DNA of 64,000 nt from NCBI GenBank assembly GCA_001600355.1, contig BCJU01000005.1, positions 615,205 through 679,204 of the forward strand, in the 5' to 3' direction. The DNA is from Meira nashicola (Eukaryota; Basidiomycota; Exobasidiomycetes; Exobasidiales; Brachybasidiaceae). The notes beneath the pieces were generated by a model that was not told the DNA's origin, made no database searches, and saw nothing but the letters and a program-made list of their open reading frames with translations. Below, piece after piece: positions 1 to 64,000 of the stretch (position 1 is its first letter; the number at the start of each line of letters is the position of its first letter). The position numbers were made by a program, and so were the translations under genes.

Positions 1-371
1 GGTTCGTATGCCAATAATAATCGTTCACGAGCTGAATCATGAAGCCAAGATGTATGCAAGACTGGTACATGTCTATTGATCACATCTGCGTTCAAGTATC
101 GCTCAATCCTACGTGGAGCTCGCATAGAAGTCAAGATAACGTTTGCAAATGTCATACTTGCATTCATTCCGCCCAAATCAACTACTAAAGATCGTAAAGC
201 ATCATGTTCTTCTGTTGTTAATTTATCGGCCAAGATAAATATTCTTGTTGCACTACTCAATACCCTTTGTCGTTTCGGAGAAGATTCATTTTGTGGTTCA
301 ATTAAGTCTATTCGTTTGTGCTTCCCTTTCGTTTTTGGTGAAGGTGTGCTATGATGCACGGCGTCTGACAT
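1..371 (-). CDS. BRCT-domain protein, N-terminal part (runs off left edge)
   Basis: An open frame read leftwards from an ATG at 371 reaches base 1 without a stop, giving at least 123 residues. The first ~40 residues are polar and carry a basic KGKHKR / SPKRQR stretch that could be a nuclear localisation signal. From about residue 43 the pattern RIFILADKL..EEHDALRSLVVDLGG, a later HTSWLHDS and the following hydrophobic spacing match a BRCT domain, a phosphopeptide or protein binding module of nuclear DNA-repair and replication proteins. The full protein could be a family X DNA polymerase, a ligase partner or another BRCT protein; the catalytic part lies outside the window. Fold call is fairly secure, exact identity is not. 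Confidence 0.6.
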   Translation of the reverse strand, partial: MSDAVHHSTPSPKTKGKHKRIDLIEPQNESSPKRQRVLSSATRIFILADKLTTEEHDALRSLVVDLGGMNASMTFANVILTSMRAPRRIERYLNADVINRHVPVLHTSWLHDSARERLLLAYE

Positions 372-614
372 GGCCGAAGCCAAAGTCAACCAAGTGAATG
401 TTTGAAGAGGTTGAGAGAAGGGGTGGAGACCAACACATCTATCTTTCTATGCATTCATGCATTTACGAGCTGACAAAAGAACGCGTCACTTAAAAAAATC
501 TAAACTAACATGCACTTGTCAAATCAACACTAATGGGCATTCATTCATCATAATCACACTTTTCAAGAAAAAAGAAATGGTATCACTCGATTCAAAAAAG
601 GATTGTGAGAATTA

Positions 615-2540
615 TCAAGGCGTAGCGCATCCAAAAGAGACAGCTTTTGCAGTCTTGAATGTTGCAATGATTGTTTCAATCGAACCGTAAAGTCCTAATC
701 CAGCCATCGAAAGGGAACCCAAACCAAAGACCAAAAACACAGCCTTGCTATAAACATTTCCACTGAACAACGCACGCTGCCAACGAGACCATTGTCGCCA
801 AGTATCAATTCGATGATCTCGCTTGCCTAATGCACCGGGTGCATAAGGATGATCTCCTTTCATAGCGTCTACTTGCATATCAAAGGTCAATTTCATCAAA
901 AATGGAAATGAATAGGAAAATTGCAAAACGGTTGCTGCACCAATAACCCCTGCTACAGTTGCAACTTGTGGAATTGAAGCTGCAATAACGTATGCAGTTC
1001 CCCAAACAACCACGTTGCCGATCATATAATATGGATATGCTTGACGTGACATCAATCGAGGTCCTTTGAACCAAGTACGCACGACTAAATGATAAAGTTC
1101 TTTTTGAACGATATTTCCATACAACAATGCTGCCACAACTCCTCCATAGGTCGCAATCGCATTTCCAACTGTTTGATAGGCATATTTGCTTACACCATAA
1201 TAGAACAATGGTTGAGTAAATTGACCTTGACGTGCATAGATGAGAATGCCAACGAGTATGTAAAAGATAACAATCAAAACTTCGGCAACAAAATAGGATT
1301 TATAAAAATCCCAAGGTCTTCGCATTTCTGCACAAAAATTAGGAAAGAGCATACTACCGCCAAAAGCATAAACCATATTCATGATCCCATTTACCTTGGC
1401 CGTTAAAGGAAGCGAAACAAATGCGACGGCTGAAACGGGTCCTTTTGGTATACCGGCAGATGCCATTGCTTGATCGTAATTGGGAGGCGAAATATAGATG
1501 AAAGTTGTGGCAATAATAACTGCAATAAAGGATAAAGCCAAATTGATAGTGCTCAGTTTACCGATTGGCTTTAATGATCGAATGAAAGAGAAAGAAAGAC
1601 AGACGAACATGAAGATCATGATCATTACGGAAAAGCAAACGTGATTACCTGGTGAGCCATCGCGATTGGTGTGGGCACCATCGATAATCAAGCCAATATT
1701 TTGAGCACTTGTAAGCACCAATAATCCGGACGAAAATAAAAGTTGAATGATGAAGAAGATATCGACAATCGTTTTACCCCAAAAACCCCAAATTCGGTAG
1801 ACGATATCGCCAAATGTACGAACAGGAATCTTGTCGGAATCGATTCGCAAATAGAGAACGTTGAGAATGCAGCCGGTAAGATATGCCATAACGCCCATGA
1901 CCAAAAATACAATTGTGCCAGGAACGAAACCGACTTGTGAATAAACATATGGTGCTTGGAAAGGACCTAAAATGTCAGTTGTAAGGAGAAAGATGCAGCG
2001 CAACCAAGTCACTCGGCGAAGCAATAATCCGTCCATCATATCTTGATTCGCTTCTGCTGTCGGATCGATGTCGTCCGCTCGAATGACGCTTGTGTAAGCT
2101 TGTTGGGTGGTAGCTTCACCTTCTTTACCTTCATCTGTCTTTGTGGAAGGTGATTTAGGACCCCAAATGAATCGTAATGGGCTGCTTCTGATCGTAGGGC
2201 CTGGTGGTTCTTCAATCTTTTCTGCGCGAATAGGCTCAGCAGTTGCTACAGGTCGATTATTCCAACCTATCAATTTGAACAAAAACCCTTTGGTTTTTAC
2301 AGCACCACCTCCTGCCATTGCTTCGATGGGATGTGTATCATTTGAATGATATTGTTGATCCGCATAATATACGCAATCATCAAGGGTAATATTCGTTGCT
2401 CGTGTGTAAGCTGGGATCACTTGTTCCTCCCTTGCTTCGTATATAGGCGGAGGTGCGGCATTCTCGGCAACAACAGGAACAAGCTCTACGTTGGCAACTT
2501 GTTCGGATTGCTGGATAATTTCTGGATTCTTTTCGCTCAT
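615..2540 (-). CDS. AAAP-family amino-acid transporter
   Basis: 641 residues. A polar cytosolic N-terminus of about 175 residues precedes about ten to eleven hydrophobic segments, starting near LRRVTWLRCIFLLTTDILGP, which is the characteristic first helix of fungal Aa_trans (PF01490) proteins of the mtr / N-amino-acid permease type. These are proton-coupled carriers for neutral or aromatic amino acids in the plasma or vacuolar membrane. The N-terminal extension is longer than in most relatives and holds Pro- and Glu-rich stretches, possibly for regulation by ubiquitination. Uninterrupted by introns. The ATG chosen is the first in frame, just after a poly-A leader. Substrate cannot be read from sequence. 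Confidence 0.85.
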   Translation of the reverse strand: MSEKNPEIIQQSEQVANVELVPVVAENAAPPPIYEAREEQVIPAYTRATNITLDDCVYYADQQYHSNDTHPIEAMAGGGAVKTKGFLFKLIGWNNRPVATAEPIRAEKIEEPPGPTIRSSPLRFIWGPKSPSTKTDEGKEGEATTQQAYTSVIRADDIDPTAEANQDMMDGLLLRRVTWLRCIFLLTTDILGPFQAPYVYSQVGFVPGTIVFLVMGVMAYLTGCILNVLYLRIDSDKIPVRTFGDIVYRIWGFWGKTIVDIFFIIQLLFSSGLLVLTSAQNIGLIIDGAHTNRDGSPGNHVCFSVMIMIFMFVCLSFSFIRSLKPIGKLSTINLALSFIAVIIATTFIYISPPNYDQAMASAGIPKGPVSAVAFVSLPLTAKVNGIMNMVYAFGGSMLFPNFCAEMRRPWDFYKSYFVAEVLIVIFYILVGILIYARQGQFTQPLFYYGVSKYAYQTVGNAIATYGGVVAALLYGNIVQKELYHLVVRTWFKGPRLMSRQAYPYYMIGNVVVWGTAYVIAASIPQVATVAGVIGAATVLQFSYSFPFLMKLTFDMQVDAMKGDHPYAPGALGKRDHRIDTWRQWSRWQRALFSGNVYSKAVFLVFGLGSLSMAGLGLYGSIETIIATFKTAKAVSFGCATP

Positions 2541-2739
2541 TTTTTTTTGATGATGATGGAGTAGATGATCATGATGTTAAGGATACTTCTATCAATCAAA
2601 CGATATGTAAATTGTCAATCCAGAATATTGTTCCTTGGCAGAATATTTGACTGATAAGCTCCTATCGGTGAACGGTGCCAACCAAACAAAAAGCTTACGG
2701 CGCCGATATGTGGATATTGTCCCCACAATTTTGAAAAGG

Positions 2740-3123
2740 TCATATGATGTGAGCATTGTCTGGAATTGTGCCTTGTTTTGAAGATTGCAAATCTCTTATC
2801 TTGCGCATTTTTTGTCGTTTTGACCTAGGACGTTGTAGAGACCAATTTCTTATCTTTGATTCTTTTTCAACGACAAATTGAAGTCCCATCCGTTTTGCTT
2901 TTCGTTGTTGCTTTTTTAGTATTTGACGAAATTTAGAGTATTCGTTTATATGACTTGCACGCCAAGATGATATCTTTGAAGGAATAGATTTATCTCGATC
3001 GTATCCTTCAAAGTTCATATCAACTTCACGTAAAGCCTTTTGACCTTGCCCTTTATTTAATTGAGCAGGCATGACTGAACAGATTACAAAGTTGAGTAAG
3101 ATGAAGGTGTACAATTTGGACAT
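2740..3123 (-). CDS. small secreted basic protein, effector-like (cluster member 1)
   Basis: 127 residues. Residues 1-20 form a clear signal peptide (MSKLYTFILLNFVICSVMPA). The mature part has no cysteine and is very rich in Lys and Arg, including KKQQRKAKRMG and RPRSKRQKMRKIR, which could act as nuclear localisation signals or bind nucleic acid. The C-terminus reads KQGTIPDNAHII; the P-D-N element after K-x-G recurs in the next gene, which ends ...KKGVVPDNSQ. No known domain recognised. It is the leftmost of a run of small secreted basic proteins up to 7036. Function unknown; a host-directed effector or cell-surface protein is conjecture. Confidence 0.65.
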   Translation of the reverse strand: MSKLYTFILLNFVICSVMPAQLNKGQGQKALREVDMNFEGYDRDKSIPSKISSWRASHINEYSKFRQILKKQQRKAKRMGLQFVVEKESKIRNWSLQRPRSKRQKMRKIRDLQSSKQGTIPDNAHII

Positions 3124-3298
3124 GGTAAAAAAGTGTTATCGGAAGCGGTAGAGAAAAGAAAGGGATGAAATTGCACAATTATAGCCTTAGCATTTCGTCA
3201 TAAAAATAAAACTTTTGATGCCCCGTGTCGTAGGTACATTGCGTAACACTAAATACAGATAAGAGAGAAGAAAGAATTGGATGTTGGAGTTTTCAAGC

Positions 3299-3877
3299 TC
3301 AATCGAGCTCATTTTGATCAGGATTAGTCTGTTGTGAATTATCGGGTACAACGCCTTTTTTATAAATTTTCCACATTTCTTCATTTGCTTTGATTGCATT
3401 TCTACGTGGTTCATCAGCTTTCGTTTTCATAACATGTCCAAGACCTTGATGCTGGCGTGATAAGAGTACAGATGTAGTTGTAAATTCTTTTACTCTTTCT
3501 TGATTTTCCGTTCTTTCTTTATATTTTCCAAAATACTCTTTATGATCATATTTTCCGCCAGGTAACGTTCCTCTTGGAAGATCGTATTTTATATTTAATC
3601 TTCTTGAACTACTTCGAATTCGACTGTTTTGTAACATTTCTTGATATTTTTCCCTAAACATAGGTTCATTCTTTAAATCGGCATATCTGCCTTTCATATA
3701 TTTCAACTTTTTTTCATACTCTGAACCTCTTTCAGCTTTTGTTAAATTATATCTTGCACGTCTTTTTGCTTGTTTTTTAATGTTTCTTTCCGATTTATCT
3801 TTAAGAGGAGGAGATGCATAAATATCTTGAAAAAGAATACTTGCAAAGAAGATTAGAGATAAGATCTCAACGATCAT
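3299..3877 (-). CDS. small secreted basic protein, effector-like (cluster member 2)
   Basis: 192 residues from the ATG at 3877, chosen because it places a signal peptide (MIVEILSLIFFASILFQDIYA) at the N-terminus; ATGs at 3892 and 3967 are also in frame but prepend polar sequence. The mature protein lacks cysteine and is dominated by Lys, Arg, Tyr and Glu. It contains EPMFREKYQEM, closely matching DPEFREKYRAKM in the plus-strand paralog at 5664, and ends with KKGVVPDNS, matching the tail of the neighbouring 2740 gene. Thus it links the minus- and plus-strand members of the cluster. No known domain. Function unknown. Confidence 0.65.
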   Translation of the reverse strand: MIVEILSLIFFASILFQDIYASPPLKDKSERNIKKQAKRRARYNLTKAERGSEYEKKLKYMKGRYADLKNEPMFREKYQEMLQNSRIRSSSRRLNIKYDLPRGTLPGGKYDHKEYFGKYKERTENQERVKEFTTTSVLLSRQHQGLGHVMKTKADEPRRNAIKANEEMWKIYKKGVVPDNSQQTNPDQNELD

Positions 3878-4365
3878 CTTGATCACAATCATCTTTGAAC
3901 AGATGATGTTGGAGGGGAAGGAGAAATTCTTGATTCTTATTATTTTATCAACCCCATATGCTAGCACTGCCTCTTAATATTTTATATATGCAAAATGCAA
4001 AGTACACAATCAGCTCGAGGGGTTTTGTTTTTCCGTGTGTAAAAGGCAATAATACAAAATTCGTTCTCTATTCTTACACATAATAGCAAATCATACTTTT
4101 ATCATCCGGAATATAATTGGCAATAGCTAACTTCTCTCTCGGCTTCTTCCTTCACGGTAGATAGAAAGAGTGACTAAGGAAAGGCACAGAAAGGGCGCAG
4201 TCTTTGCATTTGCCCCGTTTTCATTTTTAGCACTGCAAGAATAGGAGATAAAATCGTATTATTTATGAAGGGAAGAGACAATTTATGAGAATAGGAGATC
4301 AATAAATGTGGAATATTCTCCTGAATAATGCTTTGAGCAACCTTGTCTTGTTCGGAGATATGGCT
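3878..4365. other. intergenic, no gene seen
   Basis: Upstream region of the 3299-3877 gene and downstream of the 4366 gene. AT-rich with no convincing frame. Nothing further supported. Confidence 0.5.
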
Positions 4366-4542
4366 TCAATCATCCAATACATCCTTTCTTCCTTGAATAA
4401 TTACGTCACGATAAGGACTTGTTGTATAATGAACAACGATGCTATGACCATTGAAGCCATCTTGCGGTAAAGGCGTTGCAACGATCATGATTTGATGAAT
4501 TGAAAAGATTGCAAGCGTGAAAAGGAGGATGTATTTTAACAT
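4366..4542 (-). CDS. very small secreted peptide (candidate)
   Basis: 58 residues from the ATG at 4542; an upstream in-frame ATG at 4581 would add 13 residues. The N-terminus MLKYILLFTLAIFSIHQIMI is a strong signal peptide, followed by VATPLPQDG and a short acidic-ended mature peptide of about 30-35 residues without cysteine. It lies inside the effector-like cluster between the minus- and plus-strand members but shares no clear motif with them and is not basic. Could be a secreted peptide or a chance frame; transcript data would decide. Confidence 0.4.
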   Translation of the reverse strand: MLKYILLFTLAIFSIHQIMIVATPLPQDGFNGHSIVVHYTTSPYRDVIIQGRKDVLDD

Positions 4543-4795
4543 TTTCAATGCAATCGATTGATAGATTGTTATGAAGAGCATGAGTAATAAGATAAAGAAC
4601 GAAATATTGAATAATTATATCTTTCAATTTTTTGCGTGCTCGGGGCTGAGGTAAGGAGGTGATGATAAAATTTTCTTAAAAGATGCGGTGTCCTTATGGG
4701 GTTATTTTCCTGCAAAAGTACACAATTGATTCAGTTATAAAAAACATGTTACAGGAAAAAAAGATACCATTTCAAATTCGAAAAAAAACCACAAG

Positions 4796-5362
4796 ATGTT
4801 TATTTCAGTAAATTTATTCATCTTTCTACTTCTTTTCACTAATAGTGAAGCAGTAGATATGAAAACACATTGGACAGATATTGTGCCTAGGACGTATATT
4901 CGCATCTATGGCTCAAATGCTGCAACTAAACAAGAAGATTCAGATACATTCTTAAATGAACAATCAAGAAGAAGAACTTTTGTACAAAAAGGAAAAAATT
5001 TCAACGCAGGCGCACCATATGGTCATACGAAACGCAAAGAATTAAAAGTGCTTTCTAAAAAGCGTAATGAATATGAAGATCGTGTAAATGGCGGATTGAT
5101 AAGTGGAATTCTTCTCAAGAAAGTTAACAGTAAGTTAAGTCATCCTTTATTAAATTATGCATTTGAACAACGTCAAAAATCTAAAGAAGTACAAAGATCA
5201 TACATTCAAAAGGATTCAGAAGGTCACATTGACCCAAATGCTGCACAATTTCAACAAAAGCGACATCAACAAAAATACCAAGAAAAACGTATGAAACAAG
5301 AGAGAAAATATCTTAAGCAAAAAAGGAGCAAAGTCATGAACAGTACTCCAAATAAAGATTAA
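4796..5362 (+). CDS. small secreted basic protein, HWTD family (cluster member 3)
   Basis: 188 residues: signal peptide 1-19 (MFISVNLFIFLLLFTNSEA), then a cysteine-free basic mature protein. Three blocks are shared with the two genes downstream: HWTDIVP just after the signal peptide; PYGHTKRKEL near residue 75; and a longer block around residues 96-145 with VNGGLISGILLKK, LNYAFEQRQKSKEVQ and EGHID. The last 40 residues are almost entirely Lys, Arg, Gln and Glu and may form a charged helix or nuclear localisation signal. No known domain recognised. Head-to-tail with 5664 and 6428, so tandem duplication is the likely origin. Confidence 0.7.
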   Translation: MFISVNLFIFLLLFTNSEAVDMKTHWTDIVPRTYIRIYGSNAATKQEDSDTFLNEQSRRRTFVQKGKNFNAGAPYGHTKRKELKVLSKKRNEYEDRVNGGLISGILLKKVNSKLSHPLLNYAFEQRQKSKEVQRSYIQKDSEGHIDPNAAQFQQKRHQQKYQEKRMKQERKYLKQKRSKVMNSTPNKD

Positions 5363-5663
5363 TCGCTTTCTGCTCTAGCTAATGCATAATACGCTGTTAT
5401 TTTTCACATCATAAGAATTAAAAAGATGATGTAATTATTCACTGCGTACACAATAATCACGAACCCCGAACCTCATTCAAATCATTGTCTAGCTTCATTC
5501 TGTATTTTTTTCCGCTATCTTATAATCATATGCCGTGCAATGTGTAAACAATCTTATTAAAAAATTGCAGCATAAGCCCCTTCCAAAAAAGATAAATAAA
5601 TGCAATTTAAAGCTCTATTTTGTTCATTTTTTTGATTTTATCTACCAACTGTAAGATCTCATC
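5363..5663. other. intergenic spacer between tandem paralogs
   Basis: Very AT-rich, no gene seen. Presumably holds the terminator of the 4796 gene and the promoter of the 5664 gene. Confidence 0.5.
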
Positions 5664-6311
5664 ATGAAAGTTGTCGTTTTAGCAGGATTATTGATCTTCC
5701 AATTTCTTATCATCGTTTGTCAATCAACCAAAAAACCTACTCATTGGACAGATTTTGTTCCCAAAAAAGGGGCAAGCCAAACAAAAGGCAAAGCACTAAA
5801 ACCAATTTCTCGAGCGTCTCACAAAACTTTAAATGCAAAAAGCAAAACAACAAACCCAATTAGGGAAGATTATATCAGATCTGAAATAAAGTTAGGTCAT
5901 ACAGGACGTAAAGATTTTATTCCACTTTTGAATGACCGTGATCATCATGAGTCAAATGTGAATAATGCAATGATAGGTGGTATAGTTTTACGTAAACTCG
6001 ATAAATATAAACAAAGCAAATCTTTATTTGAATATGCGCATGAGCAAAGAACAAAATCACAAAATATTCAAAAGCAAATGAATCATATCAAAAAAGCTGG
6101 TAATATAGGTCGTATTGCAAAACATAAAGATTGGAATGAACTTTCTCGAGCTAAATTTAATTACCGCTATGATAACGATCCCGAATTCAGAGAGAAATAT
6201 CGGGCAAAAATGAAAAGAGCGAAGGAAAGAAGAATGCGATTAGACTTAGTGAAGAAAGGAAAAAGAACAAGCATACCTGACCTTAACCGTTCTCCTTCGC
6301 ATGGTGATTAA
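5664..6311 (+). CDS. small secreted basic protein, HWTD family (cluster member 4)
   Basis: 215 residues with a signal peptide ending near CQS (residue 20). The mature part is basic and cysteine-free. Family blocks: HWTDFVPKK; LGHTGRKDFIPLLNDRD; VNNAMIGGIVLRKL; FEYAHEQRTKSQNIQKQ followed by AGNIGRI. It also has DPEFREKYRAKM, the motif shared with the minus-strand gene at 3299-3877, and near its end GKRTSIPDLN, resembling the PDN tails of the minus-strand members. It therefore bridges the two halves of the cluster. Function unknown; consistent with a lineage-specific secreted family. Confidence 0.7.
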   Translation: MKVVVLAGLLIFQFLIIVCQSTKKPTHWTDFVPKKGASQTKGKALKPISRASHKTLNAKSKTTNPIREDYIRSEIKLGHTGRKDFIPLLNDRDHHESNVNNAMIGGIVLRKLDKYKQSKSLFEYAHEQRTKSQNIQKQMNHIKKAGNIGRIAKHKDWNELSRAKFNYRYDNDPEFREKYRAKMKRAKERRMRLDLVKKGKRTSIPDLNRSPSHGD

Positions 6312-6427
6312 ATTTTCCAACGGGGCAACCTTTTCTTTTTATCTTGCATGCGCCCCTTTTCAGTACATTTTATTTAAAATTTTTTTCGATACATTTTATC
6401 TTTCTTCACTTCATCATCTTGTAAAAA

Positions 6428-7036
6428 ATGTTTTTCATGAAGTTGATACTCTTTTCTTTAATCCTTTTTATCGTTTGTGAAGCAAAGAAACAAGCCCATT
6501 GGACAGATTTTATTCCTAATCGTAATTCGGATGAAAATAAAACGCAACATCCAAGAGATTCACATAATTCTCTAAATTTTATGAGTAAAGCAAACAGGCT
6601 TCTAGGAGACCAAATAAGAGATGAAATTCCAGCTGGACATACGAATCGAAAAAGTTTAATTCCACTTATAGTTCAACGTGATAAGCAAGAAGAAAAAGTT
6701 AATCATGCTTTGATTAGTGGTATTATATTAAAAAACCTTAATCATAAAGCAAGTAATTGTTTATTCAACTGTGCATTTGAAGAAAGAACAAAGTCACAAC
6801 AAGTACAAAGACAAATCGATCAAATTAAATCAGAAGGTCATATTGATCGTAAAGTTGAAAGTGCAATGCTTAATCTAAGAAGTTATCATGCTCACCTTAG
6901 GTATGATGAGGTAAAGCGTTTCAAACGGAGACGTGATCAAAGTTATAATTCTGATAAAGCAAAAAAGGATCGAGACGATCAAGAAAAGAGAAGATCTGAT
7001 AAATACCGCCAATTAAAGCGAAGGAAAAGGCAATGA
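6428..7036 (+). CDS. small secreted basic protein, HWTD family (cluster member 5)
   Basis: 202 residues; signal peptide to about residue 19 (MFFMKLILFSLILFIVCEA; a second ATG at 6437 would serve as well). Carries the family blocks HWTDFIPNR, AGHTNRKSLIPL, VNHALISGIILKNL, FEERTKSQQVQRQ and EGHIDRK. Unlike its paralogs it has two cysteines in the mature part (SNCLFNCAFEE), which could form a disulfide. The C-terminus is a dense basic run ending LKRRKRQ, a plausible nuclear localisation signal. Last gene of the cluster. Function unknown. Confidence 0.7.
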   Translation: MFFMKLILFSLILFIVCEAKKQAHWTDFIPNRNSDENKTQHPRDSHNSLNFMSKANRLLGDQIRDEIPAGHTNRKSLIPLIVQRDKQEEKVNHALISGIILKNLNHKASNCLFNCAFEERTKSQQVQRQIDQIKSEGHIDRKVESAMLNLRSYHAHLRYDEVKRFKRRRDQSYNSDKAKKDRDDQEKRRSDKYRQLKRRKRQ

Positions 7037-7496
7037 CTATGAGTATTAAATCTCCGACGGGCCAATAGGATTTCCAAGAGTGTGCTTATGCTGTGTGCTC
7101 AGGAACGCCAATGACGCGTGTTTTGAAAGATATCTTCGCTTACGTAGTTTACATGCGTACTTCATAAGCAACTTCTGCTAAAGTGCCGTTTTGCATGTTA
7201 ATCTGCAAAATGCACTCGGGCAGTAAGAGTGCACGGCACTTACACGTCTCCGTTAAACCTAGGCCCTTTAAAAACCAATCCGGCAAACGGTTGAGAACTT
7301 ACGCCGGGAGAAAAAAAAAAGAAAATCATACACGCAGCACATTCGCCCAAAGGTGATTTTCGTCCTTCTGGCTAAACTAATGGCCCGAACCGGTTGGATT
7401 TGGCAAAAGTACTCCCCACAGGTAACCCCATCTTTTATTCTTTCTTCCCCGCCACCACATCATTCCTTTTCCAAAATTGCAAAACCGTTTAACATC
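7037..7496. other. intergenic and 5' leader of acyl-CoA oxidase
   Basis: No separate gene. From 7353 the acyl-CoA oxidase frame is already open, with ATGs at 7353 and 7380 upstream of the start preferred here. A GTAACC after CACAG near 7420 could be an intron donor within the leader, but I see no firm acceptor. Confidence 0.4.
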
Positions 7497-9575
7497 ATGA
7501 CTGAAGGAAAGTATGCAAGAATTCCATCTTCACTCAAACCAGCCGGAACACATAGTTCTGAGCTTTTGAAAATTGAAAGGCAAAAAGCAAGTTTCGATAG
7601 CGATCAAATGAGCGAATATTTGCATGGTAAAGATCAATTGGAAAAAGAAGCAGAATTAGTACGTATCCTTGAATCTGATCCTTCAGGTGCGTTTGATAAA
7701 TCAAAATGGAATTATATGGGAAGAGCAGATAAATTTCGTCATGCTTTAAAGAAAGATAAACGTTTATCTCAATTAGCACGAGAGCATGATTGGGATCGTG
7801 AAACGACAATCAGAGCAGAAGCTCTTTGTGATTTACCCGGTCCATTTGGTTTGCATAGAAGTATGTTTATCACCACAATTGAAAATATGGGAACAGATGA
7901 ACAAAAGGAGAAATGGTTAGGTCCTGCATTACGATATGAAATAATTGGTTGTTATGCTCAAACGGAACTTGGACATGGATCAAACGTACAAGGATTAGAA
8001 ACATTGGCAGTATACGATGAAGAAAAACAAGAATACGATTTACACTCGCCTACAATGACTGCATCAAAATGGTGGATCGGTGGTTTGGGAAGAACAGCCA
8101 CACATGCAGTTGTGATGGCACAATTGGTGCTGAAAGGCAAACGCATCGGTCCTCATCCTTTCATTGTCCCAATTCGTGATCCAGTCACACGTGAACCTTT
8201 GCCAGGTGTTTATGTTGGTGATATTGGACCAAAAGCAGGATACAATACTACCGATAATGGATATATGCTATTCGATCACGTAAAAGTACCTCATTTCAAT
8301 CAACTTTCTCGCTTTGCCAAAGTTGATCCTCAAACAGCTCAATATACTCCTCCTCAAAATTCCGCTTTAACATATGGTACAATGACTTGGGTTCGTGCTG
8401 GAATCGTTCGTAATGCAAGAACAGTTTTAATGCGTTCAGTAACTGTTGCCGTTCGTTATTGTGCTATCCGTCGTCAATTTGCTGATCGTGATGCACCCAA
8501 ATTCGAAGGCAGTAAGCCAATTGAAACTCAAGTACTCGATTATACAATGGTACAAGCACGTATTTTCCCTATTTTAGCAAAAGCTTTTGCGTTTCATTAT
8601 ACTGCCAAGTATATGTATGAACTTTATGAAGCCAATATGGAATGCATCAATAAAGGTGATTTAGGATTATTAGCTGAAACACATGCAAGTTCATCGGGTC
8701 TAAAGGCATTATGCACGATTGAAGCAGCAGATGCAATTGAAGTTTGCAGACGTGCTTGTGGTGGACATGGTTATAGTGCCGCTTGTGGATTACCTACATT
8801 TTATAACGATTTCTTGCCTCAAGTGACATGGGAAGGTGATTCATACATGTTATCCCAACAAACTTCACGTTTCTTACTCAAACAAATGCGTGCTTTGAAC
8901 AAAAATCCAGAAGATATGCCTAAATCGTTCATTGCTGATTATTTGCGTCATTATAAAAAGAATAAAGGATTCAAGAGTGACGTACAATTCTCTGGTGATT
9001 TGTATGATCCAATGTGGTTTGTAAAGGCGTTTGGATATCGTGCTGCTTGGTTGGTTGAACAAACGTTGGAACTTCGTGATGGACCATCAAAAAGATCATG
9101 GAATTCCATCTTACCTGAATTATACAGATGTTCAAAAGCTCATTCTCAAGCATTAGTCATTTATAACTTTGCCATGGCAATTTTACACGATAAAGAATTG
9201 AATTCAAAACCTGCTTTACGAACTGTTATGCAACAATTATTCTTGTTATATGCAATTCACACAATGGAATCCGAAGCAGCTGAATTTTTATCATGTGGAT
9301 ATTTACAACCAAATCAATATCAATTATTGAGTAACAAGATTCAAGAATTATTTGCAGTCATTAGACCTCAAGCTGTTCCTTTGGTTGATTCGTTTGCAAT
9401 TAGTGACTTTTTATTAAATTCCACTTTGGGTGCTCGAGATGGAAATGTGTACGAAGGTTTATTCAAACATGCACTCGATGAACCTTTAAATAGCACAAGA
9501 TGGAACGTTGATATTAATGATTTGGAAACTCTTGATATGGACGAAAATGAATCAATACCCCGTGCAAAACTTTGA
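7497..9575 (+). CDS. peroxisomal acyl-CoA oxidase
   Basis: 692 residues from the ATG at 7497 (MTEGKYARIP), the start giving the family's usual length; in-frame ATGs at 7353 and 7380 would add up to 48 residues rich in Pro and Ser. Acyl-CoA oxidase catalyses the first, FAD-dependent step of peroxisomal beta-oxidation, making trans-2-enoyl-CoA and H2O2. Visible marks: GCYAQTELGHGSNVQGLET (flavin/substrate motif), the CGGHGY segment, and TWEGD whose Glu is the expected catalytic base. The protein ends in AKL, a type 1 peroxisome-targeting tripeptide. No introns. Identification of the family is secure; chain-length preference is not known. Confidence 0.93.
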   Translation: MTEGKYARIPSSLKPAGTHSSELLKIERQKASFDSDQMSEYLHGKDQLEKEAELVRILESDPSGAFDKSKWNYMGRADKFRHALKKDKRLSQLAREHDWDRETTIRAEALCDLPGPFGLHRSMFITTIENMGTDEQKEKWLGPALRYEIIGCYAQTELGHGSNVQGLETLAVYDEEKQEYDLHSPTMTASKWWIGGLGRTATHAVVMAQLVLKGKRIGPHPFIVPIRDPVTREPLPGVYVGDIGPKAGYNTTDNGYMLFDHVKVPHFNQLSRFAKVDPQTAQYTPPQNSALTYGTMTWVRAGIVRNARTVLMRSVTVAVRYCAIRRQFADRDAPKFEGSKPIETQVLDYTMVQARIFPILAKAFAFHYTAKYMYELYEANMECINKGDLGLLAETHASSSGLKALCTIEAADAIEVCRRACGGHGYSAACGLPTFYNDFLPQVTWEGDSYMLSQQTSRFLLKQMRALNKNPEDMPKSFIADYLRHYKKNKGFKSDVQFSGDLYDPMWFVKAFGYRAAWLVEQTLELRDGPSKRSWNSILPELYRCSKAHSQALVIYNFAMAILHDKELNSKPALRTVMQQLFLLYAIHTMESEAAEFLSCGYLQPNQYQLLSNKIQELFAVIRPQAVPLVDSFAISDFLLNSTLGARDGNVYEGLFKHALDEPLNSTRWNVDINDLETLDMDENESIPRAKL

Positions 9576-9881
9576 TTGCGGTACATACCTATCTGTACAT
9601 ACCTAGCACTATATAGAATTCCGTCACAATAAATTTTTAATGCATCCGAGTAAGGACTGATACAAAGCCGGTACCGAAGTTAGTGTAGCGTGTTGCCCCT
9701 GTCAAAAATAAGCTACAGTATTTATGTATTTTTCTTTACCGTTGTTGGTGTGGAGAAAATCATCCGCCAAAATTGGCGTTCCTGTTCGGGCGTTGCGTAG
9801 CCAATCTTTAGTCCATCATCTACCTAAAATACATCTTCTCTCCCACAAGAATGTTTATATAGCGTTACCATACCATCCATC
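9576..9881. other. intergenic
   Basis: Contains GTAGCGTGTTGC at 9685-9696, repeated at 16498-16509. No gene seen. Confidence 0.5.
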
Positions 9882-12515
9882 ATGCAAAACAATAAACCTT
9901 CAGTACAACCTGATGAAGGAGCATTGGAATCGCTGGATGATTTGATCAGACAACAACAGCAGCAGCAGCAACAACAAGAGGGAAAAACAACGTCAGGAAG
10001 TGGTGTAACTCTTTCGGTTGGAAATGATGGCTTTTTGGCTCCACCACCTGCTAATCCTTCTTTGTCAGAAGAACAAAGAGATTTGTATAATAAGATAATC
10101 ATGGCAAATAGAAGAAGAGCGTCTAGTGGAGGAGCTACAATCGTGCCGGGTGATCCAAGATTGTTGTCTGGATTAGATGCGAATGCAAACGATCCTGGCT
10201 CTTCTTCTTCTTCTGATCGAGGTTTAGCAGATTCTTCTGTTACGATTAGACCGCAAACGACAACAGAAACGCAACGCGATGAGTCAAGGTGGAACGGATT
10301 TCATCTTTGGAGAGCTGAATCATATCAGAGAAGGGTTGACCAACAGCAACAATTAAATCGAGATCGTTTGGAAGCACAAAGGGTTAGTATGCTAAGAAAA
10401 GTATCTGGTAGTATTTCAAATTGGTGGCAGGAAAGAATGATAGTATCAAGAAATGAGAATGGTTCTACTTACACCAGTAAAACTCGAATGATCCTTCTCA
10501 CTTTGGTTTTATCTGGTGCACAGATTGCATGGTGTTTGGAATTAGGATACGGTACGCCATATCTCCTTTCGCTAGGTATGTCGAAATCCAGTACGTCTCT
10601 CGTTTGGATTGCTGCTCCGTTATCGGGTTTGATCGTACAGCCTGTCATTGGAATTCTTTCAGATTTGAGTACTTCCCGCTACAGAAGGAGACAGTATATT
10701 GTTTGGTCAACAATCGTTCTTGCAGCTTGTACGATTTTCCTTGCTTTCAGTATGCCGATCGCCTCTGCTTTAGCCGATATCTTGCATGCCGGATTGGCAG
10801 ATTGGGATCCTGTACGACAACGGGCAAGGGATGATATGAATCGTTTCATTGCTGTTTTAGGATTTGTTGGATTGGATTTAAGTGTGAACGGAATTCAAGT
10901 TGCCGGAAGAGCGCTCATGTTGGATGCAACACCATCTTCAGAGCATTCTCGCGTGAATGCATGGTCAGGAAGGATGCAGCATATAGCCAACATTTTCGGA
11001 TATTGGGCAGGCTGGTATAATCTGTCATCTTCGTCTTGGTTGGATTGGATTGGAGGAGGTCAATTTAGAAAATATTGTCTTGTGAGCATGATTTCTGTGA
11101 TTGTATGCTCGACCATCACATGCGTCTGCATTGAAGAAGGTGCGCAAAACTTGAACATCGTATCTGCAGAAGATGGTACAATAACGGAAACTCATGCTAC
11201 CGTTTCAGCTACAGCATTTCAAGACCAAACATCTATCACTGAATCGATCAAAGAGGCAACAATGCGAATTTGGGATACTGCCAGAAGGCTTCCTCGATCG
11301 ATTAGAAGGATATGTCTTGTGCAAGTGCTTGCATATATGGGTTGGTTCCCGTTTCTCTTTTATGCTACCGAATGGGTGATTGAAGTATGGCAAGCAGAAC
11401 AATCACGAAAACAGCCTGATCAAGACGAATTTAAAGGGATCAGCGATAAAGCGACTGAAATGGGAAGCTTTGCTCTTTTGATTTTCTCATGTGTTTCCTT
11501 GATTGCAGGAACGCTTCTGCCTTACCTATCCCTTGCACACTGGACGCCTCCTCCTGTTCGATTGCCAGCTACGGACGGTGATGTCACACCGACTGATAAT
11601 GGAAACAATGATGAAGATATCTTTCAAAGACTATCTGGACAAGCAGCAAGAACAACAAAACCGCCGCGATGGCGCATCACCCTTCGTACTTTTTGGGGTG
11701 TGGGATTGTTATTTTACAGCGTTCAAATGCTCTTTGTTTCTTTCTTTGCCAGATCGTCCAAATTGGCGATTGCTTTAGTGGCCTCGATTGGATTTGCTTG
11801 GGCGATAGCAGTATGGGTGCCTTATGCACTTGTAATGGAAGGTATTCGTGAAGCAGAAGATGGAATGAGTCCGTTTGAATTTGAAGCGGATTGGTTTGCG
11901 CCAGAACGAGTACGTCATCGTAGAGAAAGTTCAAATGTACAACAAACACCTGCAAGAGCAAGAATTCGAAGAGCACTGCAAGACTGTGGACCGTTGGGAA
12001 GTAACAGCCGACCAAGTACACCGAACAGCGGCAACTCACGACACATCAAACCTGGTCGTATACTTTCGCGTGGAAATGAAGCTGTATATGAAAATGATAC
12101 TGATCGAATCAGTAGTGGTCAAATTCCCGGCGGAGGCGTTCCGATTCCATCTACACAAAGTGGAACTGGTGAAGGAGTTGGTGCGACTATTTTGGGTATC
12201 CATAATGTTGCCATTGTTATTCCTCAATTTTTGATCGCCATTTTAGCTTCATTAATTTTACGTCAAGGATCAATTTTTGAAGGTGGTCAACAATTATATT
12301 CTTTAGATGTTGATGCAAATGCACGAAATGGTGTTTCAGTTGTTTGGGTTTTAAGATTAGGTGGTTTGGCTGCTTTTTTTGCCGCTATTTTGACTCGATT
12401 TGTACCTCTTTCAAGAACAGAAAGAAATTTGATGGGAGATCGTGCAACTTTGAGACAATCAGCAAGAGCAGAATCGATGTTATTCGATGATGAAGTTAGT
12501 GATGAGTCTGATTAA
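9882..12515 (+). CDS. GPH/SLC45-type sugar (alpha-glucoside/sucrose) transporter
   Basis: 877 residues. A polar N-terminus of about 200 residues includes a nine-glutamine run encoded at 9951-9977. Then come twelve predicted membrane segments beginning LTLVLSGAQIAWCLELGYGTPYLLSLG, a signature of the glycoside-pentoside-hexuronide / SLC45 sucrose-proton symporter group (fungal relatives include the fission yeast alpha-glucoside carrier Sut1). Motifs LSGLIVQPVIGILSD and SRYRRRQY fit the conserved loop between helices 2 and 3. A long hydrophilic insertion lies near residues 670-750, between late helices. Likely imports sucrose or maltose at the plasma membrane, but substrate is inferred from family only. 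Confidence 0.85.
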   Translation: MQNNKPSVQPDEGALESLDDLIRQQQQQQQQQEGKTTSGSGVTLSVGNDGFLAPPPANPSLSEEQRDLYNKIIMANRRRASSGGATIVPGDPRLLSGLDANANDPGSSSSSDRGLADSSVTIRPQTTTETQRDESRWNGFHLWRAESYQRRVDQQQQLNRDRLEAQRVSMLRKVSGSISNWWQERMIVSRNENGSTYTSKTRMILLTLVLSGAQIAWCLELGYGTPYLLSLGMSKSSTSLVWIAAPLSGLIVQPVIGILSDLSTSRYRRRQYIVWSTIVLAACTIFLAFSMPIASALADILHAGLADWDPVRQRARDDMNRFIAVLGFVGLDLSVNGIQVAGRALMLDATPSSEHSRVNAWSGRMQHIANIFGYWAGWYNLSSSSWLDWIGGGQFRKYCLVSMISVIVCSTITCVCIEEGAQNLNIVSAEDGTITETHATVSATAFQDQTSITESIKEATMRIWDTARRLPRSIRRICLVQVLAYMGWFPFLFYATEWVIEVWQAEQSRKQPDQDEFKGISDKATEMGSFALLIFSCVSLIAGTLLPYLSLAHWTPPPVRLPATDGDVTPTDNGNNDEDIFQRLSGQAARTTKPPRWRITLRTFWGVGLLFYSVQMLFVSFFARSSKLAIALVASIGFAWAIAVWVPYALVMEGIREAEDGMSPFEFEADWFAPERVRHRRESSNVQQTPARARIRRALQDCGPLGSNSRPSTPNSGNSRHIKPGRILSRGNEAVYENDTDRISSGQIPGGGVPIPSTQSGTGEGVGATILGIHNVAIVIPQFLIAILASLILRQGSIFEGGQQLYSLDVDANARNGVSVVWVLRLGGLAAFFAAILTRFVPLSRTERNLMGDRATLRQSARAESMLFDDEVSDESD
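9951..9977 (+). repeat. CAA/CAG glutamine tract
   Basis: Nine consecutive CAA/CAG codons in the N-terminal cytosolic part of the sugar transporter; a short microsatellite likely variable in length between strains. Confidence 0.9.
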
Positions 12516-13316
12516 AAATGTACTATTAATCAAAACAATGATGTATAACAGCAATACTATGAAATAATCCTCTCGAAAAGACTGCATATATCCGGAGAAT
12601 ATTTTCAAAGATGGCCGTGCTGGTCGTGCGCGCTTTAATCTTTGCACTATCTTTTGCTCAGTGGGCGTCAAAATCTACACGCTAAATATCTCCTTGGCCG
12701 ATGGATGAACGCCGTGACGTAGAGGGTACTGAAGAATAAGTTTAACCGAAGTCGATATTTTTAAACGGATAAATTATATTTTAGAGTTTTATAGTCAATC
12801 TTTAACGCCACCTTTGAATATGTGATTGATGTCATTAGTGCAAAATGATGGGCGTAGATCTTTGTTCCCCAGACTAATCGGTTATTTATTCTGTCAAAAC
12901 TGTCAATGGTACACATTGTTTTAGTATCGGCCAACATATTCCACTAAATTACTCCTTCCGAGATAGCGACGGCCAGATGAAATTCTGGCTAGATGATCTT
13001 TCGGCCAAGGATTTTATATGGTGATGATGACAATGACAATCAGGCATTAAATCTGTTTGGCGTCATCATTTCTTGGCAAGAGACACTAATGGTTAAACAA
13101 CATCTAAACGATGGCTTGAAACATATTTCTATAGAAGACATGGTAGGGAATATAGAGAGCTCTATATAGTATAGTAGAAATCGAGAGATGAAAAGGTATA
13201 AAAAGAAGCCAACTTGTTCATCTTCATAAATTTTTTTTCCTCATCAATTCAATTCTAATCAAATCAAATCAACACTTTTATTAAACAAATCCAATCAAGA
13301 CTTTTTTCAAACGAAC
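12516..13316. other. intergenic; upstream region of the defensin-like gene
   Basis: About 800 bp without a convincing frame. The last 120 bp hold the TATA element of the 13317 gene and a pyrimidine/AT-rich leader. Confidence 0.5.
13197..13204 (+). promoter_or_regulatory. TATA box of the tandem defensin-like gene
   Basis: TATAAAAA 113 bp upstream of the ATG at 13317, followed by an AT-rich leader of TCAAT/CAAATC repeats typical of highly expressed fungal genes. Confidence 0.5.
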
Positions 13317-13794
13317 ATGAAGTTTTTCACTGCATTCACCATTTTGGCAATCACAGTTGCAGCTTCAATCTCTGCTGCTCCTTCCAATGATGGAACATTC
13401 AGCATCGTTGAACGTGATACTCCAACATGTTGGTTGGACGATAAGATCGGAGGTGTGAGTGTGTTAAACAGAAATGATCGAATCATAACCATGTTGACTG
13501 ACTTTCTTCTTCTAACAGACATGTGACTTCAAATGTGGCCAACGTGGTGCAAAGTCAGGTAGTTGCAAAACAGGAACATGCGTTTGCAGTTATAGTAAGC
13601 GAAGCGAAGAACACGTTCAAGCTAAACGTGATCAAGATGTTCAACAATTTCATAAACGTTGGTCATGCCAAATTGGTGAAATTGGAGGAAAAGGTTTGAG
13701 TAATTCTTTATGTTCAGCTTCTTGTGCAGATGCTTCAGGCGGTAAGAAGGATGGTTACTGTGATAAGAATGATACTTGCATTTGCAAAGCTTAA
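13317..13794 (+). CDS. secreted precursor with two defensin-like CS-alpha-beta units
   Basis: Two exons: 13317-13454 and 13519-13794; the 64-bp intron starts GTGAGT and ends CTAACAG, phase 0. The spliced product is 137 residues. A signal peptide covers about residues 1-20. Two six-cysteine units follow, each with the C..CxxxC....C...CxC spacing of cysteine-stabilised alpha-beta defensins: unit 1 runs from PTCW through TCDFKC to TCVC; unit 2 from WSCQ through LCSASC to TCICKA at the C-terminus. Between them are three Lys-Arg sites (SKR, AKR, HKR), so a Kex2-type protease could release two peptides and discard the spacer. Fungal defensins are usually antimicrobial; that role is inferred. No alternative family fits both units as well. 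Confidence 0.75.
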
Positions 13795-13912
13795 TTTTTT
13801 TTCACTCGTAAATTATGTATCGGATTGCAATCAATTTAATTAAACTTGCCGGCAAGTTCTTTCTTTATTTACTTATCGTGTGATGAATATTGTCTGTATT
13901 AAATGCTCTCCA

Positions 13913-14582
13913 TTATGCTTGTCGTTTTGTTGGATCGTCGACTGGAGGTCCATCTGGAGTCCATACTGTTTGGTAAAAGAGAAAACAATCTTTTGGTTAG
14001 CTCAAAAGCAAAGAGGAATGAAGTCGTCATACAATACTCACATAATGTATCAAAGCAACCACACGTAGAATTTCCTTGTAAAAGACATAATCCAGTCCCA
14101 TCCGAATATAATTCTCTCGCGCTGATTTGACCTGAACCAGCATTTGCACCACATTTCAATAACCCTTCTGCACGTGGAATAACAGATTGTGCAGTCACTT
14201 GAACGTTTGAAGGATCTGTGCTAGGTGGATATGCGTAAGAAAGACAACAATTTCCCTTGCAACCAACAATACGAGAGCTAGCAGCACGTTGATAACCTTT
14301 ATCGGTGATATAGGCGCATGTTTCTTTATTGACGAACGTTTTACTCAATTCAGCTCCATCGTTTGCCAATAATGCTTGACAATCGTTCAAAGTTGCAGTA
14401 GAAACAGGATCGGTTGAAACGGTACAATTCAATCCATCAGCCTTGTATGGAACAGCGACAGAAGTTTGTTTGTCACCTTGTGATTTTTCATCAACTGCTG
14501 GGGCGGGTGATCCAAATGCGAAAACGAAAGAAAGAGCGAAGAAGATGGCAGTGATTGCCAAATATTTAGTATGATATGACAT
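13913..14582 (-). CDS. secreted cysteine-rich protein, 10 Cys
   Basis: Exon 1 14582-14042 and exon 2 13965-13913, with a 76-bp intron starting GTGAGT and ending AACAG; splicing replaces a read-through tail by YWTPDGPPVDDPTKRQA and a stop. The product has 197 residues. The ATG at 14582 (MSYHTKYLAI) is preferred over the upstream one at 14621 because it starts directly at the signal peptide. The mature part has ten cysteines including an adjacent pair (CKGNCCLSY), so five disulfides are possible. It lies tail-to-tail, 118 bp from the defensin-like gene. I do not recognise the family; an extracellular protein of unknown role. Confidence 0.65.
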
Positions 14583-15478
14583 ATTTACGAATTGATGGAT
14601 GTAGTAAAAGAAGACTTGCAACTATGCTCAACATTTTGTCAACAATTTAATCAACTTCACATGTTTTCTCATTATTGCGTCTCATTCTGGTCCCCTCTTC
14701 ATCAGCGAGATGAACGCATTAAACATCCTATGCACATTCGTTTCAAAGGAGTTGAGTTGCATACACTTGGGTTTTCCGTAGCGTGTTTTGTGGCACGACA
14801 GAAAACTCGATGCAAGTAGTATACGGTGTGCCGCGTACATAGACTAGGTGTTCTATTTTTTGGGCGTAGCCACGTTTACGCCGCCAAATTGATAATGCCT
14901 CTTTTTAGACTTTTTTCTATACGCCGACAGATGATATGCCGGCGAATTTAAGAGAATCACGTCTAAATTTAGACACATACATATGCGAAACAATATGGAA
15001 CCCTATGCAATAAAAGCATGGTTGATTGCATCAAAAAGCGGTCCCTCTAAATGCAACAGCACACAACATTAATTTTCTGTCATTTCATGCAACATATCAT
15101 CTTGCCAGAATATTAAAAGCAGCAGTATTTTGGCATTAATGAAGATCAACATTGCTCTATATGGTGATGTTATTGTGCAGCATTTTCTCGTACCCCTAGC
15201 CAGCTAATATGTGTACATGGTAATGAGGCTACAATTTCCTGCATTTATCAAAGATAATCTGCAATTGAAGTATCATCATCATGTCTTCGTATGGAAATGA
15301 ATGAAGCTGATCTGATAGTCCATCACAATCTAACGCGTTCTGAAGTAACTCATATAATCTGTTAGCCGGTACAACGACCTCTCAAACGCCTATCCCGCCG
15401 AAAGGAGCCAAGTATATTCGCACTAACATAGATCAACAAATATGATCTCAATTGAATACAGTTATTGAAGCAGTGTAA
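14583..15478. other. intergenic, about 0.9 kb
   Basis: Promoter side of the 10-Cys gene and 3' side of the SDR gene. Holds GTAGCGTGTT at 14778-14787, part of a short word repeated elsewhere. No gene or RNA recognised. Confidence 0.5.
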
Positions 15479-16345
15479 TTACCACTTTTGCTCTTTTTCA
15501 TCTTTGAAATATCCGCCAGAACGACCATTCAAATCTTGTAATGCCAACATGACTGGAGTTGCAGCGCCTTGATCGAGTGATAGAACACCTTTACCTTTGG
15601 TCATTCCGGTGTTTACGTAACCTGGACAGCAACAATTAACTGTGATTGAACGTAATCTTTCATCTTCACTTTTACGTAATTCGTTGGAAAATGCACGAGT
15701 GTATGCTATGATGCATGCTTTACTGCAACTGTATGCTGCTTCTTTCCATCCTTTTTCCTTGTGATCACCTTTTTGAACTGCTTTAAGGTATTCATCAGCA
15801 AGTGATTCAGCTTCTTTGACTGTGCTTACTGCTCTAAATCGTCTAATGATCTCATCCGAATAACCTTGTAATGAACCTGCCATAGATGCTAAAATCACAA
15901 TTCTTGCATTTTGTTGAAGGATTGGTAATAATTCATTGTTAAATGCGATCACATCATGAAAGTTGGTTTGGAAAGTCTTCTTTACAACATCTTCATTGAA
16001 TCCATCCATAGCAATACCTGCATTATTGATCACAGTATCCAAGCCGCCATCACGTTCAACAATGTATGCGATTGCATTCTTTCTACTTTGAACATCATTC
16101 ATGTCTAATTGACAAGCTTGCAAAGATGTATTGTTTGACTGTAATGTTTTGCCTAATTCATTCTGAAGTGATTTGATTGCATCTTCTCCTTTTTGTTGAT
16201 CACGACTGCCCATGTAAATCTTCAATCGTTCTTCTTTACCTTTTGTTGGTAAAAATTCTCGTGCTAATCGTGCAACGATTCCATATCCGATTCCTCTATT
16301 AGAACCTGTGACTAATATCACTCGTGTTGCTGATGCTGTTGACAT
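15479..16345 (-). CDS. short-chain dehydrogenase/reductase, carbonyl reductase-like
   Basis: 288 residues, single exon. Classical SDR features: TGSNRGIGYGIV, the NADP(H)-binding TGxxxGxG at residues 13-20; NNAGIAMDG (NNAG) near residue 110; a Ser in the ASMAGS segment; and YSCSKA, the catalytic YxxxK. The spacing and the extra helix before the catalytic Tyr resemble carbonyl reductase 1-like SDRs, which are monomeric, cytosolic and NADPH-dependent with broad ketone or quinone substrates. Substrate not predictable. No signal peptide. Confidence 0.88.
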   Translation of the reverse strand: MSTASATRVILVTGSNRGIGYGIVARLAREFLPTKGKEERLKIYMGSRDQQKGEDAIKSLQNELGKTLQSNNTSLQACQLDMNDVQSRKNAIAYIVERDGGLDTVINNAGIAMDGFNEDVVKKTFQTNFHDVIAFNNELLPILQQNARIVILASMAGSLQGYSDEIIRRFRAVSTVKEAESLADEYLKAVQKGDHKEKGWKEAAYSCSKACIIAYTRAFSNELRKSEDERLRSITVNCCCPGYVNTGMTKGKGVLSLDQGAATPVMLALQDLNGRSGGYFKDEKEQKW

Positions 16346-16911
16346 TTTTGCTTTGGTGATGAGGGTTTATGGAATAAAGATTTCAATGTTTTCTTCTTTC
16401 ATATAACCTTCTCGCGCTTTGAAGTGGAGAGTTGTCTTATGTCATGTATACTTTCAGGGTCCTAGTACCACAGCCAGGGTTGCTTGAGTATGTAAGCGTA
16501 GCGTGTTGCTCTTGTTTCCTTCTAAATTTGTAGGCACAAATCTCGACACGCGGGAATGAATTAGCGGATGTTTTAAATCATAACATGCTTGGCACGTCGA
16601 AAGATATGCATGGGAATTCGTTAAAACAAAAAAGCCGACATTCATCTTAAACATAATTTATGCAAGTGTTTATTGGGGCAAAAAAGTTATAGGAGCGGAT
16701 CATATGACTTTAGGGCAAGTGATAAGAAGTGTTGCTTTTGAAGCTAATCAAGCCATCACTGAATAGTCTTACTTCTCAATACTTTATCAACGTCAATGAT
16801 GTTGCGTTATTGCACGTTCTTGCAACAACTAGAGAAGATATAGTAAACCAAATTTGATGTGATATATGTATATCAAGCAAGAAACTTTGCAGAAATTCTA
16901 GCATACATGAT
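16346..16911. other. intergenic
   Basis: Contains the second GTAGCGTGTTGC word at 16498-16509. No gene seen. Confidence 0.5.
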
Positions 16912-18131
16912 TTATAACAGTCGTGCCTTACGTTCGCCTCTCTGTAAAGGAGGTAAACTTCTTTGCTTTCTCCACCAATTTGAACGATAAATGATTTCTT
17001 CATCTAATAAGAACCACCATTTTTGGGCAAATTTTTCTCCCACTTCCCATGCGAATGGATCAGAATAATCCGTTCCCCAAATTAAGAATGCAGGTTCTGG
17101 ATTATTCGGATTTCCGGGTAAACCTGATTGAAAGCAATCGTCACATAAATCACCTTCATCTATAATTGAACTTGCTAACATTGTTAAAATCTTTTCGCGC
17201 ATTGAAGGCCAAGGGAAAGCAATATCGATAAAAGGATGATGATCAATACGTAATTGTGCTTCTGTTGGATGCATATTTGTCGGTATATCTTCCCAATATA
17301 ATCGTTTTTCCATTAAAGTGGAAGGAGGTGGTAAATGAGTGAAACTGTTGTTTTCGCCAAATGGATTTCTTGGTGAATTAGCAGAAGAAGAAGAAGATGC
17401 ATTGGATTCTGCCCTTTTTCTTAATCCAATCGAATTTGTTCCAACCATTGAATTCCTCCTTCTTATTTCGCCAAATCGTTTATCTGATTGATACTTTGAC
17501 CAATCTTGAGAAATAAAACTTGAAGAAGAAGGATCACATGCGAATCCGACATCCAATCCAATCATTCTTGCATTCTCCACAAAAGATTTTGCAAAATTAG
17601 AAAATGGTAAAGTTAAACCTGAAGAGGAAGTACCTTCTTGAATAGGTGAATGATGATATGCTAATGCGACTACTTCTGACCAAGTTAAATTAGCTAAATT
17701 AAAAGTAGGATTTTGTGATGCTGCTAAAAGTCTTCTTCCTAAGATTGGATCAAGAGGTGATGATCTTTGATGTTGAAAAGCAGGTGCATAAGCAGGATGA
17801 GGTGCGGTTGGATATTGTGGTTGTTGATGTTGATAAAATCCATTCGGGTATATAGTTGGTGATCTTTGTTGTTGTTGCATGGTAGTATCTTTCGGACTAC
17901 TTCCTGTTGTTGATGTACTTCCATTTCTACTTCTTTCTTTTTGTACTTTTCTTTGTTGCTGTTGTTTTGTTGATCTTAACGCTTCTTCTGCTTTTTTTCC
18001 ATTCTCTTCTTCTCTCTCCATCTCCTTTGTGCGTCTTTATTTTGTTGTCTTCTTATTTCCATATATTCGTCTGAAGTGATTGATGATTTACGTGAAGTCG
18101 GCATCGTGCCGCCTCTTTCAGTTGCCAACAT
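16912..18131 (-). CDS. bZIP transcription factor with DUF3425 C-terminus, reading frame interrupted
   Basis: Two overlapping frames. From ATGs at 18131 or 18104 one frame encodes RRQQNKDAQRRWREKKRMEKK, a good bZIP basic region (N-x2-A-Q-R-x2-R-x-K), then stops 21 bases past an A7 run (minus strand; 17992-17998). The second frame, open from 18021 to 16912 (369 residues), has a Gln/Ser-rich stretch and a C-terminal domain with FPWPSMREKI, CDDCFQSG and EEIIYRSNWWRKQR, typical of DUF3425, which in fungi follows bZIP regions. The DUF frame cannot extend upstream because of a stop. One extra A in the A7 run would join both parts. Either an assembly indel, a true mutation, or frameshifting; see findings. 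Confidence 0.65.
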
Positions 18132-18807
18132 TGATGAAAAGAAAGTGATGGTAAAAGTTGAAGAATGAACGTTATTCTATATCAAATCTAGATTTTCATA
18201 CAAATGTCTTCGTTCCCCCTTGACAGGATGATCTCATTGTGTGTTTGTACATATAATCTGGAAACAAACGCGGGGTAGAGGAACAAAAGATTACAGGTCG
18301 TGTGAATTGTGTTTTTTCTTAGGCGTAATTTCAGTCATCTTTCTCCACCCGGTGTAAGTTTCTACCGGGTCAAAAAAAAGATTATTAACTGTGTCCCTGT
18401 CAAAATTAAGAAAAAAGTCATTGTTTCTCCCCAAAAACACGCCATCTTACGCGTTGGCAATTGAAGAGTGTTTTGTGGGAATAAGATTACTACAACCCGG
18501 TTTGACTTTATTCCGATTTAGACAGGTGAATTGCATTCGATTTTCGTGTGGGGATAAATTGCATATCCTTTTTGTTCGGAATATGAATTTTTAAATCGTG
18601 GGAACAAAGAGGATCTGCACGAATAAAAATGAATAATCATATGCACATCCGCTCATAAGCAATAAGCGGATGCACTTTCTCTGCACGGCGATCACCTGCA
18701 TAACATAAATGTACCCACACATACACATACTGTTTATCAAAATAAGCTTATATTCTACATCAATTCACTCGTGATCATATCAAATCATCTCAATTCCGGA
18801 AAGAATG
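18132..18807. other. intergenic
   Basis: No gene seen. Promoter of the bZIP gene and 3' flank of the phospholipase C gene. Confidence 0.5.
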
Positions 18808-20824
18808 TTAACCAGTAACAGAAAATACACTAATGATCGGAAGAGGAGTAGTACCGTTAACCAATTGAGGACTTGCACCAACTTGAGTGGGTAAATCAAC
18901 ATTTTTACCTGTATTTTGATCAACGATTGAATAACCTTTACCGTTACCTAAATCAGTTAAAACGAAATAACCTGCAATCATTTGATTATCAGTAATTCCT
19001 AAAGAAGGTGTAATGAATTTCTTCTTTGATCCATTTACGCTTGCAAGTCGAATTTGGAAAACGTTATTGCTTGGACTATCATCGATTGAATGAATAACGA
19101 ATTTAGTGTTTGGAGTATTATGTTTTGAAGATGATTTACACATTCTTAACTTTGTACCTTTTGCATCATAACCTAAAGCAGCATTTGGTACTTCAAATAT
19201 TAAATAACGACCTTCAGATGGATTTCCAGTTAATTGTTTATAACCTGCTTCTACCGCTAAAGCAGTTTTCTCAGTTTGTTTACCGTATGGAACATCTGGT
19301 TGATGAGTAGGATATTTGGCTTGACATACAGGGCCACCGTTATAATTTCCTGTATTTGGATCGATCGAAGGCATACGTGTCTTAGCAAAATGAGGTACGG
19401 ATACATCTTTTTTACTAAAATCAAACGCTTTTGTTAAATCGGATAATTGTTCACGACGCCATTCTGTCATTTCTTTTGAGATGAATGGCTTTCCTTTTGC
19501 TGCTGCCCATTTTTCCAAGAATAAAATTTGTGATTCATGAGAAGATATTTCAGTGAAAACCTTATTTCCTCTTGACCAAGGCGAAACGACAACTAAAGGA
19601 ACACGAAATCCGGGACCGTTTGGTTGGATACCTAAAGATGCATTATAGAAATCCTTGATATATTCCCCAGGCGTATTTGCAGGAGGAAGAGGAGAGATAA
19701 CATGATCTGCGAATCCTCCGGTCTCATCGTAAGAAATAATTAAAGCAGATTTATCATAATTTGCACCTTCAATCACTGCTTTTACTACATTTTCTTGTAA
19801 CCAAGCTCCATCCAAAGGTCCGTAAGGAGGATGTTCGCTTAAATCCGTTGGTCCGACGATATAAGAAACTTGTGGCAATTTACCGGCTTTTGCATCATCG
19901 TAGAAGCGCTGTAAACCAATTCTTGCCGTTCCTTTTTCTGCTAAAGGTGAACCGGGAGGAGCGTTTACAAAGTTTTCAAACGAATCAAAAGGATTATCCC
20001 CAAAGTTATCTTCATCTTGATATACTTGCCATGAAATTGATGCATCTTCCAAATATTCTGCTACTGTTTTCCATTTATATGGAAAGCAGCTATATTCGAA
20101 ACCATCGTTATTTTGACTTTTAACGCATCCTGGACTATCATTATTATCCAAAGTTGGTCCATTAAGTCCCATTTTAGCTTGTAAAATACCGTTTGTACTA
20201 CCTCCCCATGACATTCTATTAGGATTTGTTTCGGCAATAATTGATTCATGATATGCATCACCAATCGTATAAGCATCTGCAAGTGCAAAATGAAAAGGAA
20301 TATCTGCACGTTTATAATAACCCAAAGAATAAGGAGTTAAACTTGAAACTGCAGTATCAATTTGACCGTGATTCCAAAATGCATGATTTTCTTGCCAACC
20401 GTTACTACCTGCTACCATACATTGATAACGATCTTCTGAATCACCTCCTGCAGCATTAATGTGCCAAGGTAATAATTCACTTACTCCTGCAGGTGGTGCA
20501 GGAGTGACACTACCAGTAATTGGTTGATGAAAAACTGACTTTTTTGTGTTTGCACTTATATGAACGTTTGGGTCACTAAAGCCACGAACACCTTTTAAAG
20601 TACCATAATACTGTTTGATTCAAATAGATAAAATATTAGCATAACATTCAAATACTGTTTAATAAAGAAGTACTCACATGATCGAATGCACGATTCTCTT
20701 GCATAAAAAGAATGACATGATCGATACTTGCTAATGAATCAGAACTTAAATTAGCAGGAAGAGAAAAAGTTAAACCGATAATGCCAGCTAAAAAGAAAAA
20801 GAGTGAAAAAGCTTGAATAAGCAT
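18808..20824 (-). CDS. secreted phosphoesterase-family phospholipase C
   Basis: Exon 1 20824-20678 and exon 2 20610-18808; the 67-bp intron begins GTGAGT and ends ACAG, phase 0. The product is 649 residues. Signal peptide about 1-22 (MLIQAFSLFFFLAGIIGLTF). The joined exons read HVILFMQENRAFDH/YYGTLKGVRGF, the metal-binding opening motif of PF04185 phosphoesterases (non-haemolytic phospholipase C type; some members are acid phosphatases). Further on, SYDETGGFADHV is the second metal-site block and SHESQILFLEKW a third. The last ~150 residues form the C-terminal beta domain. Extracellular cleavage of phosphatidylcholine-type lipids is inferred; a role in phosphate or lipid scavenging fits the nearby phosphatases. 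A decayed copy of its 3' end lies at 40677-40910. Confidence 0.88.
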
Positions 20825-21500
20825 TGTGAAGAAAGGAAAGAGAGTGGAGAATGTGTGGGGAAAAAACTTGATTTAAACATAAGACGCAAAAAAGGTTGTT
20901 TATATAATAATTTTCAAATCAGCTAAAATTATGCTCAACATAGAAATCTTACAACAACAAAAACACAATACCGGAGCGCTACTTGGCATGCGCAAGAGGC
21001 CAATTATGCATTTGAACCTTATGCATTTTCCACATGGTGATGAAAGTTGATGAATCGAGGAACGTGTTCGCTTTTGTTTTATTTTTGGTACCTTACTTTT
21101 TTTTATCAGAAGACCATTCCTTTTGAGTGGCTTTCTTTTGTTCTTTTTTTTAGCTTCTCAGTCTTATTTATAACGCGCCGGCGCTAATTCGATCAATTAG
21201 CGTCGAATATAGTCAGGTCCACGTTCACTCACCTAATAGGGCCGCTCAATAGATCAATTTAACGCTAGAAGAAAAAAACAAAAAAAAGTTACCTGCAAAG
21301 CTGACCTTGTGCTTTATAGATTAAACGTTATTAAAGTTTTGTTGCAGGACATCACCGAAAACAAGGTCATGAGATCGGAAACATGACCGATGCATACTTA
21401 TGCACCCGCACTCTTACTAATAGGATGGGTTAGAATATGCTGTAAAAGATTGTCTTGAGATCGTCTTGACTTCCGATTCTATCAAATTGAACGATGCGAG
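20825..21500. other. divergent intergenic region
   Basis: Lies between the divergent phospholipase C and multicopper oxidase genes. A TATATAA element at about 20901-20907 suits the minus-strand gene. No gene seen. Confidence 0.5.
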
Positions 21501-23558
21501 ATGACGACGAAAAAAATAGGTCAAAAGAGTGCTCAACTTGTGATCCTATTGGTGATAGCAATCAGCTCTGTTTTGATTGTTTTGTGGCCTTGGTTGTTCA
21601 ATGTTCAACAAGAAAAACGTCAACTTGCATCTCATATTCTACCATTATTCGATTCTCATTTACGTGATATCGCTTTGTATCCTTGGTCGTGGCAAAAGTA
21701 TGAAAATGAATTCAACTCCAAACAACCTCAAACAAGGACGTACGATTGGACTATCTCTCGATCTCTTCTCGCTCCAGATGGTGTTTTGCGTGAAATGATT
21801 ACTGTTAATGGCGCATTTCCAGGTCCAACAATTGAGGCAAATATAGGCGATGGAATTGTTGTGAATGTACAAAATGATCTCCCAATACCCGAGAAGCAAC
21901 CTGAACGACAAAGGTATTCAACAATGATGCATAAAGTTCATCACAAGTACGCAGACAGTCATGTTGCATTGCATTGGCATGGATTGCGAATGTATGCACA
22001 ACCAGAACAAGATGGCGCGCATGGATTCACATCTTGCAGTATACCTCCAGGCAAATCACACACGTACAATTTCACTTTAGGACCTCAAGATGTTGGAACG
22101 CACTGGTGGCACTCTCACGTTGGAATGTCAAGAAGTGATGGATTGTGGGGAGCATTGATTGTTAGAGATCCAAAAGAAAGACAACAAATTGCAACAATTG
22201 CAGGTCAATCATATGAAGCAGAAGCATTAGTCACATTTGGAGATCATTATCATAAAACTGGTGCACATCAATTATCTTGGTTTATGTCTTTATCATCTTT
22301 GGGATTTGAGCCAACGCCAGAATCCAGTTTAATCAATGGCAGAAATATCTTCAACTGCAGCCGAGCTGTTGCGCCTGATACAGCTTGTAGTTCATTGCAT
22401 TCACAATATTCACGCATTCAATTGGGAACAACAAAGGAAAGGACAAGATTACGCCTAATCAACGTAGGTGCAGTTGCAAATCAATTTGTCAGCATTGATC
22501 ATCATACTTTAACAATTATAGAAGTTGACGGTACATTAATAAAACCTTTTACCGTACGCAGATTAACAATCGCTCCTGGACAACGATATTCGGTAATTGT
22601 CGATAAAGTTGAAAATGCACCTAAGAGTGTAGAAGAATTCTGGTTACGTACAACGATCGATCATGAATGCTTCAATATGCCTAATCCGGCTTTAACATTG
22701 ACATCAAAAGCAATTATTCAATACAGCAATACTCCAAAAGTACCGCATCAAGACACATCATTCGGAAGTAGTGGCTTAGATCTTCGTAGTAGAGGGATAA
22801 GCTCAGATGAGATCAGTCAGGTATGGCAAAAGTTATCAATATTTGGCTCTAAAGATAAACCCAAAACACAAGCCTGGCCCGAAGCATCCGAGCCTGAGAA
22901 TGGAATTCTGATGGATTCGTGTCAAGATGTACATCATTCAGCTTTGAAGCCATTGTTTGGAGAGCAAGACCCTGCCCCTGCTGTGGTTGATCAACGATTC
23001 ATTCTAGATGCAAAAATGCCAAGGCTTTCAACGAATAAATTGGTCCCGATGGGATATATAAATGGTTCATCGTGGCGTTCAAATGAGAATGAGCCACTTC
23101 TCAATCAATACCTTGTCCGAAAAGGAGATAATAATGCTGTAAAAGCGGGAAAAGGAAACTCTCCAATGATTTTAGAACTACCTTCCCTCTCAACAAAATC
23201 ACAATTTATCGAAGTGATTGTACAAAATTGGGATGACGGGCCACATCCGTTTCACTTGCATGGTCACAAATTTTGGGTAATGGAAACATTTCAAACTGCT
23301 TATTTGCATGGATTATACAAGGATGAGGGACAATCGAAAAAGTACAAGTTGACCGAAGCACCAAAGAGAGATACTGTCAACATTCCCAGGCGTGGATATG
23401 CCGTTCTTCGTTGGAAAGCTGATAATCCTGGCGTTTGGGCATTTCATTGCCACGTTCTTGTTCATATGGTTAGCGGTATGGCAATGGCTTTTGTCGATAT
23501 GCCGGAAAATATTCCTGATTTGGGAATATCGGCTAAAATATGTAAGCCTAAACTATAA
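21501..23558 (+). CDS. membrane-anchored multicopper oxidase (laccase/ferroxidase-like)
   Basis: 685 residues, no introns. Residues 12-33 form one hydrophobic helix without a clear cleavage site, so probably a signal anchor. All four copper-binding blocks are present: HWHG (158-161), HWWHSH (201-206), HPFHLHGHKFWV (about 582) and HCHVLVHMVSGM (about 647), giving the ten His and one Cys of the type 1/2/3 centres; the axial type 1 position appears to be Met, suggesting lower redox potential than Leu/Phe laccases. An unusual basic insertion near residues 130-153 precedes the first block. Could oxidise phenols, metals or melanin precursors; substrate unresolved. Confidence 0.87.
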   Translation: MTTKKIGQKSAQLVILLVIAISSVLIVLWPWLFNVQQEKRQLASHILPLFDSHLRDIALYPWSWQKYENEFNSKQPQTRTYDWTISRSLLAPDGVLREMITVNGAFPGPTIEANIGDGIVVNVQNDLPIPEKQPERQRYSTMMHKVHHKYADSHVALHWHGLRMYAQPEQDGAHGFTSCSIPPGKSHTYNFTLGPQDVGTHWWHSHVGMSRSDGLWGALIVRDPKERQQIATIAGQSYEAEALVTFGDHYHKTGAHQLSWFMSLSSLGFEPTPESSLINGRNIFNCSRAVAPDTACSSLHSQYSRIQLGTTKERTRLRLINVGAVANQFVSIDHHTLTIIEVDGTLIKPFTVRRLTIAPGQRYSVIVDKVENAPKSVEEFWLRTTIDHECFNMPNPALTLTSKAIIQYSNTPKVPHQDTSFGSSGLDLRSRGISSDEISQVWQKLSIFGSKDKPKTQAWPEASEPENGILMDSCQDVHHSALKPLFGEQDPAPAVVDQRFILDAKMPRLSTNKLVPMGYINGSSWRSNENEPLLNQYLVRKGDNNAVKAGKGNSPMILELPSLSTKSQFIEVIVQNWDDGPHPFHLHGHKFWVMETFQTAYLHGLYKDEGQSKKYKLTEAPKRDTVNIPRRGYAVLRWKADNPGVWAFHCHVLVHMVSGMAMAFVDMPENIPDLGISAKICKPKL

Positions 23559-23940
23559 ATCAACAAAACTTGTCAAAGATTGTTTTCACTTTTAGCGTTT
23601 CGATCGAATTAGCGTTTCGGCAGGCACCAATTTGATTTCCATGCTGCGTTGTGGGGATGCTAGCCCTTTTTATGGTAGCGTATGTTTTGCGAACGTGTTC
23701 ATGCATCTAAAGATTGCCGCGAACGCTAAAGGTTAAACTTTTGCCGCCGCTCTTCTAGTTCTTCTTGCCGCTTCTATAAATCGGCGAACGTTTTTCTACA
23801 ATTCAATTTGAAAAAGGTGGTTTTTCATTGGTTCTCGATGAAGCCATGCAAAGCAGAAAGAATATTTTCCTCCTCGTGGGAGTATATATAAAGCCATATC
23901 ATCACATTAAATTTTACCCTACTTTCAACTATCTGCAAAC
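23559..23940. other. intergenic with TATA element
   Basis: No gene seen; holds the promoter of the purple acid phosphatase. Confidence 0.5.
23883..23892 (+). promoter_or_regulatory. TATA box of purple acid phosphatase
   Basis: TATATATAAA 49 bp upstream of the ATG at 23941. Confidence 0.5.
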
Positions 23941-25564
23941 ATGTTGATGAACAATTTTGTCACAATTACGCTTTTAGTGGCCGTTCAGGTCTCTTTAGCC
24001 CTTGCTAAAGCAAATTTACCACCCATTCCAGCGGACAAAAGCACACCAATCCATCAAAGACTCTCGTTAACAGCTCCACAAAGTGAGTGAAAGATTTTCA
24101 AACAGTTATAGTCAATTTATTAACCATTCTTATTTCTCTTTAGCAATATCTCTTGCATGGAACACATATGAAAAGATTGCTAAACCATGTGTACAATATG
24201 GTGAATCGGAATCTTCACTCGATCAAACAGCATGTTCCACAAGTTCAGTAACTTATAAAACTTCGCGAACATGGGCAAATTCTGTTCGAATTGATGGTTT
24301 AAAGCCTGCAACGAAATATTATTATAAAATCGTTTCTACCAATTCCACTTCTGACTTTTTTCAAACTGGACGTCAAGCAGGTGATAAAACTCCATTCACT
24401 ATGGTCACTTTGGCTGATTTGGGAGTTGTTGGACCGGATGGTTATACGTTAAATGGTGACGCATCAAAGCGTGATACGATTCCACAAGTTGATCCTTCTT
24501 TAGAACATACTACAATTTCTCAATTGGCAAAAAGTGTTGCAGATTATGAATTCATTATTCATCCAGGTGATTTAGCTTATGCTGATGATTGGCAAGGTGA
24601 GAATGAATGATATAATGTACTAGAATTGATACTGATCTTTTATCACTTTTTTTAAATAGAAAAATCACACAATCAAGGTGACGGTCAAAATGCATATGAA
24701 GCAATTTTAGAACAATTTTATGAACAACTTGCACCTGTTTCAGGTAGAAAGCCTTATATGGTTTCACCTGGAAATCATGAAGCAGATTGCGTTGAAGGAG
24801 GTTATAAGCTCGGTGTTTGTCCACAAGGTCAATACAACTTTACCGATTTTATGAATAGATTCGGAACAATTTCACCTGCTGCTTATCCATCTTCTTCGCA
24901 AAATTCAGCAGCAATTGCGAATGCAAAAAAAGCAAGATCTTTAGCCGTTCCACCATTTTGGTTCTCATTCGATTATGGTCAAGTTCATATTGCAATGATT
25001 GATACAGAAACTGATTTCACAAATAGTCCAGATGGACCAGGTACAACTTTAGACGCAGGTAATTTTGGATCAATTGGTCAACAATTAGCTTTCTTAGAAG
25101 CTGATTTAGCAAGCGTTGATAGAGGCGTTACTCCTTGGGTAATTGTTGCAGGACATCGTCCATGGTATACTGCCGGAGGTGATGGATGCAAACCTTGCAG
25201 AGCTGCATTTGAAAAGGTTTTATACAAGTATGGAGTTGATTTAGCTGCATTTGGTCATGTTCATAATTTGCAAAGATATGCTCCCGTTTATAATAACACT
25301 GCCGATCCAGCAGGATATAATAATCCTAAAGCACCAATGTACGTCGTTATCGGTGGAGCAGGAAATATTGAAGGACATTCAAGTATATCTGGACGTCAAT
25401 CTTATAACGATTTTGCATATAATGATTCTTTCGGATATGGAACATTGACATTCCACAATAGAACTCATCTTGAAGTTAAATTCATTAATTCAGTCGATGG
25501 TAGTGTTCTGGATCAATCTATGTTATATAAAGCACACAAAGATAACTTTGTCAGTCAATCATAA
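23941..25564 (+). CDS. secreted purple acid phosphatase
   Basis: Three exons: 23941-24082, 24144-24596, 24660-25564, with introns of 61 and 63 bp (GTGAGT..TTTAG and GTGAGA..AATAG). The product is 499 residues with a signal peptide of about 22. After a fibronectin-like N-terminal domain (SLAWNTY ... LKPATKYYYKI) the five metallophosphatase motifs appear in order: LADLG (DxG), GDLAYADD (GDxxY), GNHEAD (GNHE), VAGHRPWY (VxxH) and GHVHNLQRY (GHxH), supplying all seven metal ligands. Releases phosphate from extracellular organic esters; typically induced by phosphate starvation in fungi. Convergent with the lipase gene, 73 bp apart. Confidence 0.93.
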
Positions 25565-25637
25565 ATGTGATATATCATGTATAAATTCACTAGAAATTTT
25601 TCATAAAGAATATTATTGACTGTTGAAGATACAAAAG

Positions 25638-26984
25638 TTACTCTTCCGATCGAGCAAGTTGAAGAAGTTGACTTAGAGCAGAGATTGTCGCATTTCCAAA
25701 CACGGCAACATTGGTAGGATCATCAAGTTTTAATGCTTTGTCTGATCTTTGACATCCCTTTGAAATTCCTTTTCCGGTGAATTGACCTTGCAAGAATAGA
25801 GCTGAATAGGAAATTTGAACGATTTGCATTCCTAAATGTTTTTCTGTCGTACTACGAATGTACTGTAATGACGTACTTTTACCTGAACAAAGTCTACTTT
25901 CATATTCATCAGCCACAGAAATTGGCACAAATTGATCTTGAACCGAATGGTATAAGAAGATTGGAATTTTAATCTCTTGACCTTCTTTTTGAGTTGCAAG
26001 AATACCTTCTGAGAATGGTAGACTTGGGTCACCATAAACTTGACTTGTTTGCAAATTGAAATATTTCTCCCAAATCTTTTGACCTGCAAACGGTTTCAAA
26101 ACGGAATCTATACATAATTTTTCAGTATATTGTTTAGCTTTCTTAATTTGACTTGCATTACCATGTTTTTCAATCCAATTTTCAAACCTTTTATCGACTT
26201 TAGCTTGTCCAAAAAGTGATAATAAGATAAATCCGGCAATACGAGTACCATCTTCTGATTGTCCAACTTGAGTAACATTTGCCGGTACGCCTCCTATTGA
26301 AGCTCCAACGATATATTTTTCAAGTTCAGGTGCATAAGTTTTTAACTTTTGCAATGACCAAGCGATTGCATGACCACCATTAGAATAACCTTCTAAGCCA
26401 ATTTTAACCTTGTCTTTTAAGTTGGCAGGAATGATTGTAGTAAAATGCAATAAAGCCCGTAAACCATCTAAAACTGAAGTTGCAGCTACATTGGTTTGTT
26501 GAAAAGCTGCTTTAGGACCTTCATAATCTGGAAAAACATAAATTCGATTAAGCGAAGTTTGAATACCAACAGAAAAGAGTTCACTTGAAATGTTGCCTGT
26601 TAAAATTGAACGTGAAGGTCCGCAATTTGGATTGTTACTATCATATGCAGCAGCACCTAAAACGACTTCAACGTTGGATATCTTTGAAGGATCATATGTT
26701 TTCGGAACAAAAACTGTCATAACTTTCGCTTGAGGTTGGCTAACATCAAAACCTTGTGAACGATAAACGATTTGATATGTTTGACCAACAGATTGAAGCA
26801 TAGGTAAAGCGGTTAAATTGATATTCACTTTTCTACTTTTAATAATTTTACCCAGAGGATATCCAGCAATATCTTTTGGTTCTTCAAAGAATGGGTCATC
26901 GTAAAAGCGTTTTCCGCATTTATCCGAAGCTGTTGCTACTAAAGCAGAGATGAAAAGTGAAGTTAAGATGATTAAGATTTGCAT
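25638..26984 (-). CDS. secreted LIP-family lipase
   Basis: 448 residues from the ATG at 26984 (MQILIILTSLFISALVATA, a signal peptide); the frame is open from an ATG at 27080, which would bury the signal peptide. Sequence features fit the secretory lipase family (PF03583) of Candida, Malassezia and filamentous fungi: DPFFEEP near the N-terminus, IYRSQG-type strand (IVYRSQG), FPDYEGPKAAF, and GYSNGG, the nucleophile elbow GxSxG. VQDQFVP and KHLGM probably supply the acid and His of the triad. Hydrolyses acylglycerols outside the cell; with phospholipase C nearby it points to lipid scavenging. Confidence 0.88.
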   Translation of the reverse strand: MQILIILTSLFISALVATASDKCGKRFYDDPFFEEPKDIAGYPLGKIIKSRKVNINLTALPMLQSVGQTYQIVYRSQGFDVSQPQAKVMTVFVPKTYDPSKISNVEVVLGAAAYDSNNPNCGPSRSILTGNISSELFSVGIQTSLNRIYVFPDYEGPKAAFQQTNVAATSVLDGLRALLHFTTIIPANLKDKVKIGLEGYSNGGHAIAWSLQKLKTYAPELEKYIVGASIGGVPANVTQVGQSEDGTRIAGFILLSLFGQAKVDKRFENWIEKHGNASQIKKAKQYTEKLCIDSVLKPFAGQKIWEKYFNLQTSQVYGDPSLPFSEGILATQKEGQEIKIPIFLYHSVQDQFVPISVADEYESRLCSGKSTSLQYIRSTTEKHLGMQIVQISYSALFLQGQFTGKGISKGCQRSDKALKLDDPTNVAVFGNATISALSQLLQLARSEE

Positions 26985-27291
26985 TGTGAGTGAAAAAAGT
27001 TGGTGGGGGAAAAGAGACATACTCTCTTTCATATGTGTTCCCCTTTTAAGGCCATTGTTGGGCGTAAACAATGTGTTCACAAATGAAGCGGAACTCCATG
27101 TACAGCAACTTTACGGCGCCCGCTTTTGCTTACGTCACTTTTATTTTCGCATTTCGTATTTCAGGAGTAAATGAACCATCGATTTTCAACCCTACCAAAT
27201 TTTATGTCGGCGTCGAAATGGACTCTAATTCTATTATTAATCGATAAACACGTAATTTACAAGAGACTATCTGTTGATTTGATGTGATTGT
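26985..27291. other. intergenic
   Basis: Promoter side of the lipase gene and 3' flank of the caleosin gene; no gene seen. Confidence 0.5.
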
Positions 27292-28094
27292 TCACTTTGC
27301 CTTGAATGCTCCTAAACGTTTATGGGCCAAGACAACAAAGACGCTTCCATCTAAAACTCCTAAAATATCATCTTTTTTCATATATCCATCTTTAGGCCAT
27401 AAGAGCAAAAAAGTAGAACCCCATTCGAATGCAAATGCAAACACCCCGAAAATGTCCATCATATTTCTGCGTTCTTTGATCATTACCAAGCCATCATAAA
27501 ATGAAAGAGCTTCTTTGTTATGAAAAGAAGAATAATCTTCTAAAATATCTTGAAATTTTTGATATTGCAGTTGACCACGACGATTGTAAGATTCCGTATC
27601 AGAGCCATGCTTGCAACGATGAATATTAGCAACATAAATGCGCATATATGGATCTGGAAGCCAATCTGTCCAACGATTTCCGTTTGATGGTAAAGTTGGA
27701 TAAGAGAATGGACCATGAATGATAAAAACTGATAAAATTGAAATGATTAAACCGAATCCCAACGATAGAAATGCGAAAAAAGTATCAGATGGCCAAATGA
27801 TTCCATCGCAATCACCATCAAAGAAAGCGACATGTTTTTGCATCGCAGTCATACTCTTCATACTTTCATTATAATCTTTACGATCGCCATTTGGCTGTAG
27901 AATGGATTTAGAATCTTTAATATTTGTACTGAAAGCTTCCCTATACTACTCACCTTTCTCCAAGTGTTTCCGACATGATATGGAACAACGCGTTTCTTTC
28001 CACCAAAACCTTCTTTTGTTAAATCTAAACGTGTATTATCGAAGAAAGGATCAACGTCAACACGACGAATTGATTCTTTTTTGTTTGTAGACAT
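27292..28094 (-). CDS. caleosin / fungal peroxygenase
   Basis: Exon 1 28094-27954 and exon 2 27894-27292, with a 59-bp intron (GTGAGT..CTACAG, phase 0). The product is 247 residues. QKHVAFFDGDCDGII holds both the heme-linked His and a single EF-hand calcium loop (D-G-D-C-D-G). A hydrophobic hairpin follows (FFAFLSLGFGLIISILSVFIIHGPF) for lipid-body or ER insertion, then PDPYMRIYVANIHRCKHGSDT, the second heme-ligand region of caleosins. Caleosins are heme peroxygenases of lipid droplets that hydroxylate or epoxidise unsaturated fatty acids using hydroperoxides. Family assignment secure. A possible decayed relative lies at 49435-49650. Confidence 0.9.
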
Positions 28095-28353
28095 TTTGAT
28101 AAATAGGGGAGGGTAAAGGTAGAAAAAGAAGAAAGTGGATCACGTTCGAATACCTTTAAGATTAATAATCGATGCATTTATATTGGCTTTCAATTCCTTG
28201 CATGCAAGAAGGGTCAAGAGATGCGCTGCGCCGCACGCTAGAAATGGCTTGGTGTTAAAAATTCGTATGTGGAGCTAGAAATTCATAAATTATCAAATTC
28301 AATCAATTCACGTTGCACAAAGAATAACATTTGTACTATATGTATAATAAGAT

Positions 28354-30414
28354 TCAGGAACAGCATGTAGAACCAGAATTTTCTACAGCTTTAAAGAGAG
28401 TTGATGCATTAGTGGCTTGATTGCTTACGGGAACATCCATTGCAGGATTACGAGTAAAGAAATCGACAGGCTTTAAAGAAACCATTAAAGATTCACAAGG
28501 CATAACTGGAAAATCTTCTACTCTTGGATTATGGGTTAATCCAAAGCAAGCCCATAAAATTAGATCTTGATCTTTTGTTGATTTTTGTCTTTTTACCATT
28601 TCTCCTACTCCTCCTGCTTTACCTCTACTCTGATTTGTCCACTTTCCTGCTGCATAAAGATCTTCTTCTTCTTCTGTATGACGTGTGATCCAAATGTGAT
28701 GTTGTGCAAATTCTGCTCGATGAGCTGCGACAGAATTCGGATGAGCGAGTAATAATTGAGTGGCAGGCATATGTATCTTAAAACCATGAGGATTTTGTGA
28801 AATTGGATTAATTTTTTTCGAATTAACGATCTTAAAAGTTCTGTTTGCCATCGGATTTAAATCATAAAAACTTTCTTTTTCAATTATATTCTTTTGTATT
28901 ATATAACCTGTTCCTTTCGGATTACGTTCTTTATCTTTTTCAGTTTCGAATGGCATCCTAACACTTTCTTCGTATAATGCCGTATTTCCATCACCATCCA
29001 CTCTAGGATGAATACGTAAGCAAAAGATGTGTTGATGATTTGTTGCTAAAACGCCTGAAGCAACTACGTTTCCATAAGATGAAACTTTTCCTTTATCGAT
29101 CGTTGCTACACTTAAAACGCCTGTCGCTCTCGTTTCGAAATGAATTGCACCTGCTTGATCGAAATACCAAAGGAAGATATATTCGTAATTATCAACCGTA
29201 ATAATCGTTTGTAAAACTAATTGTCGATTTCGCGTAACGAAAGCATTCTCTGTACGATAATTCGTATGTTTCATTCCGATTCCCATATCTTGTTCATGAC
29301 AACAAACTACATTCTTTTGTATTAATTGTGAACCGTCTGGTAATGCAATAGCCCCATCGAAATAATGAATTAAACCTAAACAATCACAACCGAGATGTAA
29401 AGAATTTGCCGTTACACCTGCACCTGCATCACCTAAATCAAAAGCTTGCTTTCTGTGTAAAGGTGGTCTTGGATCTCCATATGGAACAGTCATTTCTGAA
29501 ATGCTTAATCGATAAAATGTTGGCCTTCCATCATAACGAATATCGTGTAAGACTAAACCTTCACGAACGTTCCAACTGATACGCATACTCCATTTCTGCC
29601 ATAAAATTTCACGTCCATTAATTGTGAATGAAACTCCTTCTGGTTGAATTACCTGTAAAGGCTTTAAATCTGTTCTACCTTTATAATTTTCTTGTAAATG
29701 TGGCATATATTCGTTCGGTTGAAATAGGTTGGCGTTAAATTCTTCTTTCCATGTATGCTTCATTCCATCTGAATCATCTCCGGTATACACCCAATCAATT
29801 CTCGTAACAGTATCTTTAACAACGTCCCAAACAGGAATAAAAGGTAAAGGATATGAATAATGAAATCCATCTTTATCTCCTTTTGCTCCGGGAGGACGCA
29901 TGTGCATCAAAAATGAAAGGTATGCAGGCTCATCATCAAATTCATCGCTACCATAAATCCAAGGATCGGCACAAATTGGTGTATCTTTTGACAATCCTAA
30001 TTGTTCTAGAGCATCCAAAGTTGTAGGATGATTAACAATTCTTTCTTCTAAAGATATCAACATAAACATATCCAAAGGCGGTTTATGACTTAGATCCATC
30101 TTTTCATGTTTTTCAATCTTTAATGATCTAACATCAATTATGCAAGTATGAATTTGTGCTGCTTTCTTATCAGTGAAAATAACTTCAGCTTTTCTTGAAA
30201 TGTTTGTATAAATTGCATCTTGATCATATTTTCCGCTGCTTAATGCGTCAAGCAAAGGTGCTAATTTAGACTTCGGAGGCTCGATTCTTTGTACGGCTTT
30301 AAACCAAATTTCTTGACCGAAAGTAGCATAAACAAGTTTGACTACTTCTGAGTGCTCCCAACTAGTTAGTTCGTCTAATGGATGAATAAATTTGCTCGCT
30401 GTCATTCTTGGCAA
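28354..30414 (-). CDS. copper amine oxidase
   Basis: 686 residues, single exon. Oxidises primary amines to aldehydes, releasing ammonia and H2O2. Key residues visible: AFDLGD with the catalytic base Asp326; LGCDC; TVDNYEY with Tyr410, the precursor of the topaquinone cofactor; NHQHIF giving copper ligands His460 and His462; and GLTHNPRVEDFP with the third ligand His628. N2 and N3 domains precede the catalytic domain in normal order. No signal peptide and no SKL-type tail (ends GSTCCS), so cytosolic or cryptically targeted. Divergent from an APC permease across 559 bp, which suggests coordinated amine uptake and oxidation. Substrate (methyl-, phenylethyl- or other amine) not predictable. Confidence 0.93.
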   Translation of the reverse strand: MPRMTASKFIHPLDELTSWEHSEVVKLVYATFGQEIWFKAVQRIEPPKSKLAPLLDALSSGKYDQDAIYTNISRKAEVIFTDKKAAQIHTCIIDVRSLKIEKHEKMDLSHKPPLDMFMLISLEERIVNHPTTLDALEQLGLSKDTPICADPWIYGSDEFDDEPAYLSFLMHMRPPGAKGDKDGFHYSYPLPFIPVWDVVKDTVTRIDWVYTGDDSDGMKHTWKEEFNANLFQPNEYMPHLQENYKGRTDLKPLQVIQPEGVSFTINGREILWQKWSMRISWNVREGLVLHDIRYDGRPTFYRLSISEMTVPYGDPRPPLHRKQAFDLGDAGAGVTANSLHLGCDCLGLIHYFDGAIALPDGSQLIQKNVVCCHEQDMGIGMKHTNYRTENAFVTRNRQLVLQTIITVDNYEYIFLWYFDQAGAIHFETRATGVLSVATIDKGKVSSYGNVVASGVLATNHQHIFCLRIHPRVDGDGNTALYEESVRMPFETEKDKERNPKGTGYIIQKNIIEKESFYDLNPMANRTFKIVNSKKINPISQNPHGFKIHMPATQLLLAHPNSVAAHRAEFAQHHIWITRHTEEEEDLYAAGKWTNQSRGKAGGVGEMVKRQKSTKDQDLILWACFGLTHNPRVEDFPVMPCESLMVSLKPVDFFTRNPAMDVPVSNQATNASTLFKAVENSGSTCCS

Positions 30415-30973
30415 ATTTGATTGTGGTTGTAAGACAAGAACATTTTATAAAATTCAGCCCTTTATATAATTATTGATTGCTGCTTATCTTCTTTTTCTGT
30501 ATTGCATTTATAGATAATAGTGATCATTTGAGGCAATGGTCAATTGAGGTCTTTTAGCCGAGTATCGAAATTATTAAATCATTCATTTAAATAAAAAGAC
30601 AATAAATTTAAAGTCAACCTAATATAAAGATCGTGTATAATTACCAACTAGGCATTAGCGCTGTGTATTAAGAATAATAAAGCGTTTATTCGCATATTCG
30701 CATATTCGCGTATTTATGCGATCTATGCGAGGATGAATGTACCTCGCACTTTTTGACTGATAAGAAAGGAGGTTAGTTCTACAGGGGGCGGAGCGAAGCC
30801 TCCTTGGCGCGATCAAGAAATAAGGTTATCTCATATATTAATCGGGCAGCAAAGAAAATCAAGTCTTTATGTTCCTATCTATATATTAAAGAGAACATAT
30901 ATATATGTATGTATAACTGTCACCCTTTTATCTCTAAAATTAAGCAACATTTTCCTTTTTAACCACAATAAAA
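30415..30973. promoter_or_regulatory. divergent promoter region, amine oxidase / permease
   Basis: 559 bp between two divergently transcribed genes of the presumed amine cluster. Contains three tandem 8-bp units CGCATATT, CGCATATT, CGCGTATT at 30691-30714, followed by TATGCGATCTATGCGAG, so CG-containing words repeat over about 40 bp of otherwise AT-rich DNA. Likely a shared control region; the binding protein is unknown, although the Zn2Cys6 protein encoded at 32562-34664 is the obvious candidate. Confidence 0.45.
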
Positions 30974-32518
30974 ATGAATAGTCCAACATCAGAAAAGAAA
31001 GGTATGGTAACAGACAGCGAACAACTATATGCTGTTGAAAACCAAGGTCAAAATATGAACATGATCGCAGCCGAATACCCTCTTTCCTCAGAATTACGTA
31101 AAAAGTTGAATAGACCGGCGGTGATTGCATTTGGATATTTGACCGTGACAACTTGGTCTGCTTATTCGACTGCATCTGCAACTGCTTTAGTAGCAGGTGG
31201 TTTAAATGTTTTCTTTTGGGGTTTATTAATCGTTGTTTTTTGCAACGTATGTGCAGCAGCTTCTTTGGCAGAACCAGCTTCTTTATACCCTTTTGGAAAT
31301 CAAGCTTCATGGTCTTTAGTCCTATCACCTAAACGTATAGGAAGAAGTCTTTCTTATACCATTCAATGGTTCATTCTTTCAGGATATTCACTTTTAGCAC
31401 TTTCAGCAACTACTTTGCTTTCACAAATGCTCTTAGCTATGGCACAAATTACACATCCAAACTATGAAATCAAACCTTTACATTACGCTCTCACTATTGA
31501 TGCTTTAACAATTTGTTTAATCTTGGTTGGTATGTTTGGAAGCAAGATTATAGCAAAGGCAAATATAACTAGCTTAATATGGAATTTATGTGGATTTATA
31601 ACCATTTCGCTTTTTATGCTCATTCAAAGTCGTGGACATTATAACAATGCAAAAACGGCTTTCGTTACAGTTTCAAATCAATCAGGTTGGAGTTCGTCAT
31701 TCGTACCTTGGGTGTCTGGTTTAAGTCAAGCAGCATTATCTACAACAGCGTTTGATGCAGTTGCTCATTTAGCTCCTGAAATGTATTCACCTCACAGAGA
31801 TGTACCTTTTGGAATGTTATCAGCAATAGGAACAAACGGAATCGTTGGATTGATTTATGCGGTCATCTTTGTTTTTTGTTTACCCGCTAATGCATTCGGT
31901 TTGCTTTCAACTCCTACCGGTTTTCCTTTCGGTCAATTTTTATTAATTTTAGCGAAAGGATCTCAAGTTGGAACCGTATTCTTAATTTTAATTCTCTTTA
32001 TTCCTCTTCTACTTACAGTTGTAGATGTTTACGTAACAGCTTCAAGAATTTTATGTACTTTCGCACGTCAAGGTGGCTTACCAGAATTTACTGGAAAGAT
32101 TAATCAAAAGTTCGATGCACCAATTTACGCTTTCATACTTATGGCAATTATCAATATTAGCTTAGCATGGATTTATAAAGGTAGTACAGCTGCTTTTAAT
32201 GCCTTTATTTCTGCACCTGTAGTCATTTTAGGTTGGACTTATTCTGCAGTTGCAGCTTGTATGCTTTTTTACGGTCGTCCAATAGTACAAATCAAGACAA
32301 AGTTTTCATTGGGTAACATTCTTGGACCTTTTGCCAACATTATAACAATCATCTTTTATCTTTGTCTAACCGTTTTCCTTAGCATTCCTTCTACTTTGCC
32401 AGTTTCTGCTACGTCAATGAATTATACTTCTGTAATTCTAGTGGCAACCATTATAGCTCCAATACTTTCTTGGTTCTTATACGCGAAAAAGCATTATCAA
32501 CCTATCGTTGTAGTTTGA
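30974..32518 (+). CDS. APC-superfamily amino-acid/amine permease (GABA/choline type)
   Basis: 514 residues with about twelve membrane segments. The segment beginning ELRKKLNRPAVIAFGYLTVTTWSAY and the pattern AEPASLYPFGNQASWSLVLSP match fungal APC permeases of the GABA/choline/polyamine group (AA_permease_2). No introns. Divergent partner of the copper amine oxidase and convergent with the Zn2Cys6 gene, whose stop codon is only 43 bp away. Probably imports an amine or amino acid that feeds the oxidase; this is inference from position. Confidence 0.85.
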   Translation: MNSPTSEKKGMVTDSEQLYAVENQGQNMNMIAAEYPLSSELRKKLNRPAVIAFGYLTVTTWSAYSTASATALVAGGLNVFFWGLLIVVFCNVCAAASLAEPASLYPFGNQASWSLVLSPKRIGRSLSYTIQWFILSGYSLLALSATTLLSQMLLAMAQITHPNYEIKPLHYALTIDALTICLILVGMFGSKIIAKANITSLIWNLCGFITISLFMLIQSRGHYNNAKTAFVTVSNQSGWSSSFVPWVSGLSQAALSTTAFDAVAHLAPEMYSPHRDVPFGMLSAIGTNGIVGLIYAVIFVFCLPANAFGLLSTPTGFPFGQFLLILAKGSQVGTVFLILILFIPLLLTVVDVYVTASRILCTFARQGGLPEFTGKINQKFDAPIYAFILMAIINISLAWIYKGSTAAFNAFISAPVVILGWTYSAVAACMLFYGRPIVQIKTKFSLGNILGPFANIITIIFYLCLTVFLSIPSTLPVSATSMNYTSVILVATIIAPILSWFLYAKKHYQPIVVV

Positions 32519-32561
32519 TTTATGATACAATGAATGATTTTGTACATGTATTTCTTAAAAT

Positions 32562-34664
32562 TTAAAAAATAAGAAGTTGTTTCCATCTTCTTTGTTTGTT
32601 AACATCTTTCCAAATGTTATTGAGAAAGTATGGCGATAATTCCGCTCCTTCTTCTGAACATTCTATTGTCTTCCTTTGTTCCCAAATCTCTTCGACCAAA
32701 TTCAAAAATACATGCAATGCACCACAATGTGCAATGTCTATGAACTTTTGTAGTATTGGTCTACATTTCCCTTGTTGATCAGGCTTTGCAGCAATACTTG
32801 CTTGTAAATATGCCCAAGTTACGTGTCCATCCGCTGCCCAGTTATTGCTCCATTCGGGTACTTCCCTTCTTGGTTTAATATATTGAAGATGTTTCATACT
32901 TTGTTGTGGTTCTTCTGTAGTCTTTTGGACGGTTTGTAGACTGTTCAAAAATCGTAAAATCAGTAAGATTTCCTTCTTTACTCCATCCATACTTCCTAAT
33001 AAAACACGAGCAAAATAAATCAATGCGCCTGCCTGTAAAATCTCAAAAAGTATAAATCGTAATTCTGCAGCTGCAACGCTATCTTGAATGATCGATCTTG
33101 GTCTACAACTACGTATTTGCGCTTCCGTCGCTCTAGCTTCACATAAAAGTACTTGAACTTTTTTTGCTGTCTCAGCATCAATATCGTTCAAGATTAGCGA
33201 TGAATTTGCGTGTAATTTTGTAGAGAATGTTTTTAGAATAGAAGATGATCTATCACATTCAAACGCTACAAGTCCTTTTTCCACTTTAGAGGTACGAGCA
33301 ACAGCCTCTAAAAGATCTATAGGCCATCCAGTAACGCATTGAGTCGAATCCAAGACGGATTCTGTATCTTCCTCTTCCCAAGTACGAATTGCTAAAATTA
33401 TTTCTTGAATTTCTTCAAAAGGTACCCCGGAACCAGAACCCATAGTTTGTGAAAATGTATCCCACCATAAAAGAATGCGAACTAAGAAACGAAAATGAGA
33501 GCCAATACCTGTATCTATCACACATTTATGCTCCTTTTCGAAACGAAGGATCGTTAAAATTAAATTTAAAGCAATCGGTAAGCATTTATTGGTTTCATGC
33601 GCGATTCCCGAATCGAACTGTTCGACGTGTGCAACCAGAATAGCTATAGCGAGCACTTCTAGAGCACTCTTTGTCACTTTTTCAATTTGATCGGAGGCTG
33701 TTTGATTATTTTTACTGTATAAATGTTGCCAAGACTGTTTTTTACCTTCTTGTACCAATTCGTTCCAAACCCGAAGAGAATACGTCATATGTGAATAGCC
33801 TATTGCGCGATGATTCGTTTGGCTTTTATGTGAAAGTGAGATCAAGCCTACAGAAGTGACTAAGCGAAAAACAACTTCACTCTGTAAAGATAAATTTCCG
33901 AAAACGATTCTCCATCTATTTGCCTCAGCAGGAATGATGTGAAAGCATTGGACGACGTGATTGAAGAAATGCGTAACGCCAAGCAATTGAGTTTGAGAAG
34001 TACATAATCGTTCTAGTTGACTTTGTAGTATTGCATTCCTTTTTCCAGCTCCATTTTCGCTTATTCCAACCTGATTTGATGAGCTTATTATTATATTTTC
34101 TGTTTCTATCGGATTCGGTGTTTGACTTCGAGCATCAATAGAAGAATCAGCATTCATCCAATTCCAATCTATCGGTGTCTCTCCGTCCATAACCTCGTTC
34201 CAAATAGATGAAAGAAGACTATCGAATGATTGATGTTGTTCTCCACTACTTGTTGCCATTGAAGAATTCGTCGGAAGACGATTTGGGTTTAACTGATCAT
34301 ATTGTACTGATGAGGTTGTTGACTGATTATGGTGTGCAGTCGGAATACTAATTCCATTATGTATACCTTGGAGAATTTGGGGGAAATCGTTGACCTTTTG
34401 AAGTTGAATGGATGATCTTTCTGAATCTGTGCTAGGATGATCAGAAGTATATCCATGGCAAACTCTACATTCGATAGCGCACCTTTGACATGTTGGCCTT
34501 GTCTCATCACATTTCAATTTTCGTCTTTTACACGTTAAACATCCTCCACGACTACGAGTATGCCTTTTTTGACGCTTTCGAGGTGAATTTTGAGTGATCA
34601 TCAGCGCACATGTTTGCATTAAGCGGTCATCTTTTGTTAGTGGTGATCGGGAAACAGGAACCAA
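32562..34664 (-). CDS. Zn2Cys6 fungal transcription factor
   Basis: 700 residues. Near the N-terminus GGCLTCKRRKLKC and PTCQRCAIECRVC form a canonical binuclear zinc cluster, C42-x2-C45-x6-C52-x6-C59-x2-C62-x6-C69, preceded by a basic KRQKRHTRSR stretch. The remainder resembles the fungal-specific transcription factor domain 2 (a large helical regulatory region). ATGs at residues 16 and 22 are alternative starts, all ahead of the zinc cluster. Sits between the amine oxidase/permease pair and a second APC permease, so it is the likely local regulator. Its own upstream region carries repeated TTGT/ACAA elements. Confidence 0.88.
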   Translation of the reverse strand: MVPVSRSPLTKDDRLMQTCALMITQNSPRKRQKRHTRSRGGCLTCKRRKLKCDETRPTCQRCAIECRVCHGYTSDHPSTDSERSSIQLQKVNDFPQILQGIHNGISIPTAHHNQSTTSSVQYDQLNPNRLPTNSSMATSSGEQHQSFDSLLSSIWNEVMDGETPIDWNWMNADSSIDARSQTPNPIETENIIISSSNQVGISENGAGKRNAILQSQLERLCTSQTQLLGVTHFFNHVVQCFHIIPAEANRWRIVFGNLSLQSEVVFRLVTSVGLISLSHKSQTNHRAIGYSHMTYSLRVWNELVQEGKKQSWQHLYSKNNQTASDQIEKVTKSALEVLAIAILVAHVEQFDSGIAHETNKCLPIALNLILTILRFEKEHKCVIDTGIGSHFRFLVRILLWWDTFSQTMGSGSGVPFEEIQEIILAIRTWEEEDTESVLDSTQCVTGWPIDLLEAVARTSKVEKGLVAFECDRSSSILKTFSTKLHANSSLILNDIDAETAKKVQVLLCEARATEAQIRSCRPRSIIQDSVAAAELRFILFEILQAGALIYFARVLLGSMDGVKKEILLILRFLNSLQTVQKTTEEPQQSMKHLQYIKPRREVPEWSNNWAADGHVTWAYLQASIAAKPDQQGKCRPILQKFIDIAHCGALHVFLNLVEEIWEQRKTIECSEEGAELSPYFLNNIWKDVNKQRRWKQLLIF

Positions 34665-34739
34665 ACTCGTTTTTTTTAAGCTTTAAATTATGCACTATAG
34701 GAAATTTTAACTGCCATGCATGACGCGCTGGGCTGCGCG

Positions 34740-34925
34740 GGGCAAATATTGTACAACATTTGGGCACAACAATTTATCACAATTTAATTTGTACACAACA
34801 ACAGTAAACCAAAATCTTATTTGTCAACACAGTTGACCAAAATAATTCTATATTGTTGTGCTTGTGCACAACAATTAAACACACAATATTATTTATCAAC
34901 AATCTTATTTGTACACAATAGTGAT
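34740..34925. promoter_or_regulatory. ACAACA-rich control region upstream of the Zn2Cys6 gene
   Basis: The region between the two genes is filled with TTGT(A/G)CACAA and ACAACA words. ATCTTATTTGT occurs twice, near 34814 and 34904. At 34852-34875 ATTGTTGTGC and its exact reverse complement GCACAACAAT flank TTGT, a perfect 10-bp inverted repeat. It may be an operator for the regulator, or a 3' hairpin of the permease transcript. Confidence 0.4.
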
Positions 34926-34934
34926 ACAAAATTT

Positions 34935-36611
34935 TTATTCATAAACTTTTTCAAAAGTAACGATTTTTGTTCCATCCGAAAGGGTTTGAGCTCGTTGTTC
35001 GAGCTTATAATTTCCGATTCTTGGTAAGATTTGATGCCATAATAACCAATAAAATCCTCCTAAAGCAAAAATTCCAATCGAAACAGCAGGCGCGAGAGCA
35101 TACCATAATGTTTCATAAACAGCATCACTTGCACGTTTGGGAGAAATCCATGGAACGATGACCAAAAATATTGAAACGAGAGTGTAAAATAAGGCAATAG
35201 GCAAAGTAGCACGAATTGGAGCTGACCAATCTTTTGCCCATTGAGGACGGAATCGACGAGGTAAATAAACACTCAATAAACCCAAACCAACGGCAGAATT
35301 GACCACATTAAGTGGATATGAGGACAAGTTCAAGACAAAGTTATAAGCATCACCTGCGGGAGGTGCAAGCATGATGATGAGTGTCATGGCTACATGCCAG
35401 CTTACACCTGCCAAAGGTGCTTTGAAAGGTCGATTACTAGCAAAGAATTTCGAAAACGGAATCAGGCCATCCCGTCCAAGTGCTTGATTTAGGCGTCCTT
35501 GGGAAAATACTACAGAAAAAACGTTTGCTACAGCTGAAAGTGCGACAAATACAGACAATGCTCTTGCTGATCGTTCTCCGAAAACGTTTTTGAAAAAGAG
35601 AGCTGCAATGATTTGCTTGCTTTGTAAGACTTCCTCTCTAGGTACAGCAGCGAAATAGGCAATTTGCACTAATTCATACAAGATCGTAATGACTAAAAGT
35701 GCAATCGGTCCTGCATAACGCATTGTACGAATTGGATTACGTACTTCTCCCATTGCATAAAACACGTTTGAATAACCTACATAACTCCAAATTGCGTTAT
35801 AAATGCATTGAGAGATACCGTAAATGTCATTCCGTGATCCTGCGAATGCGTTGTCGAAATTGCGTGGCTTTTGTTCCAATTTCACATGACCGGCTAAAGC
35901 AGCAAAACCTGCAAATGTGATTAATAACAAGATGAAAAATTTGATTAAACCGAGTGCATTTTGGAAACGAACCCCCCATTTGAGTAAAGTACCATGTGCA
36001 ATAACAGCAGCAAGCAAGATTGCGATTCCAATACCCTTTGCAGCCCATTCCCGAGATTCATTTCCACCTGCACGAATGAAGTATTGTCCTGCAGTATATG
36101 CATTTCCTGCTGCTTGTCCGAGTAACAAAGCTTGTGCTCCATACATTGATGCTACCAAAAACTTTGGCTTACGATAAACTTTTTCAAGATAATTCAATTC
36201 TCCTCCATTTCTAGGCATAGCAGATGCGAATTCAGCATAAACGAAATAGCCAGTAAATGCTACTATACTGCCTATTATCCAATACAACAAACTCATTCCT
36301 ACAGATCCACTTTGACCAAGAATTGTTCCTGTTGTTGCAAATACACCTGTACCAACAATTCGATTTGCCATAATAAAGACAGCGGAAATCATACCCAAAG
36401 AACGACCTTGTGGTAATTCAGAAGATGCGATCGAAGAGACATCATCGTGTGTTTGACGAATACCCTCTTCTGTTTCATTGTTTTCTTTTCCATCTAATTT
36501 GGATATAGTGTTGTTGTTACTAAACAAGATTGCATCATCGCCATGTTTGCTAGCAATTGGCGAATGTTTACCATGTTCTTCATCGGAAGAATGAGAAGAC
36601 ATGGTCGTCAA
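34935..36611 (-). CDS. APC amino-acid permease, LAT/methionine-permease type
   Basis: 558 residues with twelve predicted membrane segments. RSLGMISAVFIMANRIVGTGVFATTGTILG is the typical first helix of the L-type / high-affinity methionine permease (Mup1-like) group, with the GTGVF motif in the unwound helix 1. A 75-residue acidic, polar N-terminus likely carries endocytic regulation sites. No introns. Same strand as the Zn2Cys6 gene and separated from it by the ACAACA-rich region. Imports amino acids at the plasma membrane; exact substrate unknown. Confidence 0.86.
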   Translation of the reverse strand: MTTMSSHSSDEEHGKHSPIASKHGDDAILFSNNNTISKLDGKENNETEEGIRQTHDDVSSIASSELPQGRSLGMISAVFIMANRIVGTGVFATTGTILGQSGSVGMSLLYWIIGSIVAFTGYFVYAEFASAMPRNGGELNYLEKVYRKPKFLVASMYGAQALLLGQAAGNAYTAGQYFIRAGGNESREWAAKGIGIAILLAAVIAHGTLLKWGVRFQNALGLIKFFILLLITFAGFAALAGHVKLEQKPRNFDNAFAGSRNDIYGISQCIYNAIWSYVGYSNVFYAMGEVRNPIRTMRYAGPIALLVITILYELVQIAYFAAVPREEVLQSKQIIAALFFKNVFGERSARALSVFVALSAVANVFSVVFSQGRLNQALGRDGLIPFSKFFASNRPFKAPLAGVSWHVAMTLIIMLAPPAGDAYNFVLNLSSYPLNVVNSAVGLGLLSVYLPRRFRPQWAKDWSAPIRATLPIALFYTLVSIFLVIVPWISPKRASDAVYETLWYALAPAVSIGIFALGGFYWLLWHQILPRIGNYKLEQRAQTLSDGTKIVTFEKVYE

Positions 36612-37161
36612 ATCTTCTCTGAGAGGTGAGTAAGAGGTTGTAAAGGAAGAACATCTTCAAAGTTATGCTTAAATATATGTATGTATGCGTGTCCCATCGT
36701 TCCTGAACCTGTGAACTTGATCACACCATTCATGCCCAGCCCCTTGGCAAAAAGTTTACATACTTTGTCCGAGATGGCGAAAAATAAAAATAAAAAATTT
36801 CCAAAAAAAAATCGGGGATAAAATGAAACAGCACTTTTGCAGTCCAACAAGATCCGGCGTAAAGACCGTCATGCACGCTAGATTGATTGTTGCGGTGTTG
36901 GTAATTAAAGTGTTAAAGTGCTGACCGCGTCAAGGTTTAAGCTAATTCTGAGCACGTCATTCTTGCATAATTCTGTCCATCTTACACCATCATCGGCTAA
37001 AAGGAAGGAATATGTACATGTGTAACTTAACGGACAAGACCATGCGGTTATAACTTTGATCACACCATCATCCATCTTGGCATTCATGTATACAGTCAGG
37101 TATGTATGCTTTGAATTATATACATATATCAGGAACATGATTAAATGCAGGAACAATTCAA
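36612..37161. other. intergenic
   Basis: Promoter of the LAT-type permease and 3' flank of the alkaline phosphatase gene. No gene seen. Confidence 0.5.
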
Positions 37162-38877
37162 CTACAATTCAGAACGACGCTCGAGATGACTACGTGCTGC
37201 GAATGAATGACTTCTTTCGTGGGCATTTGCTGCCCTTTTTGCGTAATCGCTGTATAATTGCGTATTTTCTAAATGAGAATAACCGACATTCCGTTTTTGT
37301 GATGGACGGTTAGGTAAAACACGCTTAGTACCTGAATGATATTCTCCGGTATATGTCGTCTTATTTGCAGATTGTGCACCTGGTTGAACATCAGAGCCAT
37401 TGTTCAATTTACGTGAAACACTTTGAAGATCTAAATCAAGGTATTTTGCTGTCCATTGACCTATCCAAGTATTTTCATGATTACCTTTGAATTGTTCCAA
37501 GATGGAAAGGTTGCGTTTATCCTTAACGTATGCATACAAGGGCACATCGACTCCTGAATGACCAGTTGTTGACCATCCGAGGTGGCTACGCCAATTCAAG
37601 ATGCTTGCGAGCCAAATTGTCAAACTTAATCCACTATCACTTTCTTTTGACAAATCTACTGCTCTTTGGACTTCATCATCTTGAACATCTGCAACTGCAA
37701 GGTTATCTTTGATGATCGTATCACGCATATAGTTGAATTGATCTGCGTCACTCTTGTTCTTTGCCCAAGACAAGAATTGAGCAGAAAGGAATTCAGTCGA
37801 ATGTTTTGCGCCAAAGAGAACGTTTGGATACCATGCATATTCTGCTTCTTTATCTTCAATTCTTTGTTCAGCTAAAGTTAAACCACCGCATTCATGATCA
37901 CTTGTAGAGATGACGATATATTCTGGATCGTTTGATGGTCCACGTTCGTTTTCATCAACCCATTTGGTAACGGCTTCAAACATATTGTTATATTCTACGA
38001 TATCGTAAAAGTGACCGATTGGATCATTATTGTGAGCTGCATGATCGATACGTGCACCTTCGATCATGATGAAGAATGGTTTACCTGCTTGTTTGAGTGC
38101 AGTTAATGCTCCGATTGCCATTTCTGTTAAACTTGGTTCAACTGTTGAATTTCTATCAATCTCATAAGACATATGACTTTTGGTGAATAGACCTAAACTT
38201 GGCAATTTTACAGCTTTACCGCCTTGATATTTGTCAAATTGAGTTTTATTGAAAACAACATCCCAACCAGCTTTTTGAGCTTCTGCGACAAGATCACGAG
38301 TATCTTTACGTGAAGAACCGGAAGTAGTATTTGGAGTGAAGTGGCGTAGACCACCCCCCCAAATAAGATCGACTTGACGACCTAAAACTGTACCACCTAA
38401 TTCTTGAACTGCTATTTCATTTTCCAAATCACGATCACTAATATGAGCAGCATAACTTGCAGGAGTAGCATGTGTTACACGACTTGTAGTAACCAAAGCA
38501 GTATTATAATCTTTTTGTTTAGCAGCTTCTAAAACTGTTCCACAAGCAACTTTTGCATCATCAACACCGATGTATGCATTTTTACTCTTTAAACCGCATG
38601 AATAAGCTGTTGCACTTGCTGCTGAATCTGTTACGTAACTATCGGTTGATCTAGTTCGAATTGTTCCTAAATTATATTTATCCAATTGCAATTCTGTATC
38701 CCATGGTTTACCATCTTTGGCTTGTTTTAATGAACGAGCAAAAGTTATAGAAGCAGGACCATGACCGTCACTAATTAATTGAATAACTGATCTCTTCTTG
38801 TGTTTATTGTGAGGATTAGCGGAAGTAGCTACTATCCAAACTGTCAAGAGTAAAAAGACAAAAGAAGGAAATCGCAT
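37162..38877 (-). CDS. secreted alkaline phosphatase
   Basis: 571 residues; signal peptide MRFPSFVFLLLTVWIVATSA, then a basic HNKHKKRS stretch. ISDGHGP supplies the first metal ligand; VTDSAASATAYSCG holds the phosphorylated serine (DSAAS) ; TRVTHATPASYAAH (here SRVTHATPASYAAH), EGARIDHAAHNNDP and STSDHECGG are the further metal-site blocks of the alkaline phosphatase superfamily, and TGHSGVDVPLYA the last His block. All expected ligands appear present. Hydrolyses phosphomonoesters outside the cell or in the vacuole. Together with the purple acid phosphatase and phospholipase C it forms a phosphate-scavenging set within 20 kb. Confidence 0.93.
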   Translation of the reverse strand: MRFPSFVFLLLTVWIVATSANPHNKHKKRSVIQLISDGHGPASITFARSLKQAKDGKPWDTELQLDKYNLGTIRTRSTDSYVTDSAASATAYSCGLKSKNAYIGVDDAKVACGTVLEAAKQKDYNTALVTTSRVTHATPASYAAHISDRDLENEIAVQELGGTVLGRQVDLIWGGGLRHFTPNTTSGSSRKDTRDLVAEAQKAGWDVVFNKTQFDKYQGGKAVKLPSLGLFTKSHMSYEIDRNSTVEPSLTEMAIGALTALKQAGKPFFIMIEGARIDHAAHNNDPIGHFYDIVEYNNMFEAVTKWVDENERGPSNDPEYIVISTSDHECGGLTLAEQRIEDKEAEYAWYPNVLFGAKHSTEFLSAQFLSWAKNKSDADQFNYMRDTIIKDNLAVADVQDDEVQRAVDLSKESDSGLSLTIWLASILNWRSHLGWSTTGHSGVDVPLYAYVKDKRNLSILEQFKGNHENTWIGQWTAKYLDLDLQSVSRKLNNGSDVQPGAQSANKTTYTGEYHSGTKRVLPNRPSQKRNVGYSHLENTQLYSDYAKRAANAHERSHSFAARSHLERRSEL

Positions 38878-39462
38878 CTTTTTAGATAAGAAAGGTGAAA
38901 AGGTGAATGATGGTGGGGATGTAGTTGAACTTAAACAGGAGCAAAACTATCCTTTTTATATCATTAAATTTTAAACAAGAGTCCCTAAAATATCAAGTCA
39001 TCATACACTCTCTTCCTGTATTTCCTGTTCAATCCCCTTAATTTGAATAATTTTAATCTGTACCTGCTTTTCTTCTTTTCATTTCTACCGAAAGTACGGA
39101 TAATTGTTTATTGGATTAGGGAACGTTCTTATCATATTTTTTCATCTCATTGACCGTCGGAAAGGGAAATTGAATGGTATCATTCATCTTTATGAGGGAC
39201 TGATGTCGTACGACAAACAAAATGAGGATCATATACACACGTTCCATTTTGCAGATGCCAAGAAAAAAAAAAGAACAATTTAACATTACACTGATGCAGT
39301 GGCATATCACCGCGTGTTCCTTATATTTTAAGACTTCTTATTGATTGACGTGCGTTTAGTGTATTTTTATTACCTTAGCGTCTTCTTGGCAAAAATAAAG
39401 ATTGTTACACAAGGTGCCATAACTGTATGATAGATATATCAATTTGAAATGCAGTGTTTATT
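38878..39462. other. intergenic
   Basis: No gene seen; promoter of the alkaline phosphatase and 3' flank of the GH128 gene. Confidence 0.5.
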
Positions 39463-40349
39463 TTAACAAGCTGACGAGCCACAAGCATATTCATTTCCGA
39501 TTCTTCGTAATTCTCCATCGGAAAAGAACATGCTTGTATATTTGCTAATATAGTTATCCGGTGGATTATCAAATGCATAACAACCTGTCCATGCTATTCG
39601 TTTAACATATGCTTTCGAATCAAGCCAATTAATGAAATCAATCATAAATTGTCGAACTTGTGCATTTGTGCCTTTTGATGCATTCGTCGTTCCAATTTCG
39701 GTAACCCAAACGGGTAATTTATACTTGCGCCATGCTTGTGAAATATAAGTTTGAGCGGTTGTTAAACTTTTATAAGATCCATAATAATGAACAGCAATAA
39801 AGTCAACATCACTACCTCGAGAACGAATTTCCTAAACAAGAAAACAAAGGGACAATGTCAGTATTAAAACATTTTTGATAATTACTATTCACTCACTGTA
39901 AGAAACGCATCTAACCACGTATAATTCCATGCAATTTGCGGACTAGATACTTGTACACCCATTTGTCGATATGGTTCTAATTCTTTGATATAATGAAGTG
40001 CAGCTTCAATTGGAGTCATATTTGATTGTGATGTAACATCAGGTTCATTGTATGCTAAAATGTAGTTTGGCAATGAACAATTCATTTCAACAACCCGTTC
40101 TGCCCATTCTGATGAATATTTTGGTCCCCAATTTGTAGGCACATATTCAACTTTATCGGGTAATGTTTTAATCGGTCCAAGTTGCCAATGATGTGCCCAA
40201 GTGATTAAAGGTTTATTAGCAATAGTTGGAGCCCAAGCGTCATTTACACCCCAAGCTAAACCTCTTTCAGCTGCCAGAGCTGTTAAAGGTTGAAGCATAA
40301 AGACAGTAAGCAGACCGGCTGCAATAAAGGATGATCTTATGGTCAACAT
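39463..40349 (-). CDS. secreted GH128 glucanase (Asl1-like), copy 1
   Basis: Exon 1 40349-39897 and exon 2 39831-39463, with a 65-bp intron (GTGAGT..GTTTAG, phase 0). The product is 273 residues with a signal peptide of about 27. Features of the Asl1-like glycosyl hydrolase catalytic domain (GH128, beta-1,3-glucanase): RGLAWGVND at the start, ILAYNEPDVTSQSNM with the acid/base Glu, FIAVHYYG, and VWVTEIGTTN with the nucleophile Glu. Paralog of the 46865 gene, but with one intron instead of three. Acts on cell-wall beta-1,3-glucan, its own or a competitor's. Confidence 0.87.
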
Positions 40350-41115
40350 TATAAGATCACTTTAAGGAATGAGACCAGCTCAAAGATAAGTTTTAAGGTA
40401 TAAGATGATGGTAATAGAATAAAAAATGAAATTGTGATAGACCATCTCTCCACTTGTGAGAACATTTCGGCAATATTTTCTCTAAATCTGGTCAGGAACC
40501 AGGAACGATAGATCAAAATGATATAACTCGATAGAAGGGTAATGTGTTCGGCACAATTTACGCGTGTTTTTACGCGTGGCACTTTTCCACAGCATTGGTG
40601 AAGGGTAAACTCTACCAATAATTATTCAACTCAAACTCTCTCAATAACATTTTCAGAAATAATTTTAAATTTAGCTTCATATATCAGTTAATATAAAAGA
40701 TCCTACGATCATTTGATTTTCGGTAATGTGCAAAGGAGAAGTGGTAAACTTCTTTTACCTTTCACATTAGCAAGCTGAATTTCAACTCCCGTATTACTCA
40801 GACTATCATTAATTGTATGGATAATGATACTGATTAATTTCAAGATTTGCTAGTTCTTTAGACGTGTGGCGAAAAGGTATATACCGACTTGAATATTGAA
40901 TAGAACCTGTGTAAATCCGATTTATAAAAACTCTCACGTGCTAATAGCAACTTCTATAAAGTGACATAATTGAGACTGAAGTCCAAACCAGTATTGCATT
41001 CAAATCATTATAAAGGGGGCAGAAATAAATACAGCGATAAAGTTTCCAAGGCGTCAAATAAATTATTTTAAAGAATGAAGAAAAAACCTTTTTTGAGAAT
41101 TATGCCGCCTTTAAA
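40350..41115. other. intergenic containing a phospholipase C relic
   Basis: Apart from the relic at 40677-40910 no gene is seen. It serves as promoter of the GH128 gene and 3' flank of the sugar permease. Confidence 0.5.
40677..40910 (-). pseudogene. decayed C-terminal fragment of phospholipase C
   Basis: Minus-strand translation in pieces recovers the C-terminal domain of the phospholipase C at 18808: TGSIQYSSRYIPF resembles TGNPSEGRYLIFEV; IHTINDSLSNTGVEIQLANVKGK resembles IHSIDDSPSNNVFQIRLASVNGS when aligned in parts; then after a frame change FTTSPLHITENQMIVGSFIL resembles FITPSLGITDNQMIAGYFVL. A stop (TGA at 40677-40679) follows TD-I, before the true C-terminus. At least one frameshift and a deletion interrupt it and no N-terminal part is present. 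A duplicated, now dead copy; it is not encoded by any intact frame. Confidence 0.75.
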
Positions 41116-42861
41116 TCAGAGCTTCTTTTCATCAACGGAATCTGATTCACCATTTGATCCTGGCCTCCCTTGTGTTGAAATTGCATGTCTTGCATCTTGC
41201 GTATGAACGAAAAGATCGATATCTGTCGTTGCAAATTTGCGAGCGGGTACTTTAGCGGCAAATAGTGCATCCAATTCACCAAACGTTCTTCCGCGAGTCT
41301 CAACCAATCTGAAATAACAGTAAGTACAAGCCAGGACTCCTGTTCCGCACCAGAATAAGCCACTCTTGGCCCCCCAATTCCAGCTTGTAGGTTGAATCAT
41401 TCTTGGCGTGATTGTATTACAAACGAGACCCATCAAATTATACGAAATTCGAGACAAGACGACGGCGATTGGACGTAAACGAGAAGAGGATACTTCTGCC
41501 ACGATACAATAACAAACTGGACCGATTCCAATGTTATAAGCGAAATTGAGACAGATTAATAAAATACCAACTGCCAAACTTGTGTTTGGGATGAATCCCA
41601 AGATACCGATAACCAAAGTAATAAGACTCATAAGAGCAATACCGCCGATATAAATTGTACGACGACCGAGTTTGTTCAAGAAGAACCATGACACAATTGT
41701 TCCAACGGTGTACATTGTGGTGACTCCTAAGTTGAAATCGAATGCTGATTCATCATCCATTCCAGATTGTTGAAGGAATGTCACTGCATAGCCAACCAAA
41801 GGTCCACCTGCGAGATATTGAATGGCGAAAACAGCACAACCGATCTCAGTCCTTCGCAAATTTGTTCCACGGAAGCAATCAAGAATGCTTGCGCCTTCAG
41901 TTTCAGCCCGTTCGATGGCATCGGTATGTTGCATCATTGCCAAAGTTTCTTGTACTTCTTCTTCTGATGTGTCGTAAGAGTTTAATCTACGAATATTATG
42001 TGCAGCATCATCTAAACGTCCTTTACGAATTAACCACCAAGGTGATTCAGGAGCCATGCAAACTCCAATAAATAATGGAAGAGGCCAAATCCATTGCAAA
42101 GCAAACGGAATATGATAAGCTTTTGCTCCTTCAAGATTCAAAGCTGCACGAGCGACTCCACTACTCAATAAGATACCGAAACCCCAACACATATTGACGT
42201 ATGACGTTAAAAGAGGTCGTAAAGCGATCGGTAAGATATCGGCAGCATAAGCAGTTGACAAAGTTTGAAAGATTCCCCAAGGTAAACCGCACAAGATCTC
42301 TCCTGCTACGAGAACGGGCAAGCTAGGAGCGAAGAAAACGGGAAAGATTGCACATGCCATAAATGCCAAAGCTCCAGCCATTGTTTTACGATAACCAAAT
42401 CGTTGAGAAGCCCAAGAATTAAACAAAAGACCCATAATTTGACCACACAAAGCTCCATTGGTTAAACCTGATTGCCAAGAAGCAGGAATGTACCATTTCT
42501 GAGTTGCTTCATCGAATTTACCATAATGTTGTCTAAATTGTTCTTGACCATAGAAGGAATTGATGATGACTAAATCATAACCTTCCATAATTAGAGCTGT
42601 TGAAAGTAGCATTGACCATAATACAGCCTTCTTGTTTCTCTTTAAAGCTTGCCATAATGTCAATTCATGATCGGCTTTCGTTGCTCTTGCAGCTGCATCA
42701 ACGACAGCATCATAATTGTCTAATTGTTGGGCAATCTTTTGTGCATCAATACGAGCAGTGTTATGATGACTGTCTTCAAGGACGTGGAGATTCGTTGCCA
42801 TTGTGATGTTGTGATAGCCAGGGGTCAAGGTAGTAGTTGTTGTGAGGATGAGGAATGACAA
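41116..42861 (-). CDS. MFS sugar permease (maltose/alpha-glucoside type)
   Basis: 581 residues; the ATG at 42801 (MATNLHVLED) is an equally likely start, since the first 20 residues are Thr-rich and unusual. Twelve membrane segments. Sugar-porter signatures: GYDLVIINSFYGQEQF in helix 1, PESPWWLIRKGR after helix 6, and NKLGRRTIYIGG in the 8-9 loop, with VVETRGRTF-type ending (RLVETRGRTFGELD). The closest known relatives in pattern are fungal maltose/alpha-glucoside proton symporters. Divergent from the GH31 gene, 1.08 kb apart, suggesting uptake of an alpha-glycoside later cleaved inside the cell. Confidence 0.87.
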   Translation of the reverse strand: MSFLILTTTTTLTPGYHNITMATNLHVLEDSHHNTARIDAQKIAQQLDNYDAVVDAAARATKADHELTLWQALKRNKKAVLWSMLLSTALIMEGYDLVIINSFYGQEQFRQHYGKFDEATQKWYIPASWQSGLTNGALCGQIMGLLFNSWASQRFGYRKTMAGALAFMACAIFPVFFAPSLPVLVAGEILCGLPWGIFQTLSTAYAADILPIALRPLLTSYVNMCWGFGILLSSGVARAALNLEGAKAYHIPFALQWIWPLPLFIGVCMAPESPWWLIRKGRLDDAAHNIRRLNSYDTSEEEVQETLAMMQHTDAIERAETEGASILDCFRGTNLRRTEIGCAVFAIQYLAGGPLVGYAVTFLQQSGMDDESAFDFNLGVTTMYTVGTIVSWFFLNKLGRRTIYIGGIALMSLITLVIGILGFIPNTSLAVGILLICLNFAYNIGIGPVCYCIVAEVSSSRLRPIAVVLSRISYNLMGLVCNTITPRMIQPTSWNWGAKSGLFWCGTGVLACTYCYFRLVETRGRTFGELDALFAAKVPARKFATTDIDLFVHTQDARHAISTQGRPGSNGESDSVDEKKL

Positions 42862-43939
42862 AAAGATGAGTGATCGGATGTAGTATGGTTGCTTTATATG
42901 CTTTTACAAGCTGTTGCGAAAGACAAACGACTTTCTTGTGATTTAATGAAGCATCTTGAGTACTATTTGACAGACGTAGCTAGCTTTTTAGATCGTCTAC
43001 TATCAAATTTTGTGGGGAAACCTGGGGAAAGAGAGGAGTTAATACTGGTGACGAAGAAGTCTTCAAGACGGAAATCTCCTTCTAACGCCGGTCGCCGGTC
43101 GTATACGTAGCCTTCATATCGATCATTGATGAATCGTGATCGTAGTGTAAAGGCAAGAAAGGTGGTAAACGGCGGCCGGTCATTTCATTTCATTAATTTT
43201 GAATCTATGAATGCAGTCTATGTCTGTAGGTATCCTGTACCTGCTTTTTCTAGAATAAATCGAATTTGAAACATTTCTTACTGAAACTCCCCTTTAACAC
43301 GCATTTTCAAAAATTCAACAAGAAAAAAGTCTAGGCTGCGCAGCGCCGGTGACCGATTCTGTCACACGCAAAACTGTCACTTTAGTAAGCCACACAATCG
43401 TGTCTACAGAAACAGAGGACTTTGCAAATGTGTAGCGAGGCGTGGCTGCCCTGCCCTGCGCAGCGCGGTGCCGTACACACGCTCGACTGTGTGCATCGGC
43501 GACACGCGTAACAGCATATGGTTAGTACAATTCAATTCCACAAATGTATGTTACGAATTGAGTACGTAATTCGGAGTACCGGGGTTGGGCAAAACGAAGT
43601 TCTCTTACTCCCCACAACCAACGGTGACCGGCGTGATAGAAATAGAACGCAATCTGCATCTCAAACATACTTCAACGTGGGGTAAAAAAAAAGAGCTAAA
43701 GCTTAATACTACGTATAATAAGCCACAAAAGCAAAAGAGAACAACCCTAATCGAGATTACCGGGAATGCAAGATAAAAGTTGCCCCGATAGTTTAATTTA
43801 TGGGGTAATCGCTGACCGGTTCTTTTTATCGGAATTAAAACCATTAAAGAATAAGAAAAGGTGACATATAAAAAGAACATGTTCTCAATAAAACCTCATT
43901 CAGATCATTCAACATACCTTTTCAATAAATCATCATAAA
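42862..43939. promoter_or_regulatory. divergent intergenic region, sugar permease / GH31
   Basis: 1.08 kb between divergent genes, no gene seen. Two GC-rich palindromic words stand out in AT-rich DNA: GCTGCGCAGC at 43335-43344 followed by GCCGGTG, and CTGCGCAG at 43456-43463 followed by CGCGGTG. They could be regulator sites shared by both genes. Confidence 0.4.
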
Positions 43940-46012
43940 ATGGTAGCTGCTTTACAAGAACTCAAAGGAACTATCCTTCAATATCGTTATGATACAGATC
44001 GTGTTTGGGTACAACCATGGGGACCAAATGGCTTACGTGTACGTGCAATGCGTAACGCATTAACTCCTTTAGATCAAGATTGGGCACTTTCACAACCTGT
44101 CAAGCCAACACCTGAAGCAAAAATCACAATCAAAGATCAAGAAAATGCTTCTCTTCGTAATGGAAAGATTATGGTTGAGATCGTTAAAGGAAAGATGACA
44201 TTCTATAATACAGAAACAAATAAGCCTTTATTAGAAGAATACGTTCGTAATCGCTTTGATCCTGTTGATCCAAATGCAAGTGCATTAGAGTTAGATGCAC
44301 GTACATTCCTCTCTGTTCGTGGAACTGAAAATTATAAGATTATTGCCAGATTTGAATCTTTGGATCCCGAAGAAAAGATATATGGAATGGGTCAATATCA
44401 ACAACCTTTTCTTAACATTAAAGGTGCTGATATAGAATTATCTCATCGTAATTCACAAGCAAGTATTCCATTTGCAACTTCAAGTTTAGGATATGGATTC
44501 TTATGGAATAATCCTGCTATTGGTCGTGCAGTTTTTGGTAAAAATTTAACATCTTTTGAAGCAACAAGTTCACCAGCATTAGATTATTGGATCGTTGCAG
44601 GTGATTCTCCAGCGGAAATTCAAGAAGCATATGCTGCAGTAACAGGTTATGTTCCAATGATGCCTGAATATGGTTTAGGATTTTGGCAATGCAAATTACG
44701 CTATCAAACTCAAGAAGAATTATTACAAGTTGCACGTGAATATCGTAAACGTGATTTACCATTGGATTTGATCGTGATCGATTTCTTTCATTGGCCTTTA
44801 CAAGGTGATTGGAAATTCGATAAAACTTTTTGGCCTGATCCAGCAGCAATGATGGCAGAACTTAAAGAGCTTGGTGTTGAATTAATGGTCAGTATTTGGC
44901 CAACGGTTGATAAACGTAGTGAAAATTATCAACAACTTCGAGCAGACGGTCATCTTGTAAGAACTGAAAGAGGTTCACAAACACAACTTGATTTCCAAGG
45001 TGAATGCAGTTTTGCTGATTTCACTAATCCCGAAGCTAGAAAGGCAGTTTGGGAAATTGCAAAACGTAATTATTTCGATTTAGGAATTAAAACTTTCTGG
45101 TTAGATGAAGCCGAACCAGAATGTACAGGATACGATTATGATCATTATCGAATGCATGCAGGTTCATACTTACAAGCAGGAAACATTTACCCTAAATCCT
45201 ACGCTCAAGCATTTTATGAAGGACAAGAAGAATCAGGTCAAAAGAATATCGTTAACCTCTTACGTTGTGCTTGGGCAGGTTCACAAAAGTATGGTGCATT
45301 AGTATGGAGTGGTGATATTGCATCTTCATGGAAATCATACCGTAATCAACTTGCTGCAGGTTTAAATATGGGCTTATGTGGTATTCCATGGTGGACAACT
45401 GATATCGGTGGATTCCATGGAGGTGATCCAAATGATGAAGAATTCCGTGAATTGTTTGTAAGATGGTTCCAATGGGGTACTTTTTGTCCTGTTATGCGCT
45501 TACACGGAGATCGTGAACCAAAGAAACCTCAACTTGGAACAACAGGTGGATCAGGTTGCTTAAGTGGTGCTGATAATGAAGTTTGGAGTTATGGTGAAAA
45601 AGTGTACAAGATTTGTGAGAGTTATATGTTTATTCGTGAAGATTTACGAAATTATACACGTTCTCTTATGGAACAAGCACATAAAAAAGGATCTCCTGTT
45701 ATGCGTACAATGTTTTACACGTTCCCAAAAGATGAACAAGCATGGAAAGTTGAAGATCAATATATGTATGGAGACCGTTATTTGATCGCTCCTGTTTTAC
45801 AACCTGGACAACGTCAAAGGCAAGTTTATCTTCCTAAAGGTACAGTTTGGCAACAATTCAAACTTTCATCTACTCCTCGCAAAGCTAAAGCTATTGCATC
45901 TTCTGATGAACTTGTTCAATTGCAAACTACAGGTGTTAATATTCAAGGTGGTCAAACTATCACTGTTGATGCACCTTTGGAAGAGATGCCAGTATTTGTG
46001 CGAATTGATTGA
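43940..46012 (+). CDS. GH31 alpha-glycosidase (alpha-glucosidase/alpha-xylosidase), no signal peptide
   Basis: 690 residues, single exon. GH31 features: IYGMGQYQQPFLNIKG in the N-terminal beta-sandwich, LDLIVIDFFHWPLQGDW in the barrel, TFWLDEAEPE with the nucleophile Asp389, and WSGDI with the acid/base Asp459; CPVMRLHGDRE follows. The WLDEAEPE form and DFFHW are closer to bacterial-type alpha-xylosidases and related GH31 groups than to secreted fungal maltases, so substrate is open. There is no signal peptide, so it should act inside the cell on imported sugar, consistent with the divergent permease gene. Confidence 0.9.
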   Translation: MVAALQELKGTILQYRYDTDRVWVQPWGPNGLRVRAMRNALTPLDQDWALSQPVKPTPEAKITIKDQENASLRNGKIMVEIVKGKMTFYNTETNKPLLEEYVRNRFDPVDPNASALELDARTFLSVRGTENYKIIARFESLDPEEKIYGMGQYQQPFLNIKGADIELSHRNSQASIPFATSSLGYGFLWNNPAIGRAVFGKNLTSFEATSSPALDYWIVAGDSPAEIQEAYAAVTGYVPMMPEYGLGFWQCKLRYQTQEELLQVAREYRKRDLPLDLIVIDFFHWPLQGDWKFDKTFWPDPAAMMAELKELGVELMVSIWPTVDKRSENYQQLRADGHLVRTERGSQTQLDFQGECSFADFTNPEARKAVWEIAKRNYFDLGIKTFWLDEAEPECTGYDYDHYRMHAGSYLQAGNIYPKSYAQAFYEGQEESGQKNIVNLLRCAWAGSQKYGALVWSGDIASSWKSYRNQLAAGLNMGLCGIPWWTTDIGGFHGGDPNDEEFRELFVRWFQWGTFCPVMRLHGDREPKKPQLGTTGGSGCLSGADNEVWSYGEKVYKICESYMFIREDLRNYTRSLMEQAHKKGSPVMRTMFYTFPKDEQAWKVEDQYMYGDRYLIAPVLQPGQRQRQVYLPKGTVWQQFKLSSTPRKAKAIASSDELVQLQTTGVNIQGGQTITVDAPLEEMPVFVRID

Positions 46013-46864
46013 TCGATCGAAATGTGAAAAGTTGTATATATTCTGTATAGAAATCAATTTATCTTTTATCTACTTATCCGAACGTGCTCATCATCACTAA
46101 GACGGAGACTCTGCAGAATGAAGTAGGTATAAATTTATAAACATGTGGAGAAAGATGGCTTTGCGCCCATTTTTTTAATTAAAAAACAATCATTGTTAGC
46201 TGAATGACCGTGCGTCTAGTGCATGAGAAGCTTCTTCTGCAGGGTTTTACTCATTTTCTCTTTCTCACGTAAAGTACCTTAGCGTTCTTTTACGCCTTTT
46301 ACCAAACAATGTTGCCGAGTGGGTGCATCTTTTGCCAACAGAATACGCTAAAAAAAGATTATAGTTTAGGTACAAAAGGTACCCTCCTGCGGAGCCGACC
46401 GCACTTTTTAGTTTCTGTTTGTTTAGAAGCACCTCTATAGTCATGACATCATTTCACTTAAATATCATACAGCGGCGTATATTTCAAATTTTAAGCTTTG
46501 AAGACCATGTGGTTAAAGAGATCCGCTAGCTTTTATCGCAAAAAAAGTCATCTTATTTTATGCAGATTTATCCGCAAATTTTATAGCTTAGTCAATGTGT
46601 TTTGTATTATATATGTGTATTCTTACGTTTCTTTTGATTTCTTCTGAATGCAACGGGCTACTTTCTCACTATAGAAGCTTCCTCGCTGTCGCTAACAATG
46701 CTTTAATATCCGGCTAAGAAAGTAGTCCCTATTTTTATATTTCCAGACTTTATTATTATTTTTTGGTTCGATTAAAACCCTATAAGAAGAGCGAAAAGGT
46801 TTAATTATTCATCATTTTTCATATCAACTTTCTCACTAAAAAACACACCCAACCTACTCCAAAC
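46013..46864. other. intergenic, about 0.85 kb
   Basis: No gene seen. The last 120 bp, with CCCTATAAGAAG near 46778, serve as promoter of the second GH128 gene. Confidence 0.5.
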
Positions 46865-47863
46865 ATGAAGTCACATTTCACTTGTATCGCTTTTGCTGCT
46901 CTTCTTATTTCTCAAGTTGCGGCTGTTTCTAAACGTGGTATTGCTTGGCCATACTTTGAAAAATATGGTGTCGACACATTCTATGCTAATGGAAAAGTTG
47001 GATGGGTAAGTTTGTGAATGGAAATTTATATCAGTTCTTAAATTGTTTTGCTGATGATCCCCTTCTATCAGGTATACGATTATGAAAAATATCGCCCAAC
47101 TGGAGGTGCAGTTCCCAACGGTATGGAATTTGATGTTATGCAACGTGTAAATGACGGTAATATCGGACAATTGGCTAGCGCTGCAGCTCAAAATGGTCCT
47201 TATGTTTTAGGTTTTAACGAACCTGATAACGCTGGACAAGCAAATTTGTCACCCCAACAAGCTGCAAGCCTGTAAGTGAAAATGAAAGATCCGCTTAAAT
47301 CTGTTTAAAAGTCTAACTTTTTTTTTCTCTATTATATCTCTATAGTTGGAAGCAATACTTTGAACCTTTACGCTCTCAAGGTAAAAAGTTGGTAGCTCCT
47401 GCTATCACTTCTTCCGGTAATCAAGGTCAAGGCTTAAGTTGGTTAGATGAATTCGTTGCTGCATGTTCAGGTTGCCATTTCGATGCGTATGCATTCCATC
47501 CTTATGCTCCAGATGCTAATTCAGTTCAAGGCTCGGTTAATTATTTTGTGAATTATAAGAGTGAGTAAAGTTAAACGAATTTTTATTATAAATTTTAAAA
47601 ATACTGATTATTCTCATCTTTACCTTTCAGACGGAAAATACACACCTGCTTGGATTACCGAATTCGGTCGTTCACCAGACACTGTTTCAAACGGAGGCGG
47701 TGATCAATTTATCAAGTCTGTCATCAATTATCTCGATAACGAACCTCGAGTTGAACGTTATGCTTACCTTGCACGTTTTGATCCAAACAATGTTAACACT
47801 CAACGTGATTTGCAAAACGCTGATGGCTCAAAGACTGCATTAGGCAACGTTTATGTTAGTTAA
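46865..47863 (+). CDS. secreted GH128 glucanase (Asl1-like), copy 2
   Basis: Four exons: 46865-47005, 47072-47271, 47346-47560, 47631-47863; introns of 66, 74 and 70 bp with GTAAGT or GTGAGT donors and CAG or TAG acceptors. The product is 262 residues. Signal peptide about 1-20; the mature protein starts near VSKRGIAWP. VLGFNEPDNAGQAN has the acid/base Glu and AWITEFGRS the nucleophile Glu; FDAYAFHPYAPD lies between. A paralog of the 39463 gene, but only distantly similar and with a different exon layout, so the duplication is old or the introns were lost in copy 1. Beta-1,3-glucan hydrolysis in the wall. Confidence 0.87.
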
Positions 47864-48326
47864 ACAATGCGAAATTCTAACCAATTCATCAAATTTCATA
47901 CATATTCTACATACTTTATTTCTTCTGTCCCCGTTTTTTAACATGCATAATGCATATATTTTCATCAGATACACTAAATTGTTTGAAAAACATATTAAGT
48001 CTCAGGAATATTCAGCAAATGCCTTCTTGTATGATTCATTTATGCCAGCAAAAAGTTTTTATGGAAATGCACTTTTTGCCACTCCGAAGGAAAACTTTAA
48101 AGGTATTTAAGCAACATTATCGAGAAAGAAGTGAGTCTGACAAACTTCGCATATTTTTAAATGTTAATAAGGCACTTTGACAGAGAGGAAATATTTTGTA
48201 CCAATTGCATATTCATTTCATAAAAGATAAACTACTGCAAAAGATATATGAAGATAAAGAGTATAAAAAAAGAAGTTTAATCATAAAAAAGGTGCGCATA
48301 TGAACACTGTTTAAACTTATTTATTT
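47864..48326. other. intergenic between convergent genes
   Basis: No gene seen; 3' flanks of GH128 copy 2 and the short thaumatin-like gene. Confidence 0.5.
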
Positions 48327-48773
48327 TTAGCAGAATTGAATACGGATGCTTGAGTTTGGACCGTTAACTTGACGTTGAGCAGTGTAATCGTCAGATTTGT
48401 AGAAAGCGTTGTTTGGACCGCAGTTTGCATTATTGCATGTAGCGCCAGTTTGACCGTTGTTAAGTGAGAAAGAGGCAGGATGATCAAATTTGTGAGGAGG
48501 AATTAAAGTGATATCTGCTGAAGAAACGCCATCAACTAAAGTGAATTCAACTGAAGTGCAACCTTGACCGTTAATATCAGAGCATGCTTGTGCAATTCCA
48601 CCACGAACATCACCGTTGATTGTACGAGAGCCAGCGCCAAAGTTACCAATTCCAGGTAACTGAACTGTTGTTGGTGAACCACAATTGTTAATGACGTTGA
48701 TGTTATGACTGCTTGCACTAACGGAAGCAACCAATGCCAAAACGGCAACAGATAAAAATTGGAATGTTTGCAT
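48327..48773 (-). CDS. short secreted thaumatin-like protein, copy 1
   Basis: 148 residues; signal peptide 1-20 (MQTFQFLSVAVLALVASVSA). The N-terminal INVINNCGSPTTVQLPGIG matches the opening strand of thaumatin-like proteins, and the C-terminal TCNNANCGPNNAFYKSDDYTAQRQ aligns, taken in parts, with TCKNTNCPTNQAFHGPDDYQAT of the 49763 gene. Seven cysteines in the mature form. The central acidic-cleft region is shorter than in plant thaumatins. Fungal members are small secreted glycoproteins that bind or cut beta-1,3-glucan; the exact role here is unknown. Confidence 0.7.
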   Translation of the reverse strand: MQTFQFLSVAVLALVASVSASSHNINVINNCGSPTTVQLPGIGNFGAGSRTINGDVRGGIAQACSDINGQGCTSVEFTLVDGVSSADITLIPPHKFDHPASFSLNNGQTGATCNNANCGPNNAFYKSDDYTAQRQVNGPNSSIRIQFC

Positions 48774-48848
48774 TTTTTGTTTGAGTGATAAAATTTGAAT
48801 GAGTTTTGCTCTGAGGTAGAAGAGATGTAGAAATGAATTTTACCTCGA

Positions 48849-48856
48849 CTTTTATA
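48849..48856 (-). promoter_or_regulatory. TATA box of short thaumatin-like gene
   Basis: TATAAAAG on the minus strand, 76 bp upstream of the ATG at 48773. Confidence 0.5.
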
Positions 48857-49434
48857 CCTTTTAAATTTGATCTTTACGAATTATTTTTGATATCATAATA
48901 ACCGTGAACGTTCCTTTACATCATCAGCATAAGCGCCAATCAATCAATGTATTCAGCCCGCTCGGCATAAGTTGCATGTGAATTTTAGCGCCTTTTCCAC
49001 ACGTTCGATTTTAGTGGATTTTATGTCTATGTTCTAAACGCATGCACTGTACGGAACGCTGCAGCGCGCCACACAAAACAAACAGTTCTAATGGTACCTT
49101 CTTTCTGTGCATATGGCAGAAGAATACGTGAAATGCAATTCAACTTTCTCTCTTTCTACCAACCTTGTAGGTTATTCTTATATGTGTATGTATGTGTTTA
49201 TTTCTGTATTCACTTGTGCAGAAAACGTAAAGACGGGCTGAAAGCTTTGGCGTGGGTATAAGTGGAGTGATGACCGATCGGATTTATTTGATGGCGTTGA
49301 TGGCAATTTTAGTTCATGATGCTCTCATACATGTGCAACCCTTTCGAACATTTTACTTCGGACATCCGTTGTTTATATATGTACATATTCACACTAAATA
49401 TTATAACAACGTGTTCATGATCTCATCAACATCT

Positions 49435-49650
49435 TTATAATTTCAAGAAAACCTTAGCATGTGAGTTTTGGCGTATTTTATAAAGAGACGATATGACCTG
49501 ATCTTTATCCGCTTTCATTAATATGGGGACCAGAAAAGGCCCGTGAATGACATAAATGAATGTTGCGGATAACATTAAAACATTTTCGAGGATGATCAAA
49601 TAATTTAGCGTCAAGAGTAGTTTCTGTGATCTGTGCATACCATGTTTCAT
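49435..49650 (-). pseudogene. possible caleosin remnant
   Basis: A 71-codon frame reads TFIYVIHGPFLVPIL, resembling VFIIHGPFSYPTL of the caleosin at 27292, and further on YKIRQNSHAK, loosely like MRIYVANIHRCK. The EF-hand/heme segment and the C-terminal half are missing. The similarity is short, so this may be chance; a protein-level search would decide. Confidence 0.3.
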
Positions 49651-49684
49651 TGTTTAATTATTGTTGAAATATGGTTGGAAAAGG

Positions 49685-49692
49685 TATAAATA
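49685..49692 (+). promoter_or_regulatory. TATA box of thaumatin-like copy 2
   Basis: TATAAATA 71 bp upstream of the ATG at 49763. Confidence 0.5.
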
Positions 49693-49762
49693 ACAAGAAT
49701 TGTTTAATAAAACCCTTTTCTTATTTCCCCATAATCTTTCAACTTGATTCTATCTCACAATA

Positions 49763-50381
49763 ATGTACACTTCTTCTACCCTTTCTGCCTCTGCTTTAGT
49801 GTTGATCTCTTTGATCGGCTCAAGTACTGCATACAATATCAACTTTATCAACAAATGTACTTATACAGTTTGGCCTGCAATCGGCGCAGCCCCAAACGGT
49901 CAACCAAATCAATCAATTCGTTTTGGTGATCGTTTAAATCCAGGTCAATCAATCTCTCACGGTATTGATGATCATGCATTAGGCGTTCGTGGTTGGGGTC
50001 GTACAGGTTGTGATGGTTCAGGTGCAAATTGCCAAACAGGTGCATGCAATGGTGGCTTAGTATGCAATGATGCAGGTATCACTTCACATGCTATTTTAAG
50101 TGAATACGGTTATGGTTCAAATAATCGAATTTACTGGGATTGTGAGTAAAAGAAGAATAGGATTATGTAATCATATTTTTACTAATATTTTCCCCCTTTT
50201 AGTGTCCTTCGTTGGCGGTACTGTCAACATTCCAACTCAATTGCAAGGCCCAGACGGTCAAAGCGTTACTTGCAAAAACACAAATTGCCCAACTAATCAA
50301 GCATTCCATGGTCCAGATGATTATCAAGCAACTCGCAATTCTGCTCCTGGTGGCACTTACAACCACATCTTCTGCCCTTAA
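49763..50381 (+). CDS. secreted thaumatin-like protein, copy 2
   Basis: Exons 49763-50141 and 50203-50381, with a 61-bp intron (GTGAGT..TTTTAG, phase 1). The product is 185 residues; signal peptide about 1-23. INFINKCTYTVWPAIGAAPN is the thaumatin N-terminal strand. RGWGRTGCDGSGANCQTGACNGGLVCN, taken in parts, fits the family's central signature region with its C-rich GDC/GxC pattern. The C-terminus TYNHIFCP keeps the final Cys. Paralog of the shorter 48327 gene; the two are divergent. Thaumatin-like proteins of fungi bind or degrade beta-1,3-glucan in the wall. Confidence 0.82.
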
Positions 50382-50557
50382 GATGGATTTGATAGGATAA
50401 ATATTTGTCTTATTTTATAGTTTAATTGATTGATATTTCTTTTTTAAAGCGAAAACGGACCTCTCCTCGTTTATTCTATTTTAGCGGCTTGTGCATTTTT
50501 ATTNAAANCNCCGTCGTCTTTTNCCTTTTTTTACCCTTTAAACCACCACTTGTAATC

Positions 50558-51295
50558 ATGAATCAGCCATCTTTAGCTACTCAAGCAATCTTGGCATGTC
50601 TTGCAAGCGCTGCTAATTATTTATCAGAGAGCGATCCATCTGCAAAACGTAAACCAGAAGTTGTGATAAAAAAGCCGGTCGATCGTATTTGGAACAGTTT
50701 GGACAAAAAAGAGCTTCATTGGAAATTAATCGTAGGAGCCAGTCTATCTGTTCGAGTTTTATCATTTGTACAGCCTTTATACTTGGCATATATTTCCTTA
50801 TCAGGAAAACAGCCTACCTTTCCTACATTTCGTGCTGCTCCCTTTTTTCTACTTTCTATAATCGGAGTAAGTTGGCGAGTTTGGTGTTTTCGAACGTTGG
50901 ATAAATACTTCACATTTCGTTTACAAGTCCAAAGAGGTCATCAAATCATCCAAACAGGTCCTTATAGGTTTCTTGCTCATCCTTCTTATCTCGGTATATT
51001 TGCAAATTCGATTTGCGTTTCAACTGCAATTATTGGACCTTTAAGCCCATGGCTGAATATGTTTGACACTAAAACATTATTCACAATCAAGATTTTAGAC
51101 AACAAAGTGATAGGAAGTCAAAGATCGATTGCACAAGTAGTTGCATCTCTTTTTGGTATTACAACATTTTTGCACGGATTATGGCTACTTTGCACTCGTA
51201 TCGCTGATGAAGAACGGATGTTACGAGAACATTTTGGAAAAGAATATGACCAATTTTTATCTACTCGCTGGAGGGTGTTGCCTTTTATCTATTGA
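50558..51295 (+). CDS. ICMT-like membrane methyltransferase, copy 1
   Basis: 245 residues from the ATG at 50558; the leader upstream contains four ambiguous N bases (50504, 50508, 50510, 50523) and is not coding. Several hydrophobic segments, then the isoprenylcysteine carboxyl methyltransferase (Ste14/PEMT-related) core: TGPYRFLAHPSYLG, and near the C-terminus DEERMLREHFGKEYDQF with TRWRVLPFIY. Ste14-type enzymes methylate the C-terminal prenylcysteine of CaaX proteins in the ER using S-adenosylmethionine. It has a tandem paralog directly downstream. Whether either is the housekeeping enzyme or a divergent family member cannot be told. Confidence 0.83.
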   Translation: MNQPSLATQAILACLASAANYLSESDPSAKRKPEVVIKKPVDRIWNSLDKKELHWKLIVGASLSVRVLSFVQPLYLAYISLSGKQPTFPTFRAAPFFLLSIIGVSWRVWCFRTLDKYFTFRLQVQRGHQIIQTGPYRFLAHPSYLGIFANSICVSTAIIGPLSPWLNMFDTKTLFTIKILDNKVIGSQRSIAQVVASLFGITTFLHGLWLLCTRIADEERMLREHFGKEYDQFLSTRWRVLPFIY

Positions 51296-51459
51296 CTCGT
51301 CTTGTGCCTCGAAATTTTGATTTAACTTTTACCTTTCCCTATTGCGGATCCGCGCCTCTTGGCTTCATTTCGGATTTATCCTGGCCCACAGCGCTTTCTG
51401 AGGAAATGTAGTGAAAAAGGAGCAGATTGAAATTATCATGTGTGCCATCATCCTTAAAA

Positions 51460-52215
51460 ATGGTAGACCCATCTTTGGCAGGGCAAGCTTTCGTTGCTTG
51501 TTTAGCAGGTGTAGCAAATTACGTTTCCATTACTGATCCATCAAAAGGTCGTTTGCCGGACGAAACAAAGGAGAAACCGATTGATCGTCTTTGGGGATCA
51601 TCTCAAAAGCATTCAATCTACTTTAAAATTGCATTTGCAATGAGAGATTTCTCTCCTTTTGCATCTTTTTCGCAAGCTGCTTATTTGCTATATCTTGCTT
51701 TTCATCCTAAAAAAGTTCAATTTCCAACAAGATACGCTACTCCATTCTTCTTGGTATCTGTAATTGGTGTTTGCTGGCGTTATTGGTGCTATCGAACTTT
51801 GGACAAATTTTTCACTTTTCATCTTCAAGTACAAGAAGGACAAAAGATCATTAAAACTGGCCCATATCGATATATAGCCCATCCGTCCTACCTTGGCCAA
51901 ACAATGAATGCAATCGGTATCGCAGCTGCAACATATGGTCCATTAAACGTTTGGTTGAATGTGTTGAGCACAAGAAAGTTCGGAAGCGTAAAAATGATCG
52001 AAAAGTTACACTTTCTCGGTAATGAAATCGTTCTGAATAATAGACTTTTAGCACGAGCGGTCGCTTGCTTTATTGGTACGTCTTATTTATTTCAATATTT
52101 TTGGTTTATAAAAATCCGAATCCCTGATGAAGAAACAATGCTACGCAAGCAATTCGGAGAAGAATACGATCAATTTCTATCTCAACGCTGGAGGGTGATT
52201 CCATTTATATACTAA
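51460..52215 (+). CDS. ICMT-like membrane methyltransferase, copy 2
   Basis: 251 residues from the ATG at 51460 (MVDPSLAGQAFVACL, colinear with the start of copy 1); an in-frame ATG at 51427 would add 11 residues. Shares with copy 1 the DPS-x-A opening, WRYWCYRTLDKFFTFHLQVQ, TGPYRYIAHPSYLG and the end DEETMLRKQFGEEYDQF...WRVIPFIY. Several membrane segments. Head-to-tail arrangement, 164 bp between them, points to local duplication. Predicted ER-membrane S-adenosylmethionine-dependent methyltransferase; substrate assumed from family to be a prenylated cysteine. Confidence 0.83.
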   Translation: MVDPSLAGQAFVACLAGVANYVSITDPSKGRLPDETKEKPIDRLWGSSQKHSIYFKIAFAMRDFSPFASFSQAAYLLYLAFHPKKVQFPTRYATPFFLVSVIGVCWRYWCYRTLDKFFTFHLQVQEGQKIIKTGPYRYIAHPSYLGQTMNAIGIAAATYGPLNVWLNVLSTRKFGSVKMIEKLHFLGNEIVLNNRLLARAVACFIGTSYLFQYFWFIKIRIPDEETMLRKQFGEEYDQFLSQRWRVIPFIY

Positions 52216-52240
52216 GAGAATAATACAATGATTGACATCA

Positions 52241-53854
52241 TCACAACTTGAACATCTCTATGACGTAATCCAATGCTTGATCCATAACCAACTTTTTGGC
52301 CGCTCTTGTTTTTTCATCTATGAATGAATCTGGAAACGTTGTGAATCCATGAGTCATTTTCTCTATCCGATGAACACGCACATGACCCATAGAATCTTGC
52401 TTGCCTTTCAGCAAAAGTGGTTTGCCAATCATGCTTCCATCCTTTTCAGGAGATACACTTAGCTTATTAGCAGCGTCTAATGCTTCTACCCATACTTCAC
52501 TCTGCTCAGAAAGTGTATCAATTTTTGGTAAAATGAGAAGAGCACGACTGGCTAGATGCATACAGTCCAACGTTGCATGTTTAACCGCAGCTGAAGTTCG
52601 CTTTTGAGTAGATGAGCTTGTGTTTGTTGGTTTCAAAGCATTTTCATCACTATCTGTAGCTAGACCATGTTGTTTTGCTGCCAATTTACGAACGTTCACC
52701 TCTTCTTCCAATCCTCCAGGAAGTCCGATTGGCGCCAATCCTGGACTTGCACGTAAATGTGAAACAAATTCTTGTGGTAAGTACGCATTTAATAGCGTTT
52801 TACCGATCCATTTACTCACTTCACCTTGTGGTGCCATCCCTTCGGGCCTCTTTCTATCGAATGGCGCTTGTCTAGCATCTAAAGATGGAAAGAATAACAA
52901 TGCAGGAATCGTTCGTAGTGGCGATTGTGCGTTTAAGAAAGGAGATGGCCAATCACCATCACTTTCACCTTCATCTGTGCTATCTTGGTCTTCTTCATTC
53001 AGTATTGATCCACCTGCTTTCGATGTGTTCAAATGAGCAGGTATGGAAAGTAGCATGTTCAAAGCTATATTTCCTCCAGAACTGAAACCGCTAATTCCAA
53101 TTCTTGATTCATCGAATTCCGTTTGACCATTACTCAATCTCAAAATTTCCCTTCGAATGAATTTTCCTGATTCGGTATTGCATTCAGCATCTAAAACTGC
53201 ATTTATCACATCTTCTGCGTCCAAAAGTGCAGCTGGAAATTCCCAAGTCGGGCCAAGTCTGTAATGCACAGTGATTGCAATTATTCCCGCTCTTGCTAAA
53301 GCAGCACACCAAGGTGCTTGTTCTAATGGTCCACCCATTATAAATCCACCTCCATGAAAATCTATCAAGCATGGTCTTTGTGTTCCACTGAATGAACCTA
53401 AACCTGTAGGTGGTATCCAAACGTATATCTTGATATGTCTGTCATGATCTCTAGATGGTAGATGAAGAATGTGTGGCATTGGTCCTTCTGGAGTCGTCCA
53501 TCGTAAAACTGCAGTTGGCGTTGCGTTTGGTAATTGCATTAAAGATGTAAGACCATGTGTGATCCATCCTTTTGGATTGTATAAGCCATGTCGATGCAAA
53601 GCTGCTCGATTTGCACCTGCAACTGTTGTAACATCTTCACTTTCACCTTTACTAGATTTTGAATAATCTTTGTGTTTCGCCATCATATCTCTATCCGAAG
53701 CACTAAAGTTGTGATCGTTGTTGTTATCACATTGTGTAAAATTCATCTCGACATGATCGAATGCTAAAAGGTTGGAAATCTTTCTCCGAAAAAAAGTTGC
53801 CGCTCCACTTGTTCTCCAATTCATTGATTCGCGCCGGCGGTGGTATGTACGCAT
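52241..53854 (-). CDS. alpha/beta-hydrolase, hormone-sensitive-lipase-type esterase
   Basis: 537 residues. DFHGGGFIMGG (HGGG at 167-170) is the oxyanion-hole motif of the HSL family and GISGFSSGG holds the nucleophile Ser258 (GxSxG). VHYRLGPTWEFPAAL fits the strand after the oxyanion hole. KMTHGFTTFPD near the C-terminus gives the catalytic His; the acid residue is probably in the ILPKIDTLSEQ segment. Between about residues 275 and 425 a low-complexity, acidic and polar insertion enlarges the protein. No signal peptide. Acts on carboxyl esters; could be a lipase, steryl esterase or detoxifying esterase. Confidence 0.84.
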   Translation of the reverse strand: MRTYHRRRESMNWRTSGAATFFRRKISNLLAFDHVEMNFTQCDNNNDHNFSASDRDMMAKHKDYSKSSKGESEDVTTVAGANRAALHRHGLYNPKGWITHGLTSLMQLPNATPTAVLRWTTPEGPMPHILHLPSRDHDRHIKIYVWIPPTGLGSFSGTQRPCLIDFHGGGFIMGGPLEQAPWCAALARAGIIAITVHYRLGPTWEFPAALLDAEDVINAVLDAECNTESGKFIRREILRLSNGQTEFDESRIGISGFSSGGNIALNMLLSIPAHLNTSKAGGSILNEEDQDSTDEGESDGDWPSPFLNAQSPLRTIPALLFFPSLDARQAPFDRKRPEGMAPQGEVSKWIGKTLLNAYLPQEFVSHLRASPGLAPIGLPGGLEEEVNVRKLAAKQHGLATDSDENALKPTNTSSSTQKRTSAAVKHATLDCMHLASRALLILPKIDTLSEQSEVWVEALDAANKLSVSPEKDGSMIGKPLLLKGKQDSMGHVRVHRIEKMTHGFTTFPDSFIDEKTRAAKKLVMDQALDYVIEMFKL

Positions 53855-54292
53855 GAAAGTGCTTTGTATCCTATAAAGACGCGTGTGGAGATTTGTGCCG
53901 ACAAGATTTCACTTAAGGAATCGAGAGATGTTTACCTAATCCGATCAACCCACGCGTGCTTACTAATCAAATATCTCAACTAGAAATAGGAAATCGCAAA
54001 GATAGATGATAAAAGCTGTATCGAAATTGTTGTTTAATCATGAAGTATGATTTTGAAGCTCAAACTTATTTTGCTGATCGAAAAGATCTAGAGAGAATGA
54101 ATATAATGAAAATATATCATTGAAGTTATAAAAAGTGAAATTTCGAAAAGATAAAAATATAATATTTGAGAAATAAGAAACTTATGATGGATATTTATTT
54201 CGAACAATGAGTATCAATCATTTGCCGTCATCAATCTTATCTTGTCAGACTTGTCGAAAGAGTTTCATTGTACCGAAATCGCCATTCGTTCA
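53855..54292. other. intergenic
   Basis: AT-rich; no gene seen. Confidence 0.5.
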
Positions 54293-54535
54293 TCATTTTT
54301 TAGCGCTTTGACCGGTGTTACTATTATTGCTGCTACTATTATTGACATTACGATCTGCTGCCGCGTGAGCACGGGAAGCGAAACCGGTTTGAGCGGTGGC
54401 ACCACCGGGGTTGTTCTAGAGCAATGAACATTCATTAGTATAATTCTTCAAACGATTTTTCTCAAATCTACTTACAGCTGCAGCAGCTTGAATGCGTGCC
54501 GAATCTTCTTTAGTCATTTGATTTGGAGTTGGCAT
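54293..54535 (-). CDS. small SMP-domain protein
   Basis: Exon 1 54535-54476 (20 codons) and exon 2 54415-54293, with a 60-bp intron (GTAAGT..CTCTAG). The product is just 60 residues. MTKEDSARIQAAAA then GGATAQTGFASRAHAAADRN is the pattern of the SMP (seed maturation protein, PF04927) repeat found in short fungal proteins, which typically read TKEDAARIQS...G..GFAARAQSAAD. Polar, low in hydrophobics, likely an intrinsically disordered, stress-related nuclear or cytosolic protein. Too short and too split for an ORF search. Function known only by analogy to plant late-embryogenesis proteins. Confidence 0.72.
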
Positions 54536-55110
54536 CTTTGTTAAATTGATAGATAGTGTTTGAGAGGAATATAAGGATGATGGTTCGTGAAATATAAGAA
54601 AGAAGGTTGATTTGTGAGGTATGAGAAAGTGGGTTGTTTTTGAAACGCTTTTGGCTTCTTATATATCTTTCATTCTTATCGTATAAATTATTTTCATCAG
54701 TCAAAATGGCAAATTTGCTGAAACTCCGACGATCGAATAAAGCAGTCCGATGATTTTATTCAGTGCCGCTTTTATATTTTGATATGAACACTTTGTTGAT
54801 TTTTTATATCAAACAACATGTTTTTCTCTTGTATAAAAGCCTTAATGTGGTGTTCGTCATTGAAAGTGCGGCGATCGAAATTTACCCTTTTTGGCAGTGA
54901 AATTATTCTTATGAAAAGATATTCGGCTCCTTTAAAACAAATTTCTTAACAAAATAACAGCAAATTAGTCGGGGAAAGAAACGGAGTTAAGAGTTGAATT
55001 TATAGCATGCGGCACCATGTCTCGTACGTATGAAAGGTCTAAATGCATTTAGAGAGCAAGTACGATTATGTACAATATTGCGATTCCACATATTCTATTA
55101 TAAAGATTTT
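54536..55110. other. intergenic
   Basis: No gene seen; promoter of the SMP gene and 3' flank of GH16 copy 1. Confidence 0.5.
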
Positions 55111-56136
55111 CTAAGTATAGATATCAATACCATTTATGATAAATTCTGCATCATCGTAATTGCTACCTTTTTGTAAGGCTTGCGCTAATGTTTGACCTGC
55201 ATACGGCCCGTCTAGAGGTTGAGAACCAGCCCAATCACCTCCAACTGTAAGGTCGAGAACGATGTTCTGTTGTCGTAAATTTGAATCGATTACGTCAGAT
55301 TGATAATTAGCCATTGGTTCTCCCCAATCGGAAGTTGATAAAATGCCAGGCGAATACTGAGCATTAGACAATTCACTTGGTACTTGACCTCTTCCCCAGA
55401 ACCAGACTTTTACTCCACCTCCGTTACCATACTGCAATGCCCAAACGCCACCTCCATTATTATTAAAATTTACTCCCCAAGAAGGACCGTTTGCGTTACT
55501 ATCATACGTTTGACAACCATTTAAACCTTTACCGTAATTTGTGTTGCAATTTGAGCCTGATACCCTTCCTGTGAAAGAAGAAGGTGATGCTTCATTTGGT
55601 GAATTACTGCCCATATGAACAGAAACAAGATTAGCAAAAGTACCTTGACCAGTCACTCCAATATTCTCTAAAACATCAATTTCTCCGTAATTTGGCCAAT
55701 TTGGACCACAAGTCCATAAAGCAGGCCAAGTTGCAGCTCCGATTGGCATTTTGACAACATCGAAAATGATTAAAGCTTGATCATATGCTTTTACAGATTG
55801 AAAACGTACTGAAGGTCTATTTGTGTTTGCAGGTATATCAACATTACTCGCTCTAGCAAATGCTGCGCCTGAACCCGTTGTTCCGATTAAGCCTTGTTGA
55901 ATAGCATCTGCTTCACTTACAAATTGAACAGAACCATGTGTTGGATCAGATGCTGTCCAAAATTGCCAAAATCCATCAGAATAAAAATCTTCACCACGAT
56001 TGGACTTTGAAAGGGTATATAACGATTTACTTCCACCGCCAGGGGGAAACAATAAAGGTTTTGTCCAACTTTCAACAGCAAGAGTAAGAACAACAATTGC
56101 TACTAAAGGGATCACCATAAAAGAATGGTGTAACAT
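55111..56136 (-). CDS. secreted GH16 beta-glucanase, copy 1
   Basis: 341 residues; hydrophobic signal peptide about 1-25. The mature part opens with YTLSKSNRGEDFYSDGFWQFW and continues through PALWTCGPNWPNYGEIDVLENIG, where GEIDVLE carries the GH16 catalytic pair (ExDxxE). The TWPALW and GWG-type aromatic positions fit fungal mixed-linked / endo-1,3(4)-beta-glucanases, which cut cell-wall or cereal beta-glucans. Ends at the expected domain boundary (GIDIYT), the same as copy 2. Paralog of the next gene, same strand. Confidence 0.9.
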   Translation of the reverse strand: MLHHSFMVIPLVAIVVLTLAVESWTKPLLFPPGGGSKSLYTLSKSNRGEDFYSDGFWQFWTASDPTHGSVQFVSEADAIQQGLIGTTGSGAAFARASNVDIPANTNRPSVRFQSVKAYDQALIIFDVVKMPIGAATWPALWTCGPNWPNYGEIDVLENIGVTGQGTFANLVSVHMGSNSPNEASPSSFTGRVSGSNCNTNYGKGLNGCQTYDSNANGPSWGVNFNNNGGGVWALQYGNGGGVKVWFWGRGQVPSELSNAQYSPGILSTSDWGEPMANYQSDVIDSNLRQQNIVLDLTVGGDWAGSQPLDGPYAGQTLAQALQKGSNYDDAEFIINGIDIYT

Positions 56137-56517
56137 TATTTTTATCGAGGGTGAAAAATATCATTCTGAATCATATCATCACAACTATATATTTATATAT
56201 ATACTTATTTTTGGTGTTCTATTGATCGTCATCAAATTCGAAAAAAAGTGGAATCTTCTTCGGGAAATAATTGAATGCGTTAGCTTATTATTATACATAT
56301 AGCATCAGAACAGTCAACGTGCAAAGCTGTCAATCCCGAAGAGCGGGAAACATTCCATAAAAGGTAGAAAGAACACGCTAAAAGTTAAACAAAAAAGAAT
56401 CTAACAATTCTTGACGCGTGAATGCAAAAAATCATTCACGGGATTATTGTTTAGACGTGTTCTAGCTTTTTAAACGGGACAATTATGGTATGCATCTATG
56501 TATATACAAGGTACAAT
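56137..56517. other. intergenic spacer between GH16 paralogs
   Basis: Contains an alternating TATATATTTATATATATAC stretch near 56186-56204 upstream of GH16 copy 1. No gene seen. Confidence 0.5.
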
Positions 56518-57843
56518 TCAAGTATAAACATCAATGCCGTTCAATATGAATTCGGCATCAACGTAATTCGATCCAGTTGCTAATGCTATAGTACGATTCG
56601 TTCCACATTTTTGTGTATTATCCATTGGCACATTACCTGCCCAATCTCCATTGATTGTTATGTCCAATACAATATTTTGTTGTCGTAACTTTTGATCGAT
56701 TATTGAAGATTGAAAGTTTGCCATTGGTTTACCCCATTTACTAGGATCTAATTTAGCAGGAGAAGATGATGGATTTGATAATTCTGAAGGAATTAAACCG
56801 CTCTGTCTACCCCAAAACCAAATTCGAACTCCCATATTTTTACCCCATAATGCTGCCCAAATTCCACCTTGAGCATTATTAAAAGGAACGCCCCAAGAAG
56901 GTCCATTATTATTGCTATCATAAAAATCGCATCCTGTGTTTCCTAAACCGTAATTCGTCATACAATTATTATGTGATAATTGACCTGTATAACTATCATT
57001 ACTTGAAGTAAGATAAGTTGTATCGTTCATATGAACAGACATTAAATTAGCATTTTTACCTGTTGAAGTATAACCAACACCTTCCATAAAATCAATCTCT
57101 CCATATTCCGGCCATTTCGATCCCATGACTGACCAAAGTGCTGGCCAAGTTGCACATCCTACTGGCATTTTAACTACGTCTAAAATTACCAAAGCTGAAT
57201 CATAAGCTGGTACGGATTGAAATCGTACAGAAGGACGATAAACACCAAAGTCTAAATCTTGTTGACTTGCACGAATAAAAGCTTGATTGTTTGAATTTAT
57301 ACCGATCAAATTTAAAGATGATGCTGTACTTTGATTAACATAATTCACAGTACCATGTGTAGGATCGCTTGCATTCCACCAAAAGTCCCAATAATTATTT
57401 TGAAAAAAGTTTGAACCTCTATTCGCTTGAGAAAGAGAGTAAGTAGGTAAAGGAAGTCCAGAAGTAGAAACTACGCTAGAGCTCGATGAAGTTGTAGTAG
57501 TAGATGTACTTGTTATAGGTGCTTTTGTGGTTGTAGAAGTGACTTTTTTAGTCGTTGAAGTTGTTGTAGCTTTAATTTTTTGAGTTGTTGTTGCTTTATG
57601 ACTTGTGGTTGTCGTTTTCTTCTTTTTTATCGTCTTTTTCTTCTTCTTCTTCTTTTTGATAGCTCTATGAAACTTTTTATGCTTGAAGGATCTTTTAGGA
57701 TCACGAACGAGTAAATTATGTTCGATATCATTTTGTTCTAATCGTTCAGTCAAATCTATATCTTGCCTTTTCTCGTCTGAATTATATGCTAAAACAGACC
57801 ATGCTAAGCATGATATTATCAAAAGACAGTAAAGGTAACGCAT
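56518..57843 (-). CDS. secreted GH16 beta-glucanase, copy 2, with Lys- and Ser/Thr-rich linker
   Basis: 441 residues; signal peptide 1-19. Unlike copy 1 it has an added region after the signal peptide: about residues 50-75 are mostly Lys (AIKKKKKKKK then TIKKKK) and about 75-125 are almost only Thr, Ser and Lys, a probable O-glycosylated stalk. The catalytic domain then starts at YSLSQANRGSNFFQNNYWDFW. GEIDFMEG gives the ExDxxE catalytic pair. Domain ends at GIDVYT like copy 1. The basic tract may bind acidic wall polymers. Beta-glucan hydrolysis or remodelling. Confidence 0.9.
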   Translation of the reverse strand: MRYLYCLLIISCLAWSVLAYNSDEKRQDIDLTERLEQNDIEHNLLVRDPKRSFKHKKFHRAIKKKKKKKKTIKKKKTTTTSHKATTTQKIKATTTSTTKKVTSTTTKAPITSTSTTTTSSSSSVVSTSGLPLPTYSLSQANRGSNFFQNNYWDFWWNASDPTHGTVNYVNQSTASSLNLIGINSNNQAFIRASQQDLDFGVYRPSVRFQSVPAYDSALVILDVVKMPVGCATWPALWSVMGSKWPEYGEIDFMEGVGYTSTGKNANLMSVHMNDTTYLTSSNDSYTGQLSHNNCMTNYGLGNTGCDFYDSNNNGPSWGVPFNNAQGGIWAALWGKNMGVRIWFWGRQSGLIPSELSNPSSSPAKLDPSKWGKPMANFQSSIIDQKLRQQNIVLDITINGDWAGNVPMDNTQKCGTNRTIALATGSNYVDAEFILNGIDVYT

Positions 57844-58235
57844 AGCGAAACGATTAAGATTGTATCATTATGATAAATTTTCGTCAAAGAGGTACTTATA
57901 TATATTTATACACACATATATACTACATATCACTCGTACGTAGAATTCTATTGTGACATCCCTGCAACAATCCTTCTTAAGAAATTTATCGGGATCCTGC
58001 AGGAACGCGCTACGCAGCAAGTTTGCGCTTGGCTCTTACCAATGCATTCCAAGCCACAAATACAAGAAAAAAGGAAAAATTTCCGGCTTAGACTTAGCGA
58101 GTGTTTTGTTTTGCTGAGGAGGTACATACATACATACATAGAATCTTGACATACATAGAATCTTGAAGATCAAGATAAGAGATTACGAATGAAAAAAAAT
58201 GAATTCCAGATATATATAATCTACATGTGAACCGT
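57844..58235. other. intergenic with short tandem repeats
   Basis: No gene seen. Tandem TACA units (58123-58139) and a 17-bp perfect tandem repeat (58132-58148, 58149-58165) lie near its right end. Confidence 0.6.
58132..58165. repeat. 17-bp perfect tandem repeat
   Basis: ACATACATAGAATCTTG occurs twice back to back, directly after a TACATACATACA microsatellite. Confidence 0.9.
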
Positions 58236-60119
58236 TTAATAAACTGAATGATGACTATATTGCATAGACAATTGATCACCATCAGCATATCCTGCACCGC
58301 TTGTTTTACGTCTATTTGCATGCTTTTGAACACGTTCATCAGTCTCTTCAATGTGTTCATCTTGCATTTTTGCTTCTTCCGTTTGTTGTTCTTGTTTAAA
58401 GGCATCGCTTGCTTCTTTTGATGGATTTTCAATGTCTTCTTGCTTTGTGTTGTTGTTCTCTTTAGATTCTTGTTCTTTACCTGCATTTAACATACGTTGA
58501 AGCAATTTATCAGCTTCAGCAGCATATTTGCACTTTTTACGAATTTCAGCTCCACGTTTATAGAATAAGAAAGGTGCAGGCAAGAATAATAATGCGATTC
58601 CACCTCCGATTGCAGGACCGATATGAATACCGTATTTGGCCACACCAATACCGCCAGGGTTATACATATAAGGCGTAAAGAGTGGGAAAGCGGCTCCCAA
58701 GAGTGAACGAATAACACTGTTTGCTGCTAAAACTGAAGCTGCATATAATAAATATGCATCGATCAAATAATTTTGCAAGCTAAGGAAGATTAAAACCATT
58801 GCGAATCCGAATGGACTACTCAAAATGATAGGAACGGACCAATGAATGCTTGGAAAATCAGTTGCAGCGAATAAAGCCAATCCGAGAACCAAAAGAGGAG
58901 CACCGACCAAAGCGCCTTTTAATCGAACTTCTGGAGGTGCAAAGAAACCGCCATTCTTTTCGACAGCTTTGATATAATCTGGATTGATATAAAAGATGAC
59001 AAATGCAAAAGCAAAGATCATTCCGACCAAAATACCCAAGAATGCCAATCCTCCAATTCCCGGTGACCAACCACGAACTTGTTGAAAAACGATAGGAAAA
59101 GCCGAAAAGAAGGAATAAAGGATTGCATAAACGACGGCAGTATAAAGTGATAATAAAAGAACGATTGGTTCATAAGCCAATAATAACCAAGGTCTTCCAA
59201 GAGAAACCATGAATTGTTTGAGAAACGTTTCATCACCTTTACCTGCATCTAATTGAGAGATATAGTGTTTGCCGGTAACCTTGCTTAGCTTCGTTGCACG
59301 ACGTCTTAGAAGTAAAGGTGCATATGTCTCTCTGTACATGAAAATACCCAAAAAGAGTACAACACCTGAAAAGATTCCTAAAAATCCTTGAACCCATCTA
59401 AATCCTGCTGATTCACCCAAAAATCCACCTGTGATCGGTCCTAATGCAGGTCCCAAAAAAGGTGCACTTGCGAAAAGAGCCATTGCTAAACCACGTTCTC
59501 TAGCTGTAAAAACGTCTGCGATACTTCCGCCTGCATTTGCTAAAGGACTTGAACCGAAAGCGCCCGCTAAGAATCGAAAAACTAAAAGTTGAGCTAAAGT
59601 TTGACTTGCTGCTGCGACTGAATTCCAAAGTGTTAAAAATGCATATGTGAACAAGAAAAGGTTTCTTCTTCCAAGTAATTCCGATAAAGGTGCCCAAATC
59701 AAAGGACCTAAAGCGAAACCCAAGACAAAGAGAGAGACACCTAAAGTGATCACAGTACTTGAACCACCTAATTCCATCTTGATCGAAATTGCTGCACCAC
59801 TATATGCCGAAGATGCTAAAGCGACTGCTAAAGTTGCAACACTCACAAAAGCAGCTAAAGCCCACTTTTCGATTTCGCTCATATTGAGAGGATTTTCTAC
59901 ATCATTCGGTAACCAAATAACTTGGAAAGGTGATTCCTTCGTTCCTTCTCCTTTGTATGGATGAGCAACGATCTCATTGAAATCTGTTGCACGTGGTGAC
60001 CAAGGCGTTTTACGATTAGTGTATTGCGAAAGATCACCCATCTTTTCTGAGTCAATGTGACTGTTTTGCACAGTAACATCTGCACTTTCGCTACCATTGG
60101 TAGGATTTGAAGAAGCCAT
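58236..60119 (-). CDS. MFS exporter, DHA1 polyamine/drug type
   Basis: 627 residues, no introns. Polar N-terminus of about 85 residues, twelve membrane segments, and a hydrophilic Glu/Gln/Lys-rich tail of about 100 residues. VIWLPNDVENPLNMSEIEKW before helix 1 is the usual lead-in of fungal DHA1 proteins (Tpo1/Flu1 type: ...DPENPRNW...). Helix 2-3 loop PLIWAPLSELLGRRNLFL and helix 5 motif GPALGPITGGFLGE fit proton antiporters. Exports polyamines, fatty acids or drugs; substrate cannot be predicted. Confidence 0.88.
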   Translation of the reverse strand: MASSNPTNGSESADVTVQNSHIDSEKMGDLSQYTNRKTPWSPRATDFNEIVAHPYKGEGTKESPFQVIWLPNDVENPLNMSEIEKWALAAFVSVATLAVALASSAYSGAAISIKMELGGSSTVITLGVSLFVLGFALGPLIWAPLSELLGRRNLFLFTYAFLTLWNSVAAASQTLAQLLVFRFLAGAFGSSPLANAGGSIADVFTARERGLAMALFASAPFLGPALGPITGGFLGESAGFRWVQGFLGIFSGVVLFLGIFMYRETYAPLLLRRRATKLSKVTGKHYISQLDAGKGDETFLKQFMVSLGRPWLLLAYEPIVLLLSLYTAVVYAILYSFFSAFPIVFQQVRGWSPGIGGLAFLGILVGMIFAFAFVIFYINPDYIKAVEKNGGFFAPPEVRLKGALVGAPLLVLGLALFAATDFPSIHWSVPIILSSPFGFAMVLIFLSLQNYLIDAYLLYAASVLAANSVIRSLLGAAFPLFTPYMYNPGGIGVAKYGIHIGPAIGGGIALLFLPAPFLFYKRGAEIRKKCKYAAEADKLLQRMLNAGKEQESKENNNTKQEDIENPSKEASDAFKQEQQTEEAKMQDEHIEETDERVQKHANRRKTSGAGYADGDQLSMQYSHHSVY

Positions 60120-62045
60120 CCTTGCTGAAGAGGTAGATTGTGGTAGTCAAGATGAAAGGTTTAAGCAAAAAGTGATTTGTCTCTTTTATCCTGTTTATTG
60201 GATGGAAAATTTGTTCCGCATACAAATTTTTATCCCTGCCTTGGCGAGCGAAAAAAAAAAAAAAGCCGCCGGCGTCATTTGAGAAATTCTCTCAAGCTAA
60301 ACAACACTGTAAACACTCTTTGTCCGTGGAGGAGATTGGTAAACCGGTTAAATATCCTGGTACAAGATCAGTGACATGTATTGTAGCGTACCATAAAGCC
60401 AAATGCGTCCGTCGCGTCTTAAGTGAAAATTCGCGCGTCTGTCTTTCTTCCCAGAGCGGGAACTAAAAAACGGTAGATCAGCTGTGTTACGGGAAATTCG
60501 AATTACCGATATCCGATTCGGTAGAATTTCATCCATACAGTGTATGTATGTGTGTAAGCTTTTTGTAGTAAAAGTTTGAGGGGCATTCTATCCGCGGAGT
60601 AAGTGCTTAAATAAAGGTGCGGGCCGAACAAAGAATGGAATTGCGTATGTAAGCAGAAATGTTGAAATTTCAACATTGTGTTTATATAATGATGATGATG
60701 ATGATGAAAAAGAAGGAAAAAGAGATTGTCTAATTTGAAATAGAAGCGAAAGACAAGATCAGAGAATGTCATTTAAGAACATTATTTGAAATAAATCACG
60801 TCATTTCTATTTATTATAATTATATTGTTCACCATGGCATACTTTTTCTTCGTTATTAGGAGTCTTTTTCTCGGCAAAGGCGGCTCTTTTTCCGTTTGTT
60901 GACAAGCAATTCAGATCTTTGAACCTGAATATCATTTTTCTGTACCTGATATAACGATAGAGAATTAGTGAGGCACAAACAATCACGCTAAACGAATAAC
61001 CTCGTGGTATTAATTAAAAATTCACATGGCACCGAACGTGTAGAAAAGATTCATAGAAAGAAGCATTTCTCCACATCCAGTCAATAAGGGTAATATCATT
61101 AAAATTGCATTTATTCTTTCTTCTTAATGTGTTCGTCATCTTATGCATGCATGAGAGTAAGAAGAATTCACACATTTATCCAGATAAAGCTAACTTTCCG
61201 GTTATCTCGATCGCAATTTATTCTTTTGTTTATAGGCAAAAGGTACGTTTAATCAACAAACATGTGGAAGATGCAGCAGCTGTCAACAATTTCCGAAGGA
61301 ATCTATTTATCGCCGTGCAATGTGTGTGCACGCAAGAGACACATGGTTCATCCACCCAACACGCTAAAAAAAAATAAAGCACACAATACTATACCGTCCG
61401 TATGTACACCGCCGGTTATGCTCTCCGGTTCCGCCGTGATAGAAAATAAAATTAATGCGGGAAGAATGAAATCAACGTGTTTACGACATCTTTTAGCGTA
61501 ACTTTTCATTAAAATTAACGCTAGAAGCTCATCTTTTCTGCAATTGTCTTGTTTGTTTGGCGTAATTGCAGCATGATTGACTTTCTAAAAGGGTAATTGT
61601 GATACATGTGTTAGACAAGATAAGGCGTTTAACGGCCAAGTCTTTAGTATATTAAATGATAAGAAATGCATGTGTGCACAGCTTTTGTGCTCAGACATTG
61701 AAATGTCATCGATTTGTTTATCCATGACAAGTAAAACAAAGCTAAAAAAGAAGCTATTGATGCAGTTTATTGTTTATGCATTTACCATACGTACTTTTGC
61801 TCAGTAACTTTATCGCAATTGCGAATACGACATCTCACTAAAATACGGAGTATATTCCGTTACCCACACGATGAGCGGAATTTTCGGCGGTGAGACAGAG
61901 AGGGTTAATCTTCTCAACACACAAAAGAGAAGAATGACGAAAAAAGGTTAAATAGAGCATGTTTTTTACGTTTCTTCTTAAGAATTTCCCCATCATCATA
62001 CAATCTCTTTAACCCACTTCCTAACCCACACTTTTTCCCCTAACA
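60120..62045. other. 1.9-kb gene-poor stretch
   Basis: The longest non-genic interval. Contains an A13 run near 60250, an (ATG)6 microsatellite at 60689-60706 and several short frames that look random. A minus-strand frame around 60826-61012 reads like a membrane segment plus basic tail, but has no upstream start; see rejected items. Confidence 0.5.
60689..60706. repeat. ATG trinucleotide microsatellite
   Basis: Six consecutive ATG units. Confidence 0.9.
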
Positions 62046-63230
62046 ATGAAACTTACCGCATCTTTCGCTGCTTTAGCCACCGTGCTCTTGTCTGCTGTTA
62101 CACTTGCTGCACCAAACCCAGCAAGTTTAAACCAAAACACAATCCCATTGAACAAGAAACGTGACGCTCTTTTGGTTCCAGGTACAAATGAGGTTGATTT
62201 CACAAAAGTTCGCTCTCATTTAGATCATGTCAAGGCAAAATATTCTGACAACTTGCAAGCTTTTCAAACAAACACAGGTAACACCCATCCATTACAATCA
62301 AAAACATTCAAACCATTCTCTAAAAGAGCAGGTACAGGATCCGTTAGCTTGACAGATATTCAAAATGAAGAACTATGGTCTGGACCAGTCAAATTTGGCG
62401 GTCAAACAATTTACGTAGATTTCGATACTGGAAGTGCAGATGTTATTGTTAACCATAACTCATACACTCCAGGTTCAACCGCAAAGAACACAGGACGTAC
62501 TTTCCGTACCGCTTATGGAGATGGAACAACAGCTTCAGGTCCAGTTTATACCGATACGTTCTCTATCGGTGGATTGAGCGCAAACTCTGCCGCTTTAGGT
62601 TGGTCAAGCAATCAATTCTTGACCGGTGAATCACCAAACAACGGTATCGCTGGAATGAGTTATCCATCTTTGGCTACTTTGGGCTACCCCCCATTCTTTG
62701 ACACTTTGAGCAAAGCCGGTGCTTTAGCAAAGAATGTGTTCACATTTACACTTTCAAAAGGAACTTCTACTCTTTACCTCGGTGGTGTTGATCCAAAAGC
62801 CGGAACTCCAACTTATGTAAGTGTCGATTCTTCTCAAGGCTTTTGGACTATTGATAGTGGATCGATTGCTGGTGTTTCAACTGGCTCAATCCAAGACACA
62901 GGTACTACCGTCATCGTTGCACCAACTGATACCGCTCAAAGCATCTTTGCTAACTTGCCAGGTGTTACTCAATTCCAACAAGATGGTGCTTATTATGGTG
63001 CTTATAACTGCAATAGTCCACCGAAAGTGACAATCAAATTGGGTGGCTACTCTCAAGCATTGTCATCCGCTACCACTTCATTCGGTACCACAAACGATGG
63101 ACAATGTGTTTTAAGTGTTGTTGGTGAAGATATTGGTTTGGACAGTGTTATTTTAGGTGACAGCTGGTTGCAAAATGTGCACGCTGTATTCGACCGAGAC
63201 AGCAACCGAGTTGGTTTCAGTAAGCAATGA
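62046..63230 (+). CDS. secreted pepsin-like aspartic protease
   Basis: 394 residues, single exon, the last gene before the telomere. Signal peptide 1-21, then a propeptide ending at a Kex2-type site (FSKR, residue 94). The mature enzyme has both active-site motifs, DFDTGSAD (Asp127) and IQDTGTTV (Asp284), and a flap Tyr in AYGDGT. One cysteine pair, in NCNSPP and QCVLSV. Length and architecture match secreted fungal A1 peptidases, used for protein degradation outside the cell. The 5' leader is a C/T/A-rich stretch typical of strong fungal promoters. Confidence 0.93.
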   Translation: MKLTASFAALATVLLSAVTLAAPNPASLNQNTIPLNKKRDALLVPGTNEVDFTKVRSHLDHVKAKYSDNLQAFQTNTGNTHPLQSKTFKPFSKRAGTGSVSLTDIQNEELWSGPVKFGGQTIYVDFDTGSADVIVNHNSYTPGSTAKNTGRTFRTAYGDGTTASGPVYTDTFSIGGLSANSAALGWSSNQFLTGESPNNGIAGMSYPSLATLGYPPFFDTLSKAGALAKNVFTFTLSKGTSTLYLGGVDPKAGTPTYVSVDSSQGFWTIDSGSIAGVSTGSIQDTGTTVIVAPTDTAQSIFANLPGVTQFQQDGAYYGAYNCNSPPKVTIKLGGYSQALSSATTSFGTTNDGQCVLSVVGEDIGLDSVILGDSWLQNVHAVFDRDSNRVGFSKQ

Positions 63231-63906
63231 AAATGAGAATAATGATGTAGTTACGACTTGAATTAATTTAATGGAATGCGTGTGTTATGATTAAAATTAT
63301 TGTGGTGCACAGAAGGAATTAAGACAGGAAATTTGATGCCCACAGCTGGCAAAGCCGTATCAGTAGCTGTTCCAGTAGTCTTAGGGCAACACAAGAATCC
63401 GCTTTAGTAGTTAAACCACAGTAGGGTAGCTTTTAAGATAGAAGCTAGGGTAGCAGGTAGAGCAACAGCTCTAGCCGTATCAATCAGTAACTATTAAGGT
63501 AGTATTAGGGCCGTTCAAGAAACCGCATCAGTAGCTACCCCAACTAGGGCAGTAGAGCTATCGTAGCCATTAAGTAGCCATTAAGTAGCTATTAAGTAGC
63601 CATTAAGTAGCTATTCCAGTAGCGATAAGGTAACAGCTAAAGTTAGTTTTAAGCTAGAAGTAGTTAGAAAGCTAAGTTAGATATAGGAAAAATAGTGAAG
63701 AAGAAAAATAAGGAAGTTAAGTTAAAATACGAAAAAAAAAGAAATAGAAAGAAATTCGTTGAAAACGTTCGACATTCAGATTTCACAATATTAATCACGT
63801 GAATTCACATGTTAATTAACATTAATTCATACTTCACACGCTCGAAACGAAGGGGAGTTCGGGTTAGCTGCGGTTAGACACGTGCGTCGTGAATGATGAA
63901 ACCACA
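63231..63906. other. subtelomeric repeat-rich stretch without gene
   Basis: Full of GTAGC/AGTAGCT words from about 63340 to 63620, with a regular 11-bp tandem block inside it. It lies between the last gene and the telomere. No frame of note. Confidence 0.7.
63563..63617. repeat. 11-bp subtelomeric minisatellite
   Basis: Five tandem units of GTAGCCATTAA or GTAGCTATTAA (the last ends TTCC). The same GTAGC word recurs irregularly over the preceding 200 bp, as in a decaying longer array. Confidence 0.85.
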
Positions 63907-64000
63907 GGGTTAGGGTTAGGGTTAGGGTTAGGGTTAGGGTTAGGGTTAGGGTTAGGGTTAGGGTTAGGGTTAGGGTTAGGGTTAGGGTTAGGGTTAGGGT
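63907..64000 (+). repeat. telomere, (TTAGGG)n
   Basis: Ninety-four bases of uninterrupted GGGTTA, about 15.7 units, running to the end of the window with the G-rich strand 5' to 3' toward the terminus. This is the orientation of a right chromosome end, so the sequence is not merely an interstitial repeat, though only the window end is seen. Confidence 0.95.

Follow-up and report, generated by a model that had tools for sequence, protein, structure and literature searches.

A gene of Meira nashicola with a predicted intron, and its probable product, a secreted precursor with two different defensin-like units

Can a gene whose uninterrupted reading frame stops after 69 amino acids encode a precursor from which two different defensins would be released? 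This question is raised by a locus (13317-13794, forward strand) located in a window of 64,000 nucleotides, which is the whole stretch of DNA analysed here and corresponds to positions 615205-679204 of contig C5 in the 17.9-Mb genome (20 contigs) of Meira nashicola. A first-pass annotation had proposed that the removal of a 64-bp intron yields a protein with a signal peptide and two six-cysteine units separated by three Lys-Arg sites, and that, because of this intron, plain ORF calling would miss the larger part of the protein. On re-reading of the sequence, the coordinates of the gene and of the intron were found to be exact, and the spliced frame has a signal-like start, both units and the three Lys-Arg sites; the short ATG-initiated frame also bears out the claim that simple ORF calling misses most of the product.

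The joined frame (Table 1) encodes 137 amino acids with 12 cysteine residues, which are arranged in two groups of six (positions 38, 48, 52, 62, 67, and 69, and positions 96, 111, 115, 127, 133, and 135). Its N-terminus is hydrophobic and resembles, by eye, a signal peptide. With respect to splicing, 27 different GT..AG removals of 40-150 bp leave the frame open to the TAA stop codon and two of them retain all 12 cysteines. The removal of 13455-13518 is the only one that combines a consensus donor, an open frame and the complete set of cysteines. The alternative that also conserves the 12 cysteines (13461-13518) uses a weak donor, GTGTTA, and would add two residues that are found in neither of the homologues described below. 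The phase-0 intron falls a single residue ahead of Cys48; in the structure model of one of these homologues, P0003, this is close to where the helix of unit 1 (helix 44-53) begins. Phase-0 introns have been described in the helical region of several fungal defensin genes (PMC4165938).

Table 1. Features of the two-unit gene and its upstream region (window coordinates; residue numbers refer to the spliced protein).
Feature	Position	Strand	Remarks
Putative TATA-like box (TATAAAAA)	13197..13204	+	120 bp upstream of the ATG; read directly in the sequence
Exon 1	13317..13454	+	ATG at 13317; signal-like peptide (about residues 1-21), propeptide to Arg33 and start of unit 1, including Cys38; cleavage places predicted
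Intron (64 bp, phase 0, GTGAGT...TAACAG)	13455..13518	+	Donor GTGAGT at 13455, acceptor AG at 13517-13518; P0002 and P0003 align over the junction with no gap there
Exon 2	13519..13794	+	Remainder of unit 1, spacer, unit 2 and stop codon (TAA, 13792-13794)
Defensin-like unit 1 (residues 34-72)	13416..13596, intron inside	+	Cysteine spacing 9-3-9-4-1; sub-threshold Toxin_3 match; CS-alpha-beta matches for unit 1 in the model of the C. bombacis relative
Spacer (residues 73-93)	13597..13659	+	Lys-Arg at 73-74, 82-83 and 92-93; acidic pieces between the sites
Defensin-like unit 2 (residues 94-137)	13660..13791	+	Cysteine spacing 14-3-11-5-1; sub-threshold Defensin_2 match at 107-135

A search over 5.8 billion proteins (E up to 10; 10 candidates scored) returned two homologues. 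P0002 has 133 amino acids and is 70% identical over 93% of the query (E 8.5e-51), and P0003, which is Ceraceosorus bombacis CBOM_04347, has 141 amino acids and is 56% identical over 77% of the query (E 1.5e-34); the UniRef name of the latter begins, as listed, with "invertebrate-defensins family protein". Both proteins are colinear with the window protein, and conserved residues lie without gaps on both sides of the splice junction. The cysteine spacing within the units is identical in the window protein, P0002, and P0003 as far as each sequence extends (12, 10, and 12 cysteines, respectively). The gene is very probably real, and the first-pass reading of it sound. A profile made from the three sequences detected no relatives beyond P0002 and P0003 at E up to 10 among 2,308 candidates, and no Malassezia protein was returned by the sequence or the profile search, both of which require shared 5-residue words.

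The conservation of the three sequences is not evenly distributed. Pairwise identities are 33/39, 25/39, and 25/39 in unit 1 and 30/37, 24/44, and 25/37 in unit 2 (P0002 lacks the last seven columns), so that the units are 55-85% identical by pair, against 38-48% for the spacer (10/21, 9/21, and 8/21, plus 4, 5, and 9 gapped columns). The signal part shows 10/20, 11/20, and 12/20 identities. A dibasic pair, either KR or RR, is found at each of the three spacer places in all three sequences, and all of them possess Arg33. Thus, the units are conserved while the spacer drifts and yet keeps its cleavage sites, as expected of a processed precursor, in what is a small sample of three sequences.

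P0002 lacks the last two cysteines: it ends after the tenth one, and its final three residues are unlike those of the window protein and P0003. This end could be explained by the end of a contig or by an intron in the last loop. P0002 was also considered as a proof of splicing, since its 1,060-bp contig (source 'lgn') contains no intron at the junction, as would be the case for a transcript. However, the stop after the tenth cysteine fits a contig end or a last-loop intron, and this sequence was therefore set aside as undiscriminating.

The fungal CS-alpha-beta framework is given in the abstract of PMC5234102 as Cys1...Cys2-X3-Cys3...Cys4...Cys5-X1-Cys6, and both units fit it. The curated cut-off of Pfam PF01097 (Defensin_2, arthropod defensin) is 20.4 bits; P0003 exceeds it (23.1 bits), whereas the spliced window protein scores 15.2 bits (17 for exon 2 alone) and no match to this family was obtained for P0002 at E up to 1. 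NCBIfam yielded no match for any of the three members. The best PDB sequence matches of unit 2 are sapecin (E 0.062) and insect defensin A (E 0.064). These matches are weak (the best E is 0.062 by sequence and 0.025 by profile), and the lists also include lysozyme and streptavidins. In a BLASTP comparison of the two units, 25 columns were aligned with 40% identity (E 6e-05). This E-value stems from the short subject of 44 residues and from the cysteines, and it is no demonstration of a recent internal duplication.

Structure models lacking the helix-sheet fold would have counted against the first-pass reading. Neither of the two models obtained, one of them of P0003, is of this kind, as a helix-strand-strand order is seen in every unit; with mean pLDDT values of 54.5 and 64.5, however, these models are too weak to confirm the fold strongly. 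Part of P0003 unit 1 was modelled at pLDDT below 50. Weak PDB fold matches of the models were mostly small peptides of the CS-alpha-beta type, with no Foldseek E reaching 0.001 and no VIA-align Z above 4.6.

Two controls addressed the frequency with which such cysteine patterns arise by chance; both are generous, since the patterns were defined after the sequence had been seen. When all six frames of the window were scanned for CX3C..C..CXC, two matches were found, both inside the gene. Among 100 first-order random windows, 90 contained no match, eight contained one and two contained two (mean 0.12), so that the count of this half-pattern in the real window was equalled by 2 of the 100 random windows. 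When residues 22-137 were shuffled 200,000 times, two full six-cysteine patterns never appeared, and at least one pattern was present in 1,313 shuffles. The homologues that share the layout are stronger evidence than these controls.

The gene was the only copy detected in the genome when this was searched with P0003 and with the exon-2 protein (P0001). A family of paralogues was thus discarded, as both searches matched this gene alone. The genome search with Defensin_2 gave one match of 15 positions on another contig (15.3 bits, E 0.49), which is below the cut-off and was taken as chance; in control genomes, Defensin_2 matches were found in 3 of 14, none above the cut-off. The Defensin_2 genome search missed the window's own gene and is therefore too insensitive to exclude other defensins. 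The three genome searches score the best candidates only and ignore introns.

The surroundings of the gene were also inspected. The window contains no Rfam match at the gathering score and no tRNA according to ARAGORN. The convergent neighbour (13899-14582, reverse strand) also encodes a secreted-looking, cysteine-rich protein, for which Pfam gave nothing at E up to 0.01; judging from a GTGAGT donor at 14041, that gene may have a short intron close to its 3' end. A neighbouring gene (15479-16345, reverse strand) codes for a short-chain dehydrogenase that is 100% identical to protein P0004 (source 'jgi'), so that this fungus or a very close relative seems to be represented in other sequence collections. 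The nearest named relative of the dehydrogenase is from Exobasidium rhododendri (56%, among the best 120 of 798 matches), which, like the C. bombacis homologue, points to the Exobasidiomycetes or their vicinity. Beside it, the gene at 16912-18036 (reverse strand) encodes a protein with a DUF3425 domain.

The interpretation that best accommodates these results is the one put forward at first pass, a tandem and processed pre-pro-defensin, as indicated by the spliced frame, the two frameworks, the dibasic sites and the presence of the same plan in two relatives. The gene is single-copy as far as searched. Its product is probably a secreted pre-pro-protein in which two CS-alpha-beta defensin-like units, different from each other, would be processed to two antimicrobial peptides. 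Fungal Kex2 cleaves after Lys-Arg, and carboxypeptidase trims the ends. In the proposed mechanism, the signal peptide would direct the precursor into the secretory pathway, each unit would fold on three disulphides, and a Kex2-type protease would cut after the Lys-Arg sites, while Arg33 may mark the end of an N-terminal propeptide. After trimming of the basic ends by a carboxypeptidase, one peptide of about 39 and another of about 44 residues would be released, together with two short acidic spacer pieces, and both peptides would be exported to act on competitors, as antibacterial or antifungal agents. That the transcript is spliced, that the precursor is cleaved and that its products act on microbes are predictions.

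One alternative concerns the last step of this scheme. The net charges of the units (K+R minus D+E) are +1 and 0, that is, near neutral, and it is suggested in the accessible part of PMC5234102 that antimicrobial activity may no longer be present in most of the Zymoseptoria members. Some other fungal defensins are also without antibacterial action (PMC4165938). It is therefore possible, if rather unlikely, that these are peptides of defensin fold whose main role lies in development, in stress fitness or as secreted factors directed to a host, and not in the killing of microbes. However, recombinant AfusinC of Aspergillus fumigatus is antibacterial although it is anionic, inhibiting most of the Gram-positive strains assayed at 4-64 ug/ml (as described in the portion of PMC6181372 at our disposal), so that net charge cannot decide on an antimicrobial role.

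A doubtful alternative is that the protein is not cut and acts as a single two-domain defensin with a linker, as described for plant MtDef5 and avian AvBD11 in sources available in part. Such two-domain defensins do exist, and the models run a long helix through the spacer, at low confidence; against this, a dibasic pair is maintained at three places in all three sequences even though neither the residues nor the length of the spacer are constant. A wrong splice model, a decayed gene or a chance pattern is very improbable: the short unspliced frame and the different, shorter C-terminal end of P0002 would fit such a reading, but the homologues are colinear over the junction with residues conserved on both sides, and the shuffles never reproduced the double cysteine pattern.

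If a processed pre-pro-defensin is accepted, its two peptides would come from one message. It is conceivable, but improbable, that they are delivered in a fixed 1:1 ratio to different targets, the short-loop unit acting perhaps on a membrane or channel of competing fungi and the long-loop, insect-defensin-like unit on bacterial cell-wall synthesis. The weak matches of the short-loop unit tend towards short scorpion-type and insect peptides. Were this two-target reading true, the fungus would counter competitors of two kinds simultaneously. Both peptides merit antimicrobial testing as candidates, and the small set of homologues offers a test case for fungi that deliver two antimicrobial peptides from one precursor, which has so far been a prediction in the literature consulted, part of which was accessible in sections only.

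The first-pass annotation had implied that the tandem layout was new, as fungal defensins are usually single-domain. This implication does not hold, because precursors with two defensins were published in 2014, including some from the same class: PMC4165938 describes five fungal precursors, each of which could yield two defensins (maglosin, beauvesin2, manisin, pochlasin2, and asosin), and the two-domain Bizyarsin of Zymoseptoria appears in the sections of PMC5234102 available to us. Nothing on two-domain precursors was found in the accessible parts of PMC6394349 and PMC10040121. In the literature searched, which excludes most subscription papers, there was no paper that contained both Ceraceosorus and defensin and none on the gene studied here.

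Like the window gene, beauvesin2, manisin, pochlasin2, asosin, and Bizyarsin carry two defensin domains per precursor, but they belong to Ascomycota (PMC4165938 and the available sections of PMC5234102); the first four of them pair an fDEF4 N-terminal unit with an fDEF3 C-terminal unit (table in PMC4165938). The AfusinC precursor is of similar size, and, as stated in the portion of PMC6181372 at our disposal, the tested peptide is C-terminal (109-146, the predicted mature part) and is preceded by a long pro-region (20-108) that is termed a pro-peptide.

The closest published case is that of maglosin1 and maglosin2 from Malassezia globosa (Ustilaginomycotina, Exobasidiomycetes; PMC4165938). As with the window gene, the fungus belongs to the Exobasidiomycetes and one precursor could free an N-terminal and a C-terminal defensin by losing a spacer propeptide. 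The maglosin units have 40-41 residues and a net charge of +0.2 to +2.7, which is low like that of the window units (table in PMC4165938). However, going by the published description, the maglosin units are apparently all fDEF2 (PMC4165938), whereas the units described here have unlike loops (9-3-9-4-1 and 14-3-11-5-1). By layout and dibasic sites, the window gene agrees with the maglosin type, with two defensin units and a spacer propeptide between them. C. bombacis CBOM_04347 is orthologue-like, since it shares with the window protein the layout, the cysteine spacing within units and the three dibasic places, differing in an inter-unit stretch that is five residues longer and in the last dibasic pair, which is RR. 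As the two-defensin layout is known in the same fungal class, the window gene represents a further member of a kind that is not new, and knowledge of this kind of precursor as such is left unchanged by it; together with P0002 and the C. bombacis protein, the window gene extends two-defensin precursors to Exobasidiomycete-like fungi beyond Malassezia.
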